A DNA stretch of 64,000 bases. Source: Micromonospora sp. CCTCC AA 2012012 (GTDB taxonomy: Bacteria > Actinomycetota > Actinomycetes > Mycobacteriales > Micromonosporaceae). The position numbers were made by a program, and so were the translations under genes. The stretch is taken from contig NZ_CP159342.1 of NCBI RefSeq assembly GCF_040499845.1, positions 682,001-746,000 of the forward strand, in the 5' to 3' direction. Below, piece by piece: positions 1-64,000 of the stretch (position 1 is the first letter of the stretch; each line of letters starts with the position of its first letter). Below the pieces are notes generated by a model. It did no database searches. It worked only from the letters and a program-made list of their open reading frames with translations, and was not told where the DNA came from.

Positions 1-705
1 GGCGGCGGGGGAGAGCAGGAAGGCGGCCACCCGGCCGAACTCGGCCGGCTCGCCGATCCGGCCGAGCGGGATGGCCGCCTCGGCCTCGGTCCGGGCCCGC
101 TCGGGGTCGCCGGTGGCGGCGAAGAGTTCCCGGTTGCGGTCGGTGAGGATCCGCCCCGGCAGCAGGCCCACCACCCGGACGCCCCGGGGGCCGTACTCGT
201 CGGCGATGTCCTTGGCCACGCCGGCCAGGCCGGGGCGCAGGCCGTTGGAGATGCCCAGGCCGGGCACGGGGCTGCGGGCGGAGGTGGAGAGGACCAGCCC
301 GATCGCGCCCCCGTCGGTGAGGGCGGCGGCGACCGTCCTGGCCGCGCGGACGGTGCCGAGGAAGACCGTCTCGAAGGACTCGCGCCACTGCTCGTCGGTG
401 ACCTGGGCGGCGGTGCCCCGGGGCGGACCGCCCACCGAGATCAGCGCGCCGTCGAGGCGGCCGAACTGCTCGCGGGCCGCGGCGACGAGCCGGTGCGGGG
501 TGGCCGGGTCGGTGAGGTCGGCGGTCAGCCCGATCGCGTGTTCCGGGCCGCCGAGCGCGTCGACCGCGGCGGCCACCCGCTCGGGGGCCCGCGCCGAGAC
601 GACCACCTTCGCGCCGTCGGCCACCAGCTGCTCGGCGGTGGCGAGGCCGAGGCCGCCCGAGGCACCGGTCAGCACGTACACCCGGTCGGCGAGTCCGAGA
701 TCCAT
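1..705 (-). CDS. SDR-family oxidoreductase, 3' end beyond window
   Basis: Short-chain dehydrogenase/reductase with an N-terminal Rossmann fold: the cofactor motif TGASGGLG is near residue 13. The open frame of 235 codons runs off the left edge, so the C-terminus is missing. The usual NNAG is replaced by SVGG, and the expected catalytic YxxxK is replaced by NGLR in the stretch SNGLRPGLAGVAKD, so it may not be a classical reductase. The ATG start has an AGGA ribosome-binding site 8 bases upstream. It lies 42 bp downstream of the MNIO-partner gene on the same strand and could be the fourth gene of that operon. The substrate is unknown. Confidence 0.88.
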   Translation of the reverse strand, partial: MDLGLADRVYVLTGASGGLGLATAEQLVADGAKVVVSARAPERVAAAVDALGGPEHAIGLTADLTDPATPHRLVAAAREQFGRLDGALISVGGPPRGTAAQVTDEQWRESFETVFLGTVRAARTVAAALTDGGAIGLVLSTSARSPVPGLGISNGLRPGLAGVAKDIADEYGPRGVRVVGLLPGRILTDRNRELFAATGDPERARTEAEAAIPLGRIGEPAEFGRVAAFLLSPAA

Positions 706-747
706 GACGCCGATCCTGCCGTACTCCGTGCCGGTCCGCAGCGGGGG

Positions 748-1248
748 TCAGCCGGTGGCGGGGCGGAGCAGGCGTACCCGACCGGCGAGCTGCACCGCGA
801 CGGCGCCGCCGGCCCGGGCCACGGCCGGCAGCCGGCGCGGCCGGGGCGCGCGCCGACCGTCGTAGCGGGTGGCCGCCTCGCGGGCGACCAGCTCCTCCGC
901 GCCGAGCGGCGGGAGCGTGCCCCGGTCGCGCAGCTCCCGGGCCAGGTCCCAGCCGTCGCGCAACGAGCCGTTGGTGGGGCGGCCGGCCGCCCAGTCGGCG
1001 AAGGTGCCGGGCCAGTCTGCGCCGAGGCCGGCGGCGAGCAGTGGCCAGTGCCGGGCCACGTCGCCGGCCCGTTTGCGCAGCAGCGCGCGGCGGGCGACGT
1101 CGACCGGGACCGGGTCGAAGCCGGGCGGCGTCGGGGCCCCGGCGACCAGGGACGCGACCAGCGCCGCCTGCCGCGCGGCCAGACCGGTCCCGGCGTCGGG
1201 GGCGGTGTCCCCGCCGGTGCGACCCGTCGGTCGTTCCCGGCCGGTCAC
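748..1248 (-). CDS. SCO6045-like partner protein of the MNIO enzyme
   Basis: A 166-residue soluble protein. Its GTG start overlaps the stop of the MNIO gene (GTGA), so the two are translationally coupled. It has no membrane segment. The central part carries a helical motif with ARRALLRKRAGDVARHWP, a Trp-rich FADWAAG segment and REAATRYDG. This resembles, from memory, the domain fused or adjacent to DUF692 proteins in Streptomyces (SCO6045-like). DUF692/MNIO enzymes of known function need a small partner that recruits the substrate peptide, and the position here fits that role. The role is inferred from coupling and family precedent, not from a catalytic motif. The C-terminus is basic and Arg/Pro-rich. 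Confidence 0.72.
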   Translation of the reverse strand: MTGRERPTGRTGGDTAPDAGTGLAARQAALVASLVAGAPTPPGFDPVPVDVARRALLRKRAGDVARHWPLLAAGLGADWPGTFADWAAGRPTNGSLRDGWDLARELRDRGTLPPLGAEELVAREAATRYDGRRAPRPRRLPAVARAGGAVAVQLAGRVRLLRPATG

Positions 1249-2063
1249 GTGACCACCGGGAAGCCGCCCGCGACGGCGAGGGCGTCCAGTTCGCCGCGCA
1301 GCTCGGCGGCGGGCGGGTAGCAGCCGTCCCGTTCCAGCAGCAGGGCCGGCGGCCGACGCCGCGCGCACAGGTCGCGGACCAGGTCGAGCACCTCGGCGGG
1401 GACCGGGTCGGTGTGCGTGTCGTGATAGAAGCCGCCCTGCTCGGCGCCGCCCGCGACGTGCACGTAGGCGATCCGCTCCAGCGGCAGCCGGTCCAGCAGG
1501 GCCGCCGGGTCGCCGCCCCGGTTGCGCGCGTTGGCGTGCACGTTGGCGATGTCGAGCAGCAGCAGCGCCCCGGTGGCGTCCAGGATCTCGGTCAGGAAGT
1601 CGGCCTCGTCGAGCTCGTCGTCCGGCCAGTCGAAGAGCGCGGCGATCGGTTCGAGGGCGATCGGCACCGGCAGCTCCGCCTGCGTCCGCCGTACGTTCGC
1701 CACCACCGCGGCGACCGCCTCCCGGCTGCGCGGCAACGGCAGCAGGTGCCCGGCCTCCAGGCCGCCGGCCCGGACGAACGCGATGTGCTCGCTGACCAGC
1801 GGCGCGTCGACCGCCGCGGCCACCCCGGCCAGGTGGGCCACCCGCGCGGCGTCCACCGGCTCGGCGCCGCCGAGCGACAGCTTCACCCCGTGGGGTACGA
1901 CGGTGACGCCGCGTCCCCGCAGCTCGGCCAGCTCGGGCGGGAGCGGGCCGGCCGGCGCGACGGTCTCCGCCACCACCTCGACGAAGCGCAGCCCGGGCAG
2001 GCCGGCCACGAAGCCGGCGATCTCCGGCCGCCAGCCGATCCCGATCCCCGACGGCGTCGTCAT
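1245..2063 (-). CDS. DUF692 / MNIO family multinuclear non-heme iron enzyme
   Basis: A 272-residue TIM-barrel protein of the DUF692 (MNIO) family. Known members (MbnB, TglH, BufB type) use two or three iron ions and oxygen to rewrite cysteine residues in ribosomal peptides. Candidate metal ligands are visible: H58, SEH ending at H93, E138, D171 and N174 with H176 in DIANVH, H202 in YVHVAGG, DTH ending at H217, and E244 with D246 in LERD. The usual ENPS motif is replaced by LEPIA. The ATG start overlaps the stop of the upstream Cys-tail membrane protein (ATGA), and the stop overlaps the partner gene (GTGA), giving a tight three-gene operon. The likely substrate is the cysteine-rich tail of the upstream protein, by inference. 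Confidence 0.88.
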   Translation of the reverse strand: MTTPSGIGIGWRPEIAGFVAGLPGLRFVEVVAETVAPAGPLPPELAELRGRGVTVVPHGVKLSLGGAEPVDAARVAHLAGVAAAVDAPLVSEHIAFVRAGGLEAGHLLPLPRSREAVAAVVANVRRTQAELPVPIALEPIAALFDWPDDELDEADFLTEILDATGALLLLDIANVHANARNRGGDPAALLDRLPLERIAYVHVAGGAEQGGFYHDTHTDPVPAEVLDLVRDLCARRRPPALLLERDGCYPPAAELRGELDALAVAGGFPVVT

Positions 2064-2980
2064 CCGCCGCACCCGCCACCGCCGCAGCCGCCGCCCCCGC
2101 AGGAACTGCCACCGCCGCACGAGCTGCCGCTGCTGCAGGAACTCCCGCCGCCGCACGAGCTGCCCGACGAGCCGGTGCCGGTCATCGCCTGGCGCTGCAC
2201 CTCGGCCTGCGCCGCGAAGCCGGGGTCCATCGCCCAGATGGTGGCGGTGCCGAAGAGCGCCACCCCCATCGCGGCGTCGGACGGACCGTAGGTGGCGTAG
2301 GCGGGGGCGGCGGACGGCCGCAGGAAGGTGTGCCGGCGACGCAGCTCGCGCAGCTCCCGGTTGGCGGCGCGGGTGCGCCAGGGCACCCGGGCCAGCAGCA
2401 GGAACGCGATGAACAGTGGCACCAGGGTGAGCATCAGGAAACCGGCCGGTTTGCCGTGGGAGAGGCCGGTGACGAGCCGGAAGCCGCCGAGCAGCAGCAG
2501 GGCGAAGATCAGCATCGGGCCGCGCCGGACGGCGTTGCGGCGGGCGGGGGAGAGGGCCAGCCCGCGCTGCTGGAGGCCGTCGCGCAGCTGCTCCAGCGCC
2601 CGGGCCACCCACTCGTCGCCGCGCAGCTCACGGGCGGTGAGGTTTCGGCCGGCGGCGTTGTAGATCGCCTGGTCCAGCGGGGTCACCCCGGCCGGCATCG
2701 ACCCGGCGACGGTGAGGCGCCGGTCGACGCCGACGCCGACCACGCCGCTGCGGCGCAGGCCGCCCAGGGCGGTCCAGACGGCGAGCTGGTCGCCGCCGTT
2801 GAGGTAGGCCACCTGCTGCGGACCGAGTGGGGCGCTGCCGGCGGTCGACGGACCGGCCAGCGCGGTGAGCCGGTGCACCAGGCTGCCGACGACCAGCACG
2901 GCCGCCGCCAGGAGGTACCACCGCAGGAAGACGGGGCCGGGGATGCCCCAGGTGTCGCCGGGTGCCGCGAGGACCGTCAT
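2060..2980 (-). CDS. TIGR04222-type membrane protein with Cys/Gly/Ser tail
   Basis: A 306-residue protein with one membrane segment near residues 17-38, a soluble region of about 110 residues, two further membrane segments near 154-172 and 179-198, then a basic linker. Its last 40 residues are a low-complexity tail of Gly, Ser and Cys. The six cysteines fall at 276, 282, 288, 294, 299 and 304, spaced 6,6,6,5,5. Positive charges after helix 1, before helix 2 and after helix 3 suggest that the tail lies in the cytoplasm, where an MNIO enzyme could reach it. The architecture matches TIGR04222 proteins, which end in such tails. The ATG start has AGGAG about 7 bases upstream. It is first in an operon with MNIO and partner genes, both joined by 4-bp overlaps. 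Confidence 0.85.
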   Translation of the reverse strand: MTVLAAPGDTWGIPGPVFLRWYLLAAAVLVVGSLVHRLTALAGPSTAGSAPLGPQQVAYLNGGDQLAVWTALGGLRRSGVVGVGVDRRLTVAGSMPAGVTPLDQAIYNAAGRNLTARELRGDEWVARALEQLRDGLQQRGLALSPARRNAVRRGPMLIFALLLLGGFRLVTGLSHGKPAGFLMLTLVPLFIAFLLLARVPWRTRAANRELRELRRRHTFLRPSAAPAYATYGPSDAAMGVALFGTATIWAMDPGFAAQAEVQRQAMTGTGSSGSSCGGGSSCSSGSSCGGGSSCGGGGCGGGGCGG

Positions 2981-3084
2981 GATCTGCTCCTGTCGCGAGG
3001 GGTGCGCGGCCCCATTGTGGAGCAGCCCCGCCAGGGATGATCCGGTGGAGCGGTCGAGTTACCGGACCGAGATCCGGCGCCGGC

Positions 3085-3657
3085 TCAGCGCCGGCGGACC
3101 GCCTCCTCGACGAGGTCCAGCACCGGCCCCAGGTCGCCGGCCGGTCGACCCATCGCCAGGTGCAGCACCAGCCCGTCGTACGCCAGCTCCAGGAACTGGG
3201 CCAGCACGTCGATCGGTACGTCCTCACGCAGCACCCCGGCGTCCCGCTGGCGGACCAGCCGCTCCCGGGTGGCCTCGGCGATGGCCGCGGAGCGTTCCGC
3301 CCAGCGTCGGGCGAACGACGGGTCGGTGCGCAGCCGGCGGGAGACCTCCAGCTGGCTGCCGAGCCAGCCGGTGGTGTCCGTGGAGCCGGCGCGGGCGAGC
3401 AGGTCCCGCATCACCTGGACCAGGCCGTTGCGGGCGACCGTCTCCACCATGGCCGCGGCGTCGTCCTCGGCGACGGCGAGGAAGAGCGAGTCCTTGTCCC
3501 GGAAGTGGTGGAAGATCGCGCCGCGGGAGAGGCCGGTGGCCTCCTCCAGGCGGCGTACGGTGGCGCCTTCGTAGCCGTGCCGGGCGAAACACGCCCGCGC
3601 GGCGCCGAGGATCTCCTGCCGGCGCGCGTCGAGCTGGTCCTGGCTTACTCTGGGCAC
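3085..3657 (-). CDS. acnR: TetR-family repressor, AcnR-like
   Basis: A 190-residue TetR/AcrR regulator with GTG start. The N-terminal helix-turn-helix includes YEGATVRRLEEATG and SRGAIFHHF. From memory, both this domain and the ligand domain (LRTDP, DVPIDVLAQFLE, LDLVEEAVR) closely match AcnR, the repressor of aconitase in Corynebacterium. There acnR sits next to acn; here the aconitase gene is about 19 kb away. A 12-bp perfect palindrome lies 37-48 bp upstream of the start, and an almost identical site precedes acnA, so autoregulation and control of aconitase are likely. The divergent amidase gene shares this intergenic region and may also be controlled. Confidence 0.8.
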   Translation of the reverse strand: MPRVSQDQLDARRQEILGAARACFARHGYEGATVRRLEEATGLSRGAIFHHFRDKDSLFLAVAEDDAAAMVETVARNGLVQVMRDLLARAGSTDTTGWLGSQLEVSRRLRTDPSFARRWAERSAAIAEATRERLVRQRDAGVLREDVPIDVLAQFLELAYDGLVLHLAMGRPAGDLGPVLDLVEEAVRRR

Positions 3658-3690
3658 GGGTCGATCGTGTCAGGTGCCCCGACGGTACGC

Positions 3691-3708
3691 AAACCGTACG
3701 TACGGCTT
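3691..3708. promoter_or_regulatory. Palindromic operator, AcnR-type candidate
   Basis: AAACCGTACGTACGGCTT contains the perfect palindrome CCGTACGTACGG; 16 of 18 bases obey dyad symmetry. It lies between the divergent TetR and amidase genes. The 18-mer at 25458-25475 upstream of aconitase matches it at 16 of 18 positions. It is therefore the best operator candidate for the AcnR-like protein. Confidence 0.65.
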
Positions 3709-3745
3709 GGGATCTGCCGGTGCCGTTCCGGTCTACGATCAGCCG

Positions 3746-4597
3746 GTGACCCCGCTTCCCGCGCGCCCGCTGACCGTGGCGACCGTACAGGCCCAGCCGG
3801 TCCCGGGTGACCTCGCCGGCAACGCCGTCGCCGCCGCCCGGTGGACCGACCGGGCCGCCGCCGCGGGTGCCCGGGTGGTCGTGCTGCCCGAGCTGTTCCT
3901 GCCGGCGTACCACCCGCCGACCCTGGCCGCCGACCCGACCGGCACCGACCTGGCCGCCACTGCCGACGGGGCGGTGCATGACCCCCGCCTGGACCCGCTG
4001 CGGCAGGCCGCCCGGGGCGGCGGGACGACCGTGGTGCTCGGCGCGGCGGTCCGCCACCCCGACGCGCGCCGGACCATCTCCTCGCTGGCCGTCGACCCGT
4101 CCGGCGCCGTCCGGGTGGCGTACGACAAGCAGCAGCTCTGGGGCGGTGAGCGCGACCTCTTCGACGCCGGCCGACGCGGCGCCACCCTGCTCGTCGACGA
4201 CTGGCGGCTGGGTCTCGGCATCTGTTACGACGGCTGCTTCCCCGAGCACGGCCGGGCCGCCGCCGACGACGGCGCCCACGGCTACCTCTGCCCGAGCGGC
4301 TACCTGGCCGGCTCGGCGCACCGGCGCGACCTCTACTACGCCGCCCGGGCCCTCGACAACACCATGTACGTGGTCTTCGCCAACGCCGTCGGCGGCGCCG
4401 ACCCGTGGCGGTTCAACGGCGGCGCGGCCGTCTACGACCCCGAGGGACGCCCACTGGCCCGGGGCGCCGACACGGGGGAGGAGCTGCTGGTGGCCGAACT
4501 CGACCCGGCCGCGCTCGCCGCCACCCGGTCGGCGCACAGCATGCTCACCGACCGCCTCCCCGACCAGGGCCTCCCCCGATCGGTGCTGCGCGGCTGA
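3746..4597 (+). CDS. Carbon-nitrogen hydrolase (nitrilase superfamily)
   Basis: A 283-residue amidase-type hydrolase. The catalytic Glu-Lys-Cys triad is visible as LPELFLPAY, AYDKQQLW and GICYDGCFPE. The fold covers the whole protein and no signal peptide is present, so it acts in the cytoplasm on an unknown amide or nitrile. The GTG start at 3746 was chosen because the nitrilase fold begins immediately (LTVATVQAQP). The sequence TACGAT ends 6 bases before it, which fits a -10 box of a leaderless mRNA; no ribosome-binding site is seen. It is divergent from the AcnR-like repressor. The HAD gene follows after 61 bp. Confidence 0.88.
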   Translation: MTPLPARPLTVATVQAQPVPGDLAGNAVAAARWTDRAAAAGARVVVLPELFLPAYHPPTLAADPTGTDLAATADGAVHDPRLDPLRQAARGGGTTVVLGAAVRHPDARRTISSLAVDPSGAVRVAYDKQQLWGGERDLFDAGRRGATLLVDDWRLGLGICYDGCFPEHGRAAADDGAHGYLCPSGYLAGSAHRRDLYYAARALDNTMYVVFANAVGGADPWRFNGGAAVYDPEGRPLARGADTGEELLVAELDPAALAATRSAHSMLTDRLPDQGLPRSVLRG

Positions 4598-4658
4598 CGG
4601 ACGGTGCAGGGCAACTCGGCCCTGTCGGCGGCGGGTCGCAGTCCCGTAAGGTGCCCGA

Positions 4659-5303
4659 GTGCCGCTGCTCCTGCTCGACCTGGACAACACCCTGCTCGAC
4701 CGGGCAGGGCCGTTCCGTGCCTGGGGTGAGCGGTTCCTGGCCGGCATCGGCGCGCCGGCCGCCGACATCGACTGGCTGCTCTCCATCGACGCGGACGGGC
4801 TGACCGACCGGTGGGACGTCGCGGACGCCATCCGGGACCGGTACGCGCTCCGCATCCCCTCCATCGACCTGGTCGAGGAGCTGCACGACGGGGTGGTGGC
4901 GAACACCCGGCTCGACCCCCTCGTGGCCTGCGCGCTGCGGATCGCCGACGACGCCGGCTGGGTGCCGGTGGTGGTCACCAACGGCACGGCCCGCCAGCAG
5001 GACGCGAAGATCCGCGGTACGGGACTGGACCGCTACGTCGCCGACTGGGTGATCTCCGAGGAGGTCGGGGTCAGCAAACCCAATCCGAGGATCTTCGCGC
5101 TCGCCGCGCAGCGGGCCCGGCTGCCGCTGCGCGGGGCGTGGGTGGTCGGGGACAGCCCGGAGGCGGACATCGGCGGCGCGGCCGCCGTGGGCCTGCCCAG
5201 CGTCTGGCTGCACCGGGGCCGGAGCTGGTCGGACACCCGGTTCGCGCCGACCCGCACGGTGGACGGGCTGATCGCCGCGGTGGCCGTGGTCCTCGGCGGC
5301 TGA
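4659..5303 (+). CDS. HAD-family hydrolase
   Basis: A 214-residue haloacid-dehalogenase-superfamily phosphatase. Motif I is DLDNTLLDR at the N-terminus, motif II is VVTNGT, the lysine is in VSKPNPRIF, and motif IV is VVGDSPEADIGG. A helical cap between motifs I and II places it in subclass I. It probably dephosphorylates a small metabolite, which cannot be named from sequence. The GTG start is preceded 6 bases upstream by TAAGGT, a plausible -10 box, and no Shine-Dalgarno sequence is visible, so it may be leaderless like the preceding amidase gene. Confidence 0.88.
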   Translation: MPLLLLDLDNTLLDRAGPFRAWGERFLAGIGAPAADIDWLLSIDADGLTDRWDVADAIRDRYALRIPSIDLVEELHDGVVANTRLDPLVACALRIADDAGWVPVVVTNGTARQQDAKIRGTGLDRYVADWVISEEVGVSKPNPRIFALAAQRARLPLRGAWVVGDSPEADIGGAAAVGLPSVWLHRGRSWSDTRFAPTRTVDGLIAAVAVVLGG

Positions 5304-5406
5304 GCGGGTCGTAAATCGGTTGACCACGGCGTGAGCCGCCGGTGAACATGGGGGCCGCGCGACGGGCGCTGCCGGGTGTCACCCGGTCGAGGAGAGGAGG
5401 TCGGTC

Positions 5407-5553
5407 ATGGCCGTCTTCGCAGGGTCGTACCACCTGCCTCCATCAGCCTCGATCGAAGGATCATCCCCACCTTGCGTGAACACGACACCCCGGCGCCCGA
5501 GCGCCGTGGCCGCGGCAGACGCCGCTTCGACGACGACGAACCCACCTTCCTGA
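5407..5553 (+). CDS. Possible 48-residue upstream ORF overlapping the RIO kinase start
   Basis: An ATG directly follows the strongest ribosome-binding site of the region (GAGGAGAGGAGG, 6 bases upstream). It opens 48 codons in a frame different from the kinase and ends 80 bp inside the kinase gene. The peptide is rich in Pro, Ala, Ser and Thr and matches no family I know. It could be a translated leader that controls kinase synthesis, or a by-product of a misplaced Shine-Dalgarno sequence. Real expression is uncertain. Confidence 0.3.
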   Translation: MAVFAGSYHLPPSASIEGSSPPCVNTTPRRPSAVAAADAASTTTNPPS

Positions 5554-6401
5554 AGCGCGGCCGGCCCGCCGAGCCGGCCCTCGCCGAACCCGACGACGAA
5601 CCCGACCCGCAGGGCCGCTGGTCCACCTGGGACCAGGCCGTGCACGGGCCGGAACCACACCCCGACTGGCTGGTCACCGAGCTGGCCGCGAAGGACACCG
5701 AACTCGGCGTGCTCAAGACCGGCAAGGAGGCGGACGTCCACCTGGTCCGCCGCGCCGTGCCGGACACCGACCGCTCCTGCCTGCTGGCCGCGAAGCGCTA
5801 CCGCGACGCCCAGCACCGGCTCTTCCACCGGGACGCCGGCTATCTGGAGGGCCGCCGGGTCCGCCGGTCCCGGGAGAACCGGGCCATGGAGGGGCGTACC
5901 GCGTTCGGTCGGCAGATGATCGCCGGGCAGTGGGCGGCGGCCGAGTTCGGCGCCCTCGCCCGGCTCTGGGAGATCGGCGCCGCCTCCGGGCGGATCGCCG
6001 TGCCGTACCCGGTCCAGTTGATCGGCACCGAGCTGATGCTGGAGTTCGTCGGGGACGCCGCACAGGGCGAGGCGGCACCGCGGCTGGCCCAGCTCCGTCC
6101 CGACGCCGCCGGGCTGCGCGACCTCTGGGAGCAGCTCGTCGACGCGCTGGTGGTGCTGGCCCGGGCCGGCTACGCCCACGGCGACCTGTCCCCGTACAAC
6201 CTGCTGGTGCACCGGGGGCGGCTCGTCATGATCGACCTGCCGCAGGTGGTCGACGTGGTGGCCAACCCGCAGGGCGCGGAGTTCCTCGCCCGCGACGTCC
6301 GGGTGGTCGCCACCTGGTTCGTCGCCCGCGGCCTGCCGGCCGGGGACGCGGACCAGGCCGCGCTGACCGAGGTGCTGCTGCGGGAGGCCGGCCTGCGCTG
6401 A
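5472..6401 (+). CDS. RIO-type serine/threonine protein kinase
   Basis: A kinase of about 309 residues of the RIO1 type. Visible motifs are the RIO phosphate loop VLKTGKEADVHLV, the ATP lysine in LAAKRYRD, the hinge LEFVG, the catalytic loop HGDLSPYNLLVH and the metal loop MIDLPQVVD. The N-terminal 60 residues are charged and probably disordered. RIO kinases act in ribosome maturation in archaea and eukaryotes; the actinobacterial role is unclear. The TTG start (LREHDTPAP) is preceded by GAAGGA 11 bases upstream. An upstream GTG at 5376 would read through the strong ribosome-binding site of the overlapping small ORF, so it was not chosen. Confidence 0.85.
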   Translation: MREHDTPAPERRGRGRRRFDDDEPTFLKRGRPAEPALAEPDDEPDPQGRWSTWDQAVHGPEPHPDWLVTELAAKDTELGVLKTGKEADVHLVRRAVPDTDRSCLLAAKRYRDAQHRLFHRDAGYLEGRRVRRSRENRAMEGRTAFGRQMIAGQWAAAEFGALARLWEIGAASGRIAVPYPVQLIGTELMLEFVGDAAQGEAAPRLAQLRPDAAGLRDLWEQLVDALVVLARAGYAHGDLSPYNLLVHRGRLVMIDLPQVVDVVANPQGAEFLARDVRVVATWFVARGLPAGDADQAALTEVLLREAGLR

Positions 6402-6471
6402 GCGCGGACGTCCCGGGCGGGGGCCACCCCGCCCGGGACGTCTCCGTCCGTCCCGCCGGCCAGCGGGCGGG

Positions 6472-6720
6472 TCACTGCAGGTAGCGCTCCACCTCCGACA
6501 GGGGCCGCTCGCCCTGGGCGTCGGGGTCGCCGTGCGCCTGCCGGGCCGCCCGGCGGCGGCGCAGCAGGTCCCAGCACTGGTCCAGCGACTCCTCCAGCGC
6601 CCGCAGCCGCTCCTTGGCGTCGTCGTCGGTGCCGGACTCGTGCTCCTGGGCGGTCGAGCGGAGCCGGTGCTCCTCGTCGACCAGTTCGGAGATCCGGTTC
6701 AGGATGGTCTTGTCGTCCAT
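6472..6720 (-). CDS. DUF2630 family protein
   Basis: An 82-residue acidic, helical protein. It matches the DUF2630 pattern: an N-terminal DDKTILNRISELVDEEHRLR, then ERLRALEESLDQCWDLLRRRRA, and a C-terminal SEVERYLQ. The function is unknown; the heptad-like Leu spacing suggests a short coiled coil. The ATG start was chosen at the conserved MDDKTIL; the open frame upstream has no family similarity. It is convergent with the kinase gene. Confidence 0.88.
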   Translation of the reverse strand: MDDKTILNRISELVDEEHRLRSTAQEHESGTDDDAKERLRALEESLDQCWDLLRRRRAARQAHGDPDAQGERPLSEVERYLQ

Positions 6721-6923
6721 GCCCCTGAGCCTGGCACAGGGGACCGGGCCGCGCTCAGCTTCTTTCCGGGTGGCGCCGCGATGTTCCACCTGCGGAATTC
6801 TCACCACGAGCAGGTCTGGAGGATCTCTCGCGTCGGTGACATGCTCATGACTCACCGGAGCGGCCCGACTCCACAGGTGACCAGCCGATGTGGACGAGGC
6901 GTGCCGAGACGAGGAGAGCTGGG

Positions 6924-8315
6924 ATGTCCGACGCGGTGAGCGGTGATCCCGCCCCGACCGCCGGCAGGGCGGTCAACGTGCCCGTACGCCGGGCGCTGCC
7001 CACGCTGCTGAAGGACCCGCTCGGGGGACTGGTGCGGATCGCCGACGAGGCGCGGGGCCAGGTCGTCCGGCTCAACCTCGGCACGTTCCGGCCCTGGCTG
7101 GTCAGCCACCCCGAGCACCTTCAGCGGGTGCTGCGCGACAACGCGGCCAACTACGTCCGCGACGACCGGGGCCTGCTCTGGCGTCCGGTGCGCCGGGTGG
7201 TCGGCGAGGCGATCCTGGTCGCCGAGGGGGAGGTCTGGGAGTCGAGCCGGGCCGCCCTGCAACCGCTGTTCACCGCGAAACGGGCGGAGACCCTGGTCGA
7301 GCGGATGGCGGAGGCGATCGGCGAGGCCGTGGACGACTGGGTCGAGCCGGCCCGGGCGGGCCGCCCGATCGACGGTGCGCGGGAGCTGAAGACGCTGGTC
7401 CTGCGGGCCACCATGCGGGTGCTCTTCGCCGACCGGATCTCGCTCGCGGACGCGCTGCGGATCAGCGCCGCCCTCGACACGGTGACCACCGCGATGATGC
7501 CCCGCCTGGTGGCGCCGTTCGTCCCGTACGCGGTGCCGATGCCCGGCGACCGGGCGTTCCGGGAGGCGGTCCGCACCATCGACCAGGTGGTGCTGCCGAT
7601 CATCCGGTCGGTCCGGGCCCGGCCCGACGACGGCGACGACATCATCGCCACCCTCTGCCGACCCCGGCCGGACGGGCGGGTGCCCGACGAGTACCAGATC
7701 CGGGGCGACGTGGTGGCGATGTTCTCGACCGCCACCGAGACGACCATCGCGCTGCTGTCCTGGCTCTGGCCGGTGCTGGCGACCCAGCCCGACGTGGCGG
7801 CCACGCTCCACGAGGAGGTCGACCGGGTGGTCGGCGACGGGCCGGTCCGCCGGGAGCACCTCGGCGAGCTGCGCTACACCCGGATGGTCCTGGACGAGCT
7901 GCTCCGGCTCTATCCGGCCGGCTGGCTGATCCCCCGGACGGCGGTCGCGGACGACGTGCTCGGCGGCGTCCGGATCCCCGCCGGGGGCACGGTGCTGGTC
8001 AGCCCGTACGTGACCCAGCGGATGGCCACCTTCTGGCCGGACCCGACCCGGTTCGACCCGGAGCGGTTCGCCCCCGACCAGCCGCGCCGCCGCTACCGCT
8101 ACGCGCACTTCCCGTTCGGCGGCGGCCCCCACCGGTGTCTGGGCCAGTACCTGTTCCTGCTGGAGGCCCAGCTCATCGTGGGCACCGTGCTCAGCCGGTT
8201 CCGGTTCCGGCTGGCCGGGCCGGCCGACCTGACGCCACGGATGGGTGCCTCGCTGTCGCCCCGGCAACGGATGGCGCTCACGCTCACCCCGGCGCGCGGC
8301 CCGGTCGGCCGGTGA
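6924..8315 (+). CDS. Cytochrome P450 of the diterpenoid operon
   Basis: A 463-residue P450. The heme loop is FPFGGGPHRCLGQ with the ligand at Cys405, the K-helix motif is DELLR (ExxR) and the I-helix has STATETT, where the usual AGxxT acid-alcohol pair is present as ET. No membrane anchor is present, as usual for bacterial P450s, so ferredoxin partners must come from elsewhere. The ATG start has GAGGAG 8 bases upstream. Its stop overlaps the terpene synthase start (GTGA), so it most likely oxidises the diterpene made by the two following enzymes. P450-class I-class II order recalls a diterpenoid operon described in Salinispora, as I remember it. Confidence 0.92.
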   Translation: MSDAVSGDPAPTAGRAVNVPVRRALPTLLKDPLGGLVRIADEARGQVVRLNLGTFRPWLVSHPEHLQRVLRDNAANYVRDDRGLLWRPVRRVVGEAILVAEGEVWESSRAALQPLFTAKRAETLVERMAEAIGEAVDDWVEPARAGRPIDGARELKTLVLRATMRVLFADRISLADALRISAALDTVTTAMMPRLVAPFVPYAVPMPGDRAFREAVRTIDQVVLPIIRSVRARPDDGDDIIATLCRPRPDGRVPDEYQIRGDVVAMFSTATETTIALLSWLWPVLATQPDVAATLHEEVDRVVGDGPVRREHLGELRYTRMVLDELLRLYPAGWLIPRTAVADDVLGGVRIPAGGTVLVSPYVTQRMATFWPDPTRFDPERFAPDQPRRRYRYAHFPFGGGPHRCLGQYLFLLEAQLIVGTVLSRFRFRLAGPADLTPRMGASLSPRQRMALTLTPARGPVGR

Positions 8316-9244
8316 CCGCCCCACCGGCGGCGGCCAGCGGCACGCTCGACGGCGGAGCGCCGTCGGCCTCGGTGGCCGAGCAGGGCCGGATCTGCGCCCT
8401 GGCCACTCGGGGGCTGCGCGACCTCCAGGACGTCGCCGCCCGCCATCCGGGGCTCTTCTCGGCCGAGACGTTCGACCCGGCGCTGCTCAGCTCGGTGGCC
8501 ACCGCCATCGCCTTCACCGCGCCCTGGTATCCGGCGTCCCGGCTGCGCCTCACCACCCGGGTGCTGCTCTGGGTCTTCGCCGCCGACTGGGCGATCGACA
8601 CCCGGGCCGGCAGCGCCGACGAGGTGCGCCGTACGGTCGCGGAGTGCCTCGCGGTGGCCGACGGCGCGCCGCCGCCGCCGGGCGCGGAGCTGGCGCACCT
8701 GCTGGCCGAGATCCGCGACGAGCTGACCACCGCGCCGGCCTGGGCCGCGCTGCGCACGGTGTGGCGGGACGAGCTGGACCGGATGTTCCGCGCGGTGGCC
8801 CGGGAGTGGGAGTGGAAGAACCTGCCGGCCGACCCGGTGACCGGCCGGCCGGCGCTCAGCCTCGACGGGTACCTCGACAACGCCGACAACCTGGCGTGTT
8901 CGTTCGTCAACGTGACCCACTGGATCGCGGTGGGCGACCCGGACTGCGTCGACCACCTCACCGAGCTGCGCAGCGTCGGGCGGGACGTGCAGCGGGTGCT
9001 GCGCCTGGTCAACGACCTGGCCACCTACCGGCGGGACGTGGAATGGGGTGACCTCAACGCGCTGCTGCTGGTCGCCGAGCCGACCGAGGTCACCGACCGG
9101 CTGACCGAGCTGGCCGCCGACTGCCGGGAGCGGATCTCCGCGCTCGCGGACCGCAGCCCCCGGCAGGCCGAGTACCTGCACCGGCAGATCTCCTACACCA
9201 GCGGCTTCTACCAGCTCTCCGACTTCTGGGGGGCGGCCCGGTGA
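8312..9244 (+). CDS. Class I terpene synthase (diterpene)
   Basis: A 310-residue alpha-helical class I terpene synthase. The C-terminal metal motif is clear: NDLATYRRD, matching NDxxSxxxE. The first aspartate motif is atypical: ADWAID instead of DDxxD. The fold would ionise the diphosphate of a cyclised C20 intermediate delivered by the class II enzyme encoded next. The GTG start overlaps the P450 stop, and the stop overlaps the start of the class II gene, so all three are translationally coupled. The exact product cannot be read from sequence. Confidence 0.85.
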   Translation: MTAPPAAASGTLDGGAPSASVAEQGRICALATRGLRDLQDVAARHPGLFSAETFDPALLSSVATAIAFTAPWYPASRLRLTTRVLLWVFAADWAIDTRAGSADEVRRTVAECLAVADGAPPPPGAELAHLLAEIRDELTTAPAWAALRTVWRDELDRMFRAVAREWEWKNLPADPVTGRPALSLDGYLDNADNLACSFVNVTHWIAVGDPDCVDHLTELRSVGRDVQRVLRLVNDLATYRRDVEWGDLNALLLVAEPTEVTDRLTELAADCRERISALADRSPRQAEYLHRQISYTSGFYQLSDFWGAAR

Positions 9245-10881
9245 CCGGGCCCGCCGCGTCCGCCGTGGTGCCGCTGCGTCGCGCGGACGCGCTGGTCGAG
9301 CAGCTGTCGCGGCAGCCGTGGGGGCAGGTCGACCCCTCCACGTACGAGACGGCCCGGCTGGTCGCGGACGCGCCCTGGCTGCCCGGGCACCCGGCCCGCG
9401 TCGCGCACCTGCTGCGCGGGCAGCGGGCCGACGGCGCCTGGGGACCACCCGAGGGGTACGCGCTGGTGCCGACCGTGAGCGCCGTCGACGCGCTGCTGGC
9501 GGAGCTGGCCCGGCCGGGGGAACCGGCCGCCGGCCTGCTCGACGCGGTGGCGGGCGGGCTGCGGGCGCTCCGCGGTCCGCTCGCCCGGCTCGTCCTGCCG
9601 GACACGCCCGGCGCCGACCTGATCGTGCCGGCGCTGGTCGGCTCGATCGGCGAGCGGCTGGACCGGTTGGACGGGGGCCTCCGGCACCGGCTACCGGTCG
9701 GTCGGCCGGCGCTGCCTCCCGGTGTCACCCGGGAGCGGCTCGACCGGATCCGGGCGGTGGTGGCGGCCGGTGCCGACCTGCCCGCCAAGCTCGCCCACTT
9801 CGTCGAGGTGCTGGAGCTGCCGGCGGGGCGGCTGCCCGGCGCGCACGGCACCGATCCGCTGGCGGTGGGCGCCTCCCCGGCGGCGACGGCGGCCTGGCTC
9901 GCCGCGGCCGGCCCGTCCGACGGGGCGGCGGCCCGGGACTTCCTGACCGGGCTGGTGCGGCACGGCGGCGGCCCGGTGCCCTGCCCGACGCCGATCACGG
10001 TCTTCGAACGGGCCTGGGTGCTCAGCGCTCTGCTCCGGGCCGGCCTCCCGGTGGTCCCGCCGGCGGTGCTGGTGGAGAGCCTGGCCGTGGCGACGGGGAG
10101 GAGCGGCATCGCCACCGGGGCCGGCCTGCCGACGGACGCGGACACCACCGCCGTCGCCCTGGACGCGCTGGGCCGGCTCGGCCGCCCCGCCGACCCGGCC
10201 GTGCTGTGGGAGTACGAGACGGACGAGGGGTTCTGCACCTGGCCGGGGGAGGACGGCTTCTCGGTCACCACGAACGCGCACGTCCTGGACGCCTTCGCCC
10301 GGCACCTGCGCCGACACCCGGGGGCGGGTGCCCGGCACCGGGCCGTCCCGGCGCGCCTCGCCGGGGTGCTGCGGGAGCGGCAGGGTGCCGACGGCGGCTG
10401 GCGGGACCGCTGGCACGCCTCTCCCTACTACGCCACCGCGTGCTGCGTGTCGGCACTGGTCGACTCCGGGGCCGGTCCGGCGGCGACGGACGCGGTCGCC
10501 GCGGCGGTCCGCTTCGTGCTGCGGACGCAGCGCCCGGACGGCTCGTGGGGGCGCTGGGCGGGCACCGTGGAGGAGACGGCGTACGCCCTGCACGTCCTGC
10601 TCGCCGCGCCGTGGGCCGCCGCCGGGGTGACCGCCGCGATCGCCCGTGGCTACGGCCGGCTGATCGATCCGTCCGACGGGCCGCATCCTCCACTGTGGTA
10701 CGGCAAGGAGTTGTACCGCCCGGTGGCCGTCGTCGGGGCGGCCGTGCTTGCCGCCACGCAGCTGGCCTCGGAACACCTGCTGGGCGTGGGGAGAGAGCTG
10801 CCGATCCGGGAGCCGGCGAGGGTGCGCGGAGCGGGTGCACCGGACATTCAGCGACTTGAGGGTACCTGTGGACACTGCTAG
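9241..10881 (+). CDS. Class II diterpene cyclase
   Basis: A 546-residue betagamma-domain cyclase. The protonation motif TDADTTAV (DxDTT type, near residues 300-305) identifies a class II enzyme that cyclises geraniolgeranyl-type C20 diphosphate to a labdane- or copalyl-type diphosphate. QW-like repeats are visible: QRADGAWG, QGADGGWRDRW and QRPDGSWGRW. It feeds the class I synthase encoded just upstream, which overlaps it by 4 bp. No GGPP synthase is in the window, so the precursor must be made elsewhere. The C-terminus ends with GTCGHC, possibly dispensable. A promoter for the next operon is embedded in its last codons. Confidence 0.88.
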   Translation: MTGPAASAVVPLRRADALVEQLSRQPWGQVDPSTYETARLVADAPWLPGHPARVAHLLRGQRADGAWGPPEGYALVPTVSAVDALLAELARPGEPAAGLLDAVAGGLRALRGPLARLVLPDTPGADLIVPALVGSIGERLDRLDGGLRHRLPVGRPALPPGVTRERLDRIRAVVAAGADLPAKLAHFVEVLELPAGRLPGAHGTDPLAVGASPAATAAWLAAAGPSDGAAARDFLTGLVRHGGGPVPCPTPITVFERAWVLSALLRAGLPVVPPAVLVESLAVATGRSGIATGAGLPTDADTTAVALDALGRLGRPADPAVLWEYETDEGFCTWPGEDGFSVTTNAHVLDAFARHLRRHPGAGARHRAVPARLAGVLRERQGADGGWRDRWHASPYYATACCVSALVDSGAGPAATDAVAAAVRFVLRTQRPDGSWGRWAGTVEETAYALHVLLAAPWAAAGVTAAIARGYGRLIDPSDGPHPPLWYGKELYRPVAVVGAAVLAATQLASEHLLGVGRELPIREPARVRGAGAPDIQRLEGTCGHC

Positions 10882-10884
10882 CGT
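10856..10884 (+). promoter_or_regulatory. Promoter of the conservon
   Basis: TTGAGG (10856-10861) and TAGCGT (10879-10884) are separated by exactly 17 bp, a good housekeeping -35/-10 pair. It overlaps the stop codon of the class II cyclase and would give a leader of about 90 bases before cvnA. The conservon can therefore be made independently of the terpene genes. Confidence 0.6.
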
Positions 10885-10983
10885 ACGCACAGCCTGCGGC
10901 CCCCTGGACGGCACTGGCAGGACGAGCCCCCTCTACATGATCATGCGTTGACGAGCTGATCAGCGCCCTGTCTGGACGGTCCG

Positions 10984-13425
10984 ATGCGTTCTCGCGGTAC
11001 CAGCATTCGCACCAAGATCGTCGCCCTCCTGCTCTCGCTGGTCGCCCTCTGGGCGTTCGCGGCGTGGATCACCGTGCGGGACGGCTTCAATCTCCTCGGC
11101 GTGCAGATGCTCAACAGCAAGGTCTATGTGCCCAGTGAGCCGCTGCTGCGCCAACTGCAACTGGAGCGTCGGCTCGCCACCGCGTACCTCAGCATCCCCG
11201 CCGCGCCGCAGCGCGACGCGTACCAGGCGGAGCAGCGCCGGGCCGAGGAGCTGGCCGCCACCTTCGAGGGCTCCGTCAAGGACTGGCAGGTCGACCTGGC
11301 CGGCAGCACCCTGCTGCGCAGCCGCCTCGACCAGTCGGTGCAGCGGCTGAACGCGCTGCGCGACCTGCGCAAGGCCGTCAACGAGCGGAGCATCGACCGG
11401 GTGGCCGCCGCCCAGGGCTACACCGAGGCGATCGAGTCGATCTTCCAGGTCTACGACGTCACGGGCAGCCTGGACGACAAGGAGATCGCGGCCGACGCCG
11501 CCGCCCTCATCCAGCTCAACCGGATGAAGGAGCTGATCTCCCAGCAGGACGCGCTGGTCAGCGGCCTCTCCGGCAGCCGCCGGATCAGCGGCCCCGAGTA
11601 CGCCCGGTTCTCCTCCCTGGTCGGCGCCGAACGCTTCCTCGGCACCGAGACCGCCGCCCGGCTCTCCCCGGACGACCAGCGGCGCTACCGGCAGCTCAGC
11701 GAGGGCGAGGCGTTCAGCCGGCTGCGCTCGACGCAGGACCAGATCATCCGGGACGGCCGCCCGAGCGACGTGCTGCCCTTCGACGACGCCCGGTGGCGGG
11801 CCACCGTCGACCCGGCGCTGAACGCCGTCGACGAGGTGGTGAGCGCGGGCGGTGACGGCATCGTCAGCCGGGCCACCGGCACCGCGATCATGGTGATCGT
11901 CCGCCTGGTGCTCGCCACCGGTCTCGGTCTGCTCGCCGTCATCGCCTCGATCGTCATCTCCATCACCACCGCCCGGACCCTGCTGCGCCAGCTCGAACGG
12001 CTGCGCGAGGCCGCGCACACGCTGGCCGAGGAGCGGCTGCCCGGCGTGGTCGAACGGCTCGGTCACGGCGAGGAGGTCGACGTCGCCCGCGAGGCGCCGC
12101 CGCTGCAGTTCGGCGACGACGAGATCGGGCAGGTGGGCCGGGCGTTCAACGCGGTGCAGGAGACCGCGATCCGGACCGCGGTCGAGCAGGCCGAGCTGCG
12201 CCGCAGCGTCCGCGAGGTGTTCCTCAGCCTGGCCCGGCGCACCCAGGCGCTGGTGCACCGCCAGCTCACCCTGCTCGACGCGATGGAACGTCGGGAGCAC
12301 GACGCGGAGGAGCTGGAGGACCTGTTCCGGGTCGACCACCTCGCCACCCGGATGCGGCGCAACGCCGAGAACCTGATCGTCCTCTCCGGCTCGACGCCGG
12401 GCCGGTCCTGGCGACGCAACGTGCCGATGGTCGACGTGATCCGCGGTGCGGTCGCGGAGGTCGAGGACTACACCCGGGTGAACGTGCTGCCGCTCGGACG
12501 GGTGTTCCTGGCCGGTCGCGCCGTCGGTGACGTCATCCACCTGCTGGCCGAGCTGATCGAGAACGGCCTCTCCTTCTCGCCGCCGCACACCAGCGTCGAG
12601 GTGCGCGGCCAGATGGTGGGCAACGGCTTCGTCATCGAGATCGAGGACCGCGGGCTCGGCATGCCCGAGGAGGACCTCGCCGCCGCCAACCACCGCATCG
12701 TGGACCGCTCCGAACTCAACCTCGCCCAGGCCTCCCGGCTCGGCCTCTACGTGGTCAGCCGGCTCATCGAGCGGCACGGCGTACGGGTCCGGCTCAAGGA
12801 GTCCCCGTACGGCGGGACGACCGCCGTGGTGCTGATCCCGCTCGAACTGGTCACCGCCGACGCGTCCGGCCCCGTCGCCGCCGACCCGCCGTCCCGCCCG
12901 GCCGGTGTCGACCCGGTCGCCACCCCGGTCGCGGCCGGACCGTCCGGGCCGGTCGACCCGGCCCCGGCCGCGGTGGAGGTGCGCACCGCCGCCGTCGACA
13001 CCGTCCCCACCGGCGACGGCGCGACCTCGGGCGCACCGTCGACCCTGCCGACCCGGACCCGGCGCCGGCAGCCGGCGCTGGAGGAGCCGACCGTCTCCAC
13101 CGGCCTGCCGACGACGACGCCGGCCGAGCCGCAGCCGGCGGTGCCGGCCGCGACGCCGCCGACCGGGTCGGCCGATCCGCAGCGCACCGACTCCGGGCTG
13201 CCGGTACGGGTACGGCAGGCGAGCCTGGTGCCGGAGCTGCGGGACGAGACGTCCGACCCGGACGCCGACGACGACGCGACCCGCCCGCCGGAGCAGGTGC
13301 GGCGGATGATGGCCTCCTACCAGAGCGGCACGAGACGCGGGCGTACCGACGCGGCGCGGCTGGTCGGCGGGGCCGGCCGGGAGGCGGGACCGGCGTCGGA
13401 CACCGCGGACGAGCAGACGACCTGA
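10984..13425 (+). CDS. cvnA: Conservon sensor kinase-like protein CvnA
   Basis: An 813-residue membrane histidine-kinase-like protein. Membrane segments lie near 11-30 and 303-325 and enclose an extracytoplasmic helical sensor resembling the nitrate/nitrite-sensing domain. A HAMP-like linker and a dimerisation region follow (DHLATRMRRNAENL), then an HATPase with N box AELIENGLSFSPP, G1 box EDRGLGMPE and G2 box GLYVVSRL. The last 190 residues are Pro/Ala-rich and disordered. It heads a cvnABCD set, a GPCR-like signalling module found in actinomycetes, where the GTPase and roadblock protein complex with the kinase. Canonical phosphotransfer and a partner response regulator are not evident. Confidence 0.9.
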   Translation: MRSRGTSIRTKIVALLLSLVALWAFAAWITVRDGFNLLGVQMLNSKVYVPSEPLLRQLQLERRLATAYLSIPAAPQRDAYQAEQRRAEELAATFEGSVKDWQVDLAGSTLLRSRLDQSVQRLNALRDLRKAVNERSIDRVAAAQGYTEAIESIFQVYDVTGSLDDKEIAADAAALIQLNRMKELISQQDALVSGLSGSRRISGPEYARFSSLVGAERFLGTETAARLSPDDQRRYRQLSEGEAFSRLRSTQDQIIRDGRPSDVLPFDDARWRATVDPALNAVDEVVSAGGDGIVSRATGTAIMVIVRLVLATGLGLLAVIASIVISITTARTLLRQLERLREAAHTLAEERLPGVVERLGHGEEVDVAREAPPLQFGDDEIGQVGRAFNAVQETAIRTAVEQAELRRSVREVFLSLARRTQALVHRQLTLLDAMERREHDAEELEDLFRVDHLATRMRRNAENLIVLSGSTPGRSWRRNVPMVDVIRGAVAEVEDYTRVNVLPLGRVFLAGRAVGDVIHLLAELIENGLSFSPPHTSVEVRGQMVGNGFVIEIEDRGLGMPEEDLAAANHRIVDRSELNLAQASRLGLYVVSRLIERHGVRVRLKESPYGGTTAVVLIPLELVTADASGPVAADPPSRPAGVDPVATPVAAGPSGPVDPAPAAVEVRTAAVDTVPTGDGATSGAPSTLPTRTRRRQPALEEPTVSTGLPTTTPAEPQPAVPAATPPTGSADPQRTDSGLPVRVRQASLVPELRDETSDPDADDDATRPPEQVRRMMASYQSGTRRGRTDAARLVGGAGREAGPASDTADEQTT

Positions 13426-13516
13426 CGAGGGCGTCCGCCCGACGGCACCGGTCGCCGGGCGGACGACGACCACGGACGAGAACGGCGACACCAGCCGGGG
13501 GAGAAGAGGACGACGA

Positions 13517-13942
13517 GTGGCGCAGAAGACCGCAACGAGTTCCGACCTGACGTGGTTGCTGGACGACCTGGTCGGCCGGGTGAAGCAGGCGGAGCACGCC
13601 GTCGCGCTCTCCACCGACGGGCTGCTGATGGCCGCGTCGAAGGGGCTGAGCCGGGACGACGGCGAGCACCTGGCAGCCATGGCGGCCGGCATCCAGAGCC
13701 TGGCCCGGGGCGCCGGCAAGCGGTTCGGCGGCGGGCAGGTGCAGCAGACCATCATCGAGATGCAGTCGTCGTTCCTGTTCGTCACGGCGGCCGGCCGTAA
13801 CGCGTGCCTGGCGGTGCTCGCCTCCGAGGACGCCGACGTCGGCCTGATCGCGTACGAGATGGCGATGCTGGTGACGCGGGTCGGCAAGTTCGTCGCCTCG
13901 CCGACCCGTGAGGTGTCGCCCGGCGAGAACCTGGCGCGATGA
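13517..13942 (+). CDS. cvnB: Conservon roadblock/LC7 protein CvnB
   Basis: A 141-residue roadblock/LC7-domain protein. The fold spans nearly the whole chain: DLTWLLDDLVGRV, ALSTDGLLMAASKGL, and a C-terminal VGLIAYEMAMLV. Such proteins act as GTPase-activating or scaffolding partners of the CvnD GTPase, as MglB does for MglA. The GTG start has AGAGGA 6 bases upstream. It follows cvnA after 91 bp, and its stop overlaps the start of cvnC (ATGA). Confidence 0.92.
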   Translation: MAQKTATSSDLTWLLDDLVGRVKQAEHAVALSTDGLLMAASKGLSRDDGEHLAAMAAGIQSLARGAGKRFGGGQVQQTIIEMQSSFLFVTAAGRNACLAVLASEDADVGLIAYEMAMLVTRVGKFVASPTREVSPGENLAR

Positions 13943-14328
13943 CCGCCCCCGGCGAGCCCGCCGCACAGGAGTGGGTGGACGACCATGCGGGCCCGGTGGT
14001 CCGCCCGTACGCGGTGACCGGCGGCCGGGCCCGCCCCGTCACCGGCACCTTCGACCTGATCTCCCTGGTCACGGCGACCCGGGCCGACGTGGGCTCGGAG
14101 GCCGGCCTGGGTCCCGAGCACGTGGCCATCGTGGGCCTCTGCCAGCGGATCCAGTCGGTGGCCGAGGTCGCCGCCCATCTGGACCTGCCGGTGGGCAGCG
14201 TCCGGGTGCTCCTCGGCGACCTGGTGGCCCGCAATCTGGTCCGGGTCCGTGAACCACGGGCCACTTCGGCCGGTCTTCCCGACGAGAGCGTTTTCGAGGC
14301 GGTAATCAATGGACTACGTGCGCTCTGA
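13939..14328 (+). CDS. cvnC: Conservon DUF742 protein CvnC
   Basis: A 129-residue DUF742 protein. Typical features are VRPYAVTGGRARP near the N-terminus, a helical segment EHVAIVGLCQRIQSVAEVAAHLDLPVG (a winged-helix-like stretch) and VLLGDLVARNLVRV. It may bridge CvnA/B to the GTPase; DNA binding has not been shown for the family as far as I know. Its start overlaps the cvnB stop by 4 bp. It overlaps cvnD by 20 bp, so all three are translated together. Confidence 0.92.
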   Translation: MTAPGEPAAQEWVDDHAGPVVRPYAVTGGRARPVTGTFDLISLVTATRADVGSEAGLGPEHVAIVGLCQRIQSVAEVAAHLDLPVGSVRVLLGDLVARNLVRVREPRATSAGLPDESVFEAVINGLRAL

Positions 14329-14914
14329 GCGGCCGGCCGGCGCGGCGCCGCTGCCCACCGCGATCAAGATCCTCATTGCCGGCGGCTTCGGTGCCGGCAA
14401 GACCACCATGGTCGGCGCGGTCAGCGAGACCCGGCCGCTGCGGACCGAGGAGGTGCTGACCGAGACCGGCATCGGCATCGACGACCTCTCCGGCGTGGAG
14501 GACAAGACCACCACCACGGTGGCGATGGACTTCGGCCGGATCACCATCAGCGACGACCTGGTGCTCTATCTCTTCGGCACGCCCGGACAGGACCGGTTCT
14601 GGTTCGTCTGGGACGAGCTGGCGCTCGGTGCCATCGGCGCGGTGGTGCTCGCCGACACCCGGCGGCTCGCCGACTGCTTCCCGTCGATCGACTACTTCGA
14701 GGAGCGGGGCACCCCGTTCGTGGTGGCGGTGAACTGCTTCGAGGGCTCCCGGGAGTTCCGATTGGACGAGGTGCAGACCGCGCTGAACCTCGACCCGGGC
14801 GTGCCGGTGCTGCTCTGCGACGCGCGGCAGCGGGAGTCCAGCAAGGAGGTCCTCATCACCCTGCTGGAGCACGCGATGAAGACCCGCGAGGCCCGCCGCC
14901 GCGCCGCCGACTGA
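14309..14914 (+). CDS. cvnD: Conservon small GTPase CvnD
   Basis: A 201-residue Ras-like ATP/GTP-binding protein. The P-loop is GGFGAGKTT, the switch II/Walker B region is LFGTPGQDRFWF, and the base-recognition region reads AVNCFEG and LLCDARQR, where the usual NKxD is weakened to NCFE. It is the molecular switch of the conservon. In Streptomyces some conservons carry P450 genes and influence secondary metabolism, which fits its place beside the diterpenoid operon. The start lies 20 bp inside cvnC. Confidence 0.92.
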   Translation: MDYVRSERPAGAAPLPTAIKILIAGGFGAGKTTMVGAVSETRPLRTEEVLTETGIGIDDLSGVEDKTTTTVAMDFGRITISDDLVLYLFGTPGQDRFWFVWDELALGAIGAVVLADTRRLADCFPSIDYFEERGTPFVVAVNCFEGSREFRLDEVQTALNLDPGVPVLLCDARQRESSKEVLITLLEHAMKTREARRRAAD

Positions 14915-14951
14915 CCCACCCGACCGGCGTACGCGATGCCGCCCGCCCCGG

Positions 14952-15605
14952 TCACCCGCCGAACATCGGGCGGCAGGCCCGCAGCCCCTGGACCCGCACC
15001 GGGGGTCGCTCCTGCCGTTCCCAGTTCTGCCGGGTGAGCCGGAGGCGGTCGGACACGACCGCCTCGCCGTCGCGGGCGTCGACCGAGATGCCGTCGGGCT
15101 CGTAGCCGAGCTTGCGGGAGACCCGCTGGGACGCGTGGTTGTCCTGGAACACCTCGGTGCGTGCCGCCCGCGCGCCGAGGTGGTCGAAGGCCAGCGTGAG
15201 CAGGCCGATCCGCGCCTCGGTGCCGTGACCCCGGCCGTGGTGGTCGACGCCCAGCCAGGAGGAGGTCGAGACCTCGCGGAGCACCGCGAAGTCCCGGGCG
15301 CGCAGGGTGACCATGCCGAGCGGCTCCCCCTGGTGCAGCACCGCGAGTCCGAGGCTCCACTCCGCCGCGCTCCACCCCGCAAGCCGGCTCCAGTGTCCCT
15401 GGAGCACGGACCGCGCCCGGTCCTCGGGGCCGCCGTCGGTCCACGGCGTCAGGAACGGACGTTCGTCCGCCCGGTGCACACCGTTGGCGGCCACCTCGGC
15501 GAGCCGCGCCAGTTCCTCCTCCCTGGGCAGCCGGAGTTCGAGGCGTGGCGTGACGATGGTCAGGCCGTACGGGGGCCACAGGTCAGCGAGCACGGCACCG
15601 ATCAT
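14952..15605 (-). CDS. GNAT-family N-acetyltransferase (RimJ/RimL type)
   Basis: A 217-residue GNAT enzyme. It shows the RimJ/RimL opening IVTPRLELRLP, the acetyl-CoA-binding loop HHGRGHGTEARIGLL and the C-terminal NHASQRVSRKLGYEPDG. It transfers acetyl from acetyl-CoA to an amine on a protein or small molecule; the target is unknown. It is convergent with cvnD, 37 bp away, and divergent from nothing obvious. The C-terminal 20 residues (QGLRACRPMF) are an unrecognised tail. Confidence 0.88.
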   Translation of the reverse strand: MIGAVLADLWPPYGLTIVTPRLELRLPREEELARLAEVAANGVHRADERPFLTPWTDGGPEDRARSVLQGHWSRLAGWSAAEWSLGLAVLHQGEPLGMVTLRARDFAVLREVSTSSWLGVDHHGRGHGTEARIGLLTLAFDHLGARAARTEVFQDNHASQRVSRKLGYEPDGISVDARDGEAVVSDRLRLTRQNWERQERPPVRVQGLRACRPMFGG

Positions 15606-15644
15606 CGACGGTGCGGTGGGTACGGCGCCATCTGGTTCTCGGGG

Positions 15645-16004
15645 CTACCGCAGCCAGCGCAGCGCGGCGTCGGCGGTGTCCTCGGGCGTGCTGTTGAAGG
15701 CGATGGCGGCGCCGGGTGCATGCCGCCGGACCAGGTTGACGACCTGCTCGAAGAGTTCGAGCAACGGCTCGTGCTTACGGATGCCGCCGCCGACCACCAC
15801 GCAGGCGTAGTCCTTCGCGGCCAGCGCCGCGACGATCGTCGCCTCGGCGGTCTCGTCCGGCACGACCAGACACAGGTCCGCCTCGATCCCGTGCGCCTCG
15901 AACCTGGCCTGGCCACGGGCGATGGCCGCCACCACCGGCTCCGGATCCCAGCCCGGGATCCGGACCGGGTCGAGGCCGATCACCAGCACTGGTCCGGATG
16001 CCAT
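15645..16004 (-). CDS. Conserved hypothetical protein, alpha/beta
   Basis: A 119-residue soluble protein of unknown function. The pattern of beta strands and helices (VLVIGLDPVRIP, DLCLVVPDET, YACVVVGGGIRKH, AIAFNSTPED) suggests a small Rossmann-like or flavodoxin-like fold. A similar short protein occurs widely in actinomycetes and beyond, but I do not know its role. It sits between an acetyltransferase and a LysR gene, all on the minus strand, with 39 and 29 bp gaps. Confidence 0.8.
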   Translation of the reverse strand: MASGPVLVIGLDPVRIPGWDPEPVVAAIARGQARFEAHGIEADLCLVVPDETAEATIVAALAAKDYACVVVGGGIRKHEPLLELFEQVVNLVRRHAPGAAIAFNSTPEDTADAALRWLR

Positions 16005-16033
16005 GTGTCCTCCTGTCGTCGTCCGACCGGGTC

Positions 16034-16933
16034 CTAGACCGGCACCAGGCCGGGTTCCGGGGCGGGGTGGCCGGCGTCGCCGTACGACAGGCGGGTGGCC
16101 GTCCGGACCAGCGCGGCGAGGGCACGGGACCGGCTCTGCGGTGGCCAGGCGATCACCGTGGTCACCGCCGGGGCATCCGTCACCGGCACGGTGGTGAGAT
16201 CGTCACGGAGGTGGACCCGGCACGACTCGGGCAGCACGGCCACGGCGCGGCCCAGCGCGATCAGTTGATAGAGCTGCGCGTGGTCCCGCACCTGCGGGCC
16301 CGGGCCCTCCGGGTAGCTGCCGTCGTGGCGTGGCCAGCGCGGCAGCGGCAGATCGGCCAGCGCGGCGACCTCGGCCACCCGCAGCTCGGCCCGCCCGGCG
16401 AGGGGGTGCCCGACCGGCAGGACCGCGACCTGCTGCTCGGTGCGCAGCTCCTCGCTGTCGAACCCGCTGGCCGAGTCGAACGGCCGGTGCAGCAGCGCCA
16501 CGTCGGCGCGTCCGTCGCGCAGCAGCCGCTCCTGCTCGCCGATGCCGCAGAGCAGCACCTCGACGGTGACCGCGTCGGGCTCGGCGGCGTACGCGTCGAG
16601 CAGCCTCGGCAGCAGCTCACCGCTGGTGCCGGCCTTCATGACCAGGACCAGGCCCGGCTCGCCGGAGGCGGCCAGGGCGGCGCGGCGGGTACGGCGGCCG
16701 GCGGCGTCGACCGCGTCGAGTGCCGCGCGGGCCTCGCGCAGCAGCACCGAGCCGGCCGCAGTGAGGCTGACCGCGCGGCTGGTGCGGTCCAGCAGGGTGA
16801 CGCCGAGTCGCCGTTCGAGCTGCCGGATGGCCCGCGACAGCGGCGGCTGCGCCATGCCGAGGCGGGTCGCGGCCCGCCCGAAGTGCAGTTCCTCGGCGAC
16901 CGCGACGAAGTAGCGCAGCTCCCGCGTCTCCAT
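16034..16933 (-). CDS. LysR-family regulator, divergent from an SDR gene
   Basis: A 299-residue LysR-type regulator. The winged helix-turn-helix (LRYFVAVAEELHFGRAATRLGMAQPPLSRAIRQLE) spans the first 60 residues and is followed by a periplasmic-binding-like effector domain. The effector is unknown. It is transcribed away from an SDR gene. A 17-bp inverted repeat with T-N11-A symmetry lies in the 92-bp gap, so it probably controls both genes. Confidence 0.92.
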   Translation of the reverse strand: METRELRYFVAVAEELHFGRAATRLGMAQPPLSRAIRQLERRLGVTLLDRTSRAVSLTAAGSVLLREARAALDAVDAAGRRTRRAALAASGEPGLVLVMKAGTSGELLPRLLDAYAAEPDAVTVEVLLCGIGEQERLLRDGRADVALLHRPFDSASGFDSEELRTEQQVAVLPVGHPLAGRAELRVAEVAALADLPLPRWPRHDGSYPEGPGPQVRDHAQLYQLIALGRAVAVLPESCRVHLRDDLTTVPVTDAPAVTTVIAWPPQSRSRALAALVRTATRLSYGDAGHPAPEPGLVPV

Positions 16934-16953
16934 CCGACCAGCGTACCCGCACC

Positions 16954-16970
16954 GATACCCGTCAGGTATC
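16954..16970. promoter_or_regulatory. LysR-type box (T-N11-A)
   Basis: GATACC CGTCA GGTATC is a perfect 6-bp inverted repeat with a 5-bp spacer. It contains the T-N11-A core typical of LysR regulators and is positioned 21 bp from the LysR start and 56 bp from the SDR start. Confidence 0.7.
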
Positions 16971-17025
16971 GCTGGACACCTGGACGGTGTTGGTGGCCGG
17001 CCCGGTCGCGGCCAGCATGGGTGTC

Positions 17026-17757
17026 ATGAACGAACGGACGATCGCGCTGGTCACCGGCGCGAACAAGGGAATCGGATACGAGATCGCCGCGGGTCTGGGC
17101 GCCCTCGGCTGGAGCGTCGGCGTCGGCGCCCGGGACGAGCAGCGCCGGGAGGAGGCGGTGGCGAAGCTGCGGGCCGCCGGGGTCGACGCGTTCGGCGTAC
17201 CGCTGGACGTGACCGACGACGCGAGCGTGGCCGCCGCCGCCGAGCTGGTGCGGGAGCGTGCCGGCCGCCTCGACGTGCTCGTCAACAACGCCGGCGTGAC
17301 CGGCGGCATGCCGCAGCAGCCCAGCACGGTCGACCTGGCGGCGGTGCGGACGGCCGTGGAGACCAACGTCCTCGGCGTCCTGCGCGTCACCAACGCAATG
17401 CTGCCGCTGCTGCGCCGCTCCGCGTCACCCCGGATCGTGAACATGTCCAGCGGCGTCGGCTCCCTCACCCGGCAGACCGCCTCCCTCGACGAGCGCGAGA
17501 CGGGCCCGCTGTCGGCCGCGTACTCGCCGTCGAAGACCATGCTCAACGCGGTGACCATCCAGTACGCCAAGGAGCTGCGCGACACGAACATCCTGATCAA
17601 CGCCGCCTGCCCGGGCTTCGTAGCGACCGACCTCAACGGGTTCCGCGGCGTGCGTACCCCCGAACAGGGCGCGGCGGTCGCGATCCGGCTGGCGACGCTG
17701 CCCGACGACGGCCCCACCGGCGGGTTCTTCGAGGACGCCGGGGTGGTGCCCTGGTGA
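17026..17757 (+). CDS. SDR-family oxidoreductase
   Basis: A 243-residue classical short-chain reductase similar to plant-type carbonyl reductases. It has the NADP-binding motif TGANKGIG, the structural motif NNAG, the catalytic serine in MSSGVGS, and YSPSKTM as the YxxxK. The C-terminal PEQGAAVAIRLATLP and GGFFEDAG are typical of this subgroup. It likely reduces a carbonyl or aldehyde. The start was placed at the second ATG (MNERT); an ATG three codons upstream is also possible. It is divergent from, and probably regulated by, the LysR protein. Confidence 0.9.
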   Translation: MNERTIALVTGANKGIGYEIAAGLGALGWSVGVGARDEQRREEAVAKLRAAGVDAFGVPLDVTDDASVAAAAELVRERAGRLDVLVNNAGVTGGMPQQPSTVDLAAVRTAVETNVLGVLRVTNAMLPLLRRSASPRIVNMSSGVGSLTRQTASLDERETGPLSAAYSPSKTMLNAVTIQYAKELRDTNILINAACPGFVATDLNGFRGVRTPEQGAAVAIRLATLPDDGPTGGFFEDAGVVPW

Positions 17758-17762
17758 ACGCC

Positions 17763-17802
17763 GGAGGGCCCCGTTCCGCGCGGTCGCGGAGCGGGGCCCT
17801 CC
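17763..17802. terminator. Bidirectional hairpin terminator
   Basis: GGAGGGCCCCGTTCCGCG pairs with CGCGGAGCGGGGCCCTCC with a single mismatch. It lies between the convergent SDR and methyltransferase genes. There is no strong U-tract, as is common in high-GC actinomycetes. Confidence 0.75.
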
Positions 17803-17811
17803 CGGGGTACG

Positions 17812-18585
17812 TCAGCCCGCGTCACCGCTGCTGCGTCGCGCGAGGTGGACGGTGACGTCGGCGGTGACCTCCACGGCCTCCGGCAGGACCCGGACGATCC
17901 GGTCGAAGACCTGCTCGCGCGCGGCGGGCGGCAGGGTGAGATAGGCCGAGACGGTGGAGAGCAGACCGACGAAGTCGTGGGCGGTCATCGTCAGGCGTCG
18001 CTCGATGACGGACTGCCGCACGTCGGTGAACCAGGCGGACCGGGCGAGTTCCGTGCCGGGCCACTGGAGGACCTGGTCGGCGGGCGTCCCGTCGGGAGAC
18101 GGCACCTCGTCGCTGTCCAGGAACGGCGCCCGGGCCGCGTGGACGGCCTCCGCCACGGCCGGGTCGGCCAGCCGGAGCGGTCCACCGAACGAGGCGAAGA
18201 CCCCGCCCGGTTCCAGCAGCGCGGCCATCCTCGACCACCGTCCCTCCGGCCTCGTCCAGTGCAGCGCCGCCGCCGCGTACACCAGCCCGTGGCTCTCGCC
18301 CGGTGGCAGGTCCTCGAAGGCGGCCTGCACGGTGCGGACCCCCGTGGGCACCTGCCGCCGTAGCTCGGCGAGCATGGCGGCGTCCGGTTCGGTCGCGGTG
18401 ACCGCGATTCCCCGCCGGGCGAACAGCCGGGTCGCCTTGCCCGTCCCGGCACCGATCTCCAGGGCGGTCCGCACCGGCCGACCCGCGTACGTCAGCACCA
18501 GGTCGGCGAGCGCCGCCGGATATCCCGGCCGGAACCGCTCGTACGCCTCCGCCACCGTCCCGAAACTCAGCGCACGCCCGGTCAT
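17812..18585 (-). CDS. Class I SAM-dependent methyltransferase
   Basis: A 257-residue methyltransferase. Motif I is LEIGAGTGKATRLF, the acidic motif II follows as TATEPD, and motif III is GLVYAAAALHW. It belongs to the large group of small-molecule methyltransferases near the UbiE/trans-aconitate methyltransferase type; the substrate is unknown. The second ATG of MLGMTGR was chosen because CAGGA lies about 8 bases upstream of it. It is convergent with the SDR gene and divergent from the SUKH gene. Confidence 0.87.
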   Translation of the reverse strand: MTGRALSFGTVAEAYERFRPGYPAALADLVLTYAGRPVRTALEIGAGTGKATRLFARRGIAVTATEPDAAMLAELRRQVPTGVRTVQAAFEDLPPGESHGLVYAAAALHWTRPEGRWSRMAALLEPGGVFASFGGPLRLADPAVAEAVHAARAPFLDSDEVPSPDGTPADQVLQWPGTELARSAWFTDVRQSVIERRLTMTAHDFVGLLSTVSAYLTLPPAAREQVFDRIVRVLPEAVEVTADVTVHLARRSSGDAG

Positions 18586-18702
18586 GCCGAGCATCCTGAC
18601 ACGGTGGGCCCCGTCGACGCCCGGTCTTTCGGGGCCGTCGGCGCACACCGCCGGGTCGGAAAACGGTGGCGTGCGCGCCGGGGATCGAGCAGGCTGCGGA
18701 TC

Positions 18703-19446
18703 ATGGGAAACTCGGACCCGGTCACCCTCTGGCGGCCCACCGGGCAGGCCGAACTCGATCTCGTCGCGGCGTCCGGCTGGCGGGCCTGGCCACCACGCCT
18801 GCCCGACCAGCCGATCTTCTACCCGGTCCTCAACCGCTGGTACGCCACGAAGATCGCCCGCGAGTGGAACGTCCCCGCCAAGGGCGTCGGCTACGTGACC
18901 CGGTTCGACGTCGAGCGCTCCTATCTGGACCGTCACCAGGTGCGGCAGGCCGGTGGCCGGGACGTGCGCGAGTACTGGATCCCCGCCGAGGAACTCGCCG
19001 AGTTCAACGCCCACCTGGTCGGGCCGATCGTCGAGGAGGCCGACTACCGCGGCCCGGTCGGTGACCAGGAGTTCACCGAGGCCGCTGAGGCCCTGGGCCG
19101 GGCCCTTCCCGCAGCCTGGCGCGGCTACCTGCAAGGTGAGTCGTGGTTCCGGCGCGGTTGGCTGCCGAGCGGCGCCTACGTCTGGCTCAATACGCCACTC
19201 GAGATGCTGGAGGTGCAGGACGCGTGGGGTGACGGCACCGACGCGCACCCCGGCATCGCGATCATCGGCGGGGACGGTTCCCGGGAACAGCTCGTCCTCG
19301 ACCTGCGCAGCGACCCGGCACCGGTGCTGCTGGTCGACATCTCGAGCGACGGCTGGGACGGCGCGATCCGGCAGGCCGACGACGTGAGCCAGTTCCTCGA
19401 CCGCGTCGAGGCGGGCACCTTCGAGTTCCGCTTCGCGGACCGGTAG
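18703..19446 (+). CDS. Two-domain protein with C-terminal SMI1/KNR4 (SUKH)-like module
   Basis: A 247-residue soluble protein of two parts. Residues 5-110 form a domain often annotated as ADP-ribosylation/crystallin J1 (LWRPTGQAELDLV, QPIFYPVLNRWYA, REYWIPAEELAEFN). Residues 120-245 show the SUKH immunity-like pattern (LPAAWRGYLQGESWF, YVWLNTPLEMLEVQ, IAIIGGDGSREQLVLD). SUKH proteins neutralise polymorphic toxins, so an immunity role is possible but no toxin gene is adjacent. The barstar-like gene follows with no gap. The ATG start is at the conserved GNSDPVTLW. Confidence 0.75.
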   Translation: MGNSDPVTLWRPTGQAELDLVAASGWRAWPPRLPDQPIFYPVLNRWYATKIAREWNVPAKGVGYVTRFDVERSYLDRHQVRQAGGRDVREYWIPAEELAEFNAHLVGPIVEEADYRGPVGDQEFTEAAEALGRALPAAWRGYLQGESWFRRGWLPSGAYVWLNTPLEMLEVQDAWGDGTDAHPGIAIIGGDGSREQLVLDLRSDPAPVLLVDISSDGWDGAIRQADDVSQFLDRVEAGTFEFRFADR

Positions 19447-19917
19447 ATGCCGGGAGACGGGGTGACGGGTCGGCTCACGGCGTGCGCGCGGGGTGCCCTG
19501 GTGGAGCTGGCGGCGGTGCTGCCGGCGGCCGGCAGCTTCGTGGTCGCCCGGCTCGACGGCACGCGGATGCCGGACGCGGACCACGCCTTCTACGAGTTCT
19601 CCGACGCGCTGCTCTTCCCCGGCTACTTCGGCTGGAACTGGGCCGCGCTGTCGGACTGCCTCCGTGACCTGCACTGGTTGCCCGCGGACGGGTATCTGAT
19701 CGTGGTGGAGAACGCGTCCCGGTTGCTGTCGGGCTCCACCGAGGACCGGCAGACGCTGTTCCGAGTCCTGTCGCGCGCCGTGCAGGACTGGGCTGACCCG
19801 CTCGGGCGGCCGGACGACCGGAGCGTCCCGTTCACCGTGCTGCTGCTCTGCGACCGCGACGAGGAGGCGGCGTCGCTGCGGGAGGAGATCGCCCGGGCGA
19901 TGCACCAGCCGCGCTGA
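19447..19917 (+). CDS. Barstar-family protein
   Basis: A 156-residue barstar-like inhibitor. It carries the family core FVVARLDGTRM, DADHAFYEFSDAL, FPGYFGWNWAALSDCLRDL and the C-terminal VPFTVLLLCDRDEEAA. Barstar blocks barnase-type RNases with two acidic residues in NLDALWDCL; here that stretch reads NWAALSDCL, so the first acidic residue is alanine. It may bind a different nuclease. The first ATG abuts the upstream stop, but a GTG at 19462 has GGGAG 6 bases before it and may be the real start. The stop codon sits inside a perfect hairpin. Confidence 0.8.
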   Translation: MPGDGVTGRLTACARGALVELAAVLPAAGSFVVARLDGTRMPDADHAFYEFSDALLFPGYFGWNWAALSDCLRDLHWLPADGYLIVVENASRLLSGSTEDRQTLFRVLSRAVQDWADPLGRPDDRSVPFTVLLLCDRDEEAASLREEIARAMHQPR

Positions 19918-19938
19918 GAGCGCCGGCTGGTGCATCGC
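19897..19938. terminator. Hairpin terminator overlapping the barstar stop codon
   Basis: GCGATGCACCAGCCG pairs perfectly with CGGCTGGTGCATCGC, and the loop adds more pairing around the stop codon. It lies between the convergent barstar and MFS genes, so the last five codons of barstar are part of the stem. Confidence 0.75.
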
Positions 19939-19953
19939 ACGGAGTTCTCGTGG

Positions 19954-21546
19954 TCAGACCGCGGCCGGGCGGTCGAGGGTCGGGACGTCGGCGGGTGGCC
20001 CGTCCGGTCGCGCCGCTGCCGCGTCGACGGCGTGGGCGTGGCGGAGCAGGACGACGCAGAGCACGGCGGCGACCAGCATCACCACCCCGGCGGCGACGGC
20101 CGCGGCGTGCATGCCGTCGAGGAACGCCGCCCGCGCCGCCGTCAGGATCAGCGCGCCGGTCCCGCCCGGCAGTCGGGCCGCGGTGGTGAGGGCGCCGGCC
20201 AGCGTCTCCCGGGCCTCGCCGGTGGCCACCGGCGGTAGGCCGTCGGGCAGCGCCGGACCGATCCGGAGCCGGTAGACGGCGCTGCCGACGCTGCCCAGCA
20301 GGGCCATCCCGAGGGCGCCGGCGAACTCCGTCGCCGACTCCAGCAGGCCGGAGACCGAGCTGGCCCGCTCGGCGGGCGCCTCGCCGAGGACCACGTCGGT
20401 GACCAGGGACATCACCACCACCAGGCCGACGGCGTAGAGGCTCGCGCCGATCATGACGGGCCACAGGCCCGACCCGGGTCGGACCGCGGTCAGCACCGCG
20501 AAGCCACCGGCGGCGACGACGAAACCGGCGGCCATGACGTACGCCCGGTTGGTCCGGCGGGCGGCGACCGCCGCGAGCGGTGCGGCGGCCCCCACCCCGA
20601 CGGTCGGCAGCAGGCTCCACAGCGCCGCCCGCAGCGGGCTCATGCCGAGGACGAGCTGGAGGTACTGGGTGGTGAAGATGGCGAAGCCGACCAGCGCGAA
20701 CGTGGCGAGCATGGTGACCAGCAGGGAGGCGCCGAACGCCCGACGGCGGAACAGCGTCAGGTCGATCATCGGCTCGGGCCGGGTCCGCTGCCGGTGGAGG
20801 AAGAGGGCGCCGACGGCTGCTCCGGCGAGGAGGGCCGCCGCCGGCAGCGGCGCGAAGCCGTCCCGGGCCAGCTCCTTGATGCCGTAGATCATGGGCAGGA
20901 TGGCGGCCAGCGAGAGCACCGAGCCGACCAGGTCGAAGCCGGTGGCGTGCGGCGTGCGGAACTCGGGCAGCAGGACCGGGCCGAGGAGCAGCAGCAGGGC
21001 CATCGCCGGGATGTTGATCAGAAAGACCGATCCCCACCAGAAGTGTTCGAGCAGGAAGCCGCTGAGCACCGGCCCGATCGCGATGCCGCCGGTCATCGCG
21101 GCGGTCCAGATCGCGATCGCCGTGCCCCGCTGCCGGTCGTCCTGGAACATGTTGCGGATCAGGCCGAGCGTCGACGGCATCAGGGTGGCGCCGCCGATGC
21201 CCAGCAGCGCCCGGGCGAGGATCAGCACCTCGGCGCTGCCGGCGTACGCGGCCAGCAGCGAGGCCGCGCTGAACGCGGCGGCGCCGACCAGCAGCAGCCG
21301 ACGCCGCCCGATCCGGTCCCCGAGGGAGCCCATCGTGAGCAGCAGGCCGGCGAGGACGAAGCCGTACATGTCGAAGATCCAGAGTTGCTGAGTGCTGGTC
21401 GGGGCCAGCTCCCGGCTGATGAACGGCACGGCGAAGTAGAGCACCGACACGTCCATCGAGACCAGCAGCAGGGGCAGCATCAGCACCCCGAAGCCGAGCC
21501 ATTCCCTTCGGCCCGCCCGGGGCCCCTCCGTGTTCACCGCATCCAT
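19954..21546 (-). CDS. MFS drug exporter, DHA2 family (14 helices)
   Basis: A 530-residue major-facilitator exporter. The DHA2 motif C (LDVSVLYFA-like, here MDVSVLYFAVPF) and motif A (GSLGDRIGRRRLLL) are present, and hydrophobic stretches support about 14 membrane helices. It resembles QacA/SmvA/LfrA drug pumps and should export cationic or lipophilic toxins using proton motive force. A divergent TetR gene and twin operators lie upstream, so drug-inducible derepression is likely. The C-terminal tail is soluble and proline-rich. Confidence 0.92.
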   Translation of the reverse strand: MDAVNTEGPRAGRREWLGFGVLMLPLLLVSMDVSVLYFAVPFISRELAPTSTQQLWIFDMYGFVLAGLLLTMGSLGDRIGRRRLLLVGAAAFSAASLLAAYAGSAEVLILARALLGIGGATLMPSTLGLIRNMFQDDRQRGTAIAIWTAAMTGGIAIGPVLSGFLLEHFWWGSVFLINIPAMALLLLLGPVLLPEFRTPHATGFDLVGSVLSLAAILPMIYGIKELARDGFAPLPAAALLAGAAVGALFLHRQRTRPEPMIDLTLFRRRAFGASLLVTMLATFALVGFAIFTTQYLQLVLGMSPLRAALWSLLPTVGVGAAAPLAAVAARRTNRAYVMAAGFVVAAGGFAVLTAVRPGSGLWPVMIGASLYAVGLVVVMSLVTDVVLGEAPAERASSVSGLLESATEFAGALGMALLGSVGSAVYRLRIGPALPDGLPPVATGEARETLAGALTTAARLPGGTGALILTAARAAFLDGMHAAAVAAGVVMLVAAVLCVVLLRHAHAVDAAAARPDGPPADVPTLDRPAAV

Positions 21547-21590
21547 GCCGACACCCTCATCCGTCGGGAGTCACGTCACCGCGACCCGCT

Positions 21591-21635
21591 AACTGCGTAC
21601 GCCATACGCGTTACTGCGTAGGTTATACGCAGTAA
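21591..21635. promoter_or_regulatory. Twin TetR operators, GCGTA-N5-TACGC
   Basis: TTACTGCGTA GGTTA TACGCAGTAA is a perfect 10-bp inverted repeat (21611-21635). A second, weaker copy, AACTGCGTA CGCCA TACGC, precedes it (21591-21609). The cores are 21 bp apart, two helical turns, on the same face. They lie between the MFS start and the divergent TetR start. Confidence 0.8.
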
Positions 21636-21668
21636 TAGGATGGCGGTCAAGCCACGGGAAGCGGAGCG

Positions 21669-22445
21669 ATGACAGACGACACCGACAGCGGACTGCCGGC
21701 CAGCCTCGAAGCCGCCTGGGGGCTGCGGGAACGGCCGACCAGAGGACCGAAGCGCGGGCTGAGCCTGGACCGGATCGTCCAGGCCGCGATCGCCGTCGCC
21801 GCGGCGGACGGCCTCGCCGCGGTCTCGATGGGCCGGGTCGCCAAGGAACTCGGCACGGCCCCGATGTCGCTCTACCGGTACGTCGCCGCGAAGACGGAAC
21901 TGCTGGACCTGATGACCGACGCCGCCTTCGGGCCGCCGGAGCCGACGCCCGGCCCCGAGGTCACCTGGCGCGAGGGCATGAGCCGGTGGGCCTGGGATCA
22001 GCTGGCCGGCTTCCGGCGGCATCCCTGGTTGCGGCACGTTCCGGTCGGTTCGCCACCGATCCTGCCGAACCAGATCGCCTGGATGGAGCACGCGCTCGCG
22101 GTGCTCCGCCCGACCGGCCTCACCGGGCCGGAGAAGATCGCCACCGTGCTGCTGGTCAGCGGCTACGTGCGCTACTGGGCCACGGTCACCCTCGACGTCC
22201 AGGCCGTCGCGCAGGCCGCCGGCTCGACCGCCGAGGAGGCGATGGCCACGTACGGGCGGCGGCTCGCGAAGGTCGTCGACCCCGCCCGGTTCCCCGAGGT
22301 CAGCGAGCTGATGAGCAGCGGTGGCCTGGACGACGAACCGGGCAACCCCGACGCGGACTTCGTCTTCGGCCTGGAGCGGATCCTGGACGGCGTCGAGGCG
22401 CTGGTCCGCTCCCGCGCGACCGGGCACGCCGCGGCCACCGGCTGA
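21669..22445 (+). CDS. TetR-family regulator of the MFS exporter
   Basis: A 258-residue TetR-type regulator with a C-terminal tetracycline-repressor-like ligand domain. The N-terminal part holds the helix-turn-helix (DRIVQAAIAVAAADGLAAVSMGRVAKELGTAPMSLYRYV) after a 30-residue lead. The ligand domain contains WREGMSRWAWDQL and GLERILDGVEALV. It is divergent from the exporter gene across 122 bp that hold the two operators, so it most likely represses both genes until a drug binds. The ATG lies at MTDDTDSG. Confidence 0.92.
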   Translation: MTDDTDSGLPASLEAAWGLRERPTRGPKRGLSLDRIVQAAIAVAAADGLAAVSMGRVAKELGTAPMSLYRYVAAKTELLDLMTDAAFGPPEPTPGPEVTWREGMSRWAWDQLAGFRRHPWLRHVPVGSPPILPNQIAWMEHALAVLRPTGLTGPEKIATVLLVSGYVRYWATVTLDVQAVAQAAGSTAEEAMATYGRRLAKVVDPARFPEVSELMSSGGLDDEPGNPDADFVFGLERILDGVEALVRSRATGHAAATG

Positions 22446-22462
22446 CCCGGCGCAGACGCCGA

Positions 22463-22497
22463 AGGGCCCCTCACCCGCCGTCGCGGGAAGGGGCCCT
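22463..22497. terminator. Bidirectional hairpin terminator
   Basis: AGGGCCCCT pairs with AGGGGCCCT, and an inner CCCGC/GCGGG stem extends the hairpin. It sits between the convergent tetR and acnA genes. Confidence 0.75.
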
Positions 22498-22509
22498 CCG
22501 TCGGGTACG

Positions 22510-25350
<2,841 letters not shown>

Positions 25351-25457
25351 GTCGTACTCCTTCACACCAGCGACCGTGAGTAGTCCTGAGCAGTCTGTCG
25401 CACCGACCGGGACGACGCCCCGGTTAGGTGACACTTACCGCCGATTCTCGTTCAACA

Positions 25458-25475
25458 AAACCGTACGTCCGTCTT
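25458..25475. promoter_or_regulatory. AcnR-type operator upstream of acnA
   Basis: AAACCGTACGTCCGTCTT matches the 18-mer in front of the AcnR-like gene (3691-3708) at 16 of 18 positions. It lies in the acnA/LysR divergent region, 108 bp before the acnA start. The match and the function of AcnR in corynebacteria make this a likely repressor site. Confidence 0.65.
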
Positions 25476-25597
25476 GCTATCAACGCAAGTTCGTACGCGG
25501 TCGCGGGGACACATTCGTGATGCACTATGGATGCGTCGGCGGATGCGGCGACCCGTCGGGCTCCGGAGGGTCCCCGCGGTCGAACGGAGGCGACCGG

Positions 25598-26611
25598 GTG
25601 GAGCTGGAGGTCCGACAGCTGCGAGTTTTCCTGGCCGTGGCCCGGTCGGAGAGCTTCAGCCGGGCCGCCCTGTTCCTCGGGCTCACCCAGCCGGCGGTGA
25701 CGGCTCACGTCAAGCGGCTCGAACGGCACTTCGGCCTGCCGCTGTTCGCCCGCACCACCCGGATGGTCCGCCTCACCGAGGCGGGTCGACGGCTGCTGCC
25801 CCTGGCCGAGCGGGTGGTGTTCGACCTGGCGGAGGTGGACCGGGTGATGGCCGGCGGCAGCCCGGCGACGTTCCGCTTCGGCGCGGAGGCGCCGGCGCTG
25901 ACCAGGATCCTCGGGCCGCTGCGGCGACTCCTTCCGACGACGGACTTCGACGTGGTGGTGGAACTGTCCGAACGCAGCGTCGCTCAGATCCGGGCCGGTC
26001 AGCGGCACGCCGCCCAGGTCTACGACTTCGAGGTGTCCCCGCTGCCGCTGGACGGACTGGGCTCGGTCGTGCTGGACCGGGAGCCGATCTGGGCGGTGCT
26101 GCCCCGCTCGCACCGGCTGGCGGAAGCGCCCGCGGTCGCCCTGGCCGAGCTGGCCGGCGACCCGTGGGTGCTCCGCCCGACCGGGCAGCGGCTGCGCCGG
26201 TTCGTCGTCGAGGCGTGCCGCAGCGCCGGGTTCGAGCCCCGCGTGCGCCACGCGGCCACCGACGGCACCGCCATCGAGTACATGATCGCCGATCACGGCT
26301 GCGTCACCCTGGGATCGCCGATCAACCTCGGCAGTCCGCACTACGTCCAACGTCCCCTGGCCGACCCGGTGGAGAGAACCCTCCGGCTGGTCTGGTCCAC
26401 CGGCGAGGTGGCCCATGAGCTGGTCGTCGTGGTGGCCGACCTGATGCGGGGGCGCTATCTCGACGCGGCCCTGACCAACAATCCGGAGTACGGGCGGACG
26501 CTGCTCGACCGCCGCCGGCGCGCAGCCGTTCCCGCCGCCGGAGCGCCGGCGGCGGGAAGGGTCAGCGTGCCCCCGACGGGGGCGTCGGTGCTACCCGGCC
26601 CGGCTCAGTAG
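25598..26611 (+). CDS. LysR-family regulator, divergent from acnA
   Basis: A 337-residue LysR-type regulator. The helix-turn-helix is QLRVFLAVARSESFSRAALFLGLTQPAVTAHVKRLE, followed by an effector domain. The GTG start has GGAGG 7 bases upstream. It is divergent from aconitase with 247 bp between starts and might help control it, although this is only positional inference. The final 30 residues (from RRRAAVPAAG) are low-complexity and are encoded by a perfect hairpin that looks like a terminator, so the gene appears to have lost its ancestral stop and run through it. It overlaps the next convergent gene by 7 bp. Confidence 0.9.
   Translation: MELEVRQLRVFLAVARSESFSRAALFLGLTQPAVTAHVKRLERHFGLPLFARTTRMVRLTEAGRRLLPLAERVVFDLAEVDRVMAGGSPATFRFGAEAPALTRILGPLRRLLPTTDFDVVVELSERSVAQIRAGQRHAAQVYDFEVSPLPLDGLGSVVLDREPIWAVLPRSHRLAEAPAVALAELAGDPWVLRPTGQRLRRFVVEACRSAGFEPRVRHAATDGTAIEYMIADHGCVTLGSPINLGSPHYVQRPLADPVERTLRLVWSTGEVAHELVVVVADLMRGRYLDAALTNNPEYGRTLLDRRRRAAVPAAGAPAAGRVSVPPTGASVLPGPAQ
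26529..26558. terminator. Hairpin inside the LysR 3' end
   Basis: TTCCCGCCGCCGG, loop AGCG, CCGGCGGCGGGAA: a perfect 13-bp stem. It resembles the other intergenic terminators here but is translated as part of the LysR C-terminus, where it encodes Pro/Ala repeats. Confidence 0.6.
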
Positions 26612-27249
26612 CCCGGGAACCTCGTGGTGTCGTACGTCCCGACCGTCCAGCTCCGGCCACCGCCCCAGTCGAAGGTGGTCGTCGTGCTGTGTGCCATGGA
26701 CCAGACGACGCCGATGCCGGTGGGGACGAACTCGATGCCGTAGCCGTGCTGCACGCAGTTCCCCTTCTCCCGGATGTTGGTGAAGCTGACGCTGGTTCCC
26801 CCCGCCGTGACGTTGATCGTCCCCGACGAGGTCGACGGGTTGACGGTGAAGCCGAACCCGACGGTGCTGAAGGTGAAGGTGTCGATCTGGGTCACCTTCA
26901 CCGGGACGTTGTTGGTGATGCCGTATCCGCTGCACGAGGAGGAGTTCCCGCTGACGAAGATCCGGCCGACGTTGTTGGTGACCGCCTGCTTCTTGTAGCT
27001 GACCTTGTCACCGAGGTTCACCCAGGCGAAGTAGGGGTCGATGTCGTACAGCTCCCGGTCGCCGCGGAGCCAGGTCTCGCAGTTGCGCCACCCGTCGGTT
27101 CCCTGGGAGCCGCAGGAGATGCCGTACTCGGCCCGGGCGGGTGCGGCGGGCAGGACCGTGGAGGCGACCGCGGCGAGGGCGGCGACCACCGCGAGCAGGG
27201 CCGTGAGTGGACGGCCGCGTGGTGACCACCGGAGCAGAGAACCGATCAT
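26605..27249 (-). CDS. Secreted protein of unknown function
   Basis: A 214-residue protein with a Sec/Tat-like signal peptide: basic start (LLRWSPRGRPL), hydrophobic core and a cleavage site near residue 40 (ARA before EYGISCG). The mature part is rich in Thr, Ser, Gly and Val, with four cysteines that could form two disulfides, and looks like an all-beta domain. I recognise no family. It ends inside the convergent LysR gene. The start is an ATG at MIGSLL. It could be a surface or exoenzyme-associated protein. Confidence 0.75.
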   Translation of the reverse strand: MIGSLLRWSPRGRPLTALLAVVAALAAVASTVLPAAPARAEYGISCGSQGTDGWRNCETWLRGDRELYDIDPYFAWVNLGDKVSYKKQAVTNNVGRIFVSGNSSSCSGYGITNNVPVKVTQIDTFTFSTVGFGFTVNPSTSSGTINVTAGGTSVSFTNIREKGNCVQHGYGIEFVPTGIGVVWSMAHSTTTTFDWGGGRSWTVGTYDTTRFPGY

Positions 27250-27455
27250 GGTAGGACCTTTCTCGCCGTACCCGAGGCTTTTCGGGTAGAGGAACGGGTG
27301 GTCCCAGGATCAGACAGCCGACAGAGCGAGAGAAATCAATACTTCATGGGGTGTCATAAGCCGCCGCTATAGGTGAACCGCTCCCGATCTCGTGCTCACC
27401 CGGGCGCATCGGAGAGGTGACGGTAGGGTTCGAGGTCGGAGCGGAAGGAGCAGCC

Positions 27456-28112
27456 GTGGTCGACGTACAGCACTGGCTCTCCGCGCTGCCGCCGGGCGTC
27501 GTCTATCTCCTCGTCGCCGCGGTGATCGGCGTGGAGAGCATGGGCGTGCCGCTGCCCGGCGAGATCGTCCTGGTCAGCTCCGCCCTGCTCGCCGCCACCG
27601 GCGTCGTCGAACCGCACTGGGTCGCCACCGCCGCCGCAGCCGGCGCGATCATCGGCGACTCCATCGGGTACGCCATCGGACGGCGGGGCGGTCGCCCACT
27701 GCTGGCCCGGCTGGGCCGGCGCTTCCCCCGACATCTCGGCCCCGGGCAACTCGCCCGTGCCGAGCAGAGCTTCGCCCGGCACGGCGTCTGGGCGGTCTTC
27801 TTCGGCCGCTTCGTGGCACTGCTGCGGATCCTCGCCGGCCCGCTCGCCGGCGCGCTGCACGTCCCGTACCGCCGCTTCCTGCTGGCCAACGCGGCCGGCG
27901 GCCTGGTGTGGGCCTTCGCCACCACCTACCTGCTCTTCAGCGTGGGCCGGGCGGCCGAGCACTGGCTCAAGGACATCTCCTGGGCCGGCCTCGCCCTGGC
28001 CGTCGTCGCCGGGCTGGTCAGCACCTGGTGGCTGCGCCGCCGGGCCCGCCACCTCGATGAGCCCGAGGCCGCCGACGCGGCCGAGCCGGTGAAGGCCGGC
28101 ACCGACCGCTGA
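27456..28112 (+). CDS. DedA-family membrane protein
   Basis: A 218-residue SNARE-associated/DedA (DUF3 type) membrane protein. The family motif GVPLPGEIVLVSSALLA and the signature FFGRFVALLRILAGPLAG are present, with four to five membrane helices. DedA proteins are linked to lipid scrambling and undecaprenyl phosphate recycling. GTG at 27456 was preferred because GGAAGGAG lies 5 bases upstream; an ATG-less extension to 27417 lacks a site. A hairpin terminator follows. Confidence 0.92.
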   Translation: MVDVQHWLSALPPGVVYLLVAAVIGVESMGVPLPGEIVLVSSALLAATGVVEPHWVATAAAAGAIIGDSIGYAIGRRGGRPLLARLGRRFPRHLGPGQLARAEQSFARHGVWAVFFGRFVALLRILAGPLAGALHVPYRRFLLANAAGGLVWAFATTYLLFSVGRAAEHWLKDISWAGLALAVVAGLVSTWWLRRRARHLDEPEAADAAEPVKAGTDR

Positions 28113-28141
28113 CCTCCCGGCCTGCCCTGGTCGACGGACGA

Positions 28142-28178
28142 CGAAAGGGCCGCCCCCGTGGTGGGGACGGCCCTTTCG
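28142..28178. terminator. Bidirectional hairpin terminator
   Basis: CGAAAGGGCCG pairs with CGGCCCTTTCG around a CCCC/GGGG inner stem. It is between the convergent DedA and C39-like genes; the T-rich ends (CCCTTTCGGTT) favour termination of the + strand. Confidence 0.8.
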
Positions 28179-28189
28179 GTTGTCGCCGG

Positions 28190-28849
28190 TCAGGAGGCGG
28201 TGTAGCCGCGGGTGGCGATCCAATCGGCGAGGTTGTCGACGCTGATCCGGTAGGAGGCCTGGTCCGGGTTGGCGGAGTCGGCGATCGTCACGGTCTTCCC
28301 ACCGTCGCGGTACCCGACGACGCTGATGTAGTGCCCGCCCTCGAAGGAGTGGGTGACACCGTCGGTGTCGGTGGCGGTGCCGGCGATGTTGGCCACCACG
28401 GCCCGGCCCTCGTCCACGGTGCGGACGATGTCGGCGCGCAGCTTCTCGGTCTGGGCGTCGTCGGCCTTCGGCGTCTTGATCTCGACGCTGTGGTAGACGT
28501 CCTTACCGGTCTCCTTGTTCAGCACCGGGGTGATGTCGTTGACGCTGTTGGTGCCGTTCTCGGTGGTGCCCATCTCCTTGGCCATGGCGTCCACGTCGAT
28601 GGCCTTGCCCTGGACGGAGAGGGCGTTACGCGTGGCGGCGGGGCCGCAGTAGTAGAAGTTGGGCTGCGCCTCGTAGCGCACGTTCAGCTCGCGCTCGCCG
28701 TGGCCCTTGCGGTCGGTGGTGACCTGCGCGGTCCGGCCGGTCTCGGCGGGCGACGCGTGGGCGGCGATGGCGGGGCCGGCGATGCCACCGGCGGTGGCGG
28801 CGATACCGGCAGCGGTCAGGACGGTCTTGCGCAGCAGAGTGGTAGCCAT
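28190..28849 (-). CDS. Secreted C39-like (papain-fold) protein
   Basis: A 219-residue exported protein. It has a signal peptide of about 30 residues (TTLLRKTVLTAAGIAATAG, with cleavage after AIAAHA), then a C39-like peptidase fold. The Cys is in NFYYCGPAATRNAL, the His in GGHYISVVGY and the Asp in VTIADSANPD, so the catalytic triad appears intact. It may cleave peptides or amides outside the cell; the target is unknown. The start was placed at MATTLL; longer frames upstream have no signal-like N-terminus. A repeat-rich gap precedes it. Confidence 0.85.
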   Translation of the reverse strand: MATTLLRKTVLTAAGIAATAGGIAGPAIAAHASPAETGRTAQVTTDRKGHGERELNVRYEAQPNFYYCGPAATRNALSVQGKAIDVDAMAKEMGTTENGTNSVNDITPVLNKETGKDVYHSVEIKTPKADDAQTEKLRADIVRTVDEGRAVVANIAGTATDTDGVTHSFEGGHYISVVGYRDGGKTVTIADSANPDQASYRISVDNLADWIATRGYTAS

Positions 28850-28978
28850 GATCAGATCACGCCTTCCATTCGGGGGTGTGCGGCACACACGTCGACGCAC
28901 CGGGGGGTGCGCGGGGTGCCGCGAAAAAGGGGGGAAAGTCTTTGGGGGTGTCCGGCGGTCGTGGTCGACCTGCTCGGT

Positions 28979-29160
28979 GGCCCGGGGGTGTAACGACCGG
29001 CGGCGGGGAGTCATTCCCCCGGCCTGGCCGGTGGGGACCCGGTGTTCGCGGCCCGGGGATGTAACGACCGGCGGCGGGGAGTCATTCCCCCGGCCTCGCC
29101 GGTGGGGACCCGGTGTTCGCGGCCCGGGGATGTAACGACGGCCGGTGGCCGGTCATTCCC
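28979..29160. repeat. 71-bp tandem repeat, two full copies and a diverging third
   Basis: Copies start at 28979, 29050 and 29121. The first two match at 69 of 71 positions; the third agrees for about 20 bases and then diverges. Each unit holds TAACGACCGGCGG and GGGGAGTCATTCCCC, a small dyad. Weaker relatives appear near 29213 and 29405. The whole gap 28850-29613 holds no convincing gene. Confidence 0.85.
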
Positions 29161-29613
29161 GACCGGCGGTCGTCGGCTCGGGGGCCGGGATGCCGCGCGG
29201 TCTGCCATGTTCAACGACCCCACCCCCGGCATGATTCCGCCCGACGGGTGGCCCCGACCACGGACATCCACCCCTCAACCTCGCACCGCGCCATGATGTC
29301 TTCGCCACGCCGCCGCAGCCGGCCCCAACCACGCCGGAAACCGGACAATCCGCGCACACCGCCCCACCATGCCGTCGGGTCCGGCGCGGGAGTGCGGTGG
29401 GTGGAACGTCATGGACCTCATCCCGGTCGGGAAACCTCCATCACGTTCCACCGATGCCACACGGCCCCCGGACGGCGGCCTCCCACGGCGGCGCAGGAGC
29501 GTGCTCGATCCGGGCAACAGCGGGTCGAACGGCGTGGGATGCCACTCGATCCAGGATCCCGCGCGATCTCGGGCGGCGGACGCGCCGGCGGACGGTCTGC
29601 GACGATGCCGGGC

Positions 29614-29991
29614 ATGGAGATCTGGGACAACCCGGCCTGTTCCAAGTGCGCCGGCGCGCGGAGCAGCCTCGACGAGGCGCGGGTGCCGTACCGGCTGCGG
29701 GCGTATCTGGTGGAGCCGCCGAGCGCGGCCGAGCTGACCGAGGTGCTGCGGCGGCTCGACGCCCGCGCGTGGGACATCTGCCGCACGGGGGAGCCGGCGG
29801 CGGTCGCCCTCGGCCTGGCCGGCTGGGGGCGGGACGACGCCGACGAGCCGCGCTGGATCGCGGCGATGGTGGCGCACCCGGAGCTGATCCAACGCCCGAT
29901 CCTGCTGCTCGACGACGGTGGCGCGCTCGTCGGGCGTACCCCGGAGTCGCTGGCGGAGGCGGTGCGCCGCGCGGCCCGCGACGGCGGGTGA
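29614..29991 (+). CDS. ArsC/Spx-like thioredoxin-fold protein
   Basis: A 125-residue protein of the arsenate reductase (ArsC)/Spx fold. The N-terminal redox motif is NPACSKCAG (CxxC), followed by VPYRLRAYLVEPPSAAEL and a C-terminal ELIQRPILLLDDGGALVGR. Family members reduce arsenate or act as redox sensors; neighbouring genes give no hint of arsenic resistance. The start was placed at MEIWDNP, the usual N-terminus; an ATG three codons upstream is possible. No ribosome-binding site is seen. Confidence 0.85.
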   Translation: MEIWDNPACSKCAGARSSLDEARVPYRLRAYLVEPPSAAELTEVLRRLDARAWDICRTGEPAAVALGLAGWGRDDADEPRWIAAMVAHPELIQRPILLLDDGGALVGRTPESLAEAVRRAARDGG

Positions 29992-30007
29992 GCGGCGCGG
30001 CGCCGGG

Positions 30008-30199
30008 TCAGGCCCGGTCGTCGGCCGGGCTGGGACTCCCGGCGGCCTTCGCGTGCCGCTCGCGCAGCCGGTCCCGGATCTCCTCCGGGGTGTACGCGCG
30101 GCGCCGCCGCTCCGCCCGGGCGATGACCACACCGGACGCCGCGACGCCGGCCAGGCCGGCCAGCCCGAGCACCTTCCACCACCGCACACGTTGCCGCAT
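30008..30199 (-). CDS. Small single-pass membrane protein
   Basis: A 63-residue protein with one membrane helix near residues 8-26 (WWKVLGLAGLAGVAASGVVIA), flanked by basic residues, and a highly charged C-terminal tail (RAERRRRAYTPEEIRDRLRERH). It probably has a cytoplasmic tail; function unknown. It is divergent from the papain-like gene with only 19 bp between the starts. Similar short proteins occur across Micromonosporaceae, as far as I recall. Confidence 0.65.
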   Translation of the reverse strand: MRQRVRWWKVLGLAGLAGVAASGVVIARAERRRRAYTPEEIRDRLRERHAKAAGSPSPADDRA

Positions 30200-30218
30200 C
30201 CGCTTAGGGTAGTCCCTC

Positions 30219-30881
30219 ATGAGCATCAGCCTGGACGAGGCCGTGGAGCTGACCCGGACCGGCGACGTGTGGGTGTTCCGGGGGCGCAGCGTGCCGGACC
30301 GCGCGATCCAGTTCACCACCAACAGCCCGGTCAACCACGTGGGCATGGCCGTGGTGCTGGACGACATGCCACCGCTGATGTGGCACGCCGAGCTGGGCCG
30401 GTCCCTGCCGGACCTGTGGACCGGCACCCACCAGCGCGGGGTGCAGCTGCACGACCTGCGCGACGCGGTCTGCGTCTGGGCCAACCGGTACGGCCAGCGC
30501 GCCTGGCTGCGCCAGCTCGAACCGTCGGCCGACGCGCCGATGGAGGAGGCGGTGCTGCGGACCGTGGCCCGGCTCGACGGCACCCCGTTCCCCTCCACCG
30601 CGCAGCTCGCCTGGCGCTGGGCCCGGGGGCGGGTGCCGACCGTGCGGCGTCGTACGTCGTCCACCTCGGAGGGTGGGGGCGTGTCGGTGCGGGACCGGGC
30701 GCTGGAGACCGCGTACTGCGCCGAGGTGGTGGCGGTGACCTACGAGGCGATGGGGCTGCTGCCGGCCGGCCGGCGTCCCAACTGGTACGACCCGGGACGC
30801 TTCTGGAGCGGCGACGATCTGGACCTGCGGGACGGCGCGCGGCTGGGTGAGGAGATCGAGGTGCGCATCCCGCCTCGCTGA
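30219..30881 (+). CDS. Permuted papain-fold (YiiX/NlpC-P60-like) protein
   Basis: A 220-residue protein of the circularly permuted papain fold. The conserved His lies first (VNHVGMAVV, H40), followed much later by the Cys in TAYCAEVVAVTYEAMG, near residue 168. Such enzymes are amidases, peptidases or lipid-acyl hydrolases. The substrate is unknown. No signal peptide is visible. The ATG start is 19 bp from the divergent small membrane protein. Confidence 0.78.
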   Translation: MSISLDEAVELTRTGDVWVFRGRSVPDRAIQFTTNSPVNHVGMAVVLDDMPPLMWHAELGRSLPDLWTGTHQRGVQLHDLRDAVCVWANRYGQRAWLRQLEPSADAPMEEAVLRTVARLDGTPFPSTAQLAWRWARGRVPTVRRRTSSTSEGGGVSVRDRALETAYCAEVVAVTYEAMGLLPAGRRPNWYDPGRFWSGDDLDLRDGARLGEEIEVRIPPR

Positions 30882-30921
30882 GCAGGTTTGCTGAGGTGGC
30901 CGCGGGGCTATTGAGTGCGGC

Positions 30922-31311
30922 GTGAAGGCTTCCACGGATTTCGACACGCTGACCGAGTTCTTCGACCGGTACGGCGTGGCGCTCACCGTCGGCGACGTGC
31001 CCGCCATCGCCGGCTGCTACGCCCTGCCCGGTCTGGTGGTCGCCGACACCTACAGCTTCTCGTTCACCTCGCCGGCCGCCGTGGCCCTCTCCTTCGTCGG
31101 CGCCGCCCCGGACTACCAGGAGCGGGAACTGATCGCGGCGAACGCCCTGATCGAGGACGTGCAGCCGGTCTCCGCGCTGCTCACCGAGGTGGCCGTCCGG
31201 TGGGAGTTCCTGGACAGCCAGGGGCAGGCCGTGCCGGGGGAGCGCTACCGCTACCTGCTGCGCAGCACCGACGACGGCCCGGCCATCTGCACCGTCATCC
31301 GTACGGCCTGA
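30922..31311 (+). CDS. SnoaL/NTF2-like protein
   Basis: A 129-residue protein of the NTF2-like (SnoaL-type) cone fold. The N-terminal helices FDTLTEFFDRYGVALTVGDVPAIAGCYALPGLV and the C-terminal strands VRWEFLDSQGQ and RYRYLLRSTDD are typical. Members bind or convert small molecules, but no catalytic residues can be assigned. The GTG start lies 40 bp downstream of the papain-like gene. It converges with a broken acetyltransferase gene. Confidence 0.78.
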   Translation: MKASTDFDTLTEFFDRYGVALTVGDVPAIAGCYALPGLVVADTYSFSFTSPAAVALSFVGAAPDYQERELIAANALIEDVQPVSALLTEVAVRWEFLDSQGQAVPGERYRYLLRSTDDGPAICTVIRTA

Positions 31312-31315
31312 CCGA

Positions 31316-31696
31316 TCACCCGCCGCGACGCCACGCCGTCCGTGTCGCCGGCGCCCAGGGCGGTCTCGTCGCCGAACGACCGGGCCAACGGCCGCGCCGC
31401 CCGAAGCAGCTCCGTCGCGTGCCCCGTCGTCGGGCACCGGCCCGGCCCTCGTACCCGAGACGGCCGACAACCTCGTCCAGGCCCGGGGCGAGCCGGTGCC
31501 GAAGGACGATCCTGCCCAGGCTCTCGTCGTCCCCGGCCCGCCAGCGGGTGGTGCTCGGCACCCAGCCCTCCGCAGGCGACGTCGCCTGCGTCCACAGCTC
31601 GGTGACGGGGCGGGCGAAGCCCTCGACGGTGTGCTCGGCCATCGCGGCGAGGAAGCTGGTGTGTACCCGTTCGGTGGGCGGGATCAGCAGGGCCAT
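31316..31696 (-). pseudogene. GNAT acetyltransferase remnant, frameshifted and truncated
   Basis: The N-terminus reads MALLIPPTERVHTSFLAAMAE, then WVPSTTRWRAGDDESLGRIVLRHRL, matching a common GNAT family. After RRRG the frame shifts at a run of four G (31422-31425); restoring one G gives HATELLRAARPL, the expected acetyl-CoA loop, and then SRRVI. The family's last 25-30 residues are missing because the gene ends at the convergent SnoaL gene. It is either decayed or a sequencing error at the run; the truncation favours decay. Confidence 0.7.
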
Positions 31697-31840
31697 GGTC
31701 GTGAGTAGACCCGAAGCGTCCCCCGGCGACCAGCCGTTTTCCGTGGGCCACCGACGGACGGCCGGATCATCCGGGGCCGGCTGTGCTGGCCGCCCCGGGC
31801 TGGCTACGCTGGCGCGTCGGCGGTGGCGGAGGGGGACCTG

Positions 31841-32512
31841 ATGAGCGTCCGGCATGACGAACGGACCGGCTCGTCGTCGTTGTCGAGGATGGTGACCTCG
31901 GCGCCGTGGCTCGTGGTGGTGCTCGGCGTGGGTCTGCTGGCCACCCTGCTGGTGTTCGCGCTGCTGTCCCTGCGTTCGCCGCAGCCGCAGGCGATGCCGG
32001 AGCCCGCGCCGCCGATCTACCTGCCGCTCGCCCCGCCGACCACGTCCGCCGCGCCGAGCGACGCCCCGCTGGTGGCCGTGGACACCACCGGTTCGGCGAC
32101 GTCGTCGCCCAGCGTGAGCCCCTCGGCGCGACCGTCCGGGTCGGTGCGGCCGTCGGTCTCGGCCCGGCCCGCGTCCGGTGTGCCGCTCTCCGGCACGGTG
32201 ACCGCCCGTTACCAGGCCACCAGCAGCGACCGGACCTCGTTCACCGCGCGGCTGACCGTGGCCAACGGGTCGGCCCGTGCCCAGGAGTGGCGGGTGGAGC
32301 TGCTCTTCACCGGCAACGTCAAGAGCATCCAGGCGTCCTCGGCGTCCGGGGTGTCGGTCACCTCGCAGGGCAACGGGTGGTACGTGCTGCGCGGCACCGG
32401 TCCGCTCGGATCGGGGGAGAGTGCGATCGTGGAGATGAGCTTCAGCCGTACCGGCAGTGGCGACCGGCCGGGTCAGTGCACCGTCAACGGGTCGGACTGC
32501 GCCCTCGGCTGA
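31841..32512 (+). CDS. Membrane-anchored CBM2-like protein (first of pair)
   Basis: A 223-residue protein. It has a short cytoplasmic start, a single membrane helix near 20-42 (SAPWLVVVLGVGLLATLLVFALL), a Pro/Ser/Thr-rich linker of about 80 residues, and a C-terminal domain of about 100 residues resembling carbohydrate-binding module 2 (FTARLTVANGSARAQEWRVELLF, ending CTVNGSDCALG). The surface tryptophans needed for cellulose binding are largely absent. A GGAGGGGGA ribosome-binding site precedes the ATG. TACGCT at 31805 is a plausible -10 box. It forms a tandem pair with the next gene. Confidence 0.78.
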   Translation: MSVRHDERTGSSSLSRMVTSAPWLVVVLGVGLLATLLVFALLSLRSPQPQAMPEPAPPIYLPLAPPTTSAAPSDAPLVAVDTTGSATSSPSVSPSARPSGSVRPSVSARPASGVPLSGTVTARYQATSSDRTSFTARLTVANGSARAQEWRVELLFTGNVKSIQASSASGVSVTSQGNGWYVLRGTGPLGSGESAIVEMSFSRTGSGDRPGQCTVNGSDCALG

Positions 32513-32597
32513 CCCGGTGGTCCGCTGCCGGGTCGGGCACTTTCCGACATTGCCGTCGATCGCTACGCTCACCGGACGGGACCGACAGGGGAGGGGC

Positions 32598-33299
32598 ATG
32601 TCCGGCACTCGCCGCAAACGACCGTTGCCCGGTGCCAGCACCGCCATCGCCTCGTCGCCCTGGGTCGTGGTCTCCATCGGCGTGATCGTGATGGTGGTGC
32701 TGCTGATCGTCGCGCTGGGCGCGGCCCGGGGGCGGCGGCCCTTCGACGCCCAGCCGGGCCCGCCGCCGGCGACCGTGCCGCTGCCCGACCTGCCGTCGCC
32801 CACCCCGTCGCGGGTCGACCCGACGGTGACCGCGCCGGTCGTGCCGGGGCTGTCGCCGCGGTCGACCGTCCTGCCGAGTGCCGTCGCGCCGACGGCCGGC
32901 CCGTCCGGGTCGTCGGGGGGTGGCGCGGGGAGCGGACGCCCCACCCCGGCTCCCGCGCCGTCGTCCGCCGCCCCGCCGCCCTCCCCGGTCACCGGCCGGT
33001 ACGCGGTGGTGGACACCTTCGACGGCGGCTTCATCGGCGAGGTGCGGATCAGCAACGCCGACTCGACCGCCCGGGGTTGGACGGTGCGCCTGGTCTTTCC
33101 CACCGGGCGTCTGGTCACCTCCTGGGTGGAGGGTGCGGAGCAGGGGCGGGCCAGTGTCTCCGGCGAGGTCTTCACGTACACCAGCGGGGTCGACCTGGCG
33201 GCCGGGGCGTCAGTGCCGTTGCGCTTCCACTTCGAGGCCACCGGCACCACCCGGCCCGCCGGGTGCACGGTCGACGACGCCCCCTGTTCCGGGCTCTGA
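32598..33299 (+). CDS. Membrane-anchored CBM2-like protein (second of pair)
   Basis: A 233-residue paralog of the preceding protein with the same layout: a membrane helix near 20-42 (SSPWVVVSIGVIVMVVLLIVAL), a Pro/Ser/Gly-rich linker, and a CBM2-like domain with GGFIGEVRISNADSTARGWTVRL, LVTSWVEGAEQG and CTVDDAPCSGL. One tryptophan in the binding face (TSWVEG) is retained, so weak glycan binding is possible. The ATG has GGGGAGGGG just upstream, and TACGCT at 32564 serves as -10 candidate. No catalytic domain is attached. Confidence 0.78.
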   Translation: MSGTRRKRPLPGASTAIASSPWVVVSIGVIVMVVLLIVALGAARGRRPFDAQPGPPPATVPLPDLPSPTPSRVDPTVTAPVVPGLSPRSTVLPSAVAPTAGPSGSSGGGAGSGRPTPAPAPSSAAPPPSPVTGRYAVVDTFDGGFIGEVRISNADSTARGWTVRLVFPTGRLVTSWVEGAEQGRASVSGEVFTYTSGVDLAAGASVPLRFHFEATGTTRPAGCTVDDAPCSGL

Positions 33300-33396
33300 C
33301 CGCGTCGTCGGGACCCGCCCGATCACCCTCGGCGACCGTCGCGGTGCGGGCGATGACGGCAGGTTTCGCAAGCCGGCTGCTTTGTTGCGACTTGGT

Positions 33397-33435
33397 TTGC
33401 AAGGTATTGCAGAATGTTTCGGCAAGAGCTAGCGT
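33397..33435 (+). promoter_or_regulatory. Amylopullulanase promoter with TTGCA repeats
   Basis: TTGCAG (33407-33412) and TAGCGT (33430-33435) are 17 bp apart, a good -35/-10 pair. TTGCAAGGTATTGCAG carries two TTGCA units 10 bp apart, the second forming the -35 box. Actinomycete maltose/starch repressors (MalR type) bind TTGCAA-containing sites, so this may be a repressor site. This identification is inference. Confidence 0.55.
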
Positions 33436-33468
33436 GCGGGCGAATCAGCGACCAGAGGAAGGCCGTCG

Positions 33469-36400
33469 ATGAAACCCCCGCCGATATCCCGCAAGGCGTT
33501 GCTCGCCTTGGTCTCCAGTCTCACCCTCGCCCTCGTCGGCGTGCCGGTCGCCGTTCACCAACTGGGCAACGACAGCACCGACCGGGCCCCCCGCACCGAC
33601 CTCCTCGCCGCCGCCGGTGCGGCGCAGTGGAGCCAGGAGCCCTCCGCCGAGGCCCTGCTCAAGGCCGGCGACAGCACCGCCAAGGCCGACCAGTTCTACT
33701 TCGTCCTGCCGGACCGCTTCGCCAACGGCGACAAGCGCAACGACACCGGCGGTCTGACCGGTGACCGGCTGAGCACCGGGTACGACCCGACCGACAAGGG
33801 CTTCTACCACGGCGGCGACCTCAAGGGCGTCATCAACAAGATCGACTACATCCAGGGCCTCGGCACCACCGCCATCTGGCTCGCCCCGATCTTCAAGAAC
33901 CGGCCCGTGCAGGGCACCGGCGCGGACGTCTCCGCCGGCTACCACGGCTACTGGATCACCGACTTCACCCAGGTCGACCCGCACTTCGGCACCAACGAGG
34001 AGCTGAAGCAGCTGGTCAAGCTGGCTCACCAGCGGGGCATCAAGGTCTACCTCGACGTCATCGTCAACCACACCGCCGACGTCATCAAGTACGCCGAGGA
34101 CAAGTACGCGTACGTCGACAAGAAGACCGCGCCGTACAAGGACGCGCAGGGGCGGCCCTTCGAGGACCGTAACTACGCCGACGGCACCCGGGAATTCCCG
34201 AAGGTCAACCTGAAGTCCTTCCCGTACACGCCGACGTTCGCCACCCCGGCCGACGCGAAGGCCAAGGTCCCGGCCTGGCTGAACGACCCGACGATGTACC
34301 ACAACCGCGGTGACTCGACCTTCGCGGGCGAGAACAGCGAGTACGGCGACTTCTTCGGCCTGGACGACCTGTGGACCGAGCGTCCCGAGGTGGTGCGCGG
34401 GCTGACCAAGGTCTACGGCGACTGGATCGGCAACACCGGCGTCGACGGCTTCCGGCTGGACACCGTCAAGCACGCCAACCTCGACTTCTGGCCGCAGTTC
34501 AGCCAGGGCATCAAGCGGGCCGCCGAGAAGGCCGGCAAGAAGGACTTCTTCATGTTCGGCGAGGTCTACAGCGCCGACCAGGAGATCGAGTCGACCTACG
34601 TGCGACGCGGCGGCCTGCCGGCCACCCTGGACTTCTCGTTCCAGGAGGCGGCGCGCGGCTACACCGCCGCCGACGGCTCCGCCAAGGCCCTCGCCGACAT
34701 GTACGCCAAGGACGACCTGTACGCCGCCCGGGACACCGACGCGCGCCGGCAGACCACCTTCCTCGGCAACCACGACATGGGCCGGATCGGCTCGTTCATC
34801 GCCGCGGCCGGCGGTGACGACGCCAGCCAGCTCAAGCGCGACCAGCTCGCCCACCAGCTGATGTTCCTCACCCGCGGGCAGCCCGTCGTCTACTCCGGCG
34901 ACGAGCAGGGCTTCACCGGCCCCGGCGGCGACAAGGACGCCCGGCAGGACATGTTCGCCTCGAAGACGGCGGACTACCTCGACGACGACCTGATCGGCAC
35001 CACCCGCACCCACGCCAGCGACCAGTACGACAGGACCCACCCGCTGTACCGCACCATCGCCGAGCTGGGCAAGCTCCGCGCGGCCAACCCGGCCCTGCGG
35101 GACGGCGTCCAGGTCACCCGGTACGCGGCCGAGGGCGCGGGCGTCTTCGCCTTCTCCCGGATCCTGCCGTCCCAGCGCATCGAACACGTCGTCGCGGTGA
35201 ACAACGCGTCCACCCCGCAGACTGTCTCGGTGGACACCTGGTCGGCCGGCGCCACCTTCACCGGCCTCTACGGCGGCGCGGCCACCTCGACGGCCGGCGC
35301 CGACGGCAAGCTGAGCGTCACCGTGCCGGCGATGTCGGCCGTGGTGCTCAAGGCCGACCGGGCCATCCCGCAGGCCGACGCCGCCCCGGGCGTCACCATC
35401 ACCGCGCCGGGCGCCGACCCGGTCGCCACCAAGGCCACCGTGACCGCCAAGGTCACCGGCGACCCGCTGGCGACCGTCACCTTCGCCGCCCGGGTCCCCG
35501 GCGGCAGGTGGACCCTGCTGGGCACCGCGCACACCGCGCCGTACACCGTGCACCACGACCTCGTCGGCCTGGCCGGCGGCACGAAGGTCGAATACAAGGC
35601 CGTCGTCCGCGACGGCAAGGGCCGGACGGCGAGCGCCCGCTCCACCGGCGTCGTCGGCACCCCGGCCCAGGGCGCGTCGCGGGACTGGGCGGTGGTGCAC
35701 TACCAGCGTCCGGCCGGCGGCTACGCCGACTGGGGCCTCTACACCTGGGGCGACATCGACCCGGCGTACGCCACCGAGTGGCCCAAGGGGCAGCCGTTCG
35801 CCGGCGAGGACTCGTTCGGCCGGTTCGCCTGGGTCAAGCTGAAGCCGGGCGCGAAGTCCGTCGGCTTCCTGGTGGTCGACAAGGACGGGAACAAGGACGT
35901 CGGCAACGACCGCGCCATCGACGTGACGCAGACCGGTGAGGTCTGGGTCAAGCAGGGCGACGGCACGCTCTACCCGACCCGGCAGGCCGCCACCGGCGAG
36001 CCCGACCCGGCGGTCGACCAGAGCACCGCGCTCATCCACTGGCGCAAGGCCGACGGCAACTACGACGGCTGGGGCCTGCACCTCTGGGACGGCGCCGCCA
36101 ACCCCACCGACTGGGGCAACCCGCTCAAGCCGGAGAAGATCGACTCGTACGGGGCGGTCTTCCGGGTGCCGCTCGCGGCCGGGGCGACCGGGCTGAACTA
36201 CATCATCCACAACGGTGACGCCAAGGATCAGCCCGACGACCAGCGGCTGGACTTCGGCACCGCCGGACACGAGGTGTGGCTGCTCGCCGGGGTCAAGGGA
36301 CGGCTGCTGCCGGCCACCTCCTCCGGCGTCGCGAAGGACGTGGACATCACCAAGGAGAAGGCGCAGTGGATCGACCGGTCCACCGTCGCCTGGCAGACCG

Positions 36401-38970
36401 GGCCGACCGACGGCAAGCAGTACGCCCTCGTCGCCGCCCCGGCGGGCGGGCTGAGCATCACCGACGGTGAACTCTCCGGGACGTACACCACGCTGCCGCT
36501 GCGGGCGCAGCGCAACGGGCTCACCGAGGCCCAGCGCGCGGCCTGGCCGCACCTGTGGGCCTACCACGCCTTCAGCCTCGGCCAGGCCGACCTGGCCAAG
36601 GTGCCGGCGGCGCTGCGCGGGCAGCTCGTGGTGACCGAGCGGGACGCCGCGGGCACCCTGCTCGGCGCGACCGGGGTGCAGATCCCGGGCGTGCTCGACG
36701 ACGTCTACCGGGCCGCCACCACGGCGAAGCTCGGGCCGACGTTCGCCGGCAAGGTCCCCACCCTGGCGGTCTGGGCGCCCACCGCCCGGACGGTGTCGCT
36801 CCAGCTCTTCGACTCGGCCACGGCCGAGCCGACGAAGACCGTGACGATGAGCCGCAACGACCGCACCGGCGTCTGGTCGGTGCGCGGCACCAAGGCGTGG
36901 ACCGGTCGCTACTACCGCTACCAGGTGGAGGCGTGGCAGCCGGCCGCGCAGAAGGTGGTCACCGCCTCGGTGACCGACCCGTACTCGGTGGCGCTGGCGC
37001 CGGACTCGACGCACAGCCAGATCGTCGACCTGACCGACCCGGCGCTCGCGCCGGCCGGCTGGGCGACGCTGCGCAAGCCGGCGGCCGTGCCGTCGTCCAA
37101 GGCGCAGATCTCCGAGCTGTCGGTCCGCGACTTCTCCATCGCCGACGCGAGCGTGCCGGCCGAGCGGCGGGGCACCTACCTCGCCTTCACCGACCCGAAC
37201 ACGGCCGGCATGAAGCACCTGAAGTCGCTCGGCGACGCGGGGGTCAACTACCTGCACCTGCTGCCGACGTTCGACTTCGCCACCATCCCCGAGAAGCGGG
37301 CCGACCAGCAGCAGCCGGCCTGCGACCTGGCCGCGCTGCCCCCGGACTCCGACCAGCAGCAGAAGTGCGTCACCGCCGTGGCGGAGAAGGACGGCTTCAA
37401 CTGGGGGTACGACCCGCTGCACTACACCGTGCCGGAGGGCGGCTACGCCGTCGACCCGAACGGTGCGAAGCGGACCACCGAGTTCCGGCAGATGGTCGCC
37501 GGGGTCAACCAGGCGGGCCTGCGCGTGGTGATGGACGTCGTCTACAACCACACCTCGGCCGCCGGCACCGACCCGAAGTCGGTGCTCGACCAGGTGGTGC
37601 CCGGCTACTACCACCGGCAGCTGGACGACGGCAGCATCGCCAACTCCACCTGCTGCGCCAACACCGCCCCCGAACACGCCATGATGGGCAAGCTCGTGGT
37701 GGACTCCCTGGTCACCTGGGCCAAGGCGTACAAGGTGGACGGTTTCCGGTTCGACCTGATGGGTCACCACCCGAAGGCGAACATCCTGGCCGTCCGGGCC
37801 GCGCTGGACAAGCTCACCGTGGCCCGCGACGGCGTGGACGGGAAGAAGATCCTGCTCTACGGCGAGGGCTGGAACTTCGGCGAGGTCGCCAACGACGCCC
37901 GGTTCGTGCAGGCCAGCCAGGTCAACATGGCCGGCACCGGGATCGCCACCTTCAACGACCGGCTCCGCGACGCGGTCCGGGGCGGGGGCCCGTTCGACGG
38001 GAACCCGCGGGTGCAGGGCTTCGCCTCCGGCCTGTACACCGACCCGAACGGCGACGACGTCAACGGCACCGCCGCCGAGCAGAAGGCCCGGCTGCGGCAC
38101 TCGCAGGACCTGATCAAGGTCGGCCTGACCGGCAACCTGCGCGGCTACCGGTTCACCGACTCGTCGGGCAAGGTCGTCACCGGTGCGCAGGTGGACTACA
38201 ACGGCTCGCCGGCCGGCTACACCGCCGCGCCGGGCGAGGCGGTCACCTACGTCGACGCGCACGACAACGAGATCCTGTACGACGCGTTGGCGTACAAGCT
38301 GCCGCAGGACACCTCGGCCCAGGACCGGGCCCGGATGCAGGTGCTCGCCCTCTCCACCACCGCCCTCGGGCAGGGACCCGGGTTCGTGACGGCCGGCTCG
38401 GAGCGGCTGCGCTCCAAGTCGCTGGACCGTAACTCGTTCAACTCCGGTGACTGGTTCAACCAGATCCGCTGGGACTGCACGCAGGGCAACGGCTTCGGCG
38501 CCGGTCTCCCGCCGGCGCAGGACAACCAGGACAAGTGGCCGTACGCGAAGCCGCTTTTGGCCGACCCGAAGCTGGTGCCGGACTGCGCGGCGATCAACCT
38601 GGCCGACGCCCGGTACGCGGAACTGCTCAAGGTCCGCGAGTCCTCGCCGGTCTTCGGGCTGACCACCGCCGACCAGGTGCAGAAGCGTGTCGCCTTCCCG
38701 CTCTCCGGCGAGAACGAGACCCCGGGGGTGCTCACCATGACCCTCGACGCTCGCGGGCTGGGTGGGACGTGGAAGTCGGTGACCGTGGTCTTCAACGCCA
38801 CCCCGAAGGCGGCGGAGCAGACGGTGACCGGTCTGCGCGGGTCGAACGTGGCCCTGCACCCGGTGCTGCGGAACTCGGCCGACCCGGTGCTCCGGACGGC
38901 CTCGTTCGACAAGGCGAGCGGCACGTTCACCGTGCCGGCCCGCAGCGTGGCGGTCTTCGTCCAGCAGTGA
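33469..38970 (+). CDS. Secreted amylopullulanase: alpha-amylase joined to a pullulanase
   Basis: A 1833-residue exoenzyme. It has a signal peptide (about 38 residues), then a GH13 amylase at about 70-500 with KVYLDVIVNH, GFRLDTVKH, FGEVYS and FLGNHDMGR (regions I, II, III, IV). A beta domain, an Ig-like spacer near 640-735, and two starch-binding PUD-like repeats follow at about 739-850 and 854-960 (VVHYQRPAGGYADW, LIHWRKADGNYDGW). The second half is a type I pullulanase: CBM48 near 1094, then GH13 with VVMDVVYNHT, GFRFDLMGHH, YGEGWN and VDAHDNE at about 1355-1600. It should cut alpha-1,4 and alpha-1,6 bonds of starch and glycogen outside the cell. AGAGGAAGG precedes the ATG. Confidence 0.93.
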   Translation: MKPPPISRKALLALVSSLTLALVGVPVAVHQLGNDSTDRAPRTDLLAAAGAAQWSQEPSAEALLKAGDSTAKADQFYFVLPDRFANGDKRNDTGGLTGDRLSTGYDPTDKGFYHGGDLKGVINKIDYIQGLGTTAIWLAPIFKNRPVQGTGADVSAGYHGYWITDFTQVDPHFGTNEELKQLVKLAHQRGIKVYLDVIVNHTADVIKYAEDKYAYVDKKTAPYKDAQGRPFEDRNYADGTREFPKVNLKSFPYTPTFATPADAKAKVPAWLNDPTMYHNRGDSTFAGENSEYGDFFGLDDLWTERPEVVRGLTKVYGDWIGNTGVDGFRLDTVKHANLDFWPQFSQGIKRAAEKAGKKDFFMFGEVYSADQEIESTYVRRGGLPATLDFSFQEAARGYTAADGSAKALADMYAKDDLYAARDTDARRQTTFLGNHDMGRIGSFIAAAGGDDASQLKRDQLAHQLMFLTRGQPVVYSGDEQGFTGPGGDKDARQDMFASKTADYLDDDLIGTTRTHASDQYDRTHPLYRTIAELGKLRAANPALRDGVQVTRYAAEGAGVFAFSRILPSQRIEHVVAVNNASTPQTVSVDTWSAGATFTGLYGGAATSTAGADGKLSVTVPAMSAVVLKADRAIPQADAAPGVTITAPGADPVATKATVTAKVTGDPLATVTFAARVPGGRWTLLGTAHTAPYTVHHDLVGLAGGTKVEYKAVVRDGKGRTASARSTGVVGTPAQGASRDWAVVHYQRPAGGYADWGLYTWGDIDPAYATEWPKGQPFAGEDSFGRFAWVKLKPGAKSVGFLVVDKDGNKDVGNDRAIDVTQTGEVWVKQGDGTLYPTRQAATGEPDPAVDQSTALIHWRKADGNYDGWGLHLWDGAANPTDWGNPLKPEKIDSYGAVFRVPLAAGATGLNYIIHNGDAKDQPDDQRLDFGTAGHEVWLLAGVKGRLLPATSSGVAKDVDITKEKAQWIDRSTVAWQTGPTDGKQYALVAAPAGGLSITDGELSGTYTTLPLRAQRNGLTEAQRAAWPHLWAYHAFSLGQADLAKVPAALRGQLVVTERDAAGTLLGATGVQIPGVLDDVYRAATTAKLGPTFAGKVPTLAVWAPTARTVSLQLFDSATAEPTKTVTMSRNDRTGVWSVRGTKAWTGRYYRYQVEAWQPAAQKVVTASVTDPYSVALAPDSTHSQIVDLTDPALAPAGWATLRKPAAVPSSKAQISELSVRDFSIADASVPAERRGTYLAFTDPNTAGMKHLKSLGDAGVNYLHLLPTFDFATIPEKRADQQQPACDLAALPPDSDQQQKCVTAVAEKDGFNWGYDPLHYTVPEGGYAVDPNGAKRTTEFRQMVAGVNQAGLRVVMDVVYNHTSAAGTDPKSVLDQVVPGYYHRQLDDGSIANSTCCANTAPEHAMMGKLVVDSLVTWAKAYKVDGFRFDLMGHHPKANILAVRAALDKLTVARDGVDGKKILLYGEGWNFGEVANDARFVQASQVNMAGTGIATFNDRLRDAVRGGGPFDGNPRVQGFASGLYTDPNGDDVNGTAAEQKARLRHSQDLIKVGLTGNLRGYRFTDSSGKVVTGAQVDYNGSPAGYTAAPGEAVTYVDAHDNEILYDALAYKLPQDTSAQDRARMQVLALSTTALGQGPGFVTAGSERLRSKSLDRNSFNSGDWFNQIRWDCTQGNGFGAGLPPAQDNQDKWPYAKPLLADPKLVPDCAAINLADARYAELLKVRESSPVFGLTTADQVQKRVAFPLSGENETPGVLTMTLDARGLGGTWKSVTVVFNATPKAAEQTVTGLRGSNVALHPVLRNSADPVLRTASFDKASGTFTVPARSVAVFVQQ

Positions 38971-38988
38971 CCACCCGTTGGTGACGTC

Positions 38989-39019
38989 GGCCCCCGTCCG
39001 CGATCAGCGGACGGGGGCC
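38989..39019. terminator. Hairpin terminator after amylopullulanase
   Basis: GGCCCCCGTCCGC, loop GATCA, GCGGACGGGGGCC: a perfect 13-bp stem 19 bp after the stop. Confidence 0.8.
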
Positions 39020-39055
39020 GACGGCGTTCGGACGTGCTGCGGCGGGGAGACGGGT

Positions 39056-39089
39056 CCGGCCCCCTGCCACCGAAGTGGCAGGGGGCCGG
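39056..39089. terminator. Hairpin terminator before the beta-helix gene end
   Basis: CCGGCCCCCTGCCAC, loop CGAA, GTGGCAGGGGGCCGG: a perfect 15-bp stem between the two convergent genes. It most likely serves the minus-strand beta-helix gene. Confidence 0.8.
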
Positions 39090-39119
39090 CGGTCCGTCCG
39101 GTCCGAGCGTGGGCCTGCG

Positions 39120-41003
39120 TCAGTTGAAGCAGTCCTTGACGGTCCCGGCGCAGTTGGTCGGGTCGTTGTCGGTCACGGTCGACGTCTCGTCGAGCTTGAC
39201 CCGGCCGTCGATGTTGAGGATGCCCCCGGCGACCCGGTGCAGCTTGGACGAGTCGGTGGCGGTGTTCTTGGTGACGCGGGTCTTGGTCAGGGTGACCGTG
39301 CCCTTGTTGTTGAAGATGCCGCCGCCGTTGAGGGCGGTGTTGCCCTTGATCTCGGTGTCCCGCAGGGTCAGGGTGGCGTTGTCGCCCCGGCCCTCCGGTC
39401 CCTCCGCGAAGCCTTCCTCGACCTTGACCAGCCACTCACCGTTGAAGATGCCGCCGCCGAAGCCGCCGGCGGTGTTGTCGACGATCTTGCTGTCGGCGAT
39501 GGTGGCCGTGGCCTCCTGGCGCTCGTCGCGGCCGGGCACCAGGCCCGCCTCGCGCTTGCCGCCGGTGTTGACGACGCCGCCGCCCCCGTAGTTCGCGTGG
39601 TTCTTGGCGACGACGACGTGGTCGAGGTCGATGTCGGTGTCCTCGGCGTAGATGCCACCGCCGTTGCGGCAGGCGGTGTTCTCCTTGACGAAGGAGTAGC
39701 TGACCTGGAGGAACCCGCCCGAGCTGAACAGACCGCCGCCGTTCTCGCCGGCCTGGTTGCCCTCGATGGAGCTCTTGAAGATCTCCACGCTGCCGGCCTC
39801 GTCGCGGCCGTCCACGAGGACGCGCGGGTAGCCCTCCTTCTTGCCGCGCCCGTTGGCGATGCCGCCGCCGTTGTCGCCGGCGGTGTTGTGGGCGACGTGG
39901 GACTCCTTGACCTTGAGCAGGCCGGTGTTGAAGATACCGCCGCCGTTCTCGCGGGCGTGGTTGTCCTCGACGGTGCTCCAGGCCAGGTCGACCCGGCCGT
40001 AGTTGGCGATCGCGCCACCGTTGCCCTCGGCGTTGTTGCCGATCAGCTTCACCTTCTCCAGGTGGGCGCTGCCGCCGTGCTCGACCAGCAGGGCACCGCC
40101 GTCCGCCTCGCCGCCCTTGTGCGGCGCCGCGCCGGAGAGCCCGGCCTGCGCCGCCTGCGGAGCCGACGCGGGGACCCCCTGCGGAGCCGCCGCTGCCTGC
40201 GCCCCCTGCGGAGCCGCGGCGGCCTGGGCCCCCTGCGGGGCCTGGACGACCTGCGGCGCCTGGACGGCCTGGCCGCCCTGCGGAGCCGCGCCGCCCTGGC
40301 CGCCCTGCGGGGCCTGGAGGTTCTGGCCGCCCTGGGTGCTGGTCGAGGGTGCCTGGCCGTACTTGAACTCGGCGGCGTTGCCGCCCTTGAGGGTGACGTC
40401 CTTCAGGGTGAGGTCGCCGCCGTCGGCGACGCGGAAGAGCCGGAAGGCGTCTTCGGAGTCGCGCTTGATGGTGGAGTCCTCGCCCTTGATGGTGATCTCC
40501 TGCCGGATGGTCGGCAGTGCCGCGCCGGCCTTGCGGTCGGAGAAGCTCAGCTCGTACGTGCAGTGCGGGGCGAGCTTCAGGGTGCCGCCGTGGTCCCGGT
40601 TGGCCAGGTCCACGGCCTCGATCAGCTTCTCGTCGTCGCAGGGCACCTCCCGCACGCGCCCGTGGTCGTCGCGGTCCCGGTCCTTGTCCCGGCCGTGCTC
40701 GCCACGCTCGTCGCGGCCCTTGCCGTCCCGGCCGTACTGGTCCTCGGCGTTCCGCGCGTCGCGATCCTTCTCGTCGCCCTGCTCGTCGCCGTGGTTGTCG
40801 TCGCTGACCTGCTGGGCGGTCGACCACTTCACGTCGGCCAGCCGGTGGGGACCGGTGGCCCCGGTGGTCGCGTACGCCACGCCGGCCAGGCTGACCGCCC
40901 CGGTCAGGCCGACGACGCCGGTGGCGAGCCAGAGCCGACGACGACGGATCGGGGAGGTCGTCTCACGAGTGGCGTCATCGTTATTGCGAAGGTTGTTGGA
41001 CAT
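39120..41003 (-). CDS. Right-handed beta-helix surface protein, copy 1
   Basis: A 627-residue protein with a membrane or signal-anchor helix near 24-45 (LWLATGVVGLTGAVSLAGVAY). A highly charged Asp/Arg/Lys-rich linker (DKDRDRDD) follows, then two conserved cysteines near the start of the folded part. The rest is a right-handed parallel beta-helix with repeated GGGIFN/GGGIAN turns. A Gln/Ala/Pro-rich loop of about 75 residues, made of APQGGQ-type repeats, interrupts the helix near residue 225-300. This resembles polymorphic-outer-membrane-like adhesins and choice-of-anchor proteins; a carbohydrate-binding or adhesin role is likely. The paralog lies upstream. ATG is at MSNNLRN. Confidence 0.82.
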   Translation of the reverse strand: MSNNLRNNDDATRETTSPIRRRRLWLATGVVGLTGAVSLAGVAYATTGATGPHRLADVKWSTAQQVSDDNHGDEQGDEKDRDARNAEDQYGRDGKGRDERGEHGRDKDRDRDDHGRVREVPCDDEKLIEAVDLANRDHGGTLKLAPHCTYELSFSDRKAGAALPTIRQEITIKGEDSTIKRDSEDAFRLFRVADGGDLTLKDVTLKGGNAAEFKYGQAPSTSTQGGQNLQAPQGGQGGAAPQGGQAVQAPQVVQAPQGAQAAAAPQGAQAAAAPQGVPASAPQAAQAGLSGAAPHKGGEADGGALLVEHGGSAHLEKVKLIGNNAEGNGGAIANYGRVDLAWSTVEDNHARENGGGIFNTGLLKVKESHVAHNTAGDNGGGIANGRGKKEGYPRVLVDGRDEAGSVEIFKSSIEGNQAGENGGGLFSSGGFLQVSYSFVKENTACRNGGGIYAEDTDIDLDHVVVAKNHANYGGGGVVNTGGKREAGLVPGRDERQEATATIADSKIVDNTAGGFGGGIFNGEWLVKVEEGFAEGPEGRGDNATLTLRDTEIKGNTALNGGGIFNNKGTVTLTKTRVTKNTATDSSKLHRVAGGILNIDGRVKLDETSTVTDNDPTNCAGTVKDCFN

Positions 41004-41065
41004 CGGAGCTCTCTGCCCTCTCCTTGTACCAGGCAAGGTCGCTTCGTCACAGCGAGGCGGCCTTC

Positions 41066-41084
41066 GCTACAAATCGGTTGTAGC
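41066..41084. promoter_or_regulatory. 19-bp palindrome upstream of beta-helix copy 1
   Basis: GCTACAAATCGGTTGTAGC: a perfect 7-bp inverted repeat with 5-bp spacer. It is 62 bp upstream of the start. On the minus strand, TACGGT (41096-41101) lies 11 bp before it and could be the -10 box, placing the palindrome just after the transcription start. The same element and spacing precede copy 2. Confidence 0.7.
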
Positions 41085-41133
41085 TGCTGAGAAACACCGT
41101 ATGAGAACCTTCTTCGCCTCGTGTGCATATGCG

Positions 41134-41160
41134 AAAAAAGCCCACATCCGGGACGTGGGC
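41134..41160 (-). terminator. Rho-independent terminator (minus strand)
   Basis: On the minus strand GCCCAC-GTCCCGGAT-GTGGGC is followed by six T. It lies in the region between the two beta-helix genes and would stop read-through from copy 2. Confidence 0.7.
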
Positions 41161-41300
41161 GGTGCAGCGGGCAGCAGGGCGGACGGCGATGCCGCAGCGG
41201 TGTCACGAGGACCAAGGGGGCCGTGCGGGGCGGAAAGCCGATGGTCACCGACGCCCGCCGCATTCGGGACGCGCCCGACGTACCCCTCGAAGGGGGCGAG

Positions 41301-41341
41301 GGGAGTCCCTTCCCGTCGCCGGGCGACGGAAAGGGACCCCC
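41301..41341. terminator. Hairpin just after beta-helix copy 2
   Basis: GGGAGTCCCTTCCCGTCGCC pairs with GGCGACGGAAAGGGACCCC with few mismatches, 17 bp downstream of the stop. It is a long stem without a T-tract. Confidence 0.65.
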
Positions 41342-41357
41342 GCGGTTATGTGGTGGT

Positions 41358-43154
41358 TCAGTTGAAGCAGTCCTTGACGGTCCCGGCGCAGTTGGTCGGG
41401 TCGTTGTCGGTCACGGTCGACTTCTCGTCGAGCTTGACCCGACCGTCGTTGTTGAGGATCCCGCCGGCGACCCGGTGCAGCTTGGACGAGTCGGTGGCGG
41501 TGTTCTTGGTGACGCGGGTCTTGGTCAGGGTGACCGTGCCCTTGTTGTTGAAGATGCCGCCGCCGTTGAGGGCGGTGTTGCCCTTGATCTCGGTGTCCCG
41601 CAGGGTCAGGGTGGCGTTGTCACCCTTGCGGTCCCCGCCGTCGGGCGCCTGCAGGAAGCCGTCCTGGAGCTTGACCTCCAGGTCGCCGTTGAAGATGCCG
41701 CCGCCGAAGCGTCCGGCGGTGTTGTCGACGATCCTGCTGTCGGCGATGGTGGCGGTGGCCTCCTGCTCCTTCCCGGCACCGTCGTACGACGGGCCGTCCT
41801 TCTTCTTCTCGCCGCCGGTGTTGACGATGCCGCCGCCGTCCTTGTCGGCGTGGTTCTTGGCGACGATCACCTTCTCGAGGTCGAGGTCGGTGTCCTCGGC
41901 GTAGATGCCACCGCCGTTGCGGCAGGCGGTGTTCTCCACGACGGCGCCGAACGCGATCTTGACGAACCCGCCGGAGCTGAACACGCCACCGCCGTTGTCG
42001 CCGGCCTGGTTGCCCTCGATGGTGCTCTTGAAGATCTCCACGCTGCCGGCCTGGTCGCGCCCGTCGATGACGACGTGCGGGTAGCCGTACTTCCTGCCGT
42101 GGCCGTTGGCGATACCGCCACCGTTCTTGACGGCGGTGTTGTGGGCGACGTGGGACTCCTTGACCTTGAGCAGGCCGGCGTTGAAGATGCCGCCACCGCT
42201 CTCCCGGGCGTGGTTGTCCGCGACCGTGCTCCAGGCCAGGTCGACGCGGCCGTAGTTGGCGATCGCGCCGCCGTTGCCCTCGGCGTTGTTGTCGACCAGC
42301 TTCACCTTCTCCAGGTGGGCGCTGCCGCCGTGCTCGACCAGCAGCGCACCGCCGTCGGCCTCGCCGTCCTTGCGCTGCCCCGGGCCCCCGGGACCGCCCT
42401 GCGCAGCCGCGCCGCCCTGGCCGCCCTGCGGGGCCTGGAGGTTCTGGCCGCCCTGGGTGCTGGTCGAGGGTGCCTGGCCGTACTTGAACTCGGCGGCGTT
42501 GCCGCCCTTGAGGGTGACGTCCTTCAGGGTGAGGTCGCCGCCGTCGGCGACGCGGAAGAGCCGGAAGGCGTCTTCGGAGTCGCGCTTGATGGTGGAGTCC
42601 TCGCCCTTGATGGTGATCTCCTGCCGGATGGTCGGCAGTGCCGCGCCGGCCTTGCGGTCGGAGAAGCTCAGCTCGTACGTGCAGTGCGGGGCGAGCTTCA
42701 GGGTGCCGCCGTGGTCCCGGTTGGCCAGGTCCACGGCCTCGATCAGCTTCTCGTCGTCGCAGGGCACCTCCCGCACGCGCCCGTGCTCGTCGCGGTCCCG
42801 GTCCTTGTCCCGGCCGTGCTCGCCACGCTCGTCGCGGCCCTTGCCGTCCCGGCCGTACTGGTCCAGCCGGTTCTGCTCGTCGGCGTCGGTGCCGCCCTTC
42901 TCGTCGGCGTCCTTGCCGGTCTCGTCCTCGGTGGTGCCGGCGTCGCTGACGTTCTGCGGCGCGGCGACGTGGTTCTCCGACGCGCGCTGTGCGTCGTCGG
43001 ACTTGTTGTCCCGAGCGGCGAGACCACCCAGCGCCGCCAGACCGACGACGCCGGTCAGCCCGGCCACGCCGGTGGCGACCCAGAGCGCCCGCCGCCTGTT
43101 CGTCGGCGGGGTCATCGGCGCCCCGCCGTCGGTAGTCGTTACGTCGTTGGACAT
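41358..43154 (-). CDS. Right-handed beta-helix surface protein, copy 2
   Basis: A 598-residue paralog of the downstream protein with the same plan: membrane helix near 23-45, Asp/Lys/Arg-rich linker (DKDRDRDEHGR), then the beta-helix with GGGIFN-type turns and the same C-terminal NCAGTVKDCFN. The Gln/Ala/Pro loop is much shorter here, only about 25 residues. A 460-bp stretch (42405-42864) is identical to copy 1 but for one base, while flanking regions have diverged, indicating gene conversion. The ATG at MSNDVTT follows the shared palindrome by 60 bp. Confidence 0.82.
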   Translation of the reverse strand: MSNDVTTTDGGAPMTPPTNRRRALWVATGVAGLTGVVGLAALGGLAARDNKSDDAQRASENHVAAPQNVSDAGTTEDETGKDADEKGGTDADEQNRLDQYGRDGKGRDERGEHGRDKDRDRDEHGRVREVPCDDEKLIEAVDLANRDHGGTLKLAPHCTYELSFSDRKAGAALPTIRQEITIKGEDSTIKRDSEDAFRLFRVADGGDLTLKDVTLKGGNAAEFKYGQAPSTSTQGGQNLQAPQGGQGGAAAQGGPGGPGQRKDGEADGGALLVEHGGSAHLEKVKLVDNNAEGNGGAIANYGRVDLAWSTVADNHARESGGGIFNAGLLKVKESHVAHNTAVKNGGGIANGHGRKYGYPHVVIDGRDQAGSVEIFKSTIEGNQAGDNGGGVFSSGGFVKIAFGAVVENTACRNGGGIYAEDTDLDLEKVIVAKNHADKDGGGIVNTGGEKKKDGPSYDGAGKEQEATATIADSRIVDNTAGRFGGGIFNGDLEVKLQDGFLQAPDGGDRKGDNATLTLRDTEIKGNTALNGGGIFNNKGTVTLTKTRVTKNTATDSSKLHRVAGGILNNDGRVKLDEKSTVTDNDPTNCAGTVKDCFN

Positions 43155-43213
43155 CAGAGCCTTCCGCCCTTTCGTGCTTCAAAGGCGCCGCACCACCCCA
43201 GGTGGGGCGACCT

Positions 43214-43232
43214 GCTACAAATCGGTTGTAGC
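43214..43232. promoter_or_regulatory. 19-bp palindrome upstream of beta-helix copy 2
   Basis: The same GCTACAAATCGGTTGTAGC as before copy 1, 59 bp upstream of this start. TACGGT (43244-43249, minus strand) is again 11 bp before it, and TTCTCATACGGT is identical in both promoters. Confidence 0.7.
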
Positions 43233-43453
43233 CTCTGATAGTCACCGTATGAGAAGGATCCTCGCGACGAGGACTTATCCGAGAAAACCCCGCATTCCGC
43301 TCACATCCGGGACGGGTGGTACTACCGGCCCGTGCGGGCAGGAAGGGCGCTGAGCAGCGCAAACAGCGGCGGGCCCCGGTGTCGGCGTCAGCGCGACAGC
43401 AACGGTCGCGGACGCCGGCGACGGGACCCGCCGCAGGTGGTCGTACGGGAGGG

Positions 43454-44911
43454 TCAGCCCGGCAGGCGCGGACCCGCCTCGCGCTGCTCGGCGAGCCAGG
43501 TCTCCACCTCGTCGGCGCGGCGCGGCAGGCCGGCCGAGAGGTTCACCGCACCGGTCGCGGTGACCAGGATGTCGTCCTCGATCCGCACCCCGACGCCGCG
43601 CAGCTCCTCGGGGACCAGCTCGTCCTCCGGCTGGAAATAGAGCCCCGGCTCCACCGTCAGCACGTAACCCTCGCCCAGCTCGCCGTCCCGGTAGCGCTCC
43701 TTGCGGGCGTTGGCGCAGTCGTGCACGTCGATGCCGAGCATGTGGCTGGTGCCGTGCAGCGTCCAGCGACGATAGATCGTCGAGGCCGGGTCCATCGCCT
43801 CGTCCACGCTCACCGGCAGCAGCCCCAGGTCCCGCAGCGCCTCGGCGAGCACCCGCATGGCGGCCTGGTTCACGTCCCGGAACGCCACCCCCGGCCGGAT
43901 CACGTCGATGCCCGCCTGCTGCGCGGCGAGGACGGCGTCGTACACCTGGCGCTGGAGCGGGGTGAACCGGCCGTCGACCGGCAGCACCCGGGTGACGTCG
44001 GCGGTGTAGAGGTGGCGGTTCTCCACCCCCATGTCCATCAGCAGCAGCTCACCCGGCCGGGTGGCACCGTGGTTGTGCACCCAGTGCAGGATCGTGGCGT
44101 GCTCACCGGCACCGACGATCGAGTTGTAGCCGACGTCGTTGCCGTCGTGCCGGGCGCGCAGCGCGAAGATCCCCTCCAGCAGCCGCTCCGACACCGCCCG
44201 GTCGGCCGGCAGCGCCCGGGCCACGTCCTCGAAGCCGCGGACGGTCGCGTCGCAGGCGTCCTGGAGCTGGGCGATCTCCCACTCGTCCTTGACCAGCTTC
44301 AGCTCCGCGATCGCCACGGCCAGCTCCCGGTCGCGCGCCGGTCGGCCGTCGAGCGGGCGCACGGCCGCGTCCACCCGGGCGTCGAATCCCCGCAACACCC
44401 GGGTACGCCCCGGCGCGCAGTCGGCCAGCGCCGCGTCCAGCTCGGTCAGGTCCTCGGTCGGCAGGCCCAGCTTGGTCGAGCGCTCGCCGAGGGTGGGCCG
44501 CCGACCCACCCAGAGCTCGCCGTTGCGGCTGCGGAAGAACTCGTCGGTCCGCCGCGACGACCGGGGACGCATGAAGAGCGTGGCGTCGTGGCCCGAGCCG
44601 TTCGGCCGCAGCACCAGCACGCTGTCCGGGTCGTGGTCGCCGGTCAGGTAGGCGAAGTCGCTGCCCGGCCGGAACGGGTGGTCGGTGTCGTTGGCGCGTA
44701 CCTTCTCGCCGCCGGTCGGGATCACCAGGGTCTCGCCGGGGAAGGTCGCGGAGAGCGCGGCCCGCCGCTTCGCGTAGTTCGGCACCTCCGGTCGGGGGCC
44801 GACCGGCAGTTCGGTGTCCCGCCAGCCCTGCCGCATGAACGTCAGGAACGCCTCGGGGAAGTCCGGGTCGTGCGACTGCGTCCCGTCCGGCTGCGTCCGT
44901 TCCTCGGTCAT
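43454..44911 (-). CDS. pepP: Xaa-Pro aminopeptidase (M24B)
   Basis: A 485-residue aminopeptidase P. It removes an N-terminal residue that precedes proline. The pita-bread domain has the metal ligands in LLMDMGVENR and YTADVTR (Asp), LHGTSHMLGIDVHD (His), TVEPGLYF (Glu) and GVRIEDD (Glu). The N-terminal 170 residues form the AMP_N domain (FLTFMRQGWRDTELP). It is usual in length for the family and cytoplasmic. An ATG at MTEERTQ, 156 bp from the asnB start on the other strand. Confidence 0.93.
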   Translation of the reverse strand: MTEERTQPDGTQSHDPDFPEAFLTFMRQGWRDTELPVGPRPEVPNYAKRRAALSATFPGETLVIPTGGEKVRANDTDHPFRPGSDFAYLTGDHDPDSVLVLRPNGSGHDATLFMRPRSSRRTDEFFRSRNGELWVGRRPTLGERSTKLGLPTEDLTELDAALADCAPGRTRVLRGFDARVDAAVRPLDGRPARDRELAVAIAELKLVKDEWEIAQLQDACDATVRGFEDVARALPADRAVSERLLEGIFALRARHDGNDVGYNSIVGAGEHATILHWVHNHGATRPGELLLMDMGVENRHLYTADVTRVLPVDGRFTPLQRQVYDAVLAAQQAGIDVIRPGVAFRDVNQAAMRVLAEALRDLGLLPVSVDEAMDPASTIYRRWTLHGTSHMLGIDVHDCANARKERYRDGELGEGYVLTVEPGLYFQPEDELVPEELRGVGVRIEDDILVTATGAVNLSAGLPRRADEVETWLAEQREAGPRLPG

Positions 44912-45067
44912 GATCGGCCCCCTTGCGCGTCGTTGCTGGTCCAGACGCTACCGGGCCGCCGGAGCCGGGCCTCCCGCGGTGCCGCGGCGGCCGGTCGCGG
45001 GGCGCGGGAGGGGGCAGAGCCAGCGGTGCCGCGACGCCCGGACGGCCCGCGTGAAAAGATGCTGACC

Positions 45068-47029
45068 ATGTGCGGACTCCTGGCCTTCTTCAGCGCGCGC
45101 GGCGACGCCGCCGCCCACCGCGACAACATCGCCGGAGCACTGGAGTGCCTGCACCACCGCGGCCCGGACGAGACCGGGGTCGAGGTGGTCGGGGACGCCT
45201 CCGGCCAGTACGCGGACGGCGTGTTCGCGCACAAGCGCCTGGCCATCATCGACGTGGCGCTCAGCCACGAGCCGCTGCCCTACGCGGGTGGCCGCTACCT
45301 GCTCACCTTCAACGGTGAGATCTACAACTACATCGAGCTGCGCGACGAGCTGATCCGGGACTTCGGCGCCCAGTTCGCCACGAACGGCGACGGCGAGGTG
45401 ATCGTCGCCGGCTACCACTACTGGGGCGAGCAGGTGCTCACCCGGCTGCGCGGCATGTTCGCCTTCGTCATCTGGGACCGGCAGGAGCGGCGGGCGTTCG
45501 GCGCCCGGGACTACTTCGGCATCAAGCCGCTGCACTACCTGGAGACCGCCGACGGGCTCTACCTCGCCTCGGAGAAGAAGGCGCTGCTGCCGTTCGCGCA
45601 GTCGGCGTACCAGGGGGACGCGGGGATCGACACCGCCAACCTGAGCCACTACCTGACCCTCCAGTACGTCCCGGAACCGGGCACCCTGCACCGGGGGGTC
45701 AACCGGATCGGGTCGGGGGAGTACCTGACCTGGACGCCGGGCGGCCGGATCGACGTGCGCCGGTGGTACCGGCCGGTGTTCCGCCCCGCGCCGGTCTCCG
45801 ACGAGCAGAAGCTGTACCACGAGATCCGGGAGACGCTGCGGGAGAGCGTCCGGATGCACATGCGCTCGGACGTGCCGGTCGGCTCGTTCCTGTCCAGCGG
45901 GATCGACTCGACCGCGGTGGTGGCGCTGGCCCGGGAGTTCAACCCGAACATCCTCACCTTCACCGTCGGCTACGACGTCCCCGGCTACTCCGAGATCGAC
46001 GTCGCCCAGGAGTCGGCCCGGCACCTCGACGTCACCACGATCCCGACCAAGATCGGGCCGCAGGACATGATCGACGCCCTGCCGAAGATCATCTGGCACC
46101 TGGACGACCCGGTGGCCGACCCGGCGCTGGTGCCGCTCTACTTCGTCGCCAAGAAGGCCGCCGAGCACGTCACCGTGGTCCTCTCCGGCGAGGGCGCCGA
46201 CGAGTTCTTCGGCGGGTACACCATCTATCGCGAACCGCTCTCCCTCGGCACGGTCAACGGCCTGCCGGGCGGGGTGCAGAAGGGCCTGCGGGCCGTCTCC
46301 AAGGCGATCCCGCAGGGGGTCAAGGGCAAGAGCTTCCTGGAGCGCGGCACCACCCCGATCGAGCAGCGCTACTACGGCAACGCCCGGATGTTCACCGAGG
46401 AGGAGAAGCAGCAGCTGCTGCGCCGCTACGACCCCTCGGTCCGCTACACCGACGTCACCGCGCCGATCTACGCCGAGTGCACCGAGCTGGACGACGTCAC
46501 CAAGATGCAGTACGTCGACCTCTACACCTGGCTGCGCGGCGACATCCTGGTCAAGGCCGACCGGATCTCGATGGCGCACTCGCTGGAGGTGCGGGTGCCC
46601 TTCCTCGACCGCGAGGTCTTCGACGTGGCGGCCGGCATCCCGGTGGACCTGAAGCTCCCGCCCCGCTCCGACGCCACCAAGTACGCGATGCGCCAGGCGT
46701 TGCAGGGCGTGGTGCCGCCGGCCATCGTCAACCGCAAGAAGCTCGGCTTCCCGACCCCGACCCGGGTCTGGCTGCGCGGCGAGATGTACGAGTGGGCCCG
46801 GCACGTGCTGTCCACCTCCGGCGCCGGTGACCTGCTCGACCTGTCGTACGCGATGCGGCTGCTGGAGGAGCACAAGCGGGAGGAGGCGGACCACTCCCGC
46901 AAGGTGTGGACCGTGCTCATCTTCTGCATCTGGCACGCCATCTTCGTGGCGAAGACCCTCGACCCCGGCATCCAGCGCAACCAGTCCGCCCTCCTGACCA
47001 AGCCGGTCGTCGGCAGCATGGTCCGCTGA
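45068..47029 (+). CDS. asnB: Asparagine synthetase (glutamine-hydrolysing)
   Basis: A 653-residue class B asparagine synthetase. The start was placed so that Cys2 (MCGLLAFF) is the catalytic nucleophile of the glutaminase domain, which continues with HHRGPDETG and TFNGEIYNY. The synthetase domain has the PP-loop SFLSSGIDSTA and VVLSGEGADEFFGGY. It uses ATP and glutamine to make asparagine, or, in some actinomycete paralogs, to amidate cell-wall or antibiotic precursors. The C-terminal 70 residues extend past the synthetase fold. It is divergent from pepP. Confidence 0.93.
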   Translation: MCGLLAFFSARGDAAAHRDNIAGALECLHHRGPDETGVEVVGDASGQYADGVFAHKRLAIIDVALSHEPLPYAGGRYLLTFNGEIYNYIELRDELIRDFGAQFATNGDGEVIVAGYHYWGEQVLTRLRGMFAFVIWDRQERRAFGARDYFGIKPLHYLETADGLYLASEKKALLPFAQSAYQGDAGIDTANLSHYLTLQYVPEPGTLHRGVNRIGSGEYLTWTPGGRIDVRRWYRPVFRPAPVSDEQKLYHEIRETLRESVRMHMRSDVPVGSFLSSGIDSTAVVALAREFNPNILTFTVGYDVPGYSEIDVAQESARHLDVTTIPTKIGPQDMIDALPKIIWHLDDPVADPALVPLYFVAKKAAEHVTVVLSGEGADEFFGGYTIYREPLSLGTVNGLPGGVQKGLRAVSKAIPQGVKGKSFLERGTTPIEQRYYGNARMFTEEEKQQLLRRYDPSVRYTDVTAPIYAECTELDDVTKMQYVDLYTWLRGDILVKADRISMAHSLEVRVPFLDREVFDVAAGIPVDLKLPPRSDATKYAMRQALQGVVPPAIVNRKKLGFPTPTRVWLRGEMYEWARHVLSTSGAGDLLDLSYAMRLLEEHKREEADHSRKVWTVLIFCIWHAIFVAKTLDPGIQRNQSALLTKPVVGSMVR

Positions 47030-47054
47030 CCCCCACCCCCACCGCGGGGCTTGT

Positions 47055-47110
47055 CGATCAAGAGGTTTGCGTCAGCCGGAGCCCGTCCGGTGACGCAAAC
47101 CTCTTGATCG
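47055..47110. repeat. 56-bp palindrome between asnB and the LPMO gene
   Basis: CGATCAAGAGGTTTGCGTCA pairs perfectly with TGACGCAAACCTCTTGATCG over 20 bp, and inner GCCGG/CCGG pairing closes the loop. It is less GC-rich than its surroundings. It lies between convergent genes and may terminate both; its base composition suggests a dispersed palindromic element. Confidence 0.8.
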
Positions 47111-47141
47111 TTTCAGCCGGCGTGGTCCGGGCCGGTGGGGG

Positions 47142-48296
47142 TCAGCGGCCGGAGCAGGTGACGGTGGGGAGGGTGTTGGTGCCGGTGGTGGAGGCGGTGA
47201 AGCCGAAGGTGGTGGTGCCCTCGGGGGCGAGGGTGCCGTTCCACGCGGCGTTGGCGACGGTCACCGTGGCGCCGGTGGTGCTCGCCGTGCCGTTCCAGAG
47301 CTGGGTGAGCCGCTGACCGCTGGGCCAGCTCCAGCTCGCCACCCAGCCGCCGTAGCTGCGCGTGCTGTGGTTCATGATCATGACCTCGCCCTGGAAGCCG
47401 CCCGGCCACGCGCTGACCACCTTGTACACCGCCATGCAGCCGCTCCCCGGCGCCGGGGTGGTCGAGGTCGGCGTCGGAGTGGGCGTCGGGCTCGGCGCGG
47501 TCGGGGTGGGGCTGGGCGTGGTCGGGGTGGGCGTCGGGCTCGGCGTGGTCGGGGTCGGGGCCGGGGTGGTCGGGGTGGGCGTGCCGCCCGGGCCGGTGCC
47601 GGTGACCTCGCCGTTGCCGCCGTCGAAGGTGACGTCGGAGCAGCCGAAGAAGTTCTCCTGGCTGTCCGAGCGGACCCAGCGGGAGTAGATGATGTGCCGC
47701 CCGCTCTTGTTCGCCGGCAGGTTGCCGCTGAAGTAGTAGTACCCGCCGTCGGTGCCCGGCGAGCCGCTCTGCGGCGGGTTGGTGACGGTCAGGAACGGCT
47801 GGTCCTCCAGGTCGCTCCAGGCCAGCGGCCGGGTCGGGCTCCAACTGTCCTTGGTGACGTAGTAGTAGAAGGTGCCCGGATGGGCGGCCCAGTTGCTGTA
47901 CCGGAAGTCGTGCCTCGCCCCGGCGGTCAGGTGGGTCACCGGCCAGTCCGTGCGGGCCAGGTCGTACCCGCTGTAGCCGGGGTTGCCGCCGCTGCACAGC
48001 TTGCCGTCGGGGATGAAGCCGACGGTCCGGCCACCGGCGTCGGAGCGCAGCACGCCGAACCAGTTGTAGAGCGAGTTGGCCCCGCTCTCGGCGACCGCTG
48101 CCGCGCAGGCGGGGTTGTTGGGCTTGATCTCACCGGTCGAGGTGAGGCCGTCCTTCCAGCACAGGTAGGTCCGGCTGCCCGGGGTGATCGCCGCGCCGTG
48201 CGCGGCGGCCGGATCCGAGCCGGTGGTCAGCGCGACGGCGCCGAACAGGAGGGTGGCGGCCGCGGTGAGCAGCGCGGCCGTACGGGATCGGTGCAC
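47142..48296 (-). CDS. AA10 lytic polysaccharide monooxygenase with CBM2
   Basis: A 384-residue secreted copper enzyme. The signal peptide ends at AAA before His33, which becomes the mature N-terminal His1 of the histidine brace; the second brace His is in GARHDFRYSNWAAHPG. The AA10 domain is followed by a Pro/Thr-rich linker (TPTPTTPSPTPT) and a C-terminal CBM2 (MAVYKVVSAWPGGFQGEVMIMN, WNGTLAPEGTTTFGF, ending CSGR). It cleaves crystalline cellulose or chitin oxidatively. The GTG start has AGGAG 5 bases upstream. Confidence 0.93.
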   Translation of the reverse strand: MHRSRTAALLTAAATLLFGAVALTTGSDPAAAHGAAITPGSRTYLCWKDGLTSTGEIKPNNPACAAAVAESGANSLYNWFGVLRSDAGGRTVGFIPDGKLCSGGNPGYSGYDLARTDWPVTHLTAGARHDFRYSNWAAHPGTFYYYVTKDSWSPTRPLAWSDLEDQPFLTVTNPPQSGSPGTDGGYYYFSGNLPANKSGRHIIYSRWVRSDSQENFFGCSDVTFDGGNGEVTGTGPGGTPTPTTPAPTPTTPSPTPTPTTPSPTPTAPSPTPTPTPTSTTPAPGSGCMAVYKVVSAWPGGFQGEVMIMNHSTRSYGGWVASWSWPSGQRLTQLWNGTASTTGATVTVANAAWNGTLAPEGTTTFGFTASTTGTNTLPTVTCSGR

Positions 48297-48587
48297 GGGT
48301 TCTCCTGACTCGCGGGGCGTGGCCCGCACCGGACCGCCCCGCTGCGACGAGCGGATGCGACTGTCGCGGTGCCGCGCCCGGCGGGCCGTCGTACGGCCGG
48401 GCGGAACGCGCACCGCCTGCGGTCCGTGACACGGACCGGGGTGCCCTCGCTGGTCGACCGGATCCCGACGCCGGCGGCGCGGCAGCCCCCGCGCCGGTCC
48501 GGCAAGCGCCATCCCATCACGCCCCGACACCGGGGCGCAATAGCCGAACGTCGATATGACTGATGCCGGCCCCGGCCGCCTCCGATG

Positions 48588-48661
48588 CCCTTTGCTCTGC
48601 AGCCACCCACGCAGCAGGTGACGCACAGTGCTTGCTGCGCGGATGGCTGCAGAGCAAAGGG
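48588..48661. repeat. 74-bp palindromic hairpin between divergent genes
   Basis: CCCTTTGCTCTGCAGCCA pairs perfectly with TGGCTGCAGAGCAAAGGG (18 bp); CGCAGCA/TGCTGCG forms a second stem inside. It lies in the 457-bp gap between LPMO and the sugar kinase, which holds no other gene I can see. A terminator is not expected between divergent genes, so a mobile palindrome is possible. Confidence 0.75.
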
Positions 48662-48753
48662 GCCGCACCGTGGGCCCGGGTCCGCGTCGTCCCCGTGCGC
48701 CGGACCGGCCCCGTGCGTCAGGATCATGGGTACGACGAACGGAGGGAACCACG

Positions 48754-49686
48754 ATGGGGTACGCGGTGGTGCTCGGCGAGGCACTGGTCGACCTGCTCGA
48801 CGCCGAACACGACGGGCAGCCCGTCTACCGGCAGGCGATCGGCGGCGGCCCGCTCAACGTGGCGGTGGCGGTGGCCCGGCTCGGCGGCGACGCCCGGTTC
48901 GTCGGCTCCCTCGGCGACGACGCCCTCGCCGACCGGATCCGTGCCTTCCTGACCGGGGCGGGCGTCGGGCTGACCGGCGCGGTGACCGTACCGGCGCCGA
49001 CCGCGCTCGGCGTGGCCACCTTCGCCGGCCCCGAACCCGACTTCCGCTTCTACGGCGAGCCCCGCTCGTACGCCCTGCTCACCGCCGACGACCTGGACGT
49101 CGCGCTGGTCGAGGGGGCGGACGTGCTCTACTGCGGGTCGATCGTGCTGCTCGAACCACCGGTGCTCGCCGCCGCCCGCCGGGCCTGGTCGATCGCCGGT
49201 GCGCTGCGGGTCTTCGACCCGAACGTCCGGCCCCGGCTGCTCACCGGCCCGGAGTCGCTCGCCGGGCTGCGGGAGGTGGTCGCCGAGTTCGCCGCCAGCG
49301 CCCACCTGGTGAAGCTGAGCACCGTCGACGCCGAACTGCTCTATCCCGGGGAGCCGGTCGAGGGAGTGGCCGCGTACCTGCGGGAACTCGGCGCGACCAC
49401 GGTGGTGGTCACGCTGGGCGCGGCCGGCGCGCTGGTCGCCGCCGGCCCCGACCTGGTCCGCATCCCCGCGCCGAAGGTCGACGCGGTCGACGCCACCGGC
49501 GCGGGCGACTCGGTGATGGGTGCCCTGATCGCCGACCTGCTCACCGAGGGCGAGCCCACCGACCCGACCGGCTGGCAGCAACGGGTCGCCTTCGCCCTGC
49601 GCGTCGCCGCCCTGGTCTGCGAGTCCCCCGGGGGCGCCGTCTCGATGCCCACCCGCGCCGCCGTCACCGCCCGCTTCCCCGCCTGA
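48754..49686 (+). CDS. PfkB-family carbohydrate kinase
   Basis: A 310-residue ribokinase-type sugar kinase, probably a fructokinase. The N-terminal signature AIGGGPLNVAVAVARLGG and the C-terminal DATGAGDSVMGAL, which carries the catalytic Asp, are both intact. It phosphorylates a sugar with ATP in the cytoplasm. The ATG has GGAGGG 7 bases upstream. It follows the palindrome by 93 bp and converges with the metallo-hydrolase gene at 9 bp. Confidence 0.92.
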   Translation: MGYAVVLGEALVDLLDAEHDGQPVYRQAIGGGPLNVAVAVARLGGDARFVGSLGDDALADRIRAFLTGAGVGLTGAVTVPAPTALGVATFAGPEPDFRFYGEPRSYALLTADDLDVALVEGADVLYCGSIVLLEPPVLAAARRAWSIAGALRVFDPNVRPRLLTGPESLAGLREVVAEFAASAHLVKLSTVDAELLYPGEPVEGVAAYLRELGATTVVVTLGAAGALVAAGPDLVRIPAPKVDAVDATGAGDSVMGALIADLLTEGEPTDPTGWQQRVAFALRVAALVCESPGGAVSMPTRAAVTARFPA

Positions 49687-49691
49687 CCGCC

Positions 49692-50519
49692 CTAGGCGGT
49701 GCCGTCGAGTTCCGCGAAGCCGCGGCGGGCGGCGACGAGGCCGGCGCGGGCGCCGAAGGGGGACTCGGCGGCGACGCGCTCCGGCGGGGCGGCGGCGGTG
49801 TGGGCGGCGCGGATCAGCCAGGCCTGCTCGACGAACTGGGCGTGCTGGGCGCGGACGAACCCGACGTCGACCGGCTCGCCGTGGCCGGGCACCACCACCG
49901 TCGTGGGCGTGGTCAGCCGCAGCAGGTCGGCGACCGCGTCCGGCCACTGCAACGGGTACGACTCCTCGAACGCCGGCGGTCCGCTTTGCTCCACCAGGTC
50001 GCCGGCGACCAGCAGCTCCGCGTCCGGCACGTGCACCACCAGGTCGGCGTCGGTGTGCCCGTGCCCCGGGTGGCGCAGCAGCACCCGCCGGCCGCCCACG
50101 TCCAGCACCGTCTCGGTGTGCACGGTGTGCGTCGGGGCGAGCAGCACCGTGTCGGCCAGCTCGGCGGCGAGCCCCGGCTGCTCGTCGCGCATCTCCTCGT
50201 ACGCGGCCCGGCGTAGCCGGTCCGGGTCGCGCAGCGCGGCGGCGGCCAGCTCGTGCGCGTACACCGGGCGGGGTGGGTCGGCGGCCAGCGTGGCGTTGCC
50301 GAAGCAGTGGTCGAAGTGGTGGTGGGTGTTCACCACGACCCACGGGTGCGGGGTGACCCGCCGGGCCGCCTCGGCCAGCTCCCGCGCCTGCCCGGCGGTG
50401 GAGAGGGTGTCCACCAGCAGCGCCGCGTCGGCACCGACCACCAGCGTGACGTTGACGTGCAGCAGCGGGTCGCGCAGCACGTGCACCCGGTCGGCGACCT
50501 CGACGAAGCGGCCGGTCAC
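49692..50519 (-). CDS. Metallo-beta-lactamase-fold hydrolase
   Basis: A 275-residue MBL-fold enzyme. The zinc motif is TNHHHFDH-like, here NTHHHFDHCFG, with further ligands in HPGHGHTDADLV and the C-terminal VVPGHGEPVD. It is likely a hydrolase of thioester, lactone or phospho-ester type; the substrate is unknown. GTG at VTGRFVEVADRV overlaps the stop of the upstream thioesterase (GTGA), so the two are co-translated. Confidence 0.9.
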   Translation of the reverse strand: MTGRFVEVADRVHVLRDPLLHVNVTLVVGADAALLVDTLSTAGQARELAEAARRVTPHPWVVVNTHHHFDHCFGNATLAADPPRPVYAHELAAAALRDPDRLRRAAYEEMRDEQPGLAAELADTVLLAPTHTVHTETVLDVGGRRVLLRHPGHGHTDADLVVHVPDAELLVAGDLVEQSGPPAFEESYPLQWPDAVADLLRLTTPTTVVVPGHGEPVDVGFVRAQHAQFVEQAWLIRAAHTAAAPPERVAAESPFGARAGLVAARRGFAELDGTA

Positions 50520-50920
50520 GACGCGGCCCCGGCCCGCTCGACGAACCGCTGCCGGTCCACCAGCACCCGCTCGACCCGGCCCTGCGCCACGGTCTGGCCG
50601 CCGTCGGTGACGGCGACCTCGAAGCGCAGCCGCCGGCCGTCGACCCCGGTGAGGGTGGCCTGCGCCACCACCGTCCGGCCGACCGGGGTGGGCGCGGTGT
50701 GGTCCAGCTCGACCCGGAGCCCGACCGTGGTCCCCCCGGGCGGCATCCGGGTGGCGGTGGCCGCCACCGTCGCCGCCTCGGCCAGCGCGAGCACCCGGGG
50801 CGTGCCGAGCACCGGCACGTCCCCGGAGCCCACCGCCTGGGCGGTGTCCGCGTCGGTCACGGTCAGCTCGACCCGGGCGGTCAGGCCCGGCGAAAAGGGT
50901 GCGTCCGGCTGCTCCTGCAT
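50516..50920 (-). CDS. Hotdog-fold thioesterase (FlK-like)
   Basis: A 134-residue protein of the hotdog thioesterase type. It resembles fluoroacetyl-CoA thioesterase FlK: the acid lies in LALAEAATVAA, the His in VGLRVELDHTAPTP, and RLRFEVAVTDGGQTVAQGRVER follows. It should hydrolyse an acyl-CoA. It is coupled to the metallo-hydrolase gene by a 4-bp overlap. The ATG is at MQEQPDAP. Confidence 0.85.
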   Translation of the reverse strand: MQEQPDAPFSPGLTARVELTVTDADTAQAVGSGDVPVLGTPRVLALAEAATVAATATRMPPGGTTVGLRVELDHTAPTPVGRTVVAQATLTGVDGRRLRFEVAVTDGGQTVAQGRVERVLVDRQRFVERAGAAS

Positions 50921-51083
50921 GCGTCCAGCCTAGGGGCTGCCCGGCCACCCGGCCCGTACGCGCCGGCAACCGGCCGCCGGCCTCGGCGGGACCGGCCGGC
51001 GCCCGGGCGGTCCCCCCCCCGGTCGCCGAGCGGGCGGCGGTCGGCGTCTGCCGCCCCGTCGCCCGCCGTTAACCTTGACCGCG

Positions 51084-52115
51084 ATGGCCGTCGTGACAGA
51101 TCCCCAGCCCCCCACCCCGACCGAGCCGGCGCCCGACGGCGGCCGGCGCCGGATCGTCGCCATGACGGTCTGGGCGGTCCTCTTCGTGGCCGGTTGGCTG
51201 GTGATCGGCCTGCCCACCGACCCGGCGTACGCCTTCCTCTGGATCTGGGCGGGCACCGTCGCGTGGAACTCGTCCCGGCCGTGGCGCAGCCACCTGCGCT
51301 TCGCCCGGGACTGGATCCCGGTGGTGCTGCTGCTGGCCGCCTACAACCTCTCCCGGGGCTTCGCCGACAACGGCGCGACGCCGCACGCGCTGGAGCTGAT
51401 CGTCGCCGACCGTTTCCTGGCCGGCTGGGCGACCGGCGGCGAGGTGCCGACCGTCTGGTTGCAGCAGCACCTCTACCGGCCCGAGGTGCACTGGTGGGAC
51501 ATGCTGGCCAGTTGGGTCTACTTCTCCCACTTCGTGGTCTCGCTGGCCGCCGCCGGGGTGCTCTGGCTGCGCAACCGCTCCCGTTGGGCGGCGTTCATGC
51601 GGCGCTGGGGCTTCCTCTGCGCCGCCGGGCTGGTCACCTACTTCCTCTATCCGGCCGCGCCGCCGTGGTGGGCCGCGCAGAACGGCCTGCTCACCGAGGT
51701 CGCCCGGATCTCCACCCGGGGCTGGCAGGCGTTCGGCATGCACGGGGCGGGCAACGTGCTCAACGCCGGCCAGATCGCCTCGAACCCGGTCGCGGCGATG
51801 CCCTCGCTGCACACCGCCTTCGCCCTCTTCGTGGTGCTGTTCTTCCTGCCGGCCACCCGTCGGCGCTGGTGGCCGCTGCTGCTGGCCTATCCGCTGGCGA
51901 TGACGTTCACCCTGATCTACAGCGGCGAGCACTACCTGATCGACGTGCTGGTCGGCTGGGCGTACGTGGGGATGACCTTCCTGGTCGTCGGCCTGGCCGA
52001 ACGCGCCTGGGCGGCCCGGCGGGCCCGGCCCGCGGTGCCGCCCGGCGCGATCCCGGGGCCGCGCTCCGGTGCGGAGCCGGCGGCGAAGCCCGCTCCGGCG
52101 CCCGTCGAGCGCTGA
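51084..52115 (+). CDS. PAP2-superfamily membrane phosphatase/transferase
   Basis: A 343-residue protein with about six membrane helices. The PAP2 signatures PSLHTAFAL and SGEHYLIDVLVGW (phosphatidic-acid-phosphatase type) are clear. It resembles inositol-phosphorylceramide-synthase-like PAP2 enzymes of actinomycetes and probably handles a lipid phosphate in the membrane. TAACCT lies 8 bases before the ATG and could be a -10 box, making the transcript leaderless. The C-terminal 45 residues are Pro/Ala-rich. Confidence 0.88.
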   Translation: MAVVTDPQPPTPTEPAPDGGRRRIVAMTVWAVLFVAGWLVIGLPTDPAYAFLWIWAGTVAWNSSRPWRSHLRFARDWIPVVLLLAAYNLSRGFADNGATPHALELIVADRFLAGWATGGEVPTVWLQQHLYRPEVHWWDMLASWVYFSHFVVSLAAAGVLWLRNRSRWAAFMRRWGFLCAAGLVTYFLYPAAPPWWAAQNGLLTEVARISTRGWQAFGMHGAGNVLNAGQIASNPVAAMPSLHTAFALFVVLFFLPATRRRWWPLLLAYPLAMTFTLIYSGEHYLIDVLVGWAYVGMTFLVVGLAERAWAARRARPAVPPGAIPGPRSGAEPAAKPAPAPVER

Positions 52116-52120
52116 CCCGG

Positions 52121-53719
52121 CTACCGCCGCCGTCGACCGTCGGCGCGGCGGGCCTGCTGCGCCCGCGCGGTCAGCTCGGCGGCGAGCGCCCACGCCTCGG
52201 CCACGTCCCGGTCGTGCGCGACCGCGCCGGCCCCGCCGGCCGTGTCGGCGTGCACGGTGGCCAGCCGCAGCCGGCGCTGCGCCGGCCCCTGGGTGACCCG
52301 CACGCTCTGGATCCGGGCGTACGGCACGATCGACAACTGCCGGGTGAGCAGGCCGGAGCGGGCCGCGAAGACCCGGTCGTCGAGCCCGGCCCCGATCGCC
52401 GCCCGGCTCAGCGGGCGCAGCCAGCGGGCCCGGGGCGGTGGGGGAGTCAGCGGCAGCGCGCCCAGCCACACCCCCGGCAGCACCTCCGCGACGATCCGTT
52501 CGCCGGTCGACAGGTCACCGACCGGCAGCAGCCGGTCCGGCCGGTTCCGGTCGTCCGGTTCGCCGCCCGAATAGCCGGCCACCTCCAGCCGCAGCCGCAG
52601 CCAGCCCTTCATCCGCCACAGCAGCGGCCAGGTCACGCCCACCGTCTGCACCCGGTCCAGCGGCACGGTCTGCGCCCGGGTCTCCAGCAGCCCGTTGCGG
52701 ACCCGGAGGATGTCGGCGTCCCGGTCGAGGCGGAACCCCCAGTCGTCGAGGACCCGGCGGACCGGTTGCAGCACGACCCCGGCCATCGCGGTCACCGTGC
52801 TGGCGACGGCGATGAACGACCAGGAGCCCTCGGAGAGGAACTGCGCCACCACGAACGCCACGCCGAACGGCAGCAGGAACGCCTGCGGGGTGAGCAGCTG
52901 GCTGACCAGCAGGTCGACGTTGCGTACGGTGTGCAGCCGGTGGCCGGTCGGCGGCGGCGCGGGCGGTTGGTCCGCGGTCGGCGGGGCGGCCTCCGGGGTG
53001 CCCGAGGTGCGACCGGCGACGACGAGCAGCCGCTCCCGCAGCGCGGTCGCCTCGGCCACCCCCAGGTACGCCAGCGGCGCCTCGGTACGACCCCCGCCGA
53101 CCACCTCCAGCCGCAGCTCGGCCAGGCCGGTGAGCTGGGCGAGCAGCGGTCGTACCACCTCGACCGCCTGGAGCCGTTCCAGCGGGATCGCCCGGGTACG
53201 CCGCCAGAGCAGCCCCTCGTGCACCCGCAGCTCCCGGCCCACCACGTGGTAGCCGGTGTTGTACCAGCTGATCACCGCGAGCACGGTCGCGCCGAGGGCG
53301 AGCACCCCCACCAGGACGGCGAACCAGCCGAAGCCGACCCGGGACAGCGTCGACCAGGACAGGCCGGCGACCACCACGGCGAGGGACTTCGCGCCGTGCA
53401 GCGCGGGGCTCAACGGGTGCAGCCGCTGCCGGGGCTCCTCGACCGGCGGTGGGCCGGGCAGCCCCGGCCAACCCGTCGGGTGCCAGGCCGCCGGACCGGT
53501 GGCATCGGGCGGCCCCGGCCGACCGGTCGGGTGCCAGGGCGGCGCCGGACCGGTGGCACCGGGCGGAACGGGCCAGGCCGCTCCGGGCGGCGCCGGCCAG
53601 GCCGGAGGTGGGTGCGGGCCGGTGGCACCGGGCGGGACCGGCCAGGGCGCTTCCGGTGTCGCCGGCCACGGCGCCGGTGCGGGCTGGTCCGGCGGTGGGC
53701 CGGTGGGGCCGTCGCTCAC
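52121..53719 (-). CDS. Bacterial-PH (DUF304/YdbT-like) membrane protein
   Basis: A 532-residue protein. The first 100 residues are a low-complexity Pro/Gly/Trp-rich region (WPVPPGATGP repeats). Then come pairs of membrane helices, each followed by a bacterial-PH domain (RAIPLERLQAVEVVRPLL, QTVPLDRVQTVGVTWPLL and LSIVPYARIQSVRVTQGP). It is the YdbT partner of the upstream YdbS-like gene, joined by an ATGA overlap. Function in the membrane is unknown; family members are linked to envelope stress and antibiotic tolerance. Confidence 0.87.
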   Translation of the reverse strand: MSDGPTGPPPDQPAPAPWPATPEAPWPVPPGATGPHPPPAWPAPPGAAWPVPPGATGPAPPWHPTGRPGPPDATGPAAWHPTGWPGLPGPPPVEEPRQRLHPLSPALHGAKSLAVVVAGLSWSTLSRVGFGWFAVLVGVLALGATVLAVISWYNTGYHVVGRELRVHEGLLWRRTRAIPLERLQAVEVVRPLLAQLTGLAELRLEVVGGGRTEAPLAYLGVAEATALRERLLVVAGRTSGTPEAAPPTADQPPAPPPTGHRLHTVRNVDLLVSQLLTPQAFLLPFGVAFVVAQFLSEGSWSFIAVASTVTAMAGVVLQPVRRVLDDWGFRLDRDADILRVRNGLLETRAQTVPLDRVQTVGVTWPLLWRMKGWLRLRLEVAGYSGGEPDDRNRPDRLLPVGDLSTGERIVAEVLPGVWLGALPLTPPPPRARWLRPLSRAAIGAGLDDRVFAARSGLLTRQLSIVPYARIQSVRVTQGPAQRRLRLATVHADTAGGAGAVAHDRDVAEAWALAAELTARAQQARRADGRRRR

Positions 53720-54258
53720 AGGCCCTCCGCCCGGTCCTCACCGAGGGCGGTGAGGCGGTCCCGCAGCCGGGACGCCTCCGCCGGGCGCAGACCGGGCACC
53801 CGCGCGTCGCTGGCCGCCGCGGCCGTGTGCAGCTGCACGGTGGCCAGGTCGAAGGCGCGCTCCAGCGGCCCCGCGCTGACGTCGACGAACTGCATCCGGG
53901 AGTACGGGACGATGGAGAGCCGCCGCACCAGCAGCCCCTGCCGGACCAGCAGGTCGTCCTCGCGCTCGGCGTAGCCCCAGGCGTGGACCGCGCGGATGAT
54001 GGTGACCGCCCGCCAGCCGGCCAGCAGCAGGACCAGTCCGAGCGCGGCACCGAAGCCCCACATTCCGCTGACCGCCCAGCCGACCGCGAGCCCGAGCAGG
54101 ACGACGGCGAGCAGCACGCCCAGCCGGATCAGCTCCACCCAGATCAGGTCGGTGGAGATGCGCTGCCAGTGGACGGTGTCCGGCCACGGTTCCAGCGGGT
54201 GGGCGGGCGGCGGCCCGGGGTGGTCCTCGGCGGGCACCGGTCCGCTGCGCTCGTTCAC
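53716..54258 (-). CDS. Bacterial-PH (YdbS-like) membrane protein
   Basis: A 180-residue protein with two membrane helices near 40-85 and a PH-like domain starting at LLVRQGLLVRRLSIVPYSRMQFVDVSAGPL. It forms the usual YdbS-YdbT pair with the next gene. GTG at VNERSG overlaps the upstream zinc-ribbon-like gene by 4 bp, so three genes are coupled. Confidence 0.87.
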   Translation of the reverse strand: MNERSGPVPAEDHPGPPPAHPLEPWPDTVHWQRISTDLIWVELIRLGVLLAVVLLGLAVGWAVSGMWGFGAALGLVLLLAGWRAVTIIRAVHAWGYAEREDDLLVRQGLLVRRLSIVPYSRMQFVDVSAGPLERAFDLATVQLHTAAAASDARVPGLRPAEASRLRDRLTALGEDRAEGL

Positions 54259-54485
54259 CCTTCGAGGTTAGGCGATCCGGGCAGCGGTGCCACCTCGCGC
54301 AGGAAGCCGCGTGCGCCGAGGAAGTCGCCGAGGGATTCCCGGTGGTCGGGACAGGCCAGCCAGGTCTTGCGCCGGTCGGCGTCGTGCAGGCGGGGATTGT
54401 TCCAGCGCAGTGCCCAGACGGCGGGCGCGCGGCACCCGCGCGCCGAACAGATCGGCGCCTCGTCGGCAGGGGTGGAGGAGGTCAT
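54255..54485 (-). CDS. Small Cys-rich conserved protein
   Basis: A 76-residue protein with ICSARGCRA, WLACPDHRESL and a C-terminal FLGARGFLREV. Three Cys and one His could form a zinc-ribbon-like site. It is common in actinomycetes beside the bacterial-PH pair; its role is unknown. It leads the three-gene set and overlaps the next by 4 bp. Confidence 0.75.
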   Translation of the reverse strand: MTSSTPADEAPICSARGCRAPAVWALRWNNPRLHDADRRKTWLACPDHRESLGDFLGARGFLREVAPLPGSPNLEG

Positions 54486-54760
54486 CCGGGCGAGTCTAGG
54501 CCGCGGAGAGAGGAGTTTGAGCGCCGGGCGACCACGGGGGGAGCCGCCCGGCGACGGGGTGAATCGTACACACGCCGGCCCCCTTCCTGTCCACCCGTGT
54601 TCTCCGCTTTTCTGCGCGGCGACGCGGCGTGTCCTGCGCGCGGCGACGCGCGGCGACCCGGCGTGGCGAAAATCGGCTTCTCACCACCTCGGCACTCAGC
54701 CGGGCATGACAGTCTTGACACGCACCACACCGCGACGATCGATCATGCTGTGGAGGACCG

Positions 54761-55855
54761 GTGGCCCAGCCGACCACGCCCGACGCCCCGACCCCGACCG
54801 AGGCCCCGCCGCCCGCCGTGACCACCCCCGCCGAGGACGCCACCCTGCTGGAGCGGGCGTTGTTCGAGATCAAACGGGTGATCGTCGGGCAGGACCGGAT
54901 GGTCGAGCGGATGTTCGTGGCGCTGCTCGCCCGCGGGCACTGCCTGCTGGAGGGGGTGCCCGGCGTGGCGAAGACGCTCGCCGTGGAGACCCTCGCACGG
55001 GTGGTCGGTGGGTCCTTCGCCCGGGTGCAGTTCACCCCCGACCTGGTGCCCGCCGACATCATGGGCACCCGCATCTACCGGCAGTCGAGCGAGAAGTTCG
55101 ACGTGGAGCTGGGCCCGGTCTTCGTCAATTTCCTGCTCGCCGACGAGATCAACCGCGCGCCGGCCAAGGTGCAGTCGGCGCTGCTGGAGGTGATGAGCGA
55201 GCGTCAGGTGTCGATCGGTGGGGAGACCCACCGGGTGCCGGACCCGTTCCTGGTGATGGCGACGCAGAACCCGATCGAGCAGGAGGGCGTCTATCCGCTG
55301 CCGGAGGCGCAGCGGGACCGCTTCCTGATGAAGATCGTGGTGGGCTACCCGACCGACGCCGAGGAGCGGGAGATCGTCTACCGGATGGGCGTCGCCGCGC
55401 CCGAGCCGGCGCCGGTGTTCAGCACCCCCGACCTGATCGCCCTCCAGCGCAAGGCCGACCAGGTCTTCGTGCACAACGCGCTGGTCGACTACGCGGTCCG
55501 GCTGGTGCTGGCCACCCGGGCCCCGGCCGAGCACGGCATGCCGGACGTCGCGCAGCTCATCCAGTACGGCGCGAGCCCGCGCGCCTCGCTCGGCCTGGTC
55601 CGGGCCACCCGGGCGTTGGCGCTGCTGCGCGGCCGGGACTACGCCCTGCCGCAGGACGTGCAGGACATCGCCCCGGACATCCTGCGTCACCGGCTGGTGC
55701 TCAGCTATGACGCGCTCGCCGACGACGTGCCGGCCGACCACATCGTGCACCGGGTGATGTCCACCATCCCGCTGCCCGCCGTCGCGCCCCGGCAGCAGGC
55801 CAGCCCCGTCCCGGCCGTACCCCCGGGCGGCGGTTGGCCCGGGCAGCGGCCGTGA
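54761..55855 (+). CDS. MoxR-family AAA+ ATPase
   Basis: A 364-residue MoxR chaperone ATPase. The Walker A is EGVPGVAKTLA and the Walker B is LLADEINRAPAK, followed by sensor 1 VMATQNPIEQEG and the lid domain GASPRASLGLVRATRA. It heads a MoxR-DUF58-VWA operon, which usually helps assemble or activate metal- or envelope-associated proteins. GTG has GGAGG 5 bases upstream; a TTGACA at 54715 may be the -35 box. The C-terminal tail is Pro/Gly-rich. Confidence 0.93.
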   Translation: MAQPTTPDAPTPTEAPPPAVTTPAEDATLLERALFEIKRVIVGQDRMVERMFVALLARGHCLLEGVPGVAKTLAVETLARVVGGSFARVQFTPDLVPADIMGTRIYRQSSEKFDVELGPVFVNFLLADEINRAPAKVQSALLEVMSERQVSIGGETHRVPDPFLVMATQNPIEQEGVYPLPEAQRDRFLMKIVVGYPTDAEEREIVYRMGVAAPEPAPVFSTPDLIALQRKADQVFVHNALVDYAVRLVLATRAPAEHGMPDVAQLIQYGASPRASLGLVRATRALALLRGRDYALPQDVQDIAPDILRHRLVLSYDALADDVPADHIVHRVMSTIPLPAVAPRQQASPVPAVPPGGGWPGQRP

Positions 55856-56832
55856 GCCCACCGACCCGCCTGCCGGCCGCCGGTGAACGCTCCGGCGCCG
55901 CCCTGTCCCGGTTGCAGCTGCTGGTGACCCGCAAGCTCGACGGCCTGCTCCAGGGCGACTACGCCGGGCTGCTGCCCGGACCGGGCAGCGAGGCGGGGGA
56001 GTCCCGCGAGTACCGCCCCGGCGACGACGTCCGCCGGATGGACTGGCCGGTCACCGCCCGGACCACGATGCCGCACGTGCGGCGTACGGTGGCCGACCGG
56101 GAGCTGGAGACCTGGCTCGCGGTGGACCTCTCGGCCAGCCTCGACTTCGGCACCGGGCGGTGGCTCAAGCGGGACGTGGTGGTCGCCGCGGCGGCCGCCC
56201 TGACCCACCTGACCGTGCGCGGCGGCAACCGGATCGGCGCCGTCGTCGGCACCGGCCCTCCGGCGCCGGTACGCACCGGCCGGTGGCGCGCCGCCGCCCC
56301 GCCGCCCGGACCGGGCACCCTGCTGCGGCTGCCCGCCCGCTCCGGTCGCAAGGAGGCCCAGGGGCTGCTCCGGGCGATCGCCGAGGCGCAGATCCAGCCC
56401 GGGCGCAGCGACCTCGGCGCCCTGGTCGACCTGCTGAACCGGCCGCCGCGCCGACGGGGCGTGGCGGTGGTGATCTCCGACTTCCTCGCGCCGCCGCAGC
56501 AGTGGGGCCGGCCGCTGCGTAAGCTGCGGGTCCGGCACGACGTGCTGGCGATCGAGGTGGTCGACCCGCGTGAGCTGGAACTGCCCGACGTGGGGGTGCT
56601 GCCGGTGGTCGACCCGGAGACGGGGGAGCTGCACGAGGTGCAGACCGCCGACCCGCGGCTGCGCCGCCGGTACGCGGACGCGGCCGCCGCCCAGCGCGCC
56701 GCGATCTCCGCCGAGCTGCGCGCCGCCGGCGCCGGGCACCTGAGGCTGCGTACCGACCGAGACTGGCTGCTGGACATGGTGCGTTTCGTGGCCGCGCAGC
56801 GGCACGCCCGCACCCGAGGGACGACACGATGA
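55852..56832 (+). CDS. DUF58 protein of the MoxR operon
   Basis: A 326-residue protein. The DUF58 signature is present as REYRPGDDVRRMDWPVTAR, followed by a VWA-like fold (LAVDLSASLDFG, a metal-site-like DLSAS). It probably works with MoxR and the next VWA protein. GTG overlaps the MoxR stop (GTGA). The C-terminal stop overlaps the next start (ATGA). Confidence 0.93.
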   Translation: MSPPTRLPAAGERSGAALSRLQLLVTRKLDGLLQGDYAGLLPGPGSEAGESREYRPGDDVRRMDWPVTARTTMPHVRRTVADRELETWLAVDLSASLDFGTGRWLKRDVVVAAAAALTHLTVRGGNRIGAVVGTGPPAPVRTGRWRAAAPPPGPGTLLRLPARSGRKEAQGLLRAIAEAQIQPGRSDLGALVDLLNRPPRRRGVAVVISDFLAPPQQWGRPLRKLRVRHDVLAIEVVDPRELELPDVGVLPVVDPETGELHEVQTADPRLRRRYADAAAAQRAAISAELRAAGAGHLRLRTDRDWLLDMVRFVAAQRHARTRGTTR

Positions 56833-57779
56833 TCCGTTTTCTGCAACCGTGGTGGCTGCTGGCCGTGCTGCCGGTGCTCGCCCTCGCCGCCGCGTACGTC
56901 TGGCGGCAGCTGCACCGCCGGGCGTACGCCGTCCGGTTCAGCAACGTGGACCTGCTGCGGACCGTCGCGCCGAAGGGGTTGGGCTGGCGGCGGCACGCGG
57001 CGGCCACCGCCTTCCTGCTCTGCCTGCTGGTGCTCGCCACGGCGATGGCCCGCCCGGCGGTGGACACCAAGGAGCCGCTGGAGCGGGCCACCGTCATGCT
57101 CGCCATCGACGTGTCGCTCTCCATGCAGGCCGACGACGTGGCGCCGAACCGGCTGGAGGCGGCCCAGGAGGCGGCGAAGCAGTTCGTCGGTGAGCTGCCG
57201 GAGAGCTACAACCTGGGGCTGGTGTCGTTCGCGAAGTCGGCGAACGTGCTGGTGTCGCCGACCAAGGACCGGTCCGCGGTGACCACCGCGATCGACGGCC
57301 TGGTGCTGGCCGAGGCGACCGCCACCGGTGAGGCGGTCTTCACCTGCCTGGAGGCGATCCGGTCGGTGCCGGCGGACGGCGCGGCCGGCATCCCGCCGGC
57401 CCGGATCGTGCTGCTCTCCGACGGGTACCGCACGGCGGGGCGGTCGGTGGAGGAGGCGGCGGCGGCGGCCCAGGCGGCGAACGTGCCGGTTTCCACGATC
57501 GCGTTCGGCACCGACGCCGGGCAGGTGGACATCGGCGGCCAGCTCCAGCGGGTGCCGGTGGACCGGCTGGCGCTGGCGCAGCTCGCCGAGACCACCGAGG
57601 GGTTCTTCTACGAGGCGGCGTCGGTGAGCGAGCTGAAGCAGGTCTACCAGGACATGGGCAGCTCGATCGGGTTCCGCACCCAGCCGCGGGAGGTCACCCA
57701 GTGGTACGCGGGCATCGCGTTGCTGCTGGCGCTCTGCGCGGGCGGGCTGAGCCTGCTCTGGTCGTCCCGGCTGCTCTAG
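56829..57779 (+). CDS. VWA-domain membrane protein (BatA-like)
   Basis: A 316-residue protein with N-terminal helices near 6-25 and 57-75, a von Willebrand A domain whose MIDAS motif is AIDVSLSMQ, and a C-terminal membrane helix (YAGIALLLALCAGGLSLLW). It resembles BatA/BatB of the aerotolerance operons. The start overlaps the DUF58 stop by 4 bp, so the three genes are one operon. Confidence 0.93.
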   Translation: MIRFLQPWWLLAVLPVLALAAAYVWRQLHRRAYAVRFSNVDLLRTVAPKGLGWRRHAAATAFLLCLLVLATAMARPAVDTKEPLERATVMLAIDVSLSMQADDVAPNRLEAAQEAAKQFVGELPESYNLGLVSFAKSANVLVSPTKDRSAVTTAIDGLVLAEATATGEAVFTCLEAIRSVPADGAAGIPPARIVLLSDGYRTAGRSVEEAAAAAQAANVPVSTIAFGTDAGQVDIGGQLQRVPVDRLALAQLAETTEGFFYEAASVSELKQVYQDMGSSIGFRTQPREVTQWYAGIALLLALCAGGLSLLWSSRLL

Positions 57780-57801
57780 CGGCGGGGCGGGCCGGCGGTG
57801 T

Positions 57802-57888
57802 TCAGTGACCGCCGCCGGCCAGGACGAAGAGGACGGCCACCCAGACGGCGGCGAGGGTGAAGCCCAGCGGGGCGACGTAACGGCTCAT
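57802..57888 (-). CDS. 28-residue membrane microprotein
   Basis: MSRYVAPLGFTLAAVWVAVL continues FVLAGGGH: a single hydrophobic helix with short ends. GGAG lies 8 bases before the ATG. It is convergent with the VWA gene. The long hydrophobic core and the Shine-Dalgarno sequence favour a real peptide. Its function is unknown. Confidence 0.55.
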   Translation of the reverse strand: MSRYVAPLGFTLAAVWVAVLFVLAGGGH

Positions 57889-58320
57889 GGGACAGGCTCC
57901 GGTGGCGGCGGGGACGGTCCACGTCGGCGTACGGGGACCGGGGGGTGGATCAGGACGCGCACACACGAAGTCGTGACCGGGATGCTCCCCGGCCGCCCGG
58001 TGTCGGGCGGCGCAGCACGGTCACCCCGGACTGGAGCCGAGGGTGCCACGGTGGGGGGAGCGGAGCTGGGTCAGCTCACCTGCTGAGTCGTGGCTCAGCG
58101 GGGCTGACGATCGGCCCGGCCACGACTGGGAGGATCGCTATCTCGCACAGCGATCACCTCCAGCGGTCGGCGGGGCCCGGAGCGCGGGCGAACTGCGGCC
58201 CGGCAAACGCGGATCATCGTACACCGGGGGTGCGGCGACGGCGCACTCGGCCGGTCGGCCCGGTCGGACCCCACCTGGCGGCTGATCATGCCCGCCCGGC
58301 GGCGGTCCGACGGCATGCCG
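57889..58320. other. Gene-free spacer
   Basis: Between the microprotein and fabG, I see no convincing gene: open frames here lack a ribosome-binding site and have shadow-like composition. Several short dyads exist (for example GCTGGGTCAGC), but I cannot assign them to a known riboswitch or RNA class. Confidence 0.5.
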
Positions 58321-58354
58321 GCGTTAGCGCTTACCTACCGGTAACGCCTAGGCT
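58321..58354 (+). promoter_or_regulatory. Inverted repeat and -10 box before fabG
   Basis: GCGTTAGCG and CGGTAACGC form a 9-bp inverted repeat (one mismatch, 9-bp spacer), followed by TAGGCT (58349-58354), a fair -10 box. The repeat overlaps the expected -35 region, so a repressor of the fabG-inhA operon could bind here. Confidence 0.5.
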
Positions 58355-58379
58355 CGCCACCGACCGAGAGATCAGCTGA

Positions 58380-59099
<720 letters not shown>

Positions 59100-59119
59100 G
59101 AAAGACGGAGGTTCTGCAA

Positions 59120-59887
59120 ATGTCCGGACTGCTCGCCGGTAAGCGGCTGCTGGTCACCGGCGTCATCACCGACGCCTCGATCGCCTTCTCGGTGGCGAAG
59201 CTCGCCCAGGAGAACGGCGCGCAGGTCGTGCTCACCGGCTACGGCCGGCTCTCCCTGGTCGAGCGGATCGCCAAGCGGCTGCCCGAGGCGGCCCCGGTGA
59301 TCGAGCTCGACGTGACGAACCCGGAGCACCTCGCCGGCCTCGCCGACAAGGTGCGCGAGCACGTCGACGGCCTCGACGGGGTGGTCCACTCGATCGGCTT
59401 CGCCCCGCAGAGCTGCCTCGGCGGCGGGTTCCTCGACGCCCCCTGGGAGGACGTGGCGACCGCCGTCCAGGTCTCCACGTACTCCTACAAGTCCCTCGCG
59501 ATGGCCGCGCTGCCGCTGATGTCCGCCGGCGGCGCGGTGGTCGGCCTGACCTTCGACGCCACCAAGGCCTGGCCGGTCTACGACTGGATGGGCGTGGCCA
59601 AGGCCGGGCTGGAGTCCGCCTCCCGCTACCTGGCGCTGCACCTGGGCAAGCAGGGCATCCGGAGCAACCTGGTCGCCGCCGGGCCGCTGCGCACCATCGC
59701 CGCGAAGTCGATCCCCGGCTTCGACCAGTTCGAGGACGCCTGGACCGAGCGGGCCCCGTTGGGCTGGAGCCTCACCGACCAGGAGCCGGCCGCCCGCGCC
59801 TGCCTGGCGTTGCTCTCCGACTGGTTCCCGGCCACCACCGGCGAGATCGTCCACGTCGACGGCGGCTACCACGCCATCGGCGCCTGA
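59120..59887 (+). CDS. inhA: Enoyl-ACP reductase InhA/FabI
   Basis: A 255-residue NADH-dependent enoyl-ACP reductase, last step of fatty acid elongation and homolog of the isoniazid target. VTGVITDASIAFSVA is the cofactor loop, HSIGFAP holds the InhA-type serine, and YDWMGVAKAGL holds the catalytic Tyr and Lys. ATG is 20 bp after the fabG stop. GGAGG lies 7 to 8 bases upstream. A hairpin follows, so the next gene may be separately transcribed. Confidence 0.95.
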   Translation: MSGLLAGKRLLVTGVITDASIAFSVAKLAQENGAQVVLTGYGRLSLVERIAKRLPEAAPVIELDVTNPEHLAGLADKVREHVDGLDGVVHSIGFAPQSCLGGGFLDAPWEDVATAVQVSTYSYKSLAMAALPLMSAGGAVVGLTFDATKAWPVYDWMGVAKAGLESASRYLALHLGKQGIRSNLVAAGPLRTIAAKSIPGFDQFEDAWTERAPLGWSLTDQEPAARACLALLSDWFPATTGEIVHVDGGYHAIGA

Positions 59888-59893
59888 GCAGTC

Positions 59894-59928
59894 GAGCGGG
59901 GCCCCGGCGCAGCGCCGGGACCCCGCTC
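59894..59928 (+). terminator. Hairpin after inhA
   Basis: GAGCGGGGCCCCGGCG, loop CAG, CGCCGGGACCCCGCTC: a 16-bp stem with one mismatch, between inhA and the ferrochelatase gene on the same strand. Confidence 0.7.
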
Positions 59929-59988
59929 GCCGCACCGCACCCCGGGGGCGTCGCGCGCCCGTGATCCGCGGCGGGGAAGAATAGGCCC

Positions 59989-61020
59989 ATGGCGTACGAC
60001 GCGTTGGTGCTGGTCTCCTTCGGTGGTCCGGAACGGCCCGAAGATGTGATGCCCTTCCTCCAGAACGTGACCCGGGGGCGGGGCGTCCCGCCCGAGCGGC
60101 TGGCCGAGGTCGCCGAGCACTACCTGCACTTCGGCGGGGTCTCCCCGATCAACGAGCAGTGCCGGGAGCTGCTGGCCGCGATCCGGGCGGACTTCGCCGC
60201 CAACGGCGTGGACCTGCCGGTCTACTGGGGCAACCGCAACTGGGACCCGATGCTCGCCGACACCGTGGCGCAGATGCGCGACGACGGGGTGCGGCGGGCG
60301 CTCGCCTTCGTCACCAGCGCGTACGGCGGCTACTCCTCCTGCCGGCAGTACCAGGAGGACATCGCCAAGGCCCGGGCGGCGGTCGGCGCGGACGCCCCGG
60401 TGATCGAGAAGCTGCGCCAGTTCTGGGACCACCCCGGCTTCGTCGAGCCGCACGCCGACGCGGTCCGCGCGGCCCTCGCGCAGCTCGACCCGGCGCGACG
60501 GGACAGCACCCGACTGGTCTTCACCGCGCACTCCATCCCCACCTCGATGGCGGCCACCGCGGGTCCGCACGGCGGCCGGTACACCGCCCAGCTGGAGGAG
60601 ACCGCCCGGTTGGTGCACGCCGCCGCCGCGCCCGACCTGCCGTACGACCTGGTCTGGCAGAGCCGCTCCGGCCCGCCGCAGGTGCCGTGGCTGGAGCCGG
60701 ACATCAACGACCACCTGACCGCGCTGGCCGGGCAGGGCGTGACCGGTGTGGTGGTCAGCCCGATCGGCTTCGTCTCCGACCACCTGGAGGTGGTCTGGGA
60801 CCTGGACACCGAGGCGCTGGAGACGGCCAAGCAGCTCGGCCTGGACTTCGTCCGGGCCGGCACCCCGGGCACCGATCCGCGTTTCGTGACCATGGTCCGC
60901 GAGCTGGTGACCGAGCGCACCACGCCGGACGGGGAGCGGCTGCGCCGCCGCTGCGGCGAGCTGCCGATGTGGGACACCTGCCCCACCCCGTGCTGCGTGC
61001 CGCCGGCCCGCCGGCCCTGA
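59989..61020 (+). CDS. hemH: Coproporphyrin ferrochelatase
   Basis: A 343-residue ferrochelatase that inserts iron into coproporphyrin III in the actinobacterial heme route (CpfC/HemH). It has LVSFGGPERPEDV, the conserved His in FTAHSIPTSMA, and GFVSDHLEVVWDLD with the catalytic Glu. A cysteine in SSCRQY plus the tail CGELPMWDTCPTPCC could hold a [2Fe-2S] cluster, as in the mycobacterial enzyme. It follows fabG-inhA as in Mycobacterium. The ATG has GGGGAAG about 9 bases upstream. Confidence 0.93.
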   Translation: MAYDALVLVSFGGPERPEDVMPFLQNVTRGRGVPPERLAEVAEHYLHFGGVSPINEQCRELLAAIRADFAANGVDLPVYWGNRNWDPMLADTVAQMRDDGVRRALAFVTSAYGGYSSCRQYQEDIAKARAAVGADAPVIEKLRQFWDHPGFVEPHADAVRAALAQLDPARRDSTRLVFTAHSIPTSMAATAGPHGGRYTAQLEETARLVHAAAAPDLPYDLVWQSRSGPPQVPWLEPDINDHLTALAGQGVTGVVVSPIGFVSDHLEVVWDLDTEALETAKQLGLDFVRAGTPGTDPRFVTMVRELVTERTTPDGERLRRRCGELPMWDTCPTPCCVPPARRP

Positions 61021-61050
61021 GCCCACCCCCGACACCCCCTGGGACCCCTG

Positions 61051-61830
61051 ATGCGTGAACGCAAGCCGGTGCAGAGCTGGCTCACCGACATGGACGGCGT
61101 GCTGGTGCACGAGGGCCAGCCGGTGCCCGGCGCGCCGGAGTTCGTCAAGCGACTCCGCGCGTCCGGCAAGCCGTTCCTGGTGCTGACCAACAACTCGATC
61201 TACACCCCGCGCGACCTCCAGGCCCGGCTGGTCCGGATGGGGCTGGACGTGCCGGAGGAGGCGATCTGGTCGTCCGCGCTGGCCACCGCCAAGTTCCTCG
61301 ACGACCAGCGGCCGGGCGGCACCGCGTACGTGATCGGGGAGGCCGGCCTGACCACCGCCCTGCACGCGGTGGGGTACGTGCTGACCGACTTCGACCCCGA
61401 CTACGTGGTGCTGGGGGAGACCCGCACCTACAGCTTCGAGGCGATCACCAAGGCGGTCCGGCTGATCAACGACGGGGCCCGGTTCATCTGCACCAACCCC
61501 GACGTGACCGGCCCCTCGGTCGAGGGCGCGCTGCCGGCCGCCGGCTCGGTCGCCGCGATGATCTCCAAGGCGACCGGGGTGGAGCCGTACTTCGTCGGCA
61601 AGCCCAACCCGATGATGATGCGGTCGGCGTTGAACACCATCAACGCGCACTCGGAGACTACCGCCATGATCGGCGACCGGATGGACACCGACATCCTCTG
61701 CGGGCTGGAGGCCGGGTTGGAGACCATCCTGGTGCTGACCGGGATCAGCAGCCGCACCGAGGCGGAGCGCTACCCGTACCGGCCGTCGCGCATCGTCGAC
61801 TCGGTGGCCGACCTGATCGACGAGGTCTGA
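61051..61830 (+). CDS. HAD-IIA phosphatase (NagD-like)
   Basis: A 259-residue HAD phosphatase of subfamily IIA. Motif I is WLTDMDGVLVH, motif II VLTNNS, the lysine is in FVGKPNPMMM and motif IV is MIGDRMDTDI. It is like NagD and phosphoglycolate phosphatases and removes phosphate from a small metabolite. It lies 30 bp after hemH on the same strand. Confidence 0.92.
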   Translation: MRERKPVQSWLTDMDGVLVHEGQPVPGAPEFVKRLRASGKPFLVLTNNSIYTPRDLQARLVRMGLDVPEEAIWSSALATAKFLDDQRPGGTAYVIGEAGLTTALHAVGYVLTDFDPDYVVLGETRTYSFEAITKAVRLINDGARFICTNPDVTGPSVEGALPAAGSVAAMISKATGVEPYFVGKPNPMMMRSALNTINAHSETTAMIGDRMDTDILCGLEAGLETILVLTGISSRTEAERYPYRPSRIVDSVADLIDEV

Positions 61831-61834
61831 TCCG

Positions 61835-61864
61835 GGGCCGGGCCGGCACCCGCCGGCCCGGCCC
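61835..61864. terminator. Bidirectional hairpin terminator
   Basis: GGGCCGGGCCGGC, loop ACCC, GCCGGCCCGGCCC: perfect 13-bp stem between the NagD-like gene and the convergent hypothetical. Confidence 0.8.
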
Positions 61865-61866
61865 GC

Positions 61867-62661
61867 TCAGGGGCGCAGCGGGGCGTTGCAGGCGGCGACC
61901 AGGGCCTGCCGGCAGGCGGTGGTCAGCGGCCGGAGCGCGGCGTCGCGCTGCTGCGCCTCGTAGTTGTTGATCGCGCCGCCGGGTGCGCTCTCCCCGGCGA
62001 GGGCGAGCACCCGGTCGAGCACGGCCGCGCGGGCGAAGAGCCGCCGGGCCCGGGGGTCGAAGCCCGGGGGCAGGTCGGTGGTGCCGTCCGGGCGGCGCAG
62101 CGCGGCGAGGGCGCCGGCCAGCTCCGGCCGCCACTGGGCCACGTCGAGGCGGGTGAGCGCGGCGGTCGTCTCGGCGAGCGCCACCGCCAGTTCGGCCTCC
62201 GCCTCGGCCGCGCCCGGCCCGGCCAGCGACGCCTTCGGGGCGTCCGGCGGCAGCGGGTAGACCCGCCAGAGCACCGTCTCCCAGGTCATCCCCGAGCCGG
62301 AGGTGTGGCTGCGCACCTCGGGGATCAGCCCGAGGCCGCTGGCGATCACGGCCTCCCCGCTGAGCAGCGCCGCGCCGGCGAAGTCACCGGGGCCGGGCAG
62401 CCCCCGCGGGTCGCCCGGCGCGGGCAGCACCAGCCGGATCTCGTCGGGGGAGAGCTTGGCCAGGGTGGGCAGCGCGTCCCGCAGCGGGACATCGGTCCAG
62501 GTGCCGGGGGCGTCCGCGACCAGGTGCTCCTCGTCGCCGGCGATGGAGTCGGCGACCTCGTCGAAGGACACCAGGCCGGCACGCCAGGCGCGTACCCAGG
62601 CAACAAAACGGCTGGACCGGCGCGGAGCCAGCGTGGCCGCGCCCGTTGCGGGGGAGGACAT
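61867..62661 (-). CDS. Conserved hypothetical protein
   Basis: A 264-residue soluble protein, alpha/beta in character. It starts with a disordered stretch (SSPATGAATLAPRRSS) and then SRFVAWVRAWRAGLVSFDEVADSIAGDEE. WRVYPLPPDAP and a helical C-terminal half follow. I recognise no named domain; it is widespread in Micromonosporaceae by memory. TACCCT lies 6 bases before the ATG, suggesting a leaderless mRNA. It is divergent from the DUF3097 gene. Confidence 0.78.
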   Translation of the reverse strand: MSSPATGAATLAPRRSSRFVAWVRAWRAGLVSFDEVADSIAGDEEHLVADAPGTWTDVPLRDALPTLAKLSPDEIRLVLPAPGDPRGLPGPGDFAGAALLSGEAVIASGLGLIPEVRSHTSGSGMTWETVLWRVYPLPPDAPKASLAGPGAAEAEAELAVALAETTAALTRLDVAQWRPELAGALAALRRPDGTTDLPPGFDPRARRLFARAAVLDRVLALAGESAPGGAINNYEAQQRDAALRPLTTACRQALVAACNAPLRP

Positions 62662-62814
62662 GCCGAAAGGGTACGTGCTCACCGCCGCCCCTGTCTCGAC
62701 TGCCGCTCCGGTGGCGTGACCTGCCCCGAACTGCCCGCTTCGCCCCTTCCCGCCCGGCTGCTGCGGCGGCGCGTCGGCGGGCGGCGCGCCGGGTCGGCGG
62801 TTAGCGTGCTCGAC

Positions 62815-63627
62815 ATGGTGCGGCGATACGGCGATGACGTGCTGGCGGGGGACTGGCGGCGGCGGAAGGTGACTCCCGAGGTCGACGCCGAGCCGGACCT
62901 GGTCGTCGAGGACGCCGACTCGGGCTTCTGCGGCGCGGTGGTCGGCTTCGAGTCCGGCGCGGTGGTGCTGGAGGACCGGCACGGACAGCGCCGCAACTTC
63001 CCGTTGCTGCCGGCGGCGTTCCTGCTCGACGGCGAGCCGGTGACGCTGCGCCGGCCGGTGCGCTCCCCGGTGCCGGCGGCGCGTCGGCGGACCGCCTCCG
63101 GTTCGATCGCGGTCGACAACGTCACGGCGCGGGTCGCCAAGGCCAGCCGGATCTGGGTGGAGGGCATCCACGACGCCGCCCTGGTCGAACGGATCTGGGG
63201 CGACGACCTCCGCGTCGAGGGGGTGGTGGTGGAGCCGCTGGACGGCATCGACGCCCTGGACGCCGAGGTACGCGACTTCGGTCCCGGCCCGACCCGACGG
63301 CTCGGGGTGCTGGTCGACCACCTGGTGCCCGGCTCCAAGGAGAGCCGGATCGTGGCCCGGGTGACGTCGCCGTACGTGCTGGTCACCGGCCACCCGTACG
63401 TCGACGTGTGGCAGGCGGTCAAGCCGGCGGCGCTGGGCATCGCGGCGTGGCCGGTGGTGCCGCCCGGCCAGCCGTGGAAGGAGGGCGTCTGCGCGGCCCT
63501 CGGGGTGGCTGAGCCGGCGGCCATGTGGCGGCACATCCTGTCCCGGGTGGACAGCTTCGCCGACGTGGAGACGCCGCTGATCAACGCGATGGAGCGGTTG
63601 ATCGACTTCGTCACCGAGCCGGCCTGA
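62815..63627 (+). CDS. DUF3097 family protein
   Basis: A 270-residue DUF3097 protein of unknown role. Typical stretches are YGDDVLAGDWRRRKVTPEV, RIWVEGIHDAALVERIWGDDLR and VLVDHLVPGSKESRI. The first resembles a toprim-like acidic site (VEGIHDAALVE). It is cytoplasmic. TAGCGT lies 7 bases before the ATG, so a leaderless start is likely. Confidence 0.9.
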   Translation: MVRRYGDDVLAGDWRRRKVTPEVDAEPDLVVEDADSGFCGAVVGFESGAVVLEDRHGQRRNFPLLPAAFLLDGEPVTLRRPVRSPVPAARRRTASGSIAVDNVTARVAKASRIWVEGIHDAALVERIWGDDLRVEGVVVEPLDGIDALDAEVRDFGPGPTRRLGVLVDHLVPGSKESRIVARVTSPYVLVTGHPYVDVWQAVKPAALGIAAWPVVPPGQPWKEGVCAALGVAEPAAMWRHILSRVDSFADVETPLINAMERLIDFVTEPA

Positions 63628-63642
63628 CGCCGCGCACCCCGG

Positions 63643-64000
63643 TCAGGGCTCCTGGTCCGGGGTGCGGGTGAAGACGAACGTGGCGATGTCGAGGGCGACC
63701 GGCTGTCCCGCCTCGTCCCGCAGCACCGTGAGGGTCTCCCCGTGCTGGCTGCCGCTGCGCCCCAGCCAGCGGTCCCGGTCGACCCGGGTGAACCGGAGCA
63801 CCGGCTGACCCACCGGGCCGGCCCAGAGGTCGCCGGAGGGGTCCGGGCGCAGCTCGTACTCGATGCCCATCCACCACCAGCGGCCGGTCAGCTCGGCCAG
63901 CTCGGCGGACGGGACCCCGGCCGGGACCCAGGGGCGCGGCGCGGTCGGCTCCGCCTCCAGCACCACGGTGAGGACCTGCCGGGCCAGCCCGACGATGTGG
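63643..64000 (-). CDS. C-terminal part of a probable serine hydrolase, N-terminus beyond window
   Basis: The frame runs in from the right edge and stops at 63643. The visible 119 residues (VGLARQVLTVVLEAEPTAP at the start, LAELTGRWWWMGIEYELRP, VLRFTRVDRDRWLGRSGS, ATFVFTRTP near the end) resemble the beta-rich C-terminal domain that follows beta-lactamase-type serine hydrolases in actinomycetes. The catalytic part, if present, lies outside the window. Identification is tentative. Confidence 0.6.
   Translation of the reverse strand, partial: HIVGLARQVLTVVLEAEPTAPRPWVPAGVPSAELAELTGRWWWMGIEYELRPDPSGDLWAGPVGQPVLRFTRVDRDRWLGRSGSQHGETLTVLRDEAGQPVALDIATFVFTRTPDQEP

Follow-up and report, generated by a model that had tools for sequence, protein, structure and literature searches.

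Described gene sets with MNIO enzymes

Gene sets composed of TIGR04222, MNIO and PME-type 2 genes have been described by Antoine et al. 2025 (PMC12452194), and the tail of the TIGR04222 protein was proposed there as the substrate. This paper and the preprint PMC13419390 are cited here from excerpts. In the Micromonospora examples of PMC12452194, the TIGR04222 protein has 300 aa and the PME-type 2 protein 158 aa. The MNIO products that appear in the two excerpts are mostly small peptides, many of which are secreted. HvfB oxidises six C-terminal Cys residues of HvfA with a mass change of -4 Da each, and residues N175, D242 and H244 of HvfB, the N/D/H of site 3, are each required for activity (PMC13419390, preprint).

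The operon analysed here contains the same three gene families as the described sets (PMC12452194). It resembles the oxazolin system HvfA-HvfB-HvfC (PMC13419390) and the bufferins (PMC12452194) in the combination of an MNIO and a partner with repeated C-terminal Cys residues as the known or presumed target. According to the excerpts, the precursors of these systems are small and carry Sec signal peptides and their partner is of the DUF2063 and RRE kind (PME-type 1), whereas here a three-helix membrane protein is accompanied by a short partner lacking DUF2063. Both the arrangement and the idea of the tail as substrate are already found in PMC12452194 and are not new. The cytosolic topology proposed below, the counts relating tail Cys to MNIO and the kinship with DUF2207 are refinements not seen in the excerpts of PMC12452194 or PMC13419390; the terms "DUF2207" and "positive-inside" do not occur in PMC12452194. 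The literature search, based on sources available in part, yielded no experimental study of the TIGR04222-MNIO-partner set.

Organization of the operon

The window, meaning the whole stretch of 64,000 nt of Micromonospora sp. CCTCC AA 2012012 that was analysed, carries the three-gene set on its minus strand from 2980 to 748, with the following features.

2060..2980, minus strand: TIGR04222 membrane protein gene, ATG start, 306 aa; presumed MNIO substrate
2858..2938, minus strand: membrane helix 1, residues 15-41 (AlphaFold2, hydropathy, charges); N terminus predicted outside
2555..2854, minus strand: soluble domain, residues about 43-142, helices and a small beta hairpin; predicted to be cytosolic and a remote DUF2207_C relative
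2390..2548, minus strand: membrane helices 2 and 3, residues 145-174 and 180-197, forming a hairpin (hydropathy, model)
2063..2185, minus strand: disordered Gly/Ser tail, residues about 266-306, with Cys 276, 282, 288, 294, 299 and 304
2060..2063, minus strand: ATGA overlap of TIGR04222 stop and MNIO start; alike in 51 of 69 homologous pairs
1245..2063, minus strand: MNIO gene (PF05114, formerly DUF692), ATG start, 272 aa
1245..1248, minus strand: GTGA overlap of MNIO stop and partner start; alike in 73 of 78 homologous pairs
748..1248, minus strand: partner gene, GTG start, 166 aa; presumed PME-type 2

The 4-bp overlaps ATGA and GTGA, by which the initial annotation had joined the three genes, were confirmed at 2063-2060 and 1248-1245. 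Its gene identities were borne out as well, with 182.6 bits for NCBIfam TIGR04222 over residues 21-249 of the upstream protein (cut-off 43) and 259.5 bits for PF05114 in the enzyme (cut-off 25). TIGR04222 was the only NCBIfam match of the upstream protein at E up to 1, and the Pfam search gave zero matches for it. The Cys/Gly/Ser tail that had been noticed on this membrane protein is also real: all six Cys residues of the 306 aa are located in the Gly/Ser tail. The operon probably encodes a membrane-anchored MNIO substrate and two maturation proteins. One MNIO gene and two TIGR04222 genes are present in the source genome; the second TIGR04222 gene (L002) has no adjoining MNIO and encodes a tail of 29 residues that is basic and Cys-free.

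Conservation of the neighbourhood

GTDB genomes were scanned with the MNIO, and the best 80 of 566 confirmed relatives were kept as loci, belonging to Micromonospora, Salinispora, Actinoplanes, Actinomadura and other genera. The genes upstream and downstream were found by profiles seeded by the window proteins and built from those same loci. Among these best 80 of 566, a TIGR04222 gene lies directly upstream of MNIO in 69 of the 71 loci with at least 1.1 kb of upstream sequence, and the partner follows MNIO in all 78 loci with at least 450 bases downstream. The initial annotation had made its proposal depend on conservation of this neighbourhood, and the trio was indeed found conserved. Overlaps of 4 bases occur in 51/69 of the TIGR04222/MNIO pairs and 73/78 of the MNIO/partner pairs from the same best 80 of 566 loci. 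The two upstream exceptions differ in kind: in one (L090) a frameshift has occurred inside the tail repeat and the Cys tail persists in another frame, while the other (L138) has no TIGR04222 gene and retains a short Gly-rich remnant. In the excerpts of PMC12452194 PME-type 2 is predicted in at least 10% of TIGR04222 clusters, in contrast to the 78/78 seen here within a close group, the best 80 of 566.

Two further neighbours were considered as parts of the system. Among the 63 loci with full flanks, a TetR gene is present in 54 and a short-chain dehydrogenase gene in 53, but neither occurs in any of the eight Actinomadura loci included or in the MAG locus L130. Since both are missing in Actinomadura, the core was taken to be the three genes and the two neighbours background synteny.

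The MNIO enzyme and its partner

The MNIO scored below the NCBIfam cut-offs for BufB (NF050167; 177.1 bits, cut-off 310), HvfB (150, cut-off 360) and ApyH (107, cut-off 400), and was therefore regarded as a superfamily member and not as one of these named enzymes. Its conserved residues are H58, H93, E138, D171, N174, H202, H214, D215, H217 and E244. Nine of them are invariant in 171/171 homologous frames, drawn from overlapping genome sets, and E244 is found in 170, with one gap. In TglH (8hci) and 3BWW, the residues aligned with N174, D215 and H217 are likewise N, D and H, and HvfB N175, D242 and H244 correspond to them by position. H214 is common to TglH and absent in 3BWW, whose alignment is weak towards the C terminus (11 bits). 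The conserved set thus includes iron-site residues of the solved relatives, among them the N/D/H of site 3 as assigned in PMC13419390. By analogy with the characterized enzymes, this MNIO would carry out an iron-dependent oxidation of a peptide substrate.

For the partner, no Pfam or NCBIfam match over cut-off was obtained, and a search with 41 partner homologues at E up to 1 did not return DUF2063, the signature of PME-type 1. A partner gene that follows MNIO and lacks DUF2063 corresponds to PME-type 2. Its model consists of five helices followed by three strands. The top two rows of the structure comparison were the MNIO partners TglI and MbnC, the nearest solved folds, with weak likeness. 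The TglHI (3-thiaglutamate) and MbnBC (methanobactin) systems share with the operon the pairing of an MNIO with a partner; they act on free peptide substrates and give other products. NGO1945, named as the PME-type 1 fold in the excerpts of PMC12452194, was absent from the rows of the partner comparison. Foldseek alone gave nothing below E 0.001 for either model, and a PDB sequence search with the TIGR04222 protein, the partner and profiles A1 and A2 gave no convincing relative. The best 19-residue hydropathy windows reach 1.35 in MNIO and 1.14 in the partner, against 2.54 in the TIGR04222 protein; as neither of the former has a strongly hydrophobic segment, both should be cytosolic.

The TIGR04222 protein and its membrane topology

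In the AlphaFold2 model of the TIGR04222 protein (pLDDT 85), helices 15-41, 145-174 and 180-197 coincide with the three hydrophobic segments and a folded domain is placed between helices 1 and 2. After the third membrane helix (TM3), short broken helices follow (233-243, 246-251, 253-258 and 261-269) and then the disordered tail. The first helix has no basic n-region (mean 0.07 K+R in residues 1-17 of 44 homologues). Near the membrane, the domain and post-TM3 side carries 11.1 K+R in about 48 residues versus 1.0 in about 26 on the other side, an excess seen in 44/44 homologues. A wider alignment, which includes related rows and leaves residues 1-15 outside its coverage, gave K+R densities of 0.23 versus 0.07 per residue, with the same direction in 262/269. 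The positive-inside rule then places the domain in the cytosol, and three crossings would place the tail there too.

The kinship of the membrane and domain module was compatible with this orientation. With E limited to 10, 23 of the 44 homologues matched DUF2207_C (PF20990; best 3e-4) and 16 matched DUF3040 (best 4.1e-4), and the TIGR04222 protein of the operon had no PF20990 match. Comparison of the TIGR04222 and DUF2207_C profiles gave 96.4% with an E of 1.2e-9 over 171 columns, and 97.2% in global mode, versus 1.4% for GPP34, 0.4% for the partner and 0.45% for the MNIO profile. On profile evidence, TIGR04222 is thus best described as a remote relative of DUF2207_C and not as a member. Three DUF2207 proteins were examined. 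Each has a hydrophobic, signal-like stretch at the N terminus, followed by the N-terminal domain of DUF2207, a membrane helix with basic residues behind it and then the module; the signal-like segment and the basic residues after the next helix indicate the same orientation as in the TIGR04222 protein. The two groups share a remotely homologous membrane and domain module and a Gly-rich tail; this tail and a charged LPYA..FG...W helix are both present in 10/10 distinct DUF2207 frames. They differ in that DUF2207 proteins have an extra N-terminal domain behind the signal-like segment and their last 60 residues are Cys-free (10/10 distinct frames).

The excerpts of PMC12452194 give a periplasmic topology, in contrast to the cytosolic one read here. 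There, the domain and tail are located from predicted topology, and the MNIO-modified tail would lie outside the membrane like a tethered bufferin, which calls for an N-in protein or for a fourth crossing at 233-251. The segment 233-252 is poor in charge and mildly hydrophobic (mean K+R 0.02, mean hydropathy 1.13), the Cys tails are acidic (net -3.4) with few K/R, and bufferins carry Sec signal peptides (PMC12452194, excerpts), all of which would suit an outside location. Against it, the K+R excess falls on the domain and post-TM3 side in every one of the 44 homologues, the model contains three long membrane helices and breaks the would-be fourth at 244-245 and 252, and roughly the same region is occupied in the ten DUF2207 frames by the charged helix. 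The three DUF2207 relatives also share the orientation of the cytosolic reading, and Cys-free paralogues of the 29-aa kind end basic, with a net charge of +1 to +3 in 10/10. An outside tail was accordingly judged unlikely, and the charges, the absence of an evident fourth membrane helix and the DUF2207 kinship together point to a domain and tail in the cytosol.

Tail Cys residues and the presence of MNIO

Cys 294 and Cys 304 hardly vary among 44 aligned homologues (conserved in at least 90%). Tails across the conserved loci (best 80 of 566) mostly end in ...CGG, those of Actinomadura often differently. Gly follows Cys in 329/384 cases (86%) compared with 53% in shuffled tails, the sequences being related and sharing a CGG end. 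The EGKCG motif of bufferins and oxazolins is absent from the TIGR04222 protein, which also carries no bufferin family signature.

Tails were scored by the number of [GS]C[GS] motifs in the last 60 residues. The Micromonosporaceae set consisted of loci from 150 genomes, 98 of which have MNIO, and covered most, not all, of the TIGR04222 matches listed. It held 155 TIGR04222 frames of at least 40 bits (two below 40 bits were skipped), and 151 after four open at contig ends were removed. Proteins were called MNIO-adjacent when an MNIO gene of the same strand was no more than about 4 kb away. Among the matches listed, at least two motifs were present in 97/100 MNIO-adjacent proteins, 14/44 proteins with MNIO elsewhere in the genome and 0/7 from MNIO-less genomes, with a single motif in one of the seven. 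The three adjacent proteins with fewer motifs are additional members of tandem arrays.

Among 345 genomes drawn at class level, 91 have TIGR04222 over cut-off and 81 have MNIO. Before any of their tails was inspected, 20 MNIO-adjacent loci (L362-L381) were selected for adjacency and for a spread of families; they represent seven other family codes, and all had at least three motifs in at least one adjacent copy. Of the 91 genomes with TIGR04222, 24 had no PF05114 hit, and a Cys tail was found in one of them (G568, locus L337). Immediately behind the Cys tail of L337 an MNIO gene begins, within which the contig breaks off, and the locus was therefore counted as MNIO-bearing. None of the other 23 reached two motifs, with one motif in G659. 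In the 27 frames of this PF05114-less set, in which L340 is open at a contig end and L359 and L361 repeat L347 and L351, ten tails consist of G/S/D to 60% or more over their final 30 residues; nine are Cys-free there and one has a single Cys.

The uncorrected Fisher value for tail Cys versus MNIO was 3.5e-20 among the matches listed, which was not taken as proof because related sequences are counted. A FastTree tree was built from 201 TIGR04222 domains, of which 123 combine MNIO adjacency with a Cys tail, 18 are adjacent but lack the tail, 14 have the tail away from MNIO and 46 have neither. On this tree, the independent-pairs test of Cys tail against MNIO adjacency was not significant (median p 0.375). 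Nine supported pairs were available, with 3.4 the same way, 0.6 opposite and 5.1 without difference. The association between tail Cys and MNIO is strong in raw counts and has few independent events behind it.

The gene set was also followed into a distant genus, g7, which is probably Streptomyces and in which 58/61 genomes have MNIO. Twenty-five loci were used, 20 from near the top of the MNIO list (G473 left out) and five obtained earlier (L277-L281). The genes are here arranged as MNIO, partner and TIGR04222, and often another TIGR04222 copy, which is Cys-free, comes next. MNIO and partner share one stop-free frame in 21/25 of these loci, and in L280 (873-2498) they can be read as a single protein of 541 aa; no MNIO-partner fusion is described in 12 of the 14 fusion-related passages of PMC12452194, the part covered here. 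A Cys-tailed TIGR04222 copy lies beside MNIO and partner in 17/20 and 1/5 of the loci, respectively. Seven loci (7/25) lack one, which argues against a strict rule; in three of the genomes concerned, a copy located at a distance carries one Cys close to its Gly-containing end (L306-L308).

Substrate of the MNIO

The proposal that the tail is the MNIO substrate, made in the initial annotation, agrees with the synteny, the conserved residues, the shared MNIO-partner frames and the raw Cys counts; the phylogeny-corrected test lent it no significant support, and the modification itself is presumed. Alternatively, an unmodified Cys tail could bind metal or form disulfides while MNIO and partner act elsewhere, for example on an unannotated small peptide. 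Such a division would account for the Cys-tailed copies away from MNIO (the 14/44 among the matches listed), for the seven of 25 g7 loci that lack an adjoining Cys-tailed copy, and for frames other than TIGR04222 that carry at least two [GS]C[GS] motifs near MNIO in 38/63 full-flank loci. These 65 frames are scattered, however, and most resemble chance frames, though small genuine genes may be among them; a TIGR04222 frame of at least two motifs is present in 61/63. By eye, no other frame with a recurring Gly/Cys tail was noticed in the 63 loci, nor was one seen in seven loci of five g7 genomes. The gene order kept in 69/71 of the best 80 of 566 loci, together with the translational overlaps, and the Cys-free Gly tails of MNIO-less relatives also argue against a separate substrate, which appears improbable.

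Modification of the tail at non-Cys residues, or a crosslink or excision in place of thiooxazoles, would have precedents, as Asp, Asn or Phe are the targets of other MNIOs (PMC12452194, excerpts). Within the tail it is Cys that varies with the presence of MNIO, though, and G/S/D-rich tails persist where MNIO is missing, so that chemistry of this kind was considered very improbable.

Proposed function and significance

The reading that we slightly favour is that of a three-helix membrane protein with its N terminus outside and a cytosolic tail, on which a partner-enabled MNIO makes thiooxazole-type Cys ligands for metal handling. The TIGR04222 protein would be held in the membrane by its three helices, with the domain and the Cys tail in the cytosol. 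There the partner may bind MNIO and enable its iron cluster, as suggested by HvfBC and in line with the co-occurrence and shared frames of the two genes. MNIO would then oxidise the tail Cys residues one by one, most likely to a thiooxazole-type heterocycle with a change of about -4 Da per Cys, as judged from HvfB and the bufferins. The product would be a series of soft-metal ligands tethered at the membrane's inner face, with copper buffering or sensing as its most likely role by comparison with bufferins and oxazolins only.

In a broader sense, the family could tentatively represent a class of proteins with enzyme-made heterocyclic ligand arrays on an arm tethered to the inner membrane face, an intracellular counterpart of the bufferins. 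That this class arose as a widespread Gly-tailed TIGR04222/DUF2207 module gained tail Cys residues together with MNIO, and so became a metal handler, is conceivable but somewhat doubtful. A modified membrane protein, if true, would extend MNIO chemistry to proteins, in a form widespread in actinomycetes, and a cytosolic tail, if true, would extend it to intracellular metal handling.

Flanking genes and departures from the usual gene order

In the window the operon has one gene on each side:

3085-3657, minus strand, TetR regulator
1-710, minus strand, short-chain dehydrogenase

Among the 63 full-length loci (those with full flanks among the best 80 of 566 MNIO relatives), the TetR regulator was retained in 54 and the short-chain dehydrogenase in 53, and neither was found near the operon in any of the eight Actinomadura loci included. 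At locus L138 (4800-6010) MNIO and partner lack the upstream TIGR04222 gene, and all that is left ahead of the MNIO start is a short Gly-rich segment containing a single Cys. In L090 (5076-8126) the TIGR04222 gene carries an apparent frame shift inside the tail repeat, either a sequencing error or real, after which the shifted frame continues into the partner frame and then that of the following gene. A different frame still encodes the Cys tail.

Related membrane proteins

The second TIGR04222 gene of the window's genome (L002) has no MNIO gene beside it, and its product ends in a basic, Cys-free tail of 29 residues. Genes of this kind were present in 10 of the 16 genomes drawn from the window's genus, this genome counted. 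The DUF2207 proteins of L015, L020 and L027, which have the membrane and domain module in common with TIGR04222 proteins, carry a Gly-rich tail devoid of Cys and often ending in GGSW.

MNIO variants

MNIO genes of G473, G707, G727 and G766 scored about 358-370 bits against PF05114, roughly 90 bits above the TIGR04222-linked MNIO genes, and probably represent a different MNIO type within the same groups. In the loci of genus g7, probably Streptomyces, the TIGR04222 gene lies downstream of MNIO and partner, whereas it is upstream in the window. A single stop-free frame spans MNIO and partner in 21 of 25 g7 loci (L277-L281, L312-L331), for example:

L280, 873-2498, MNIO-partner shared frame

In all 21 the shared frame reads as a natural fusion.
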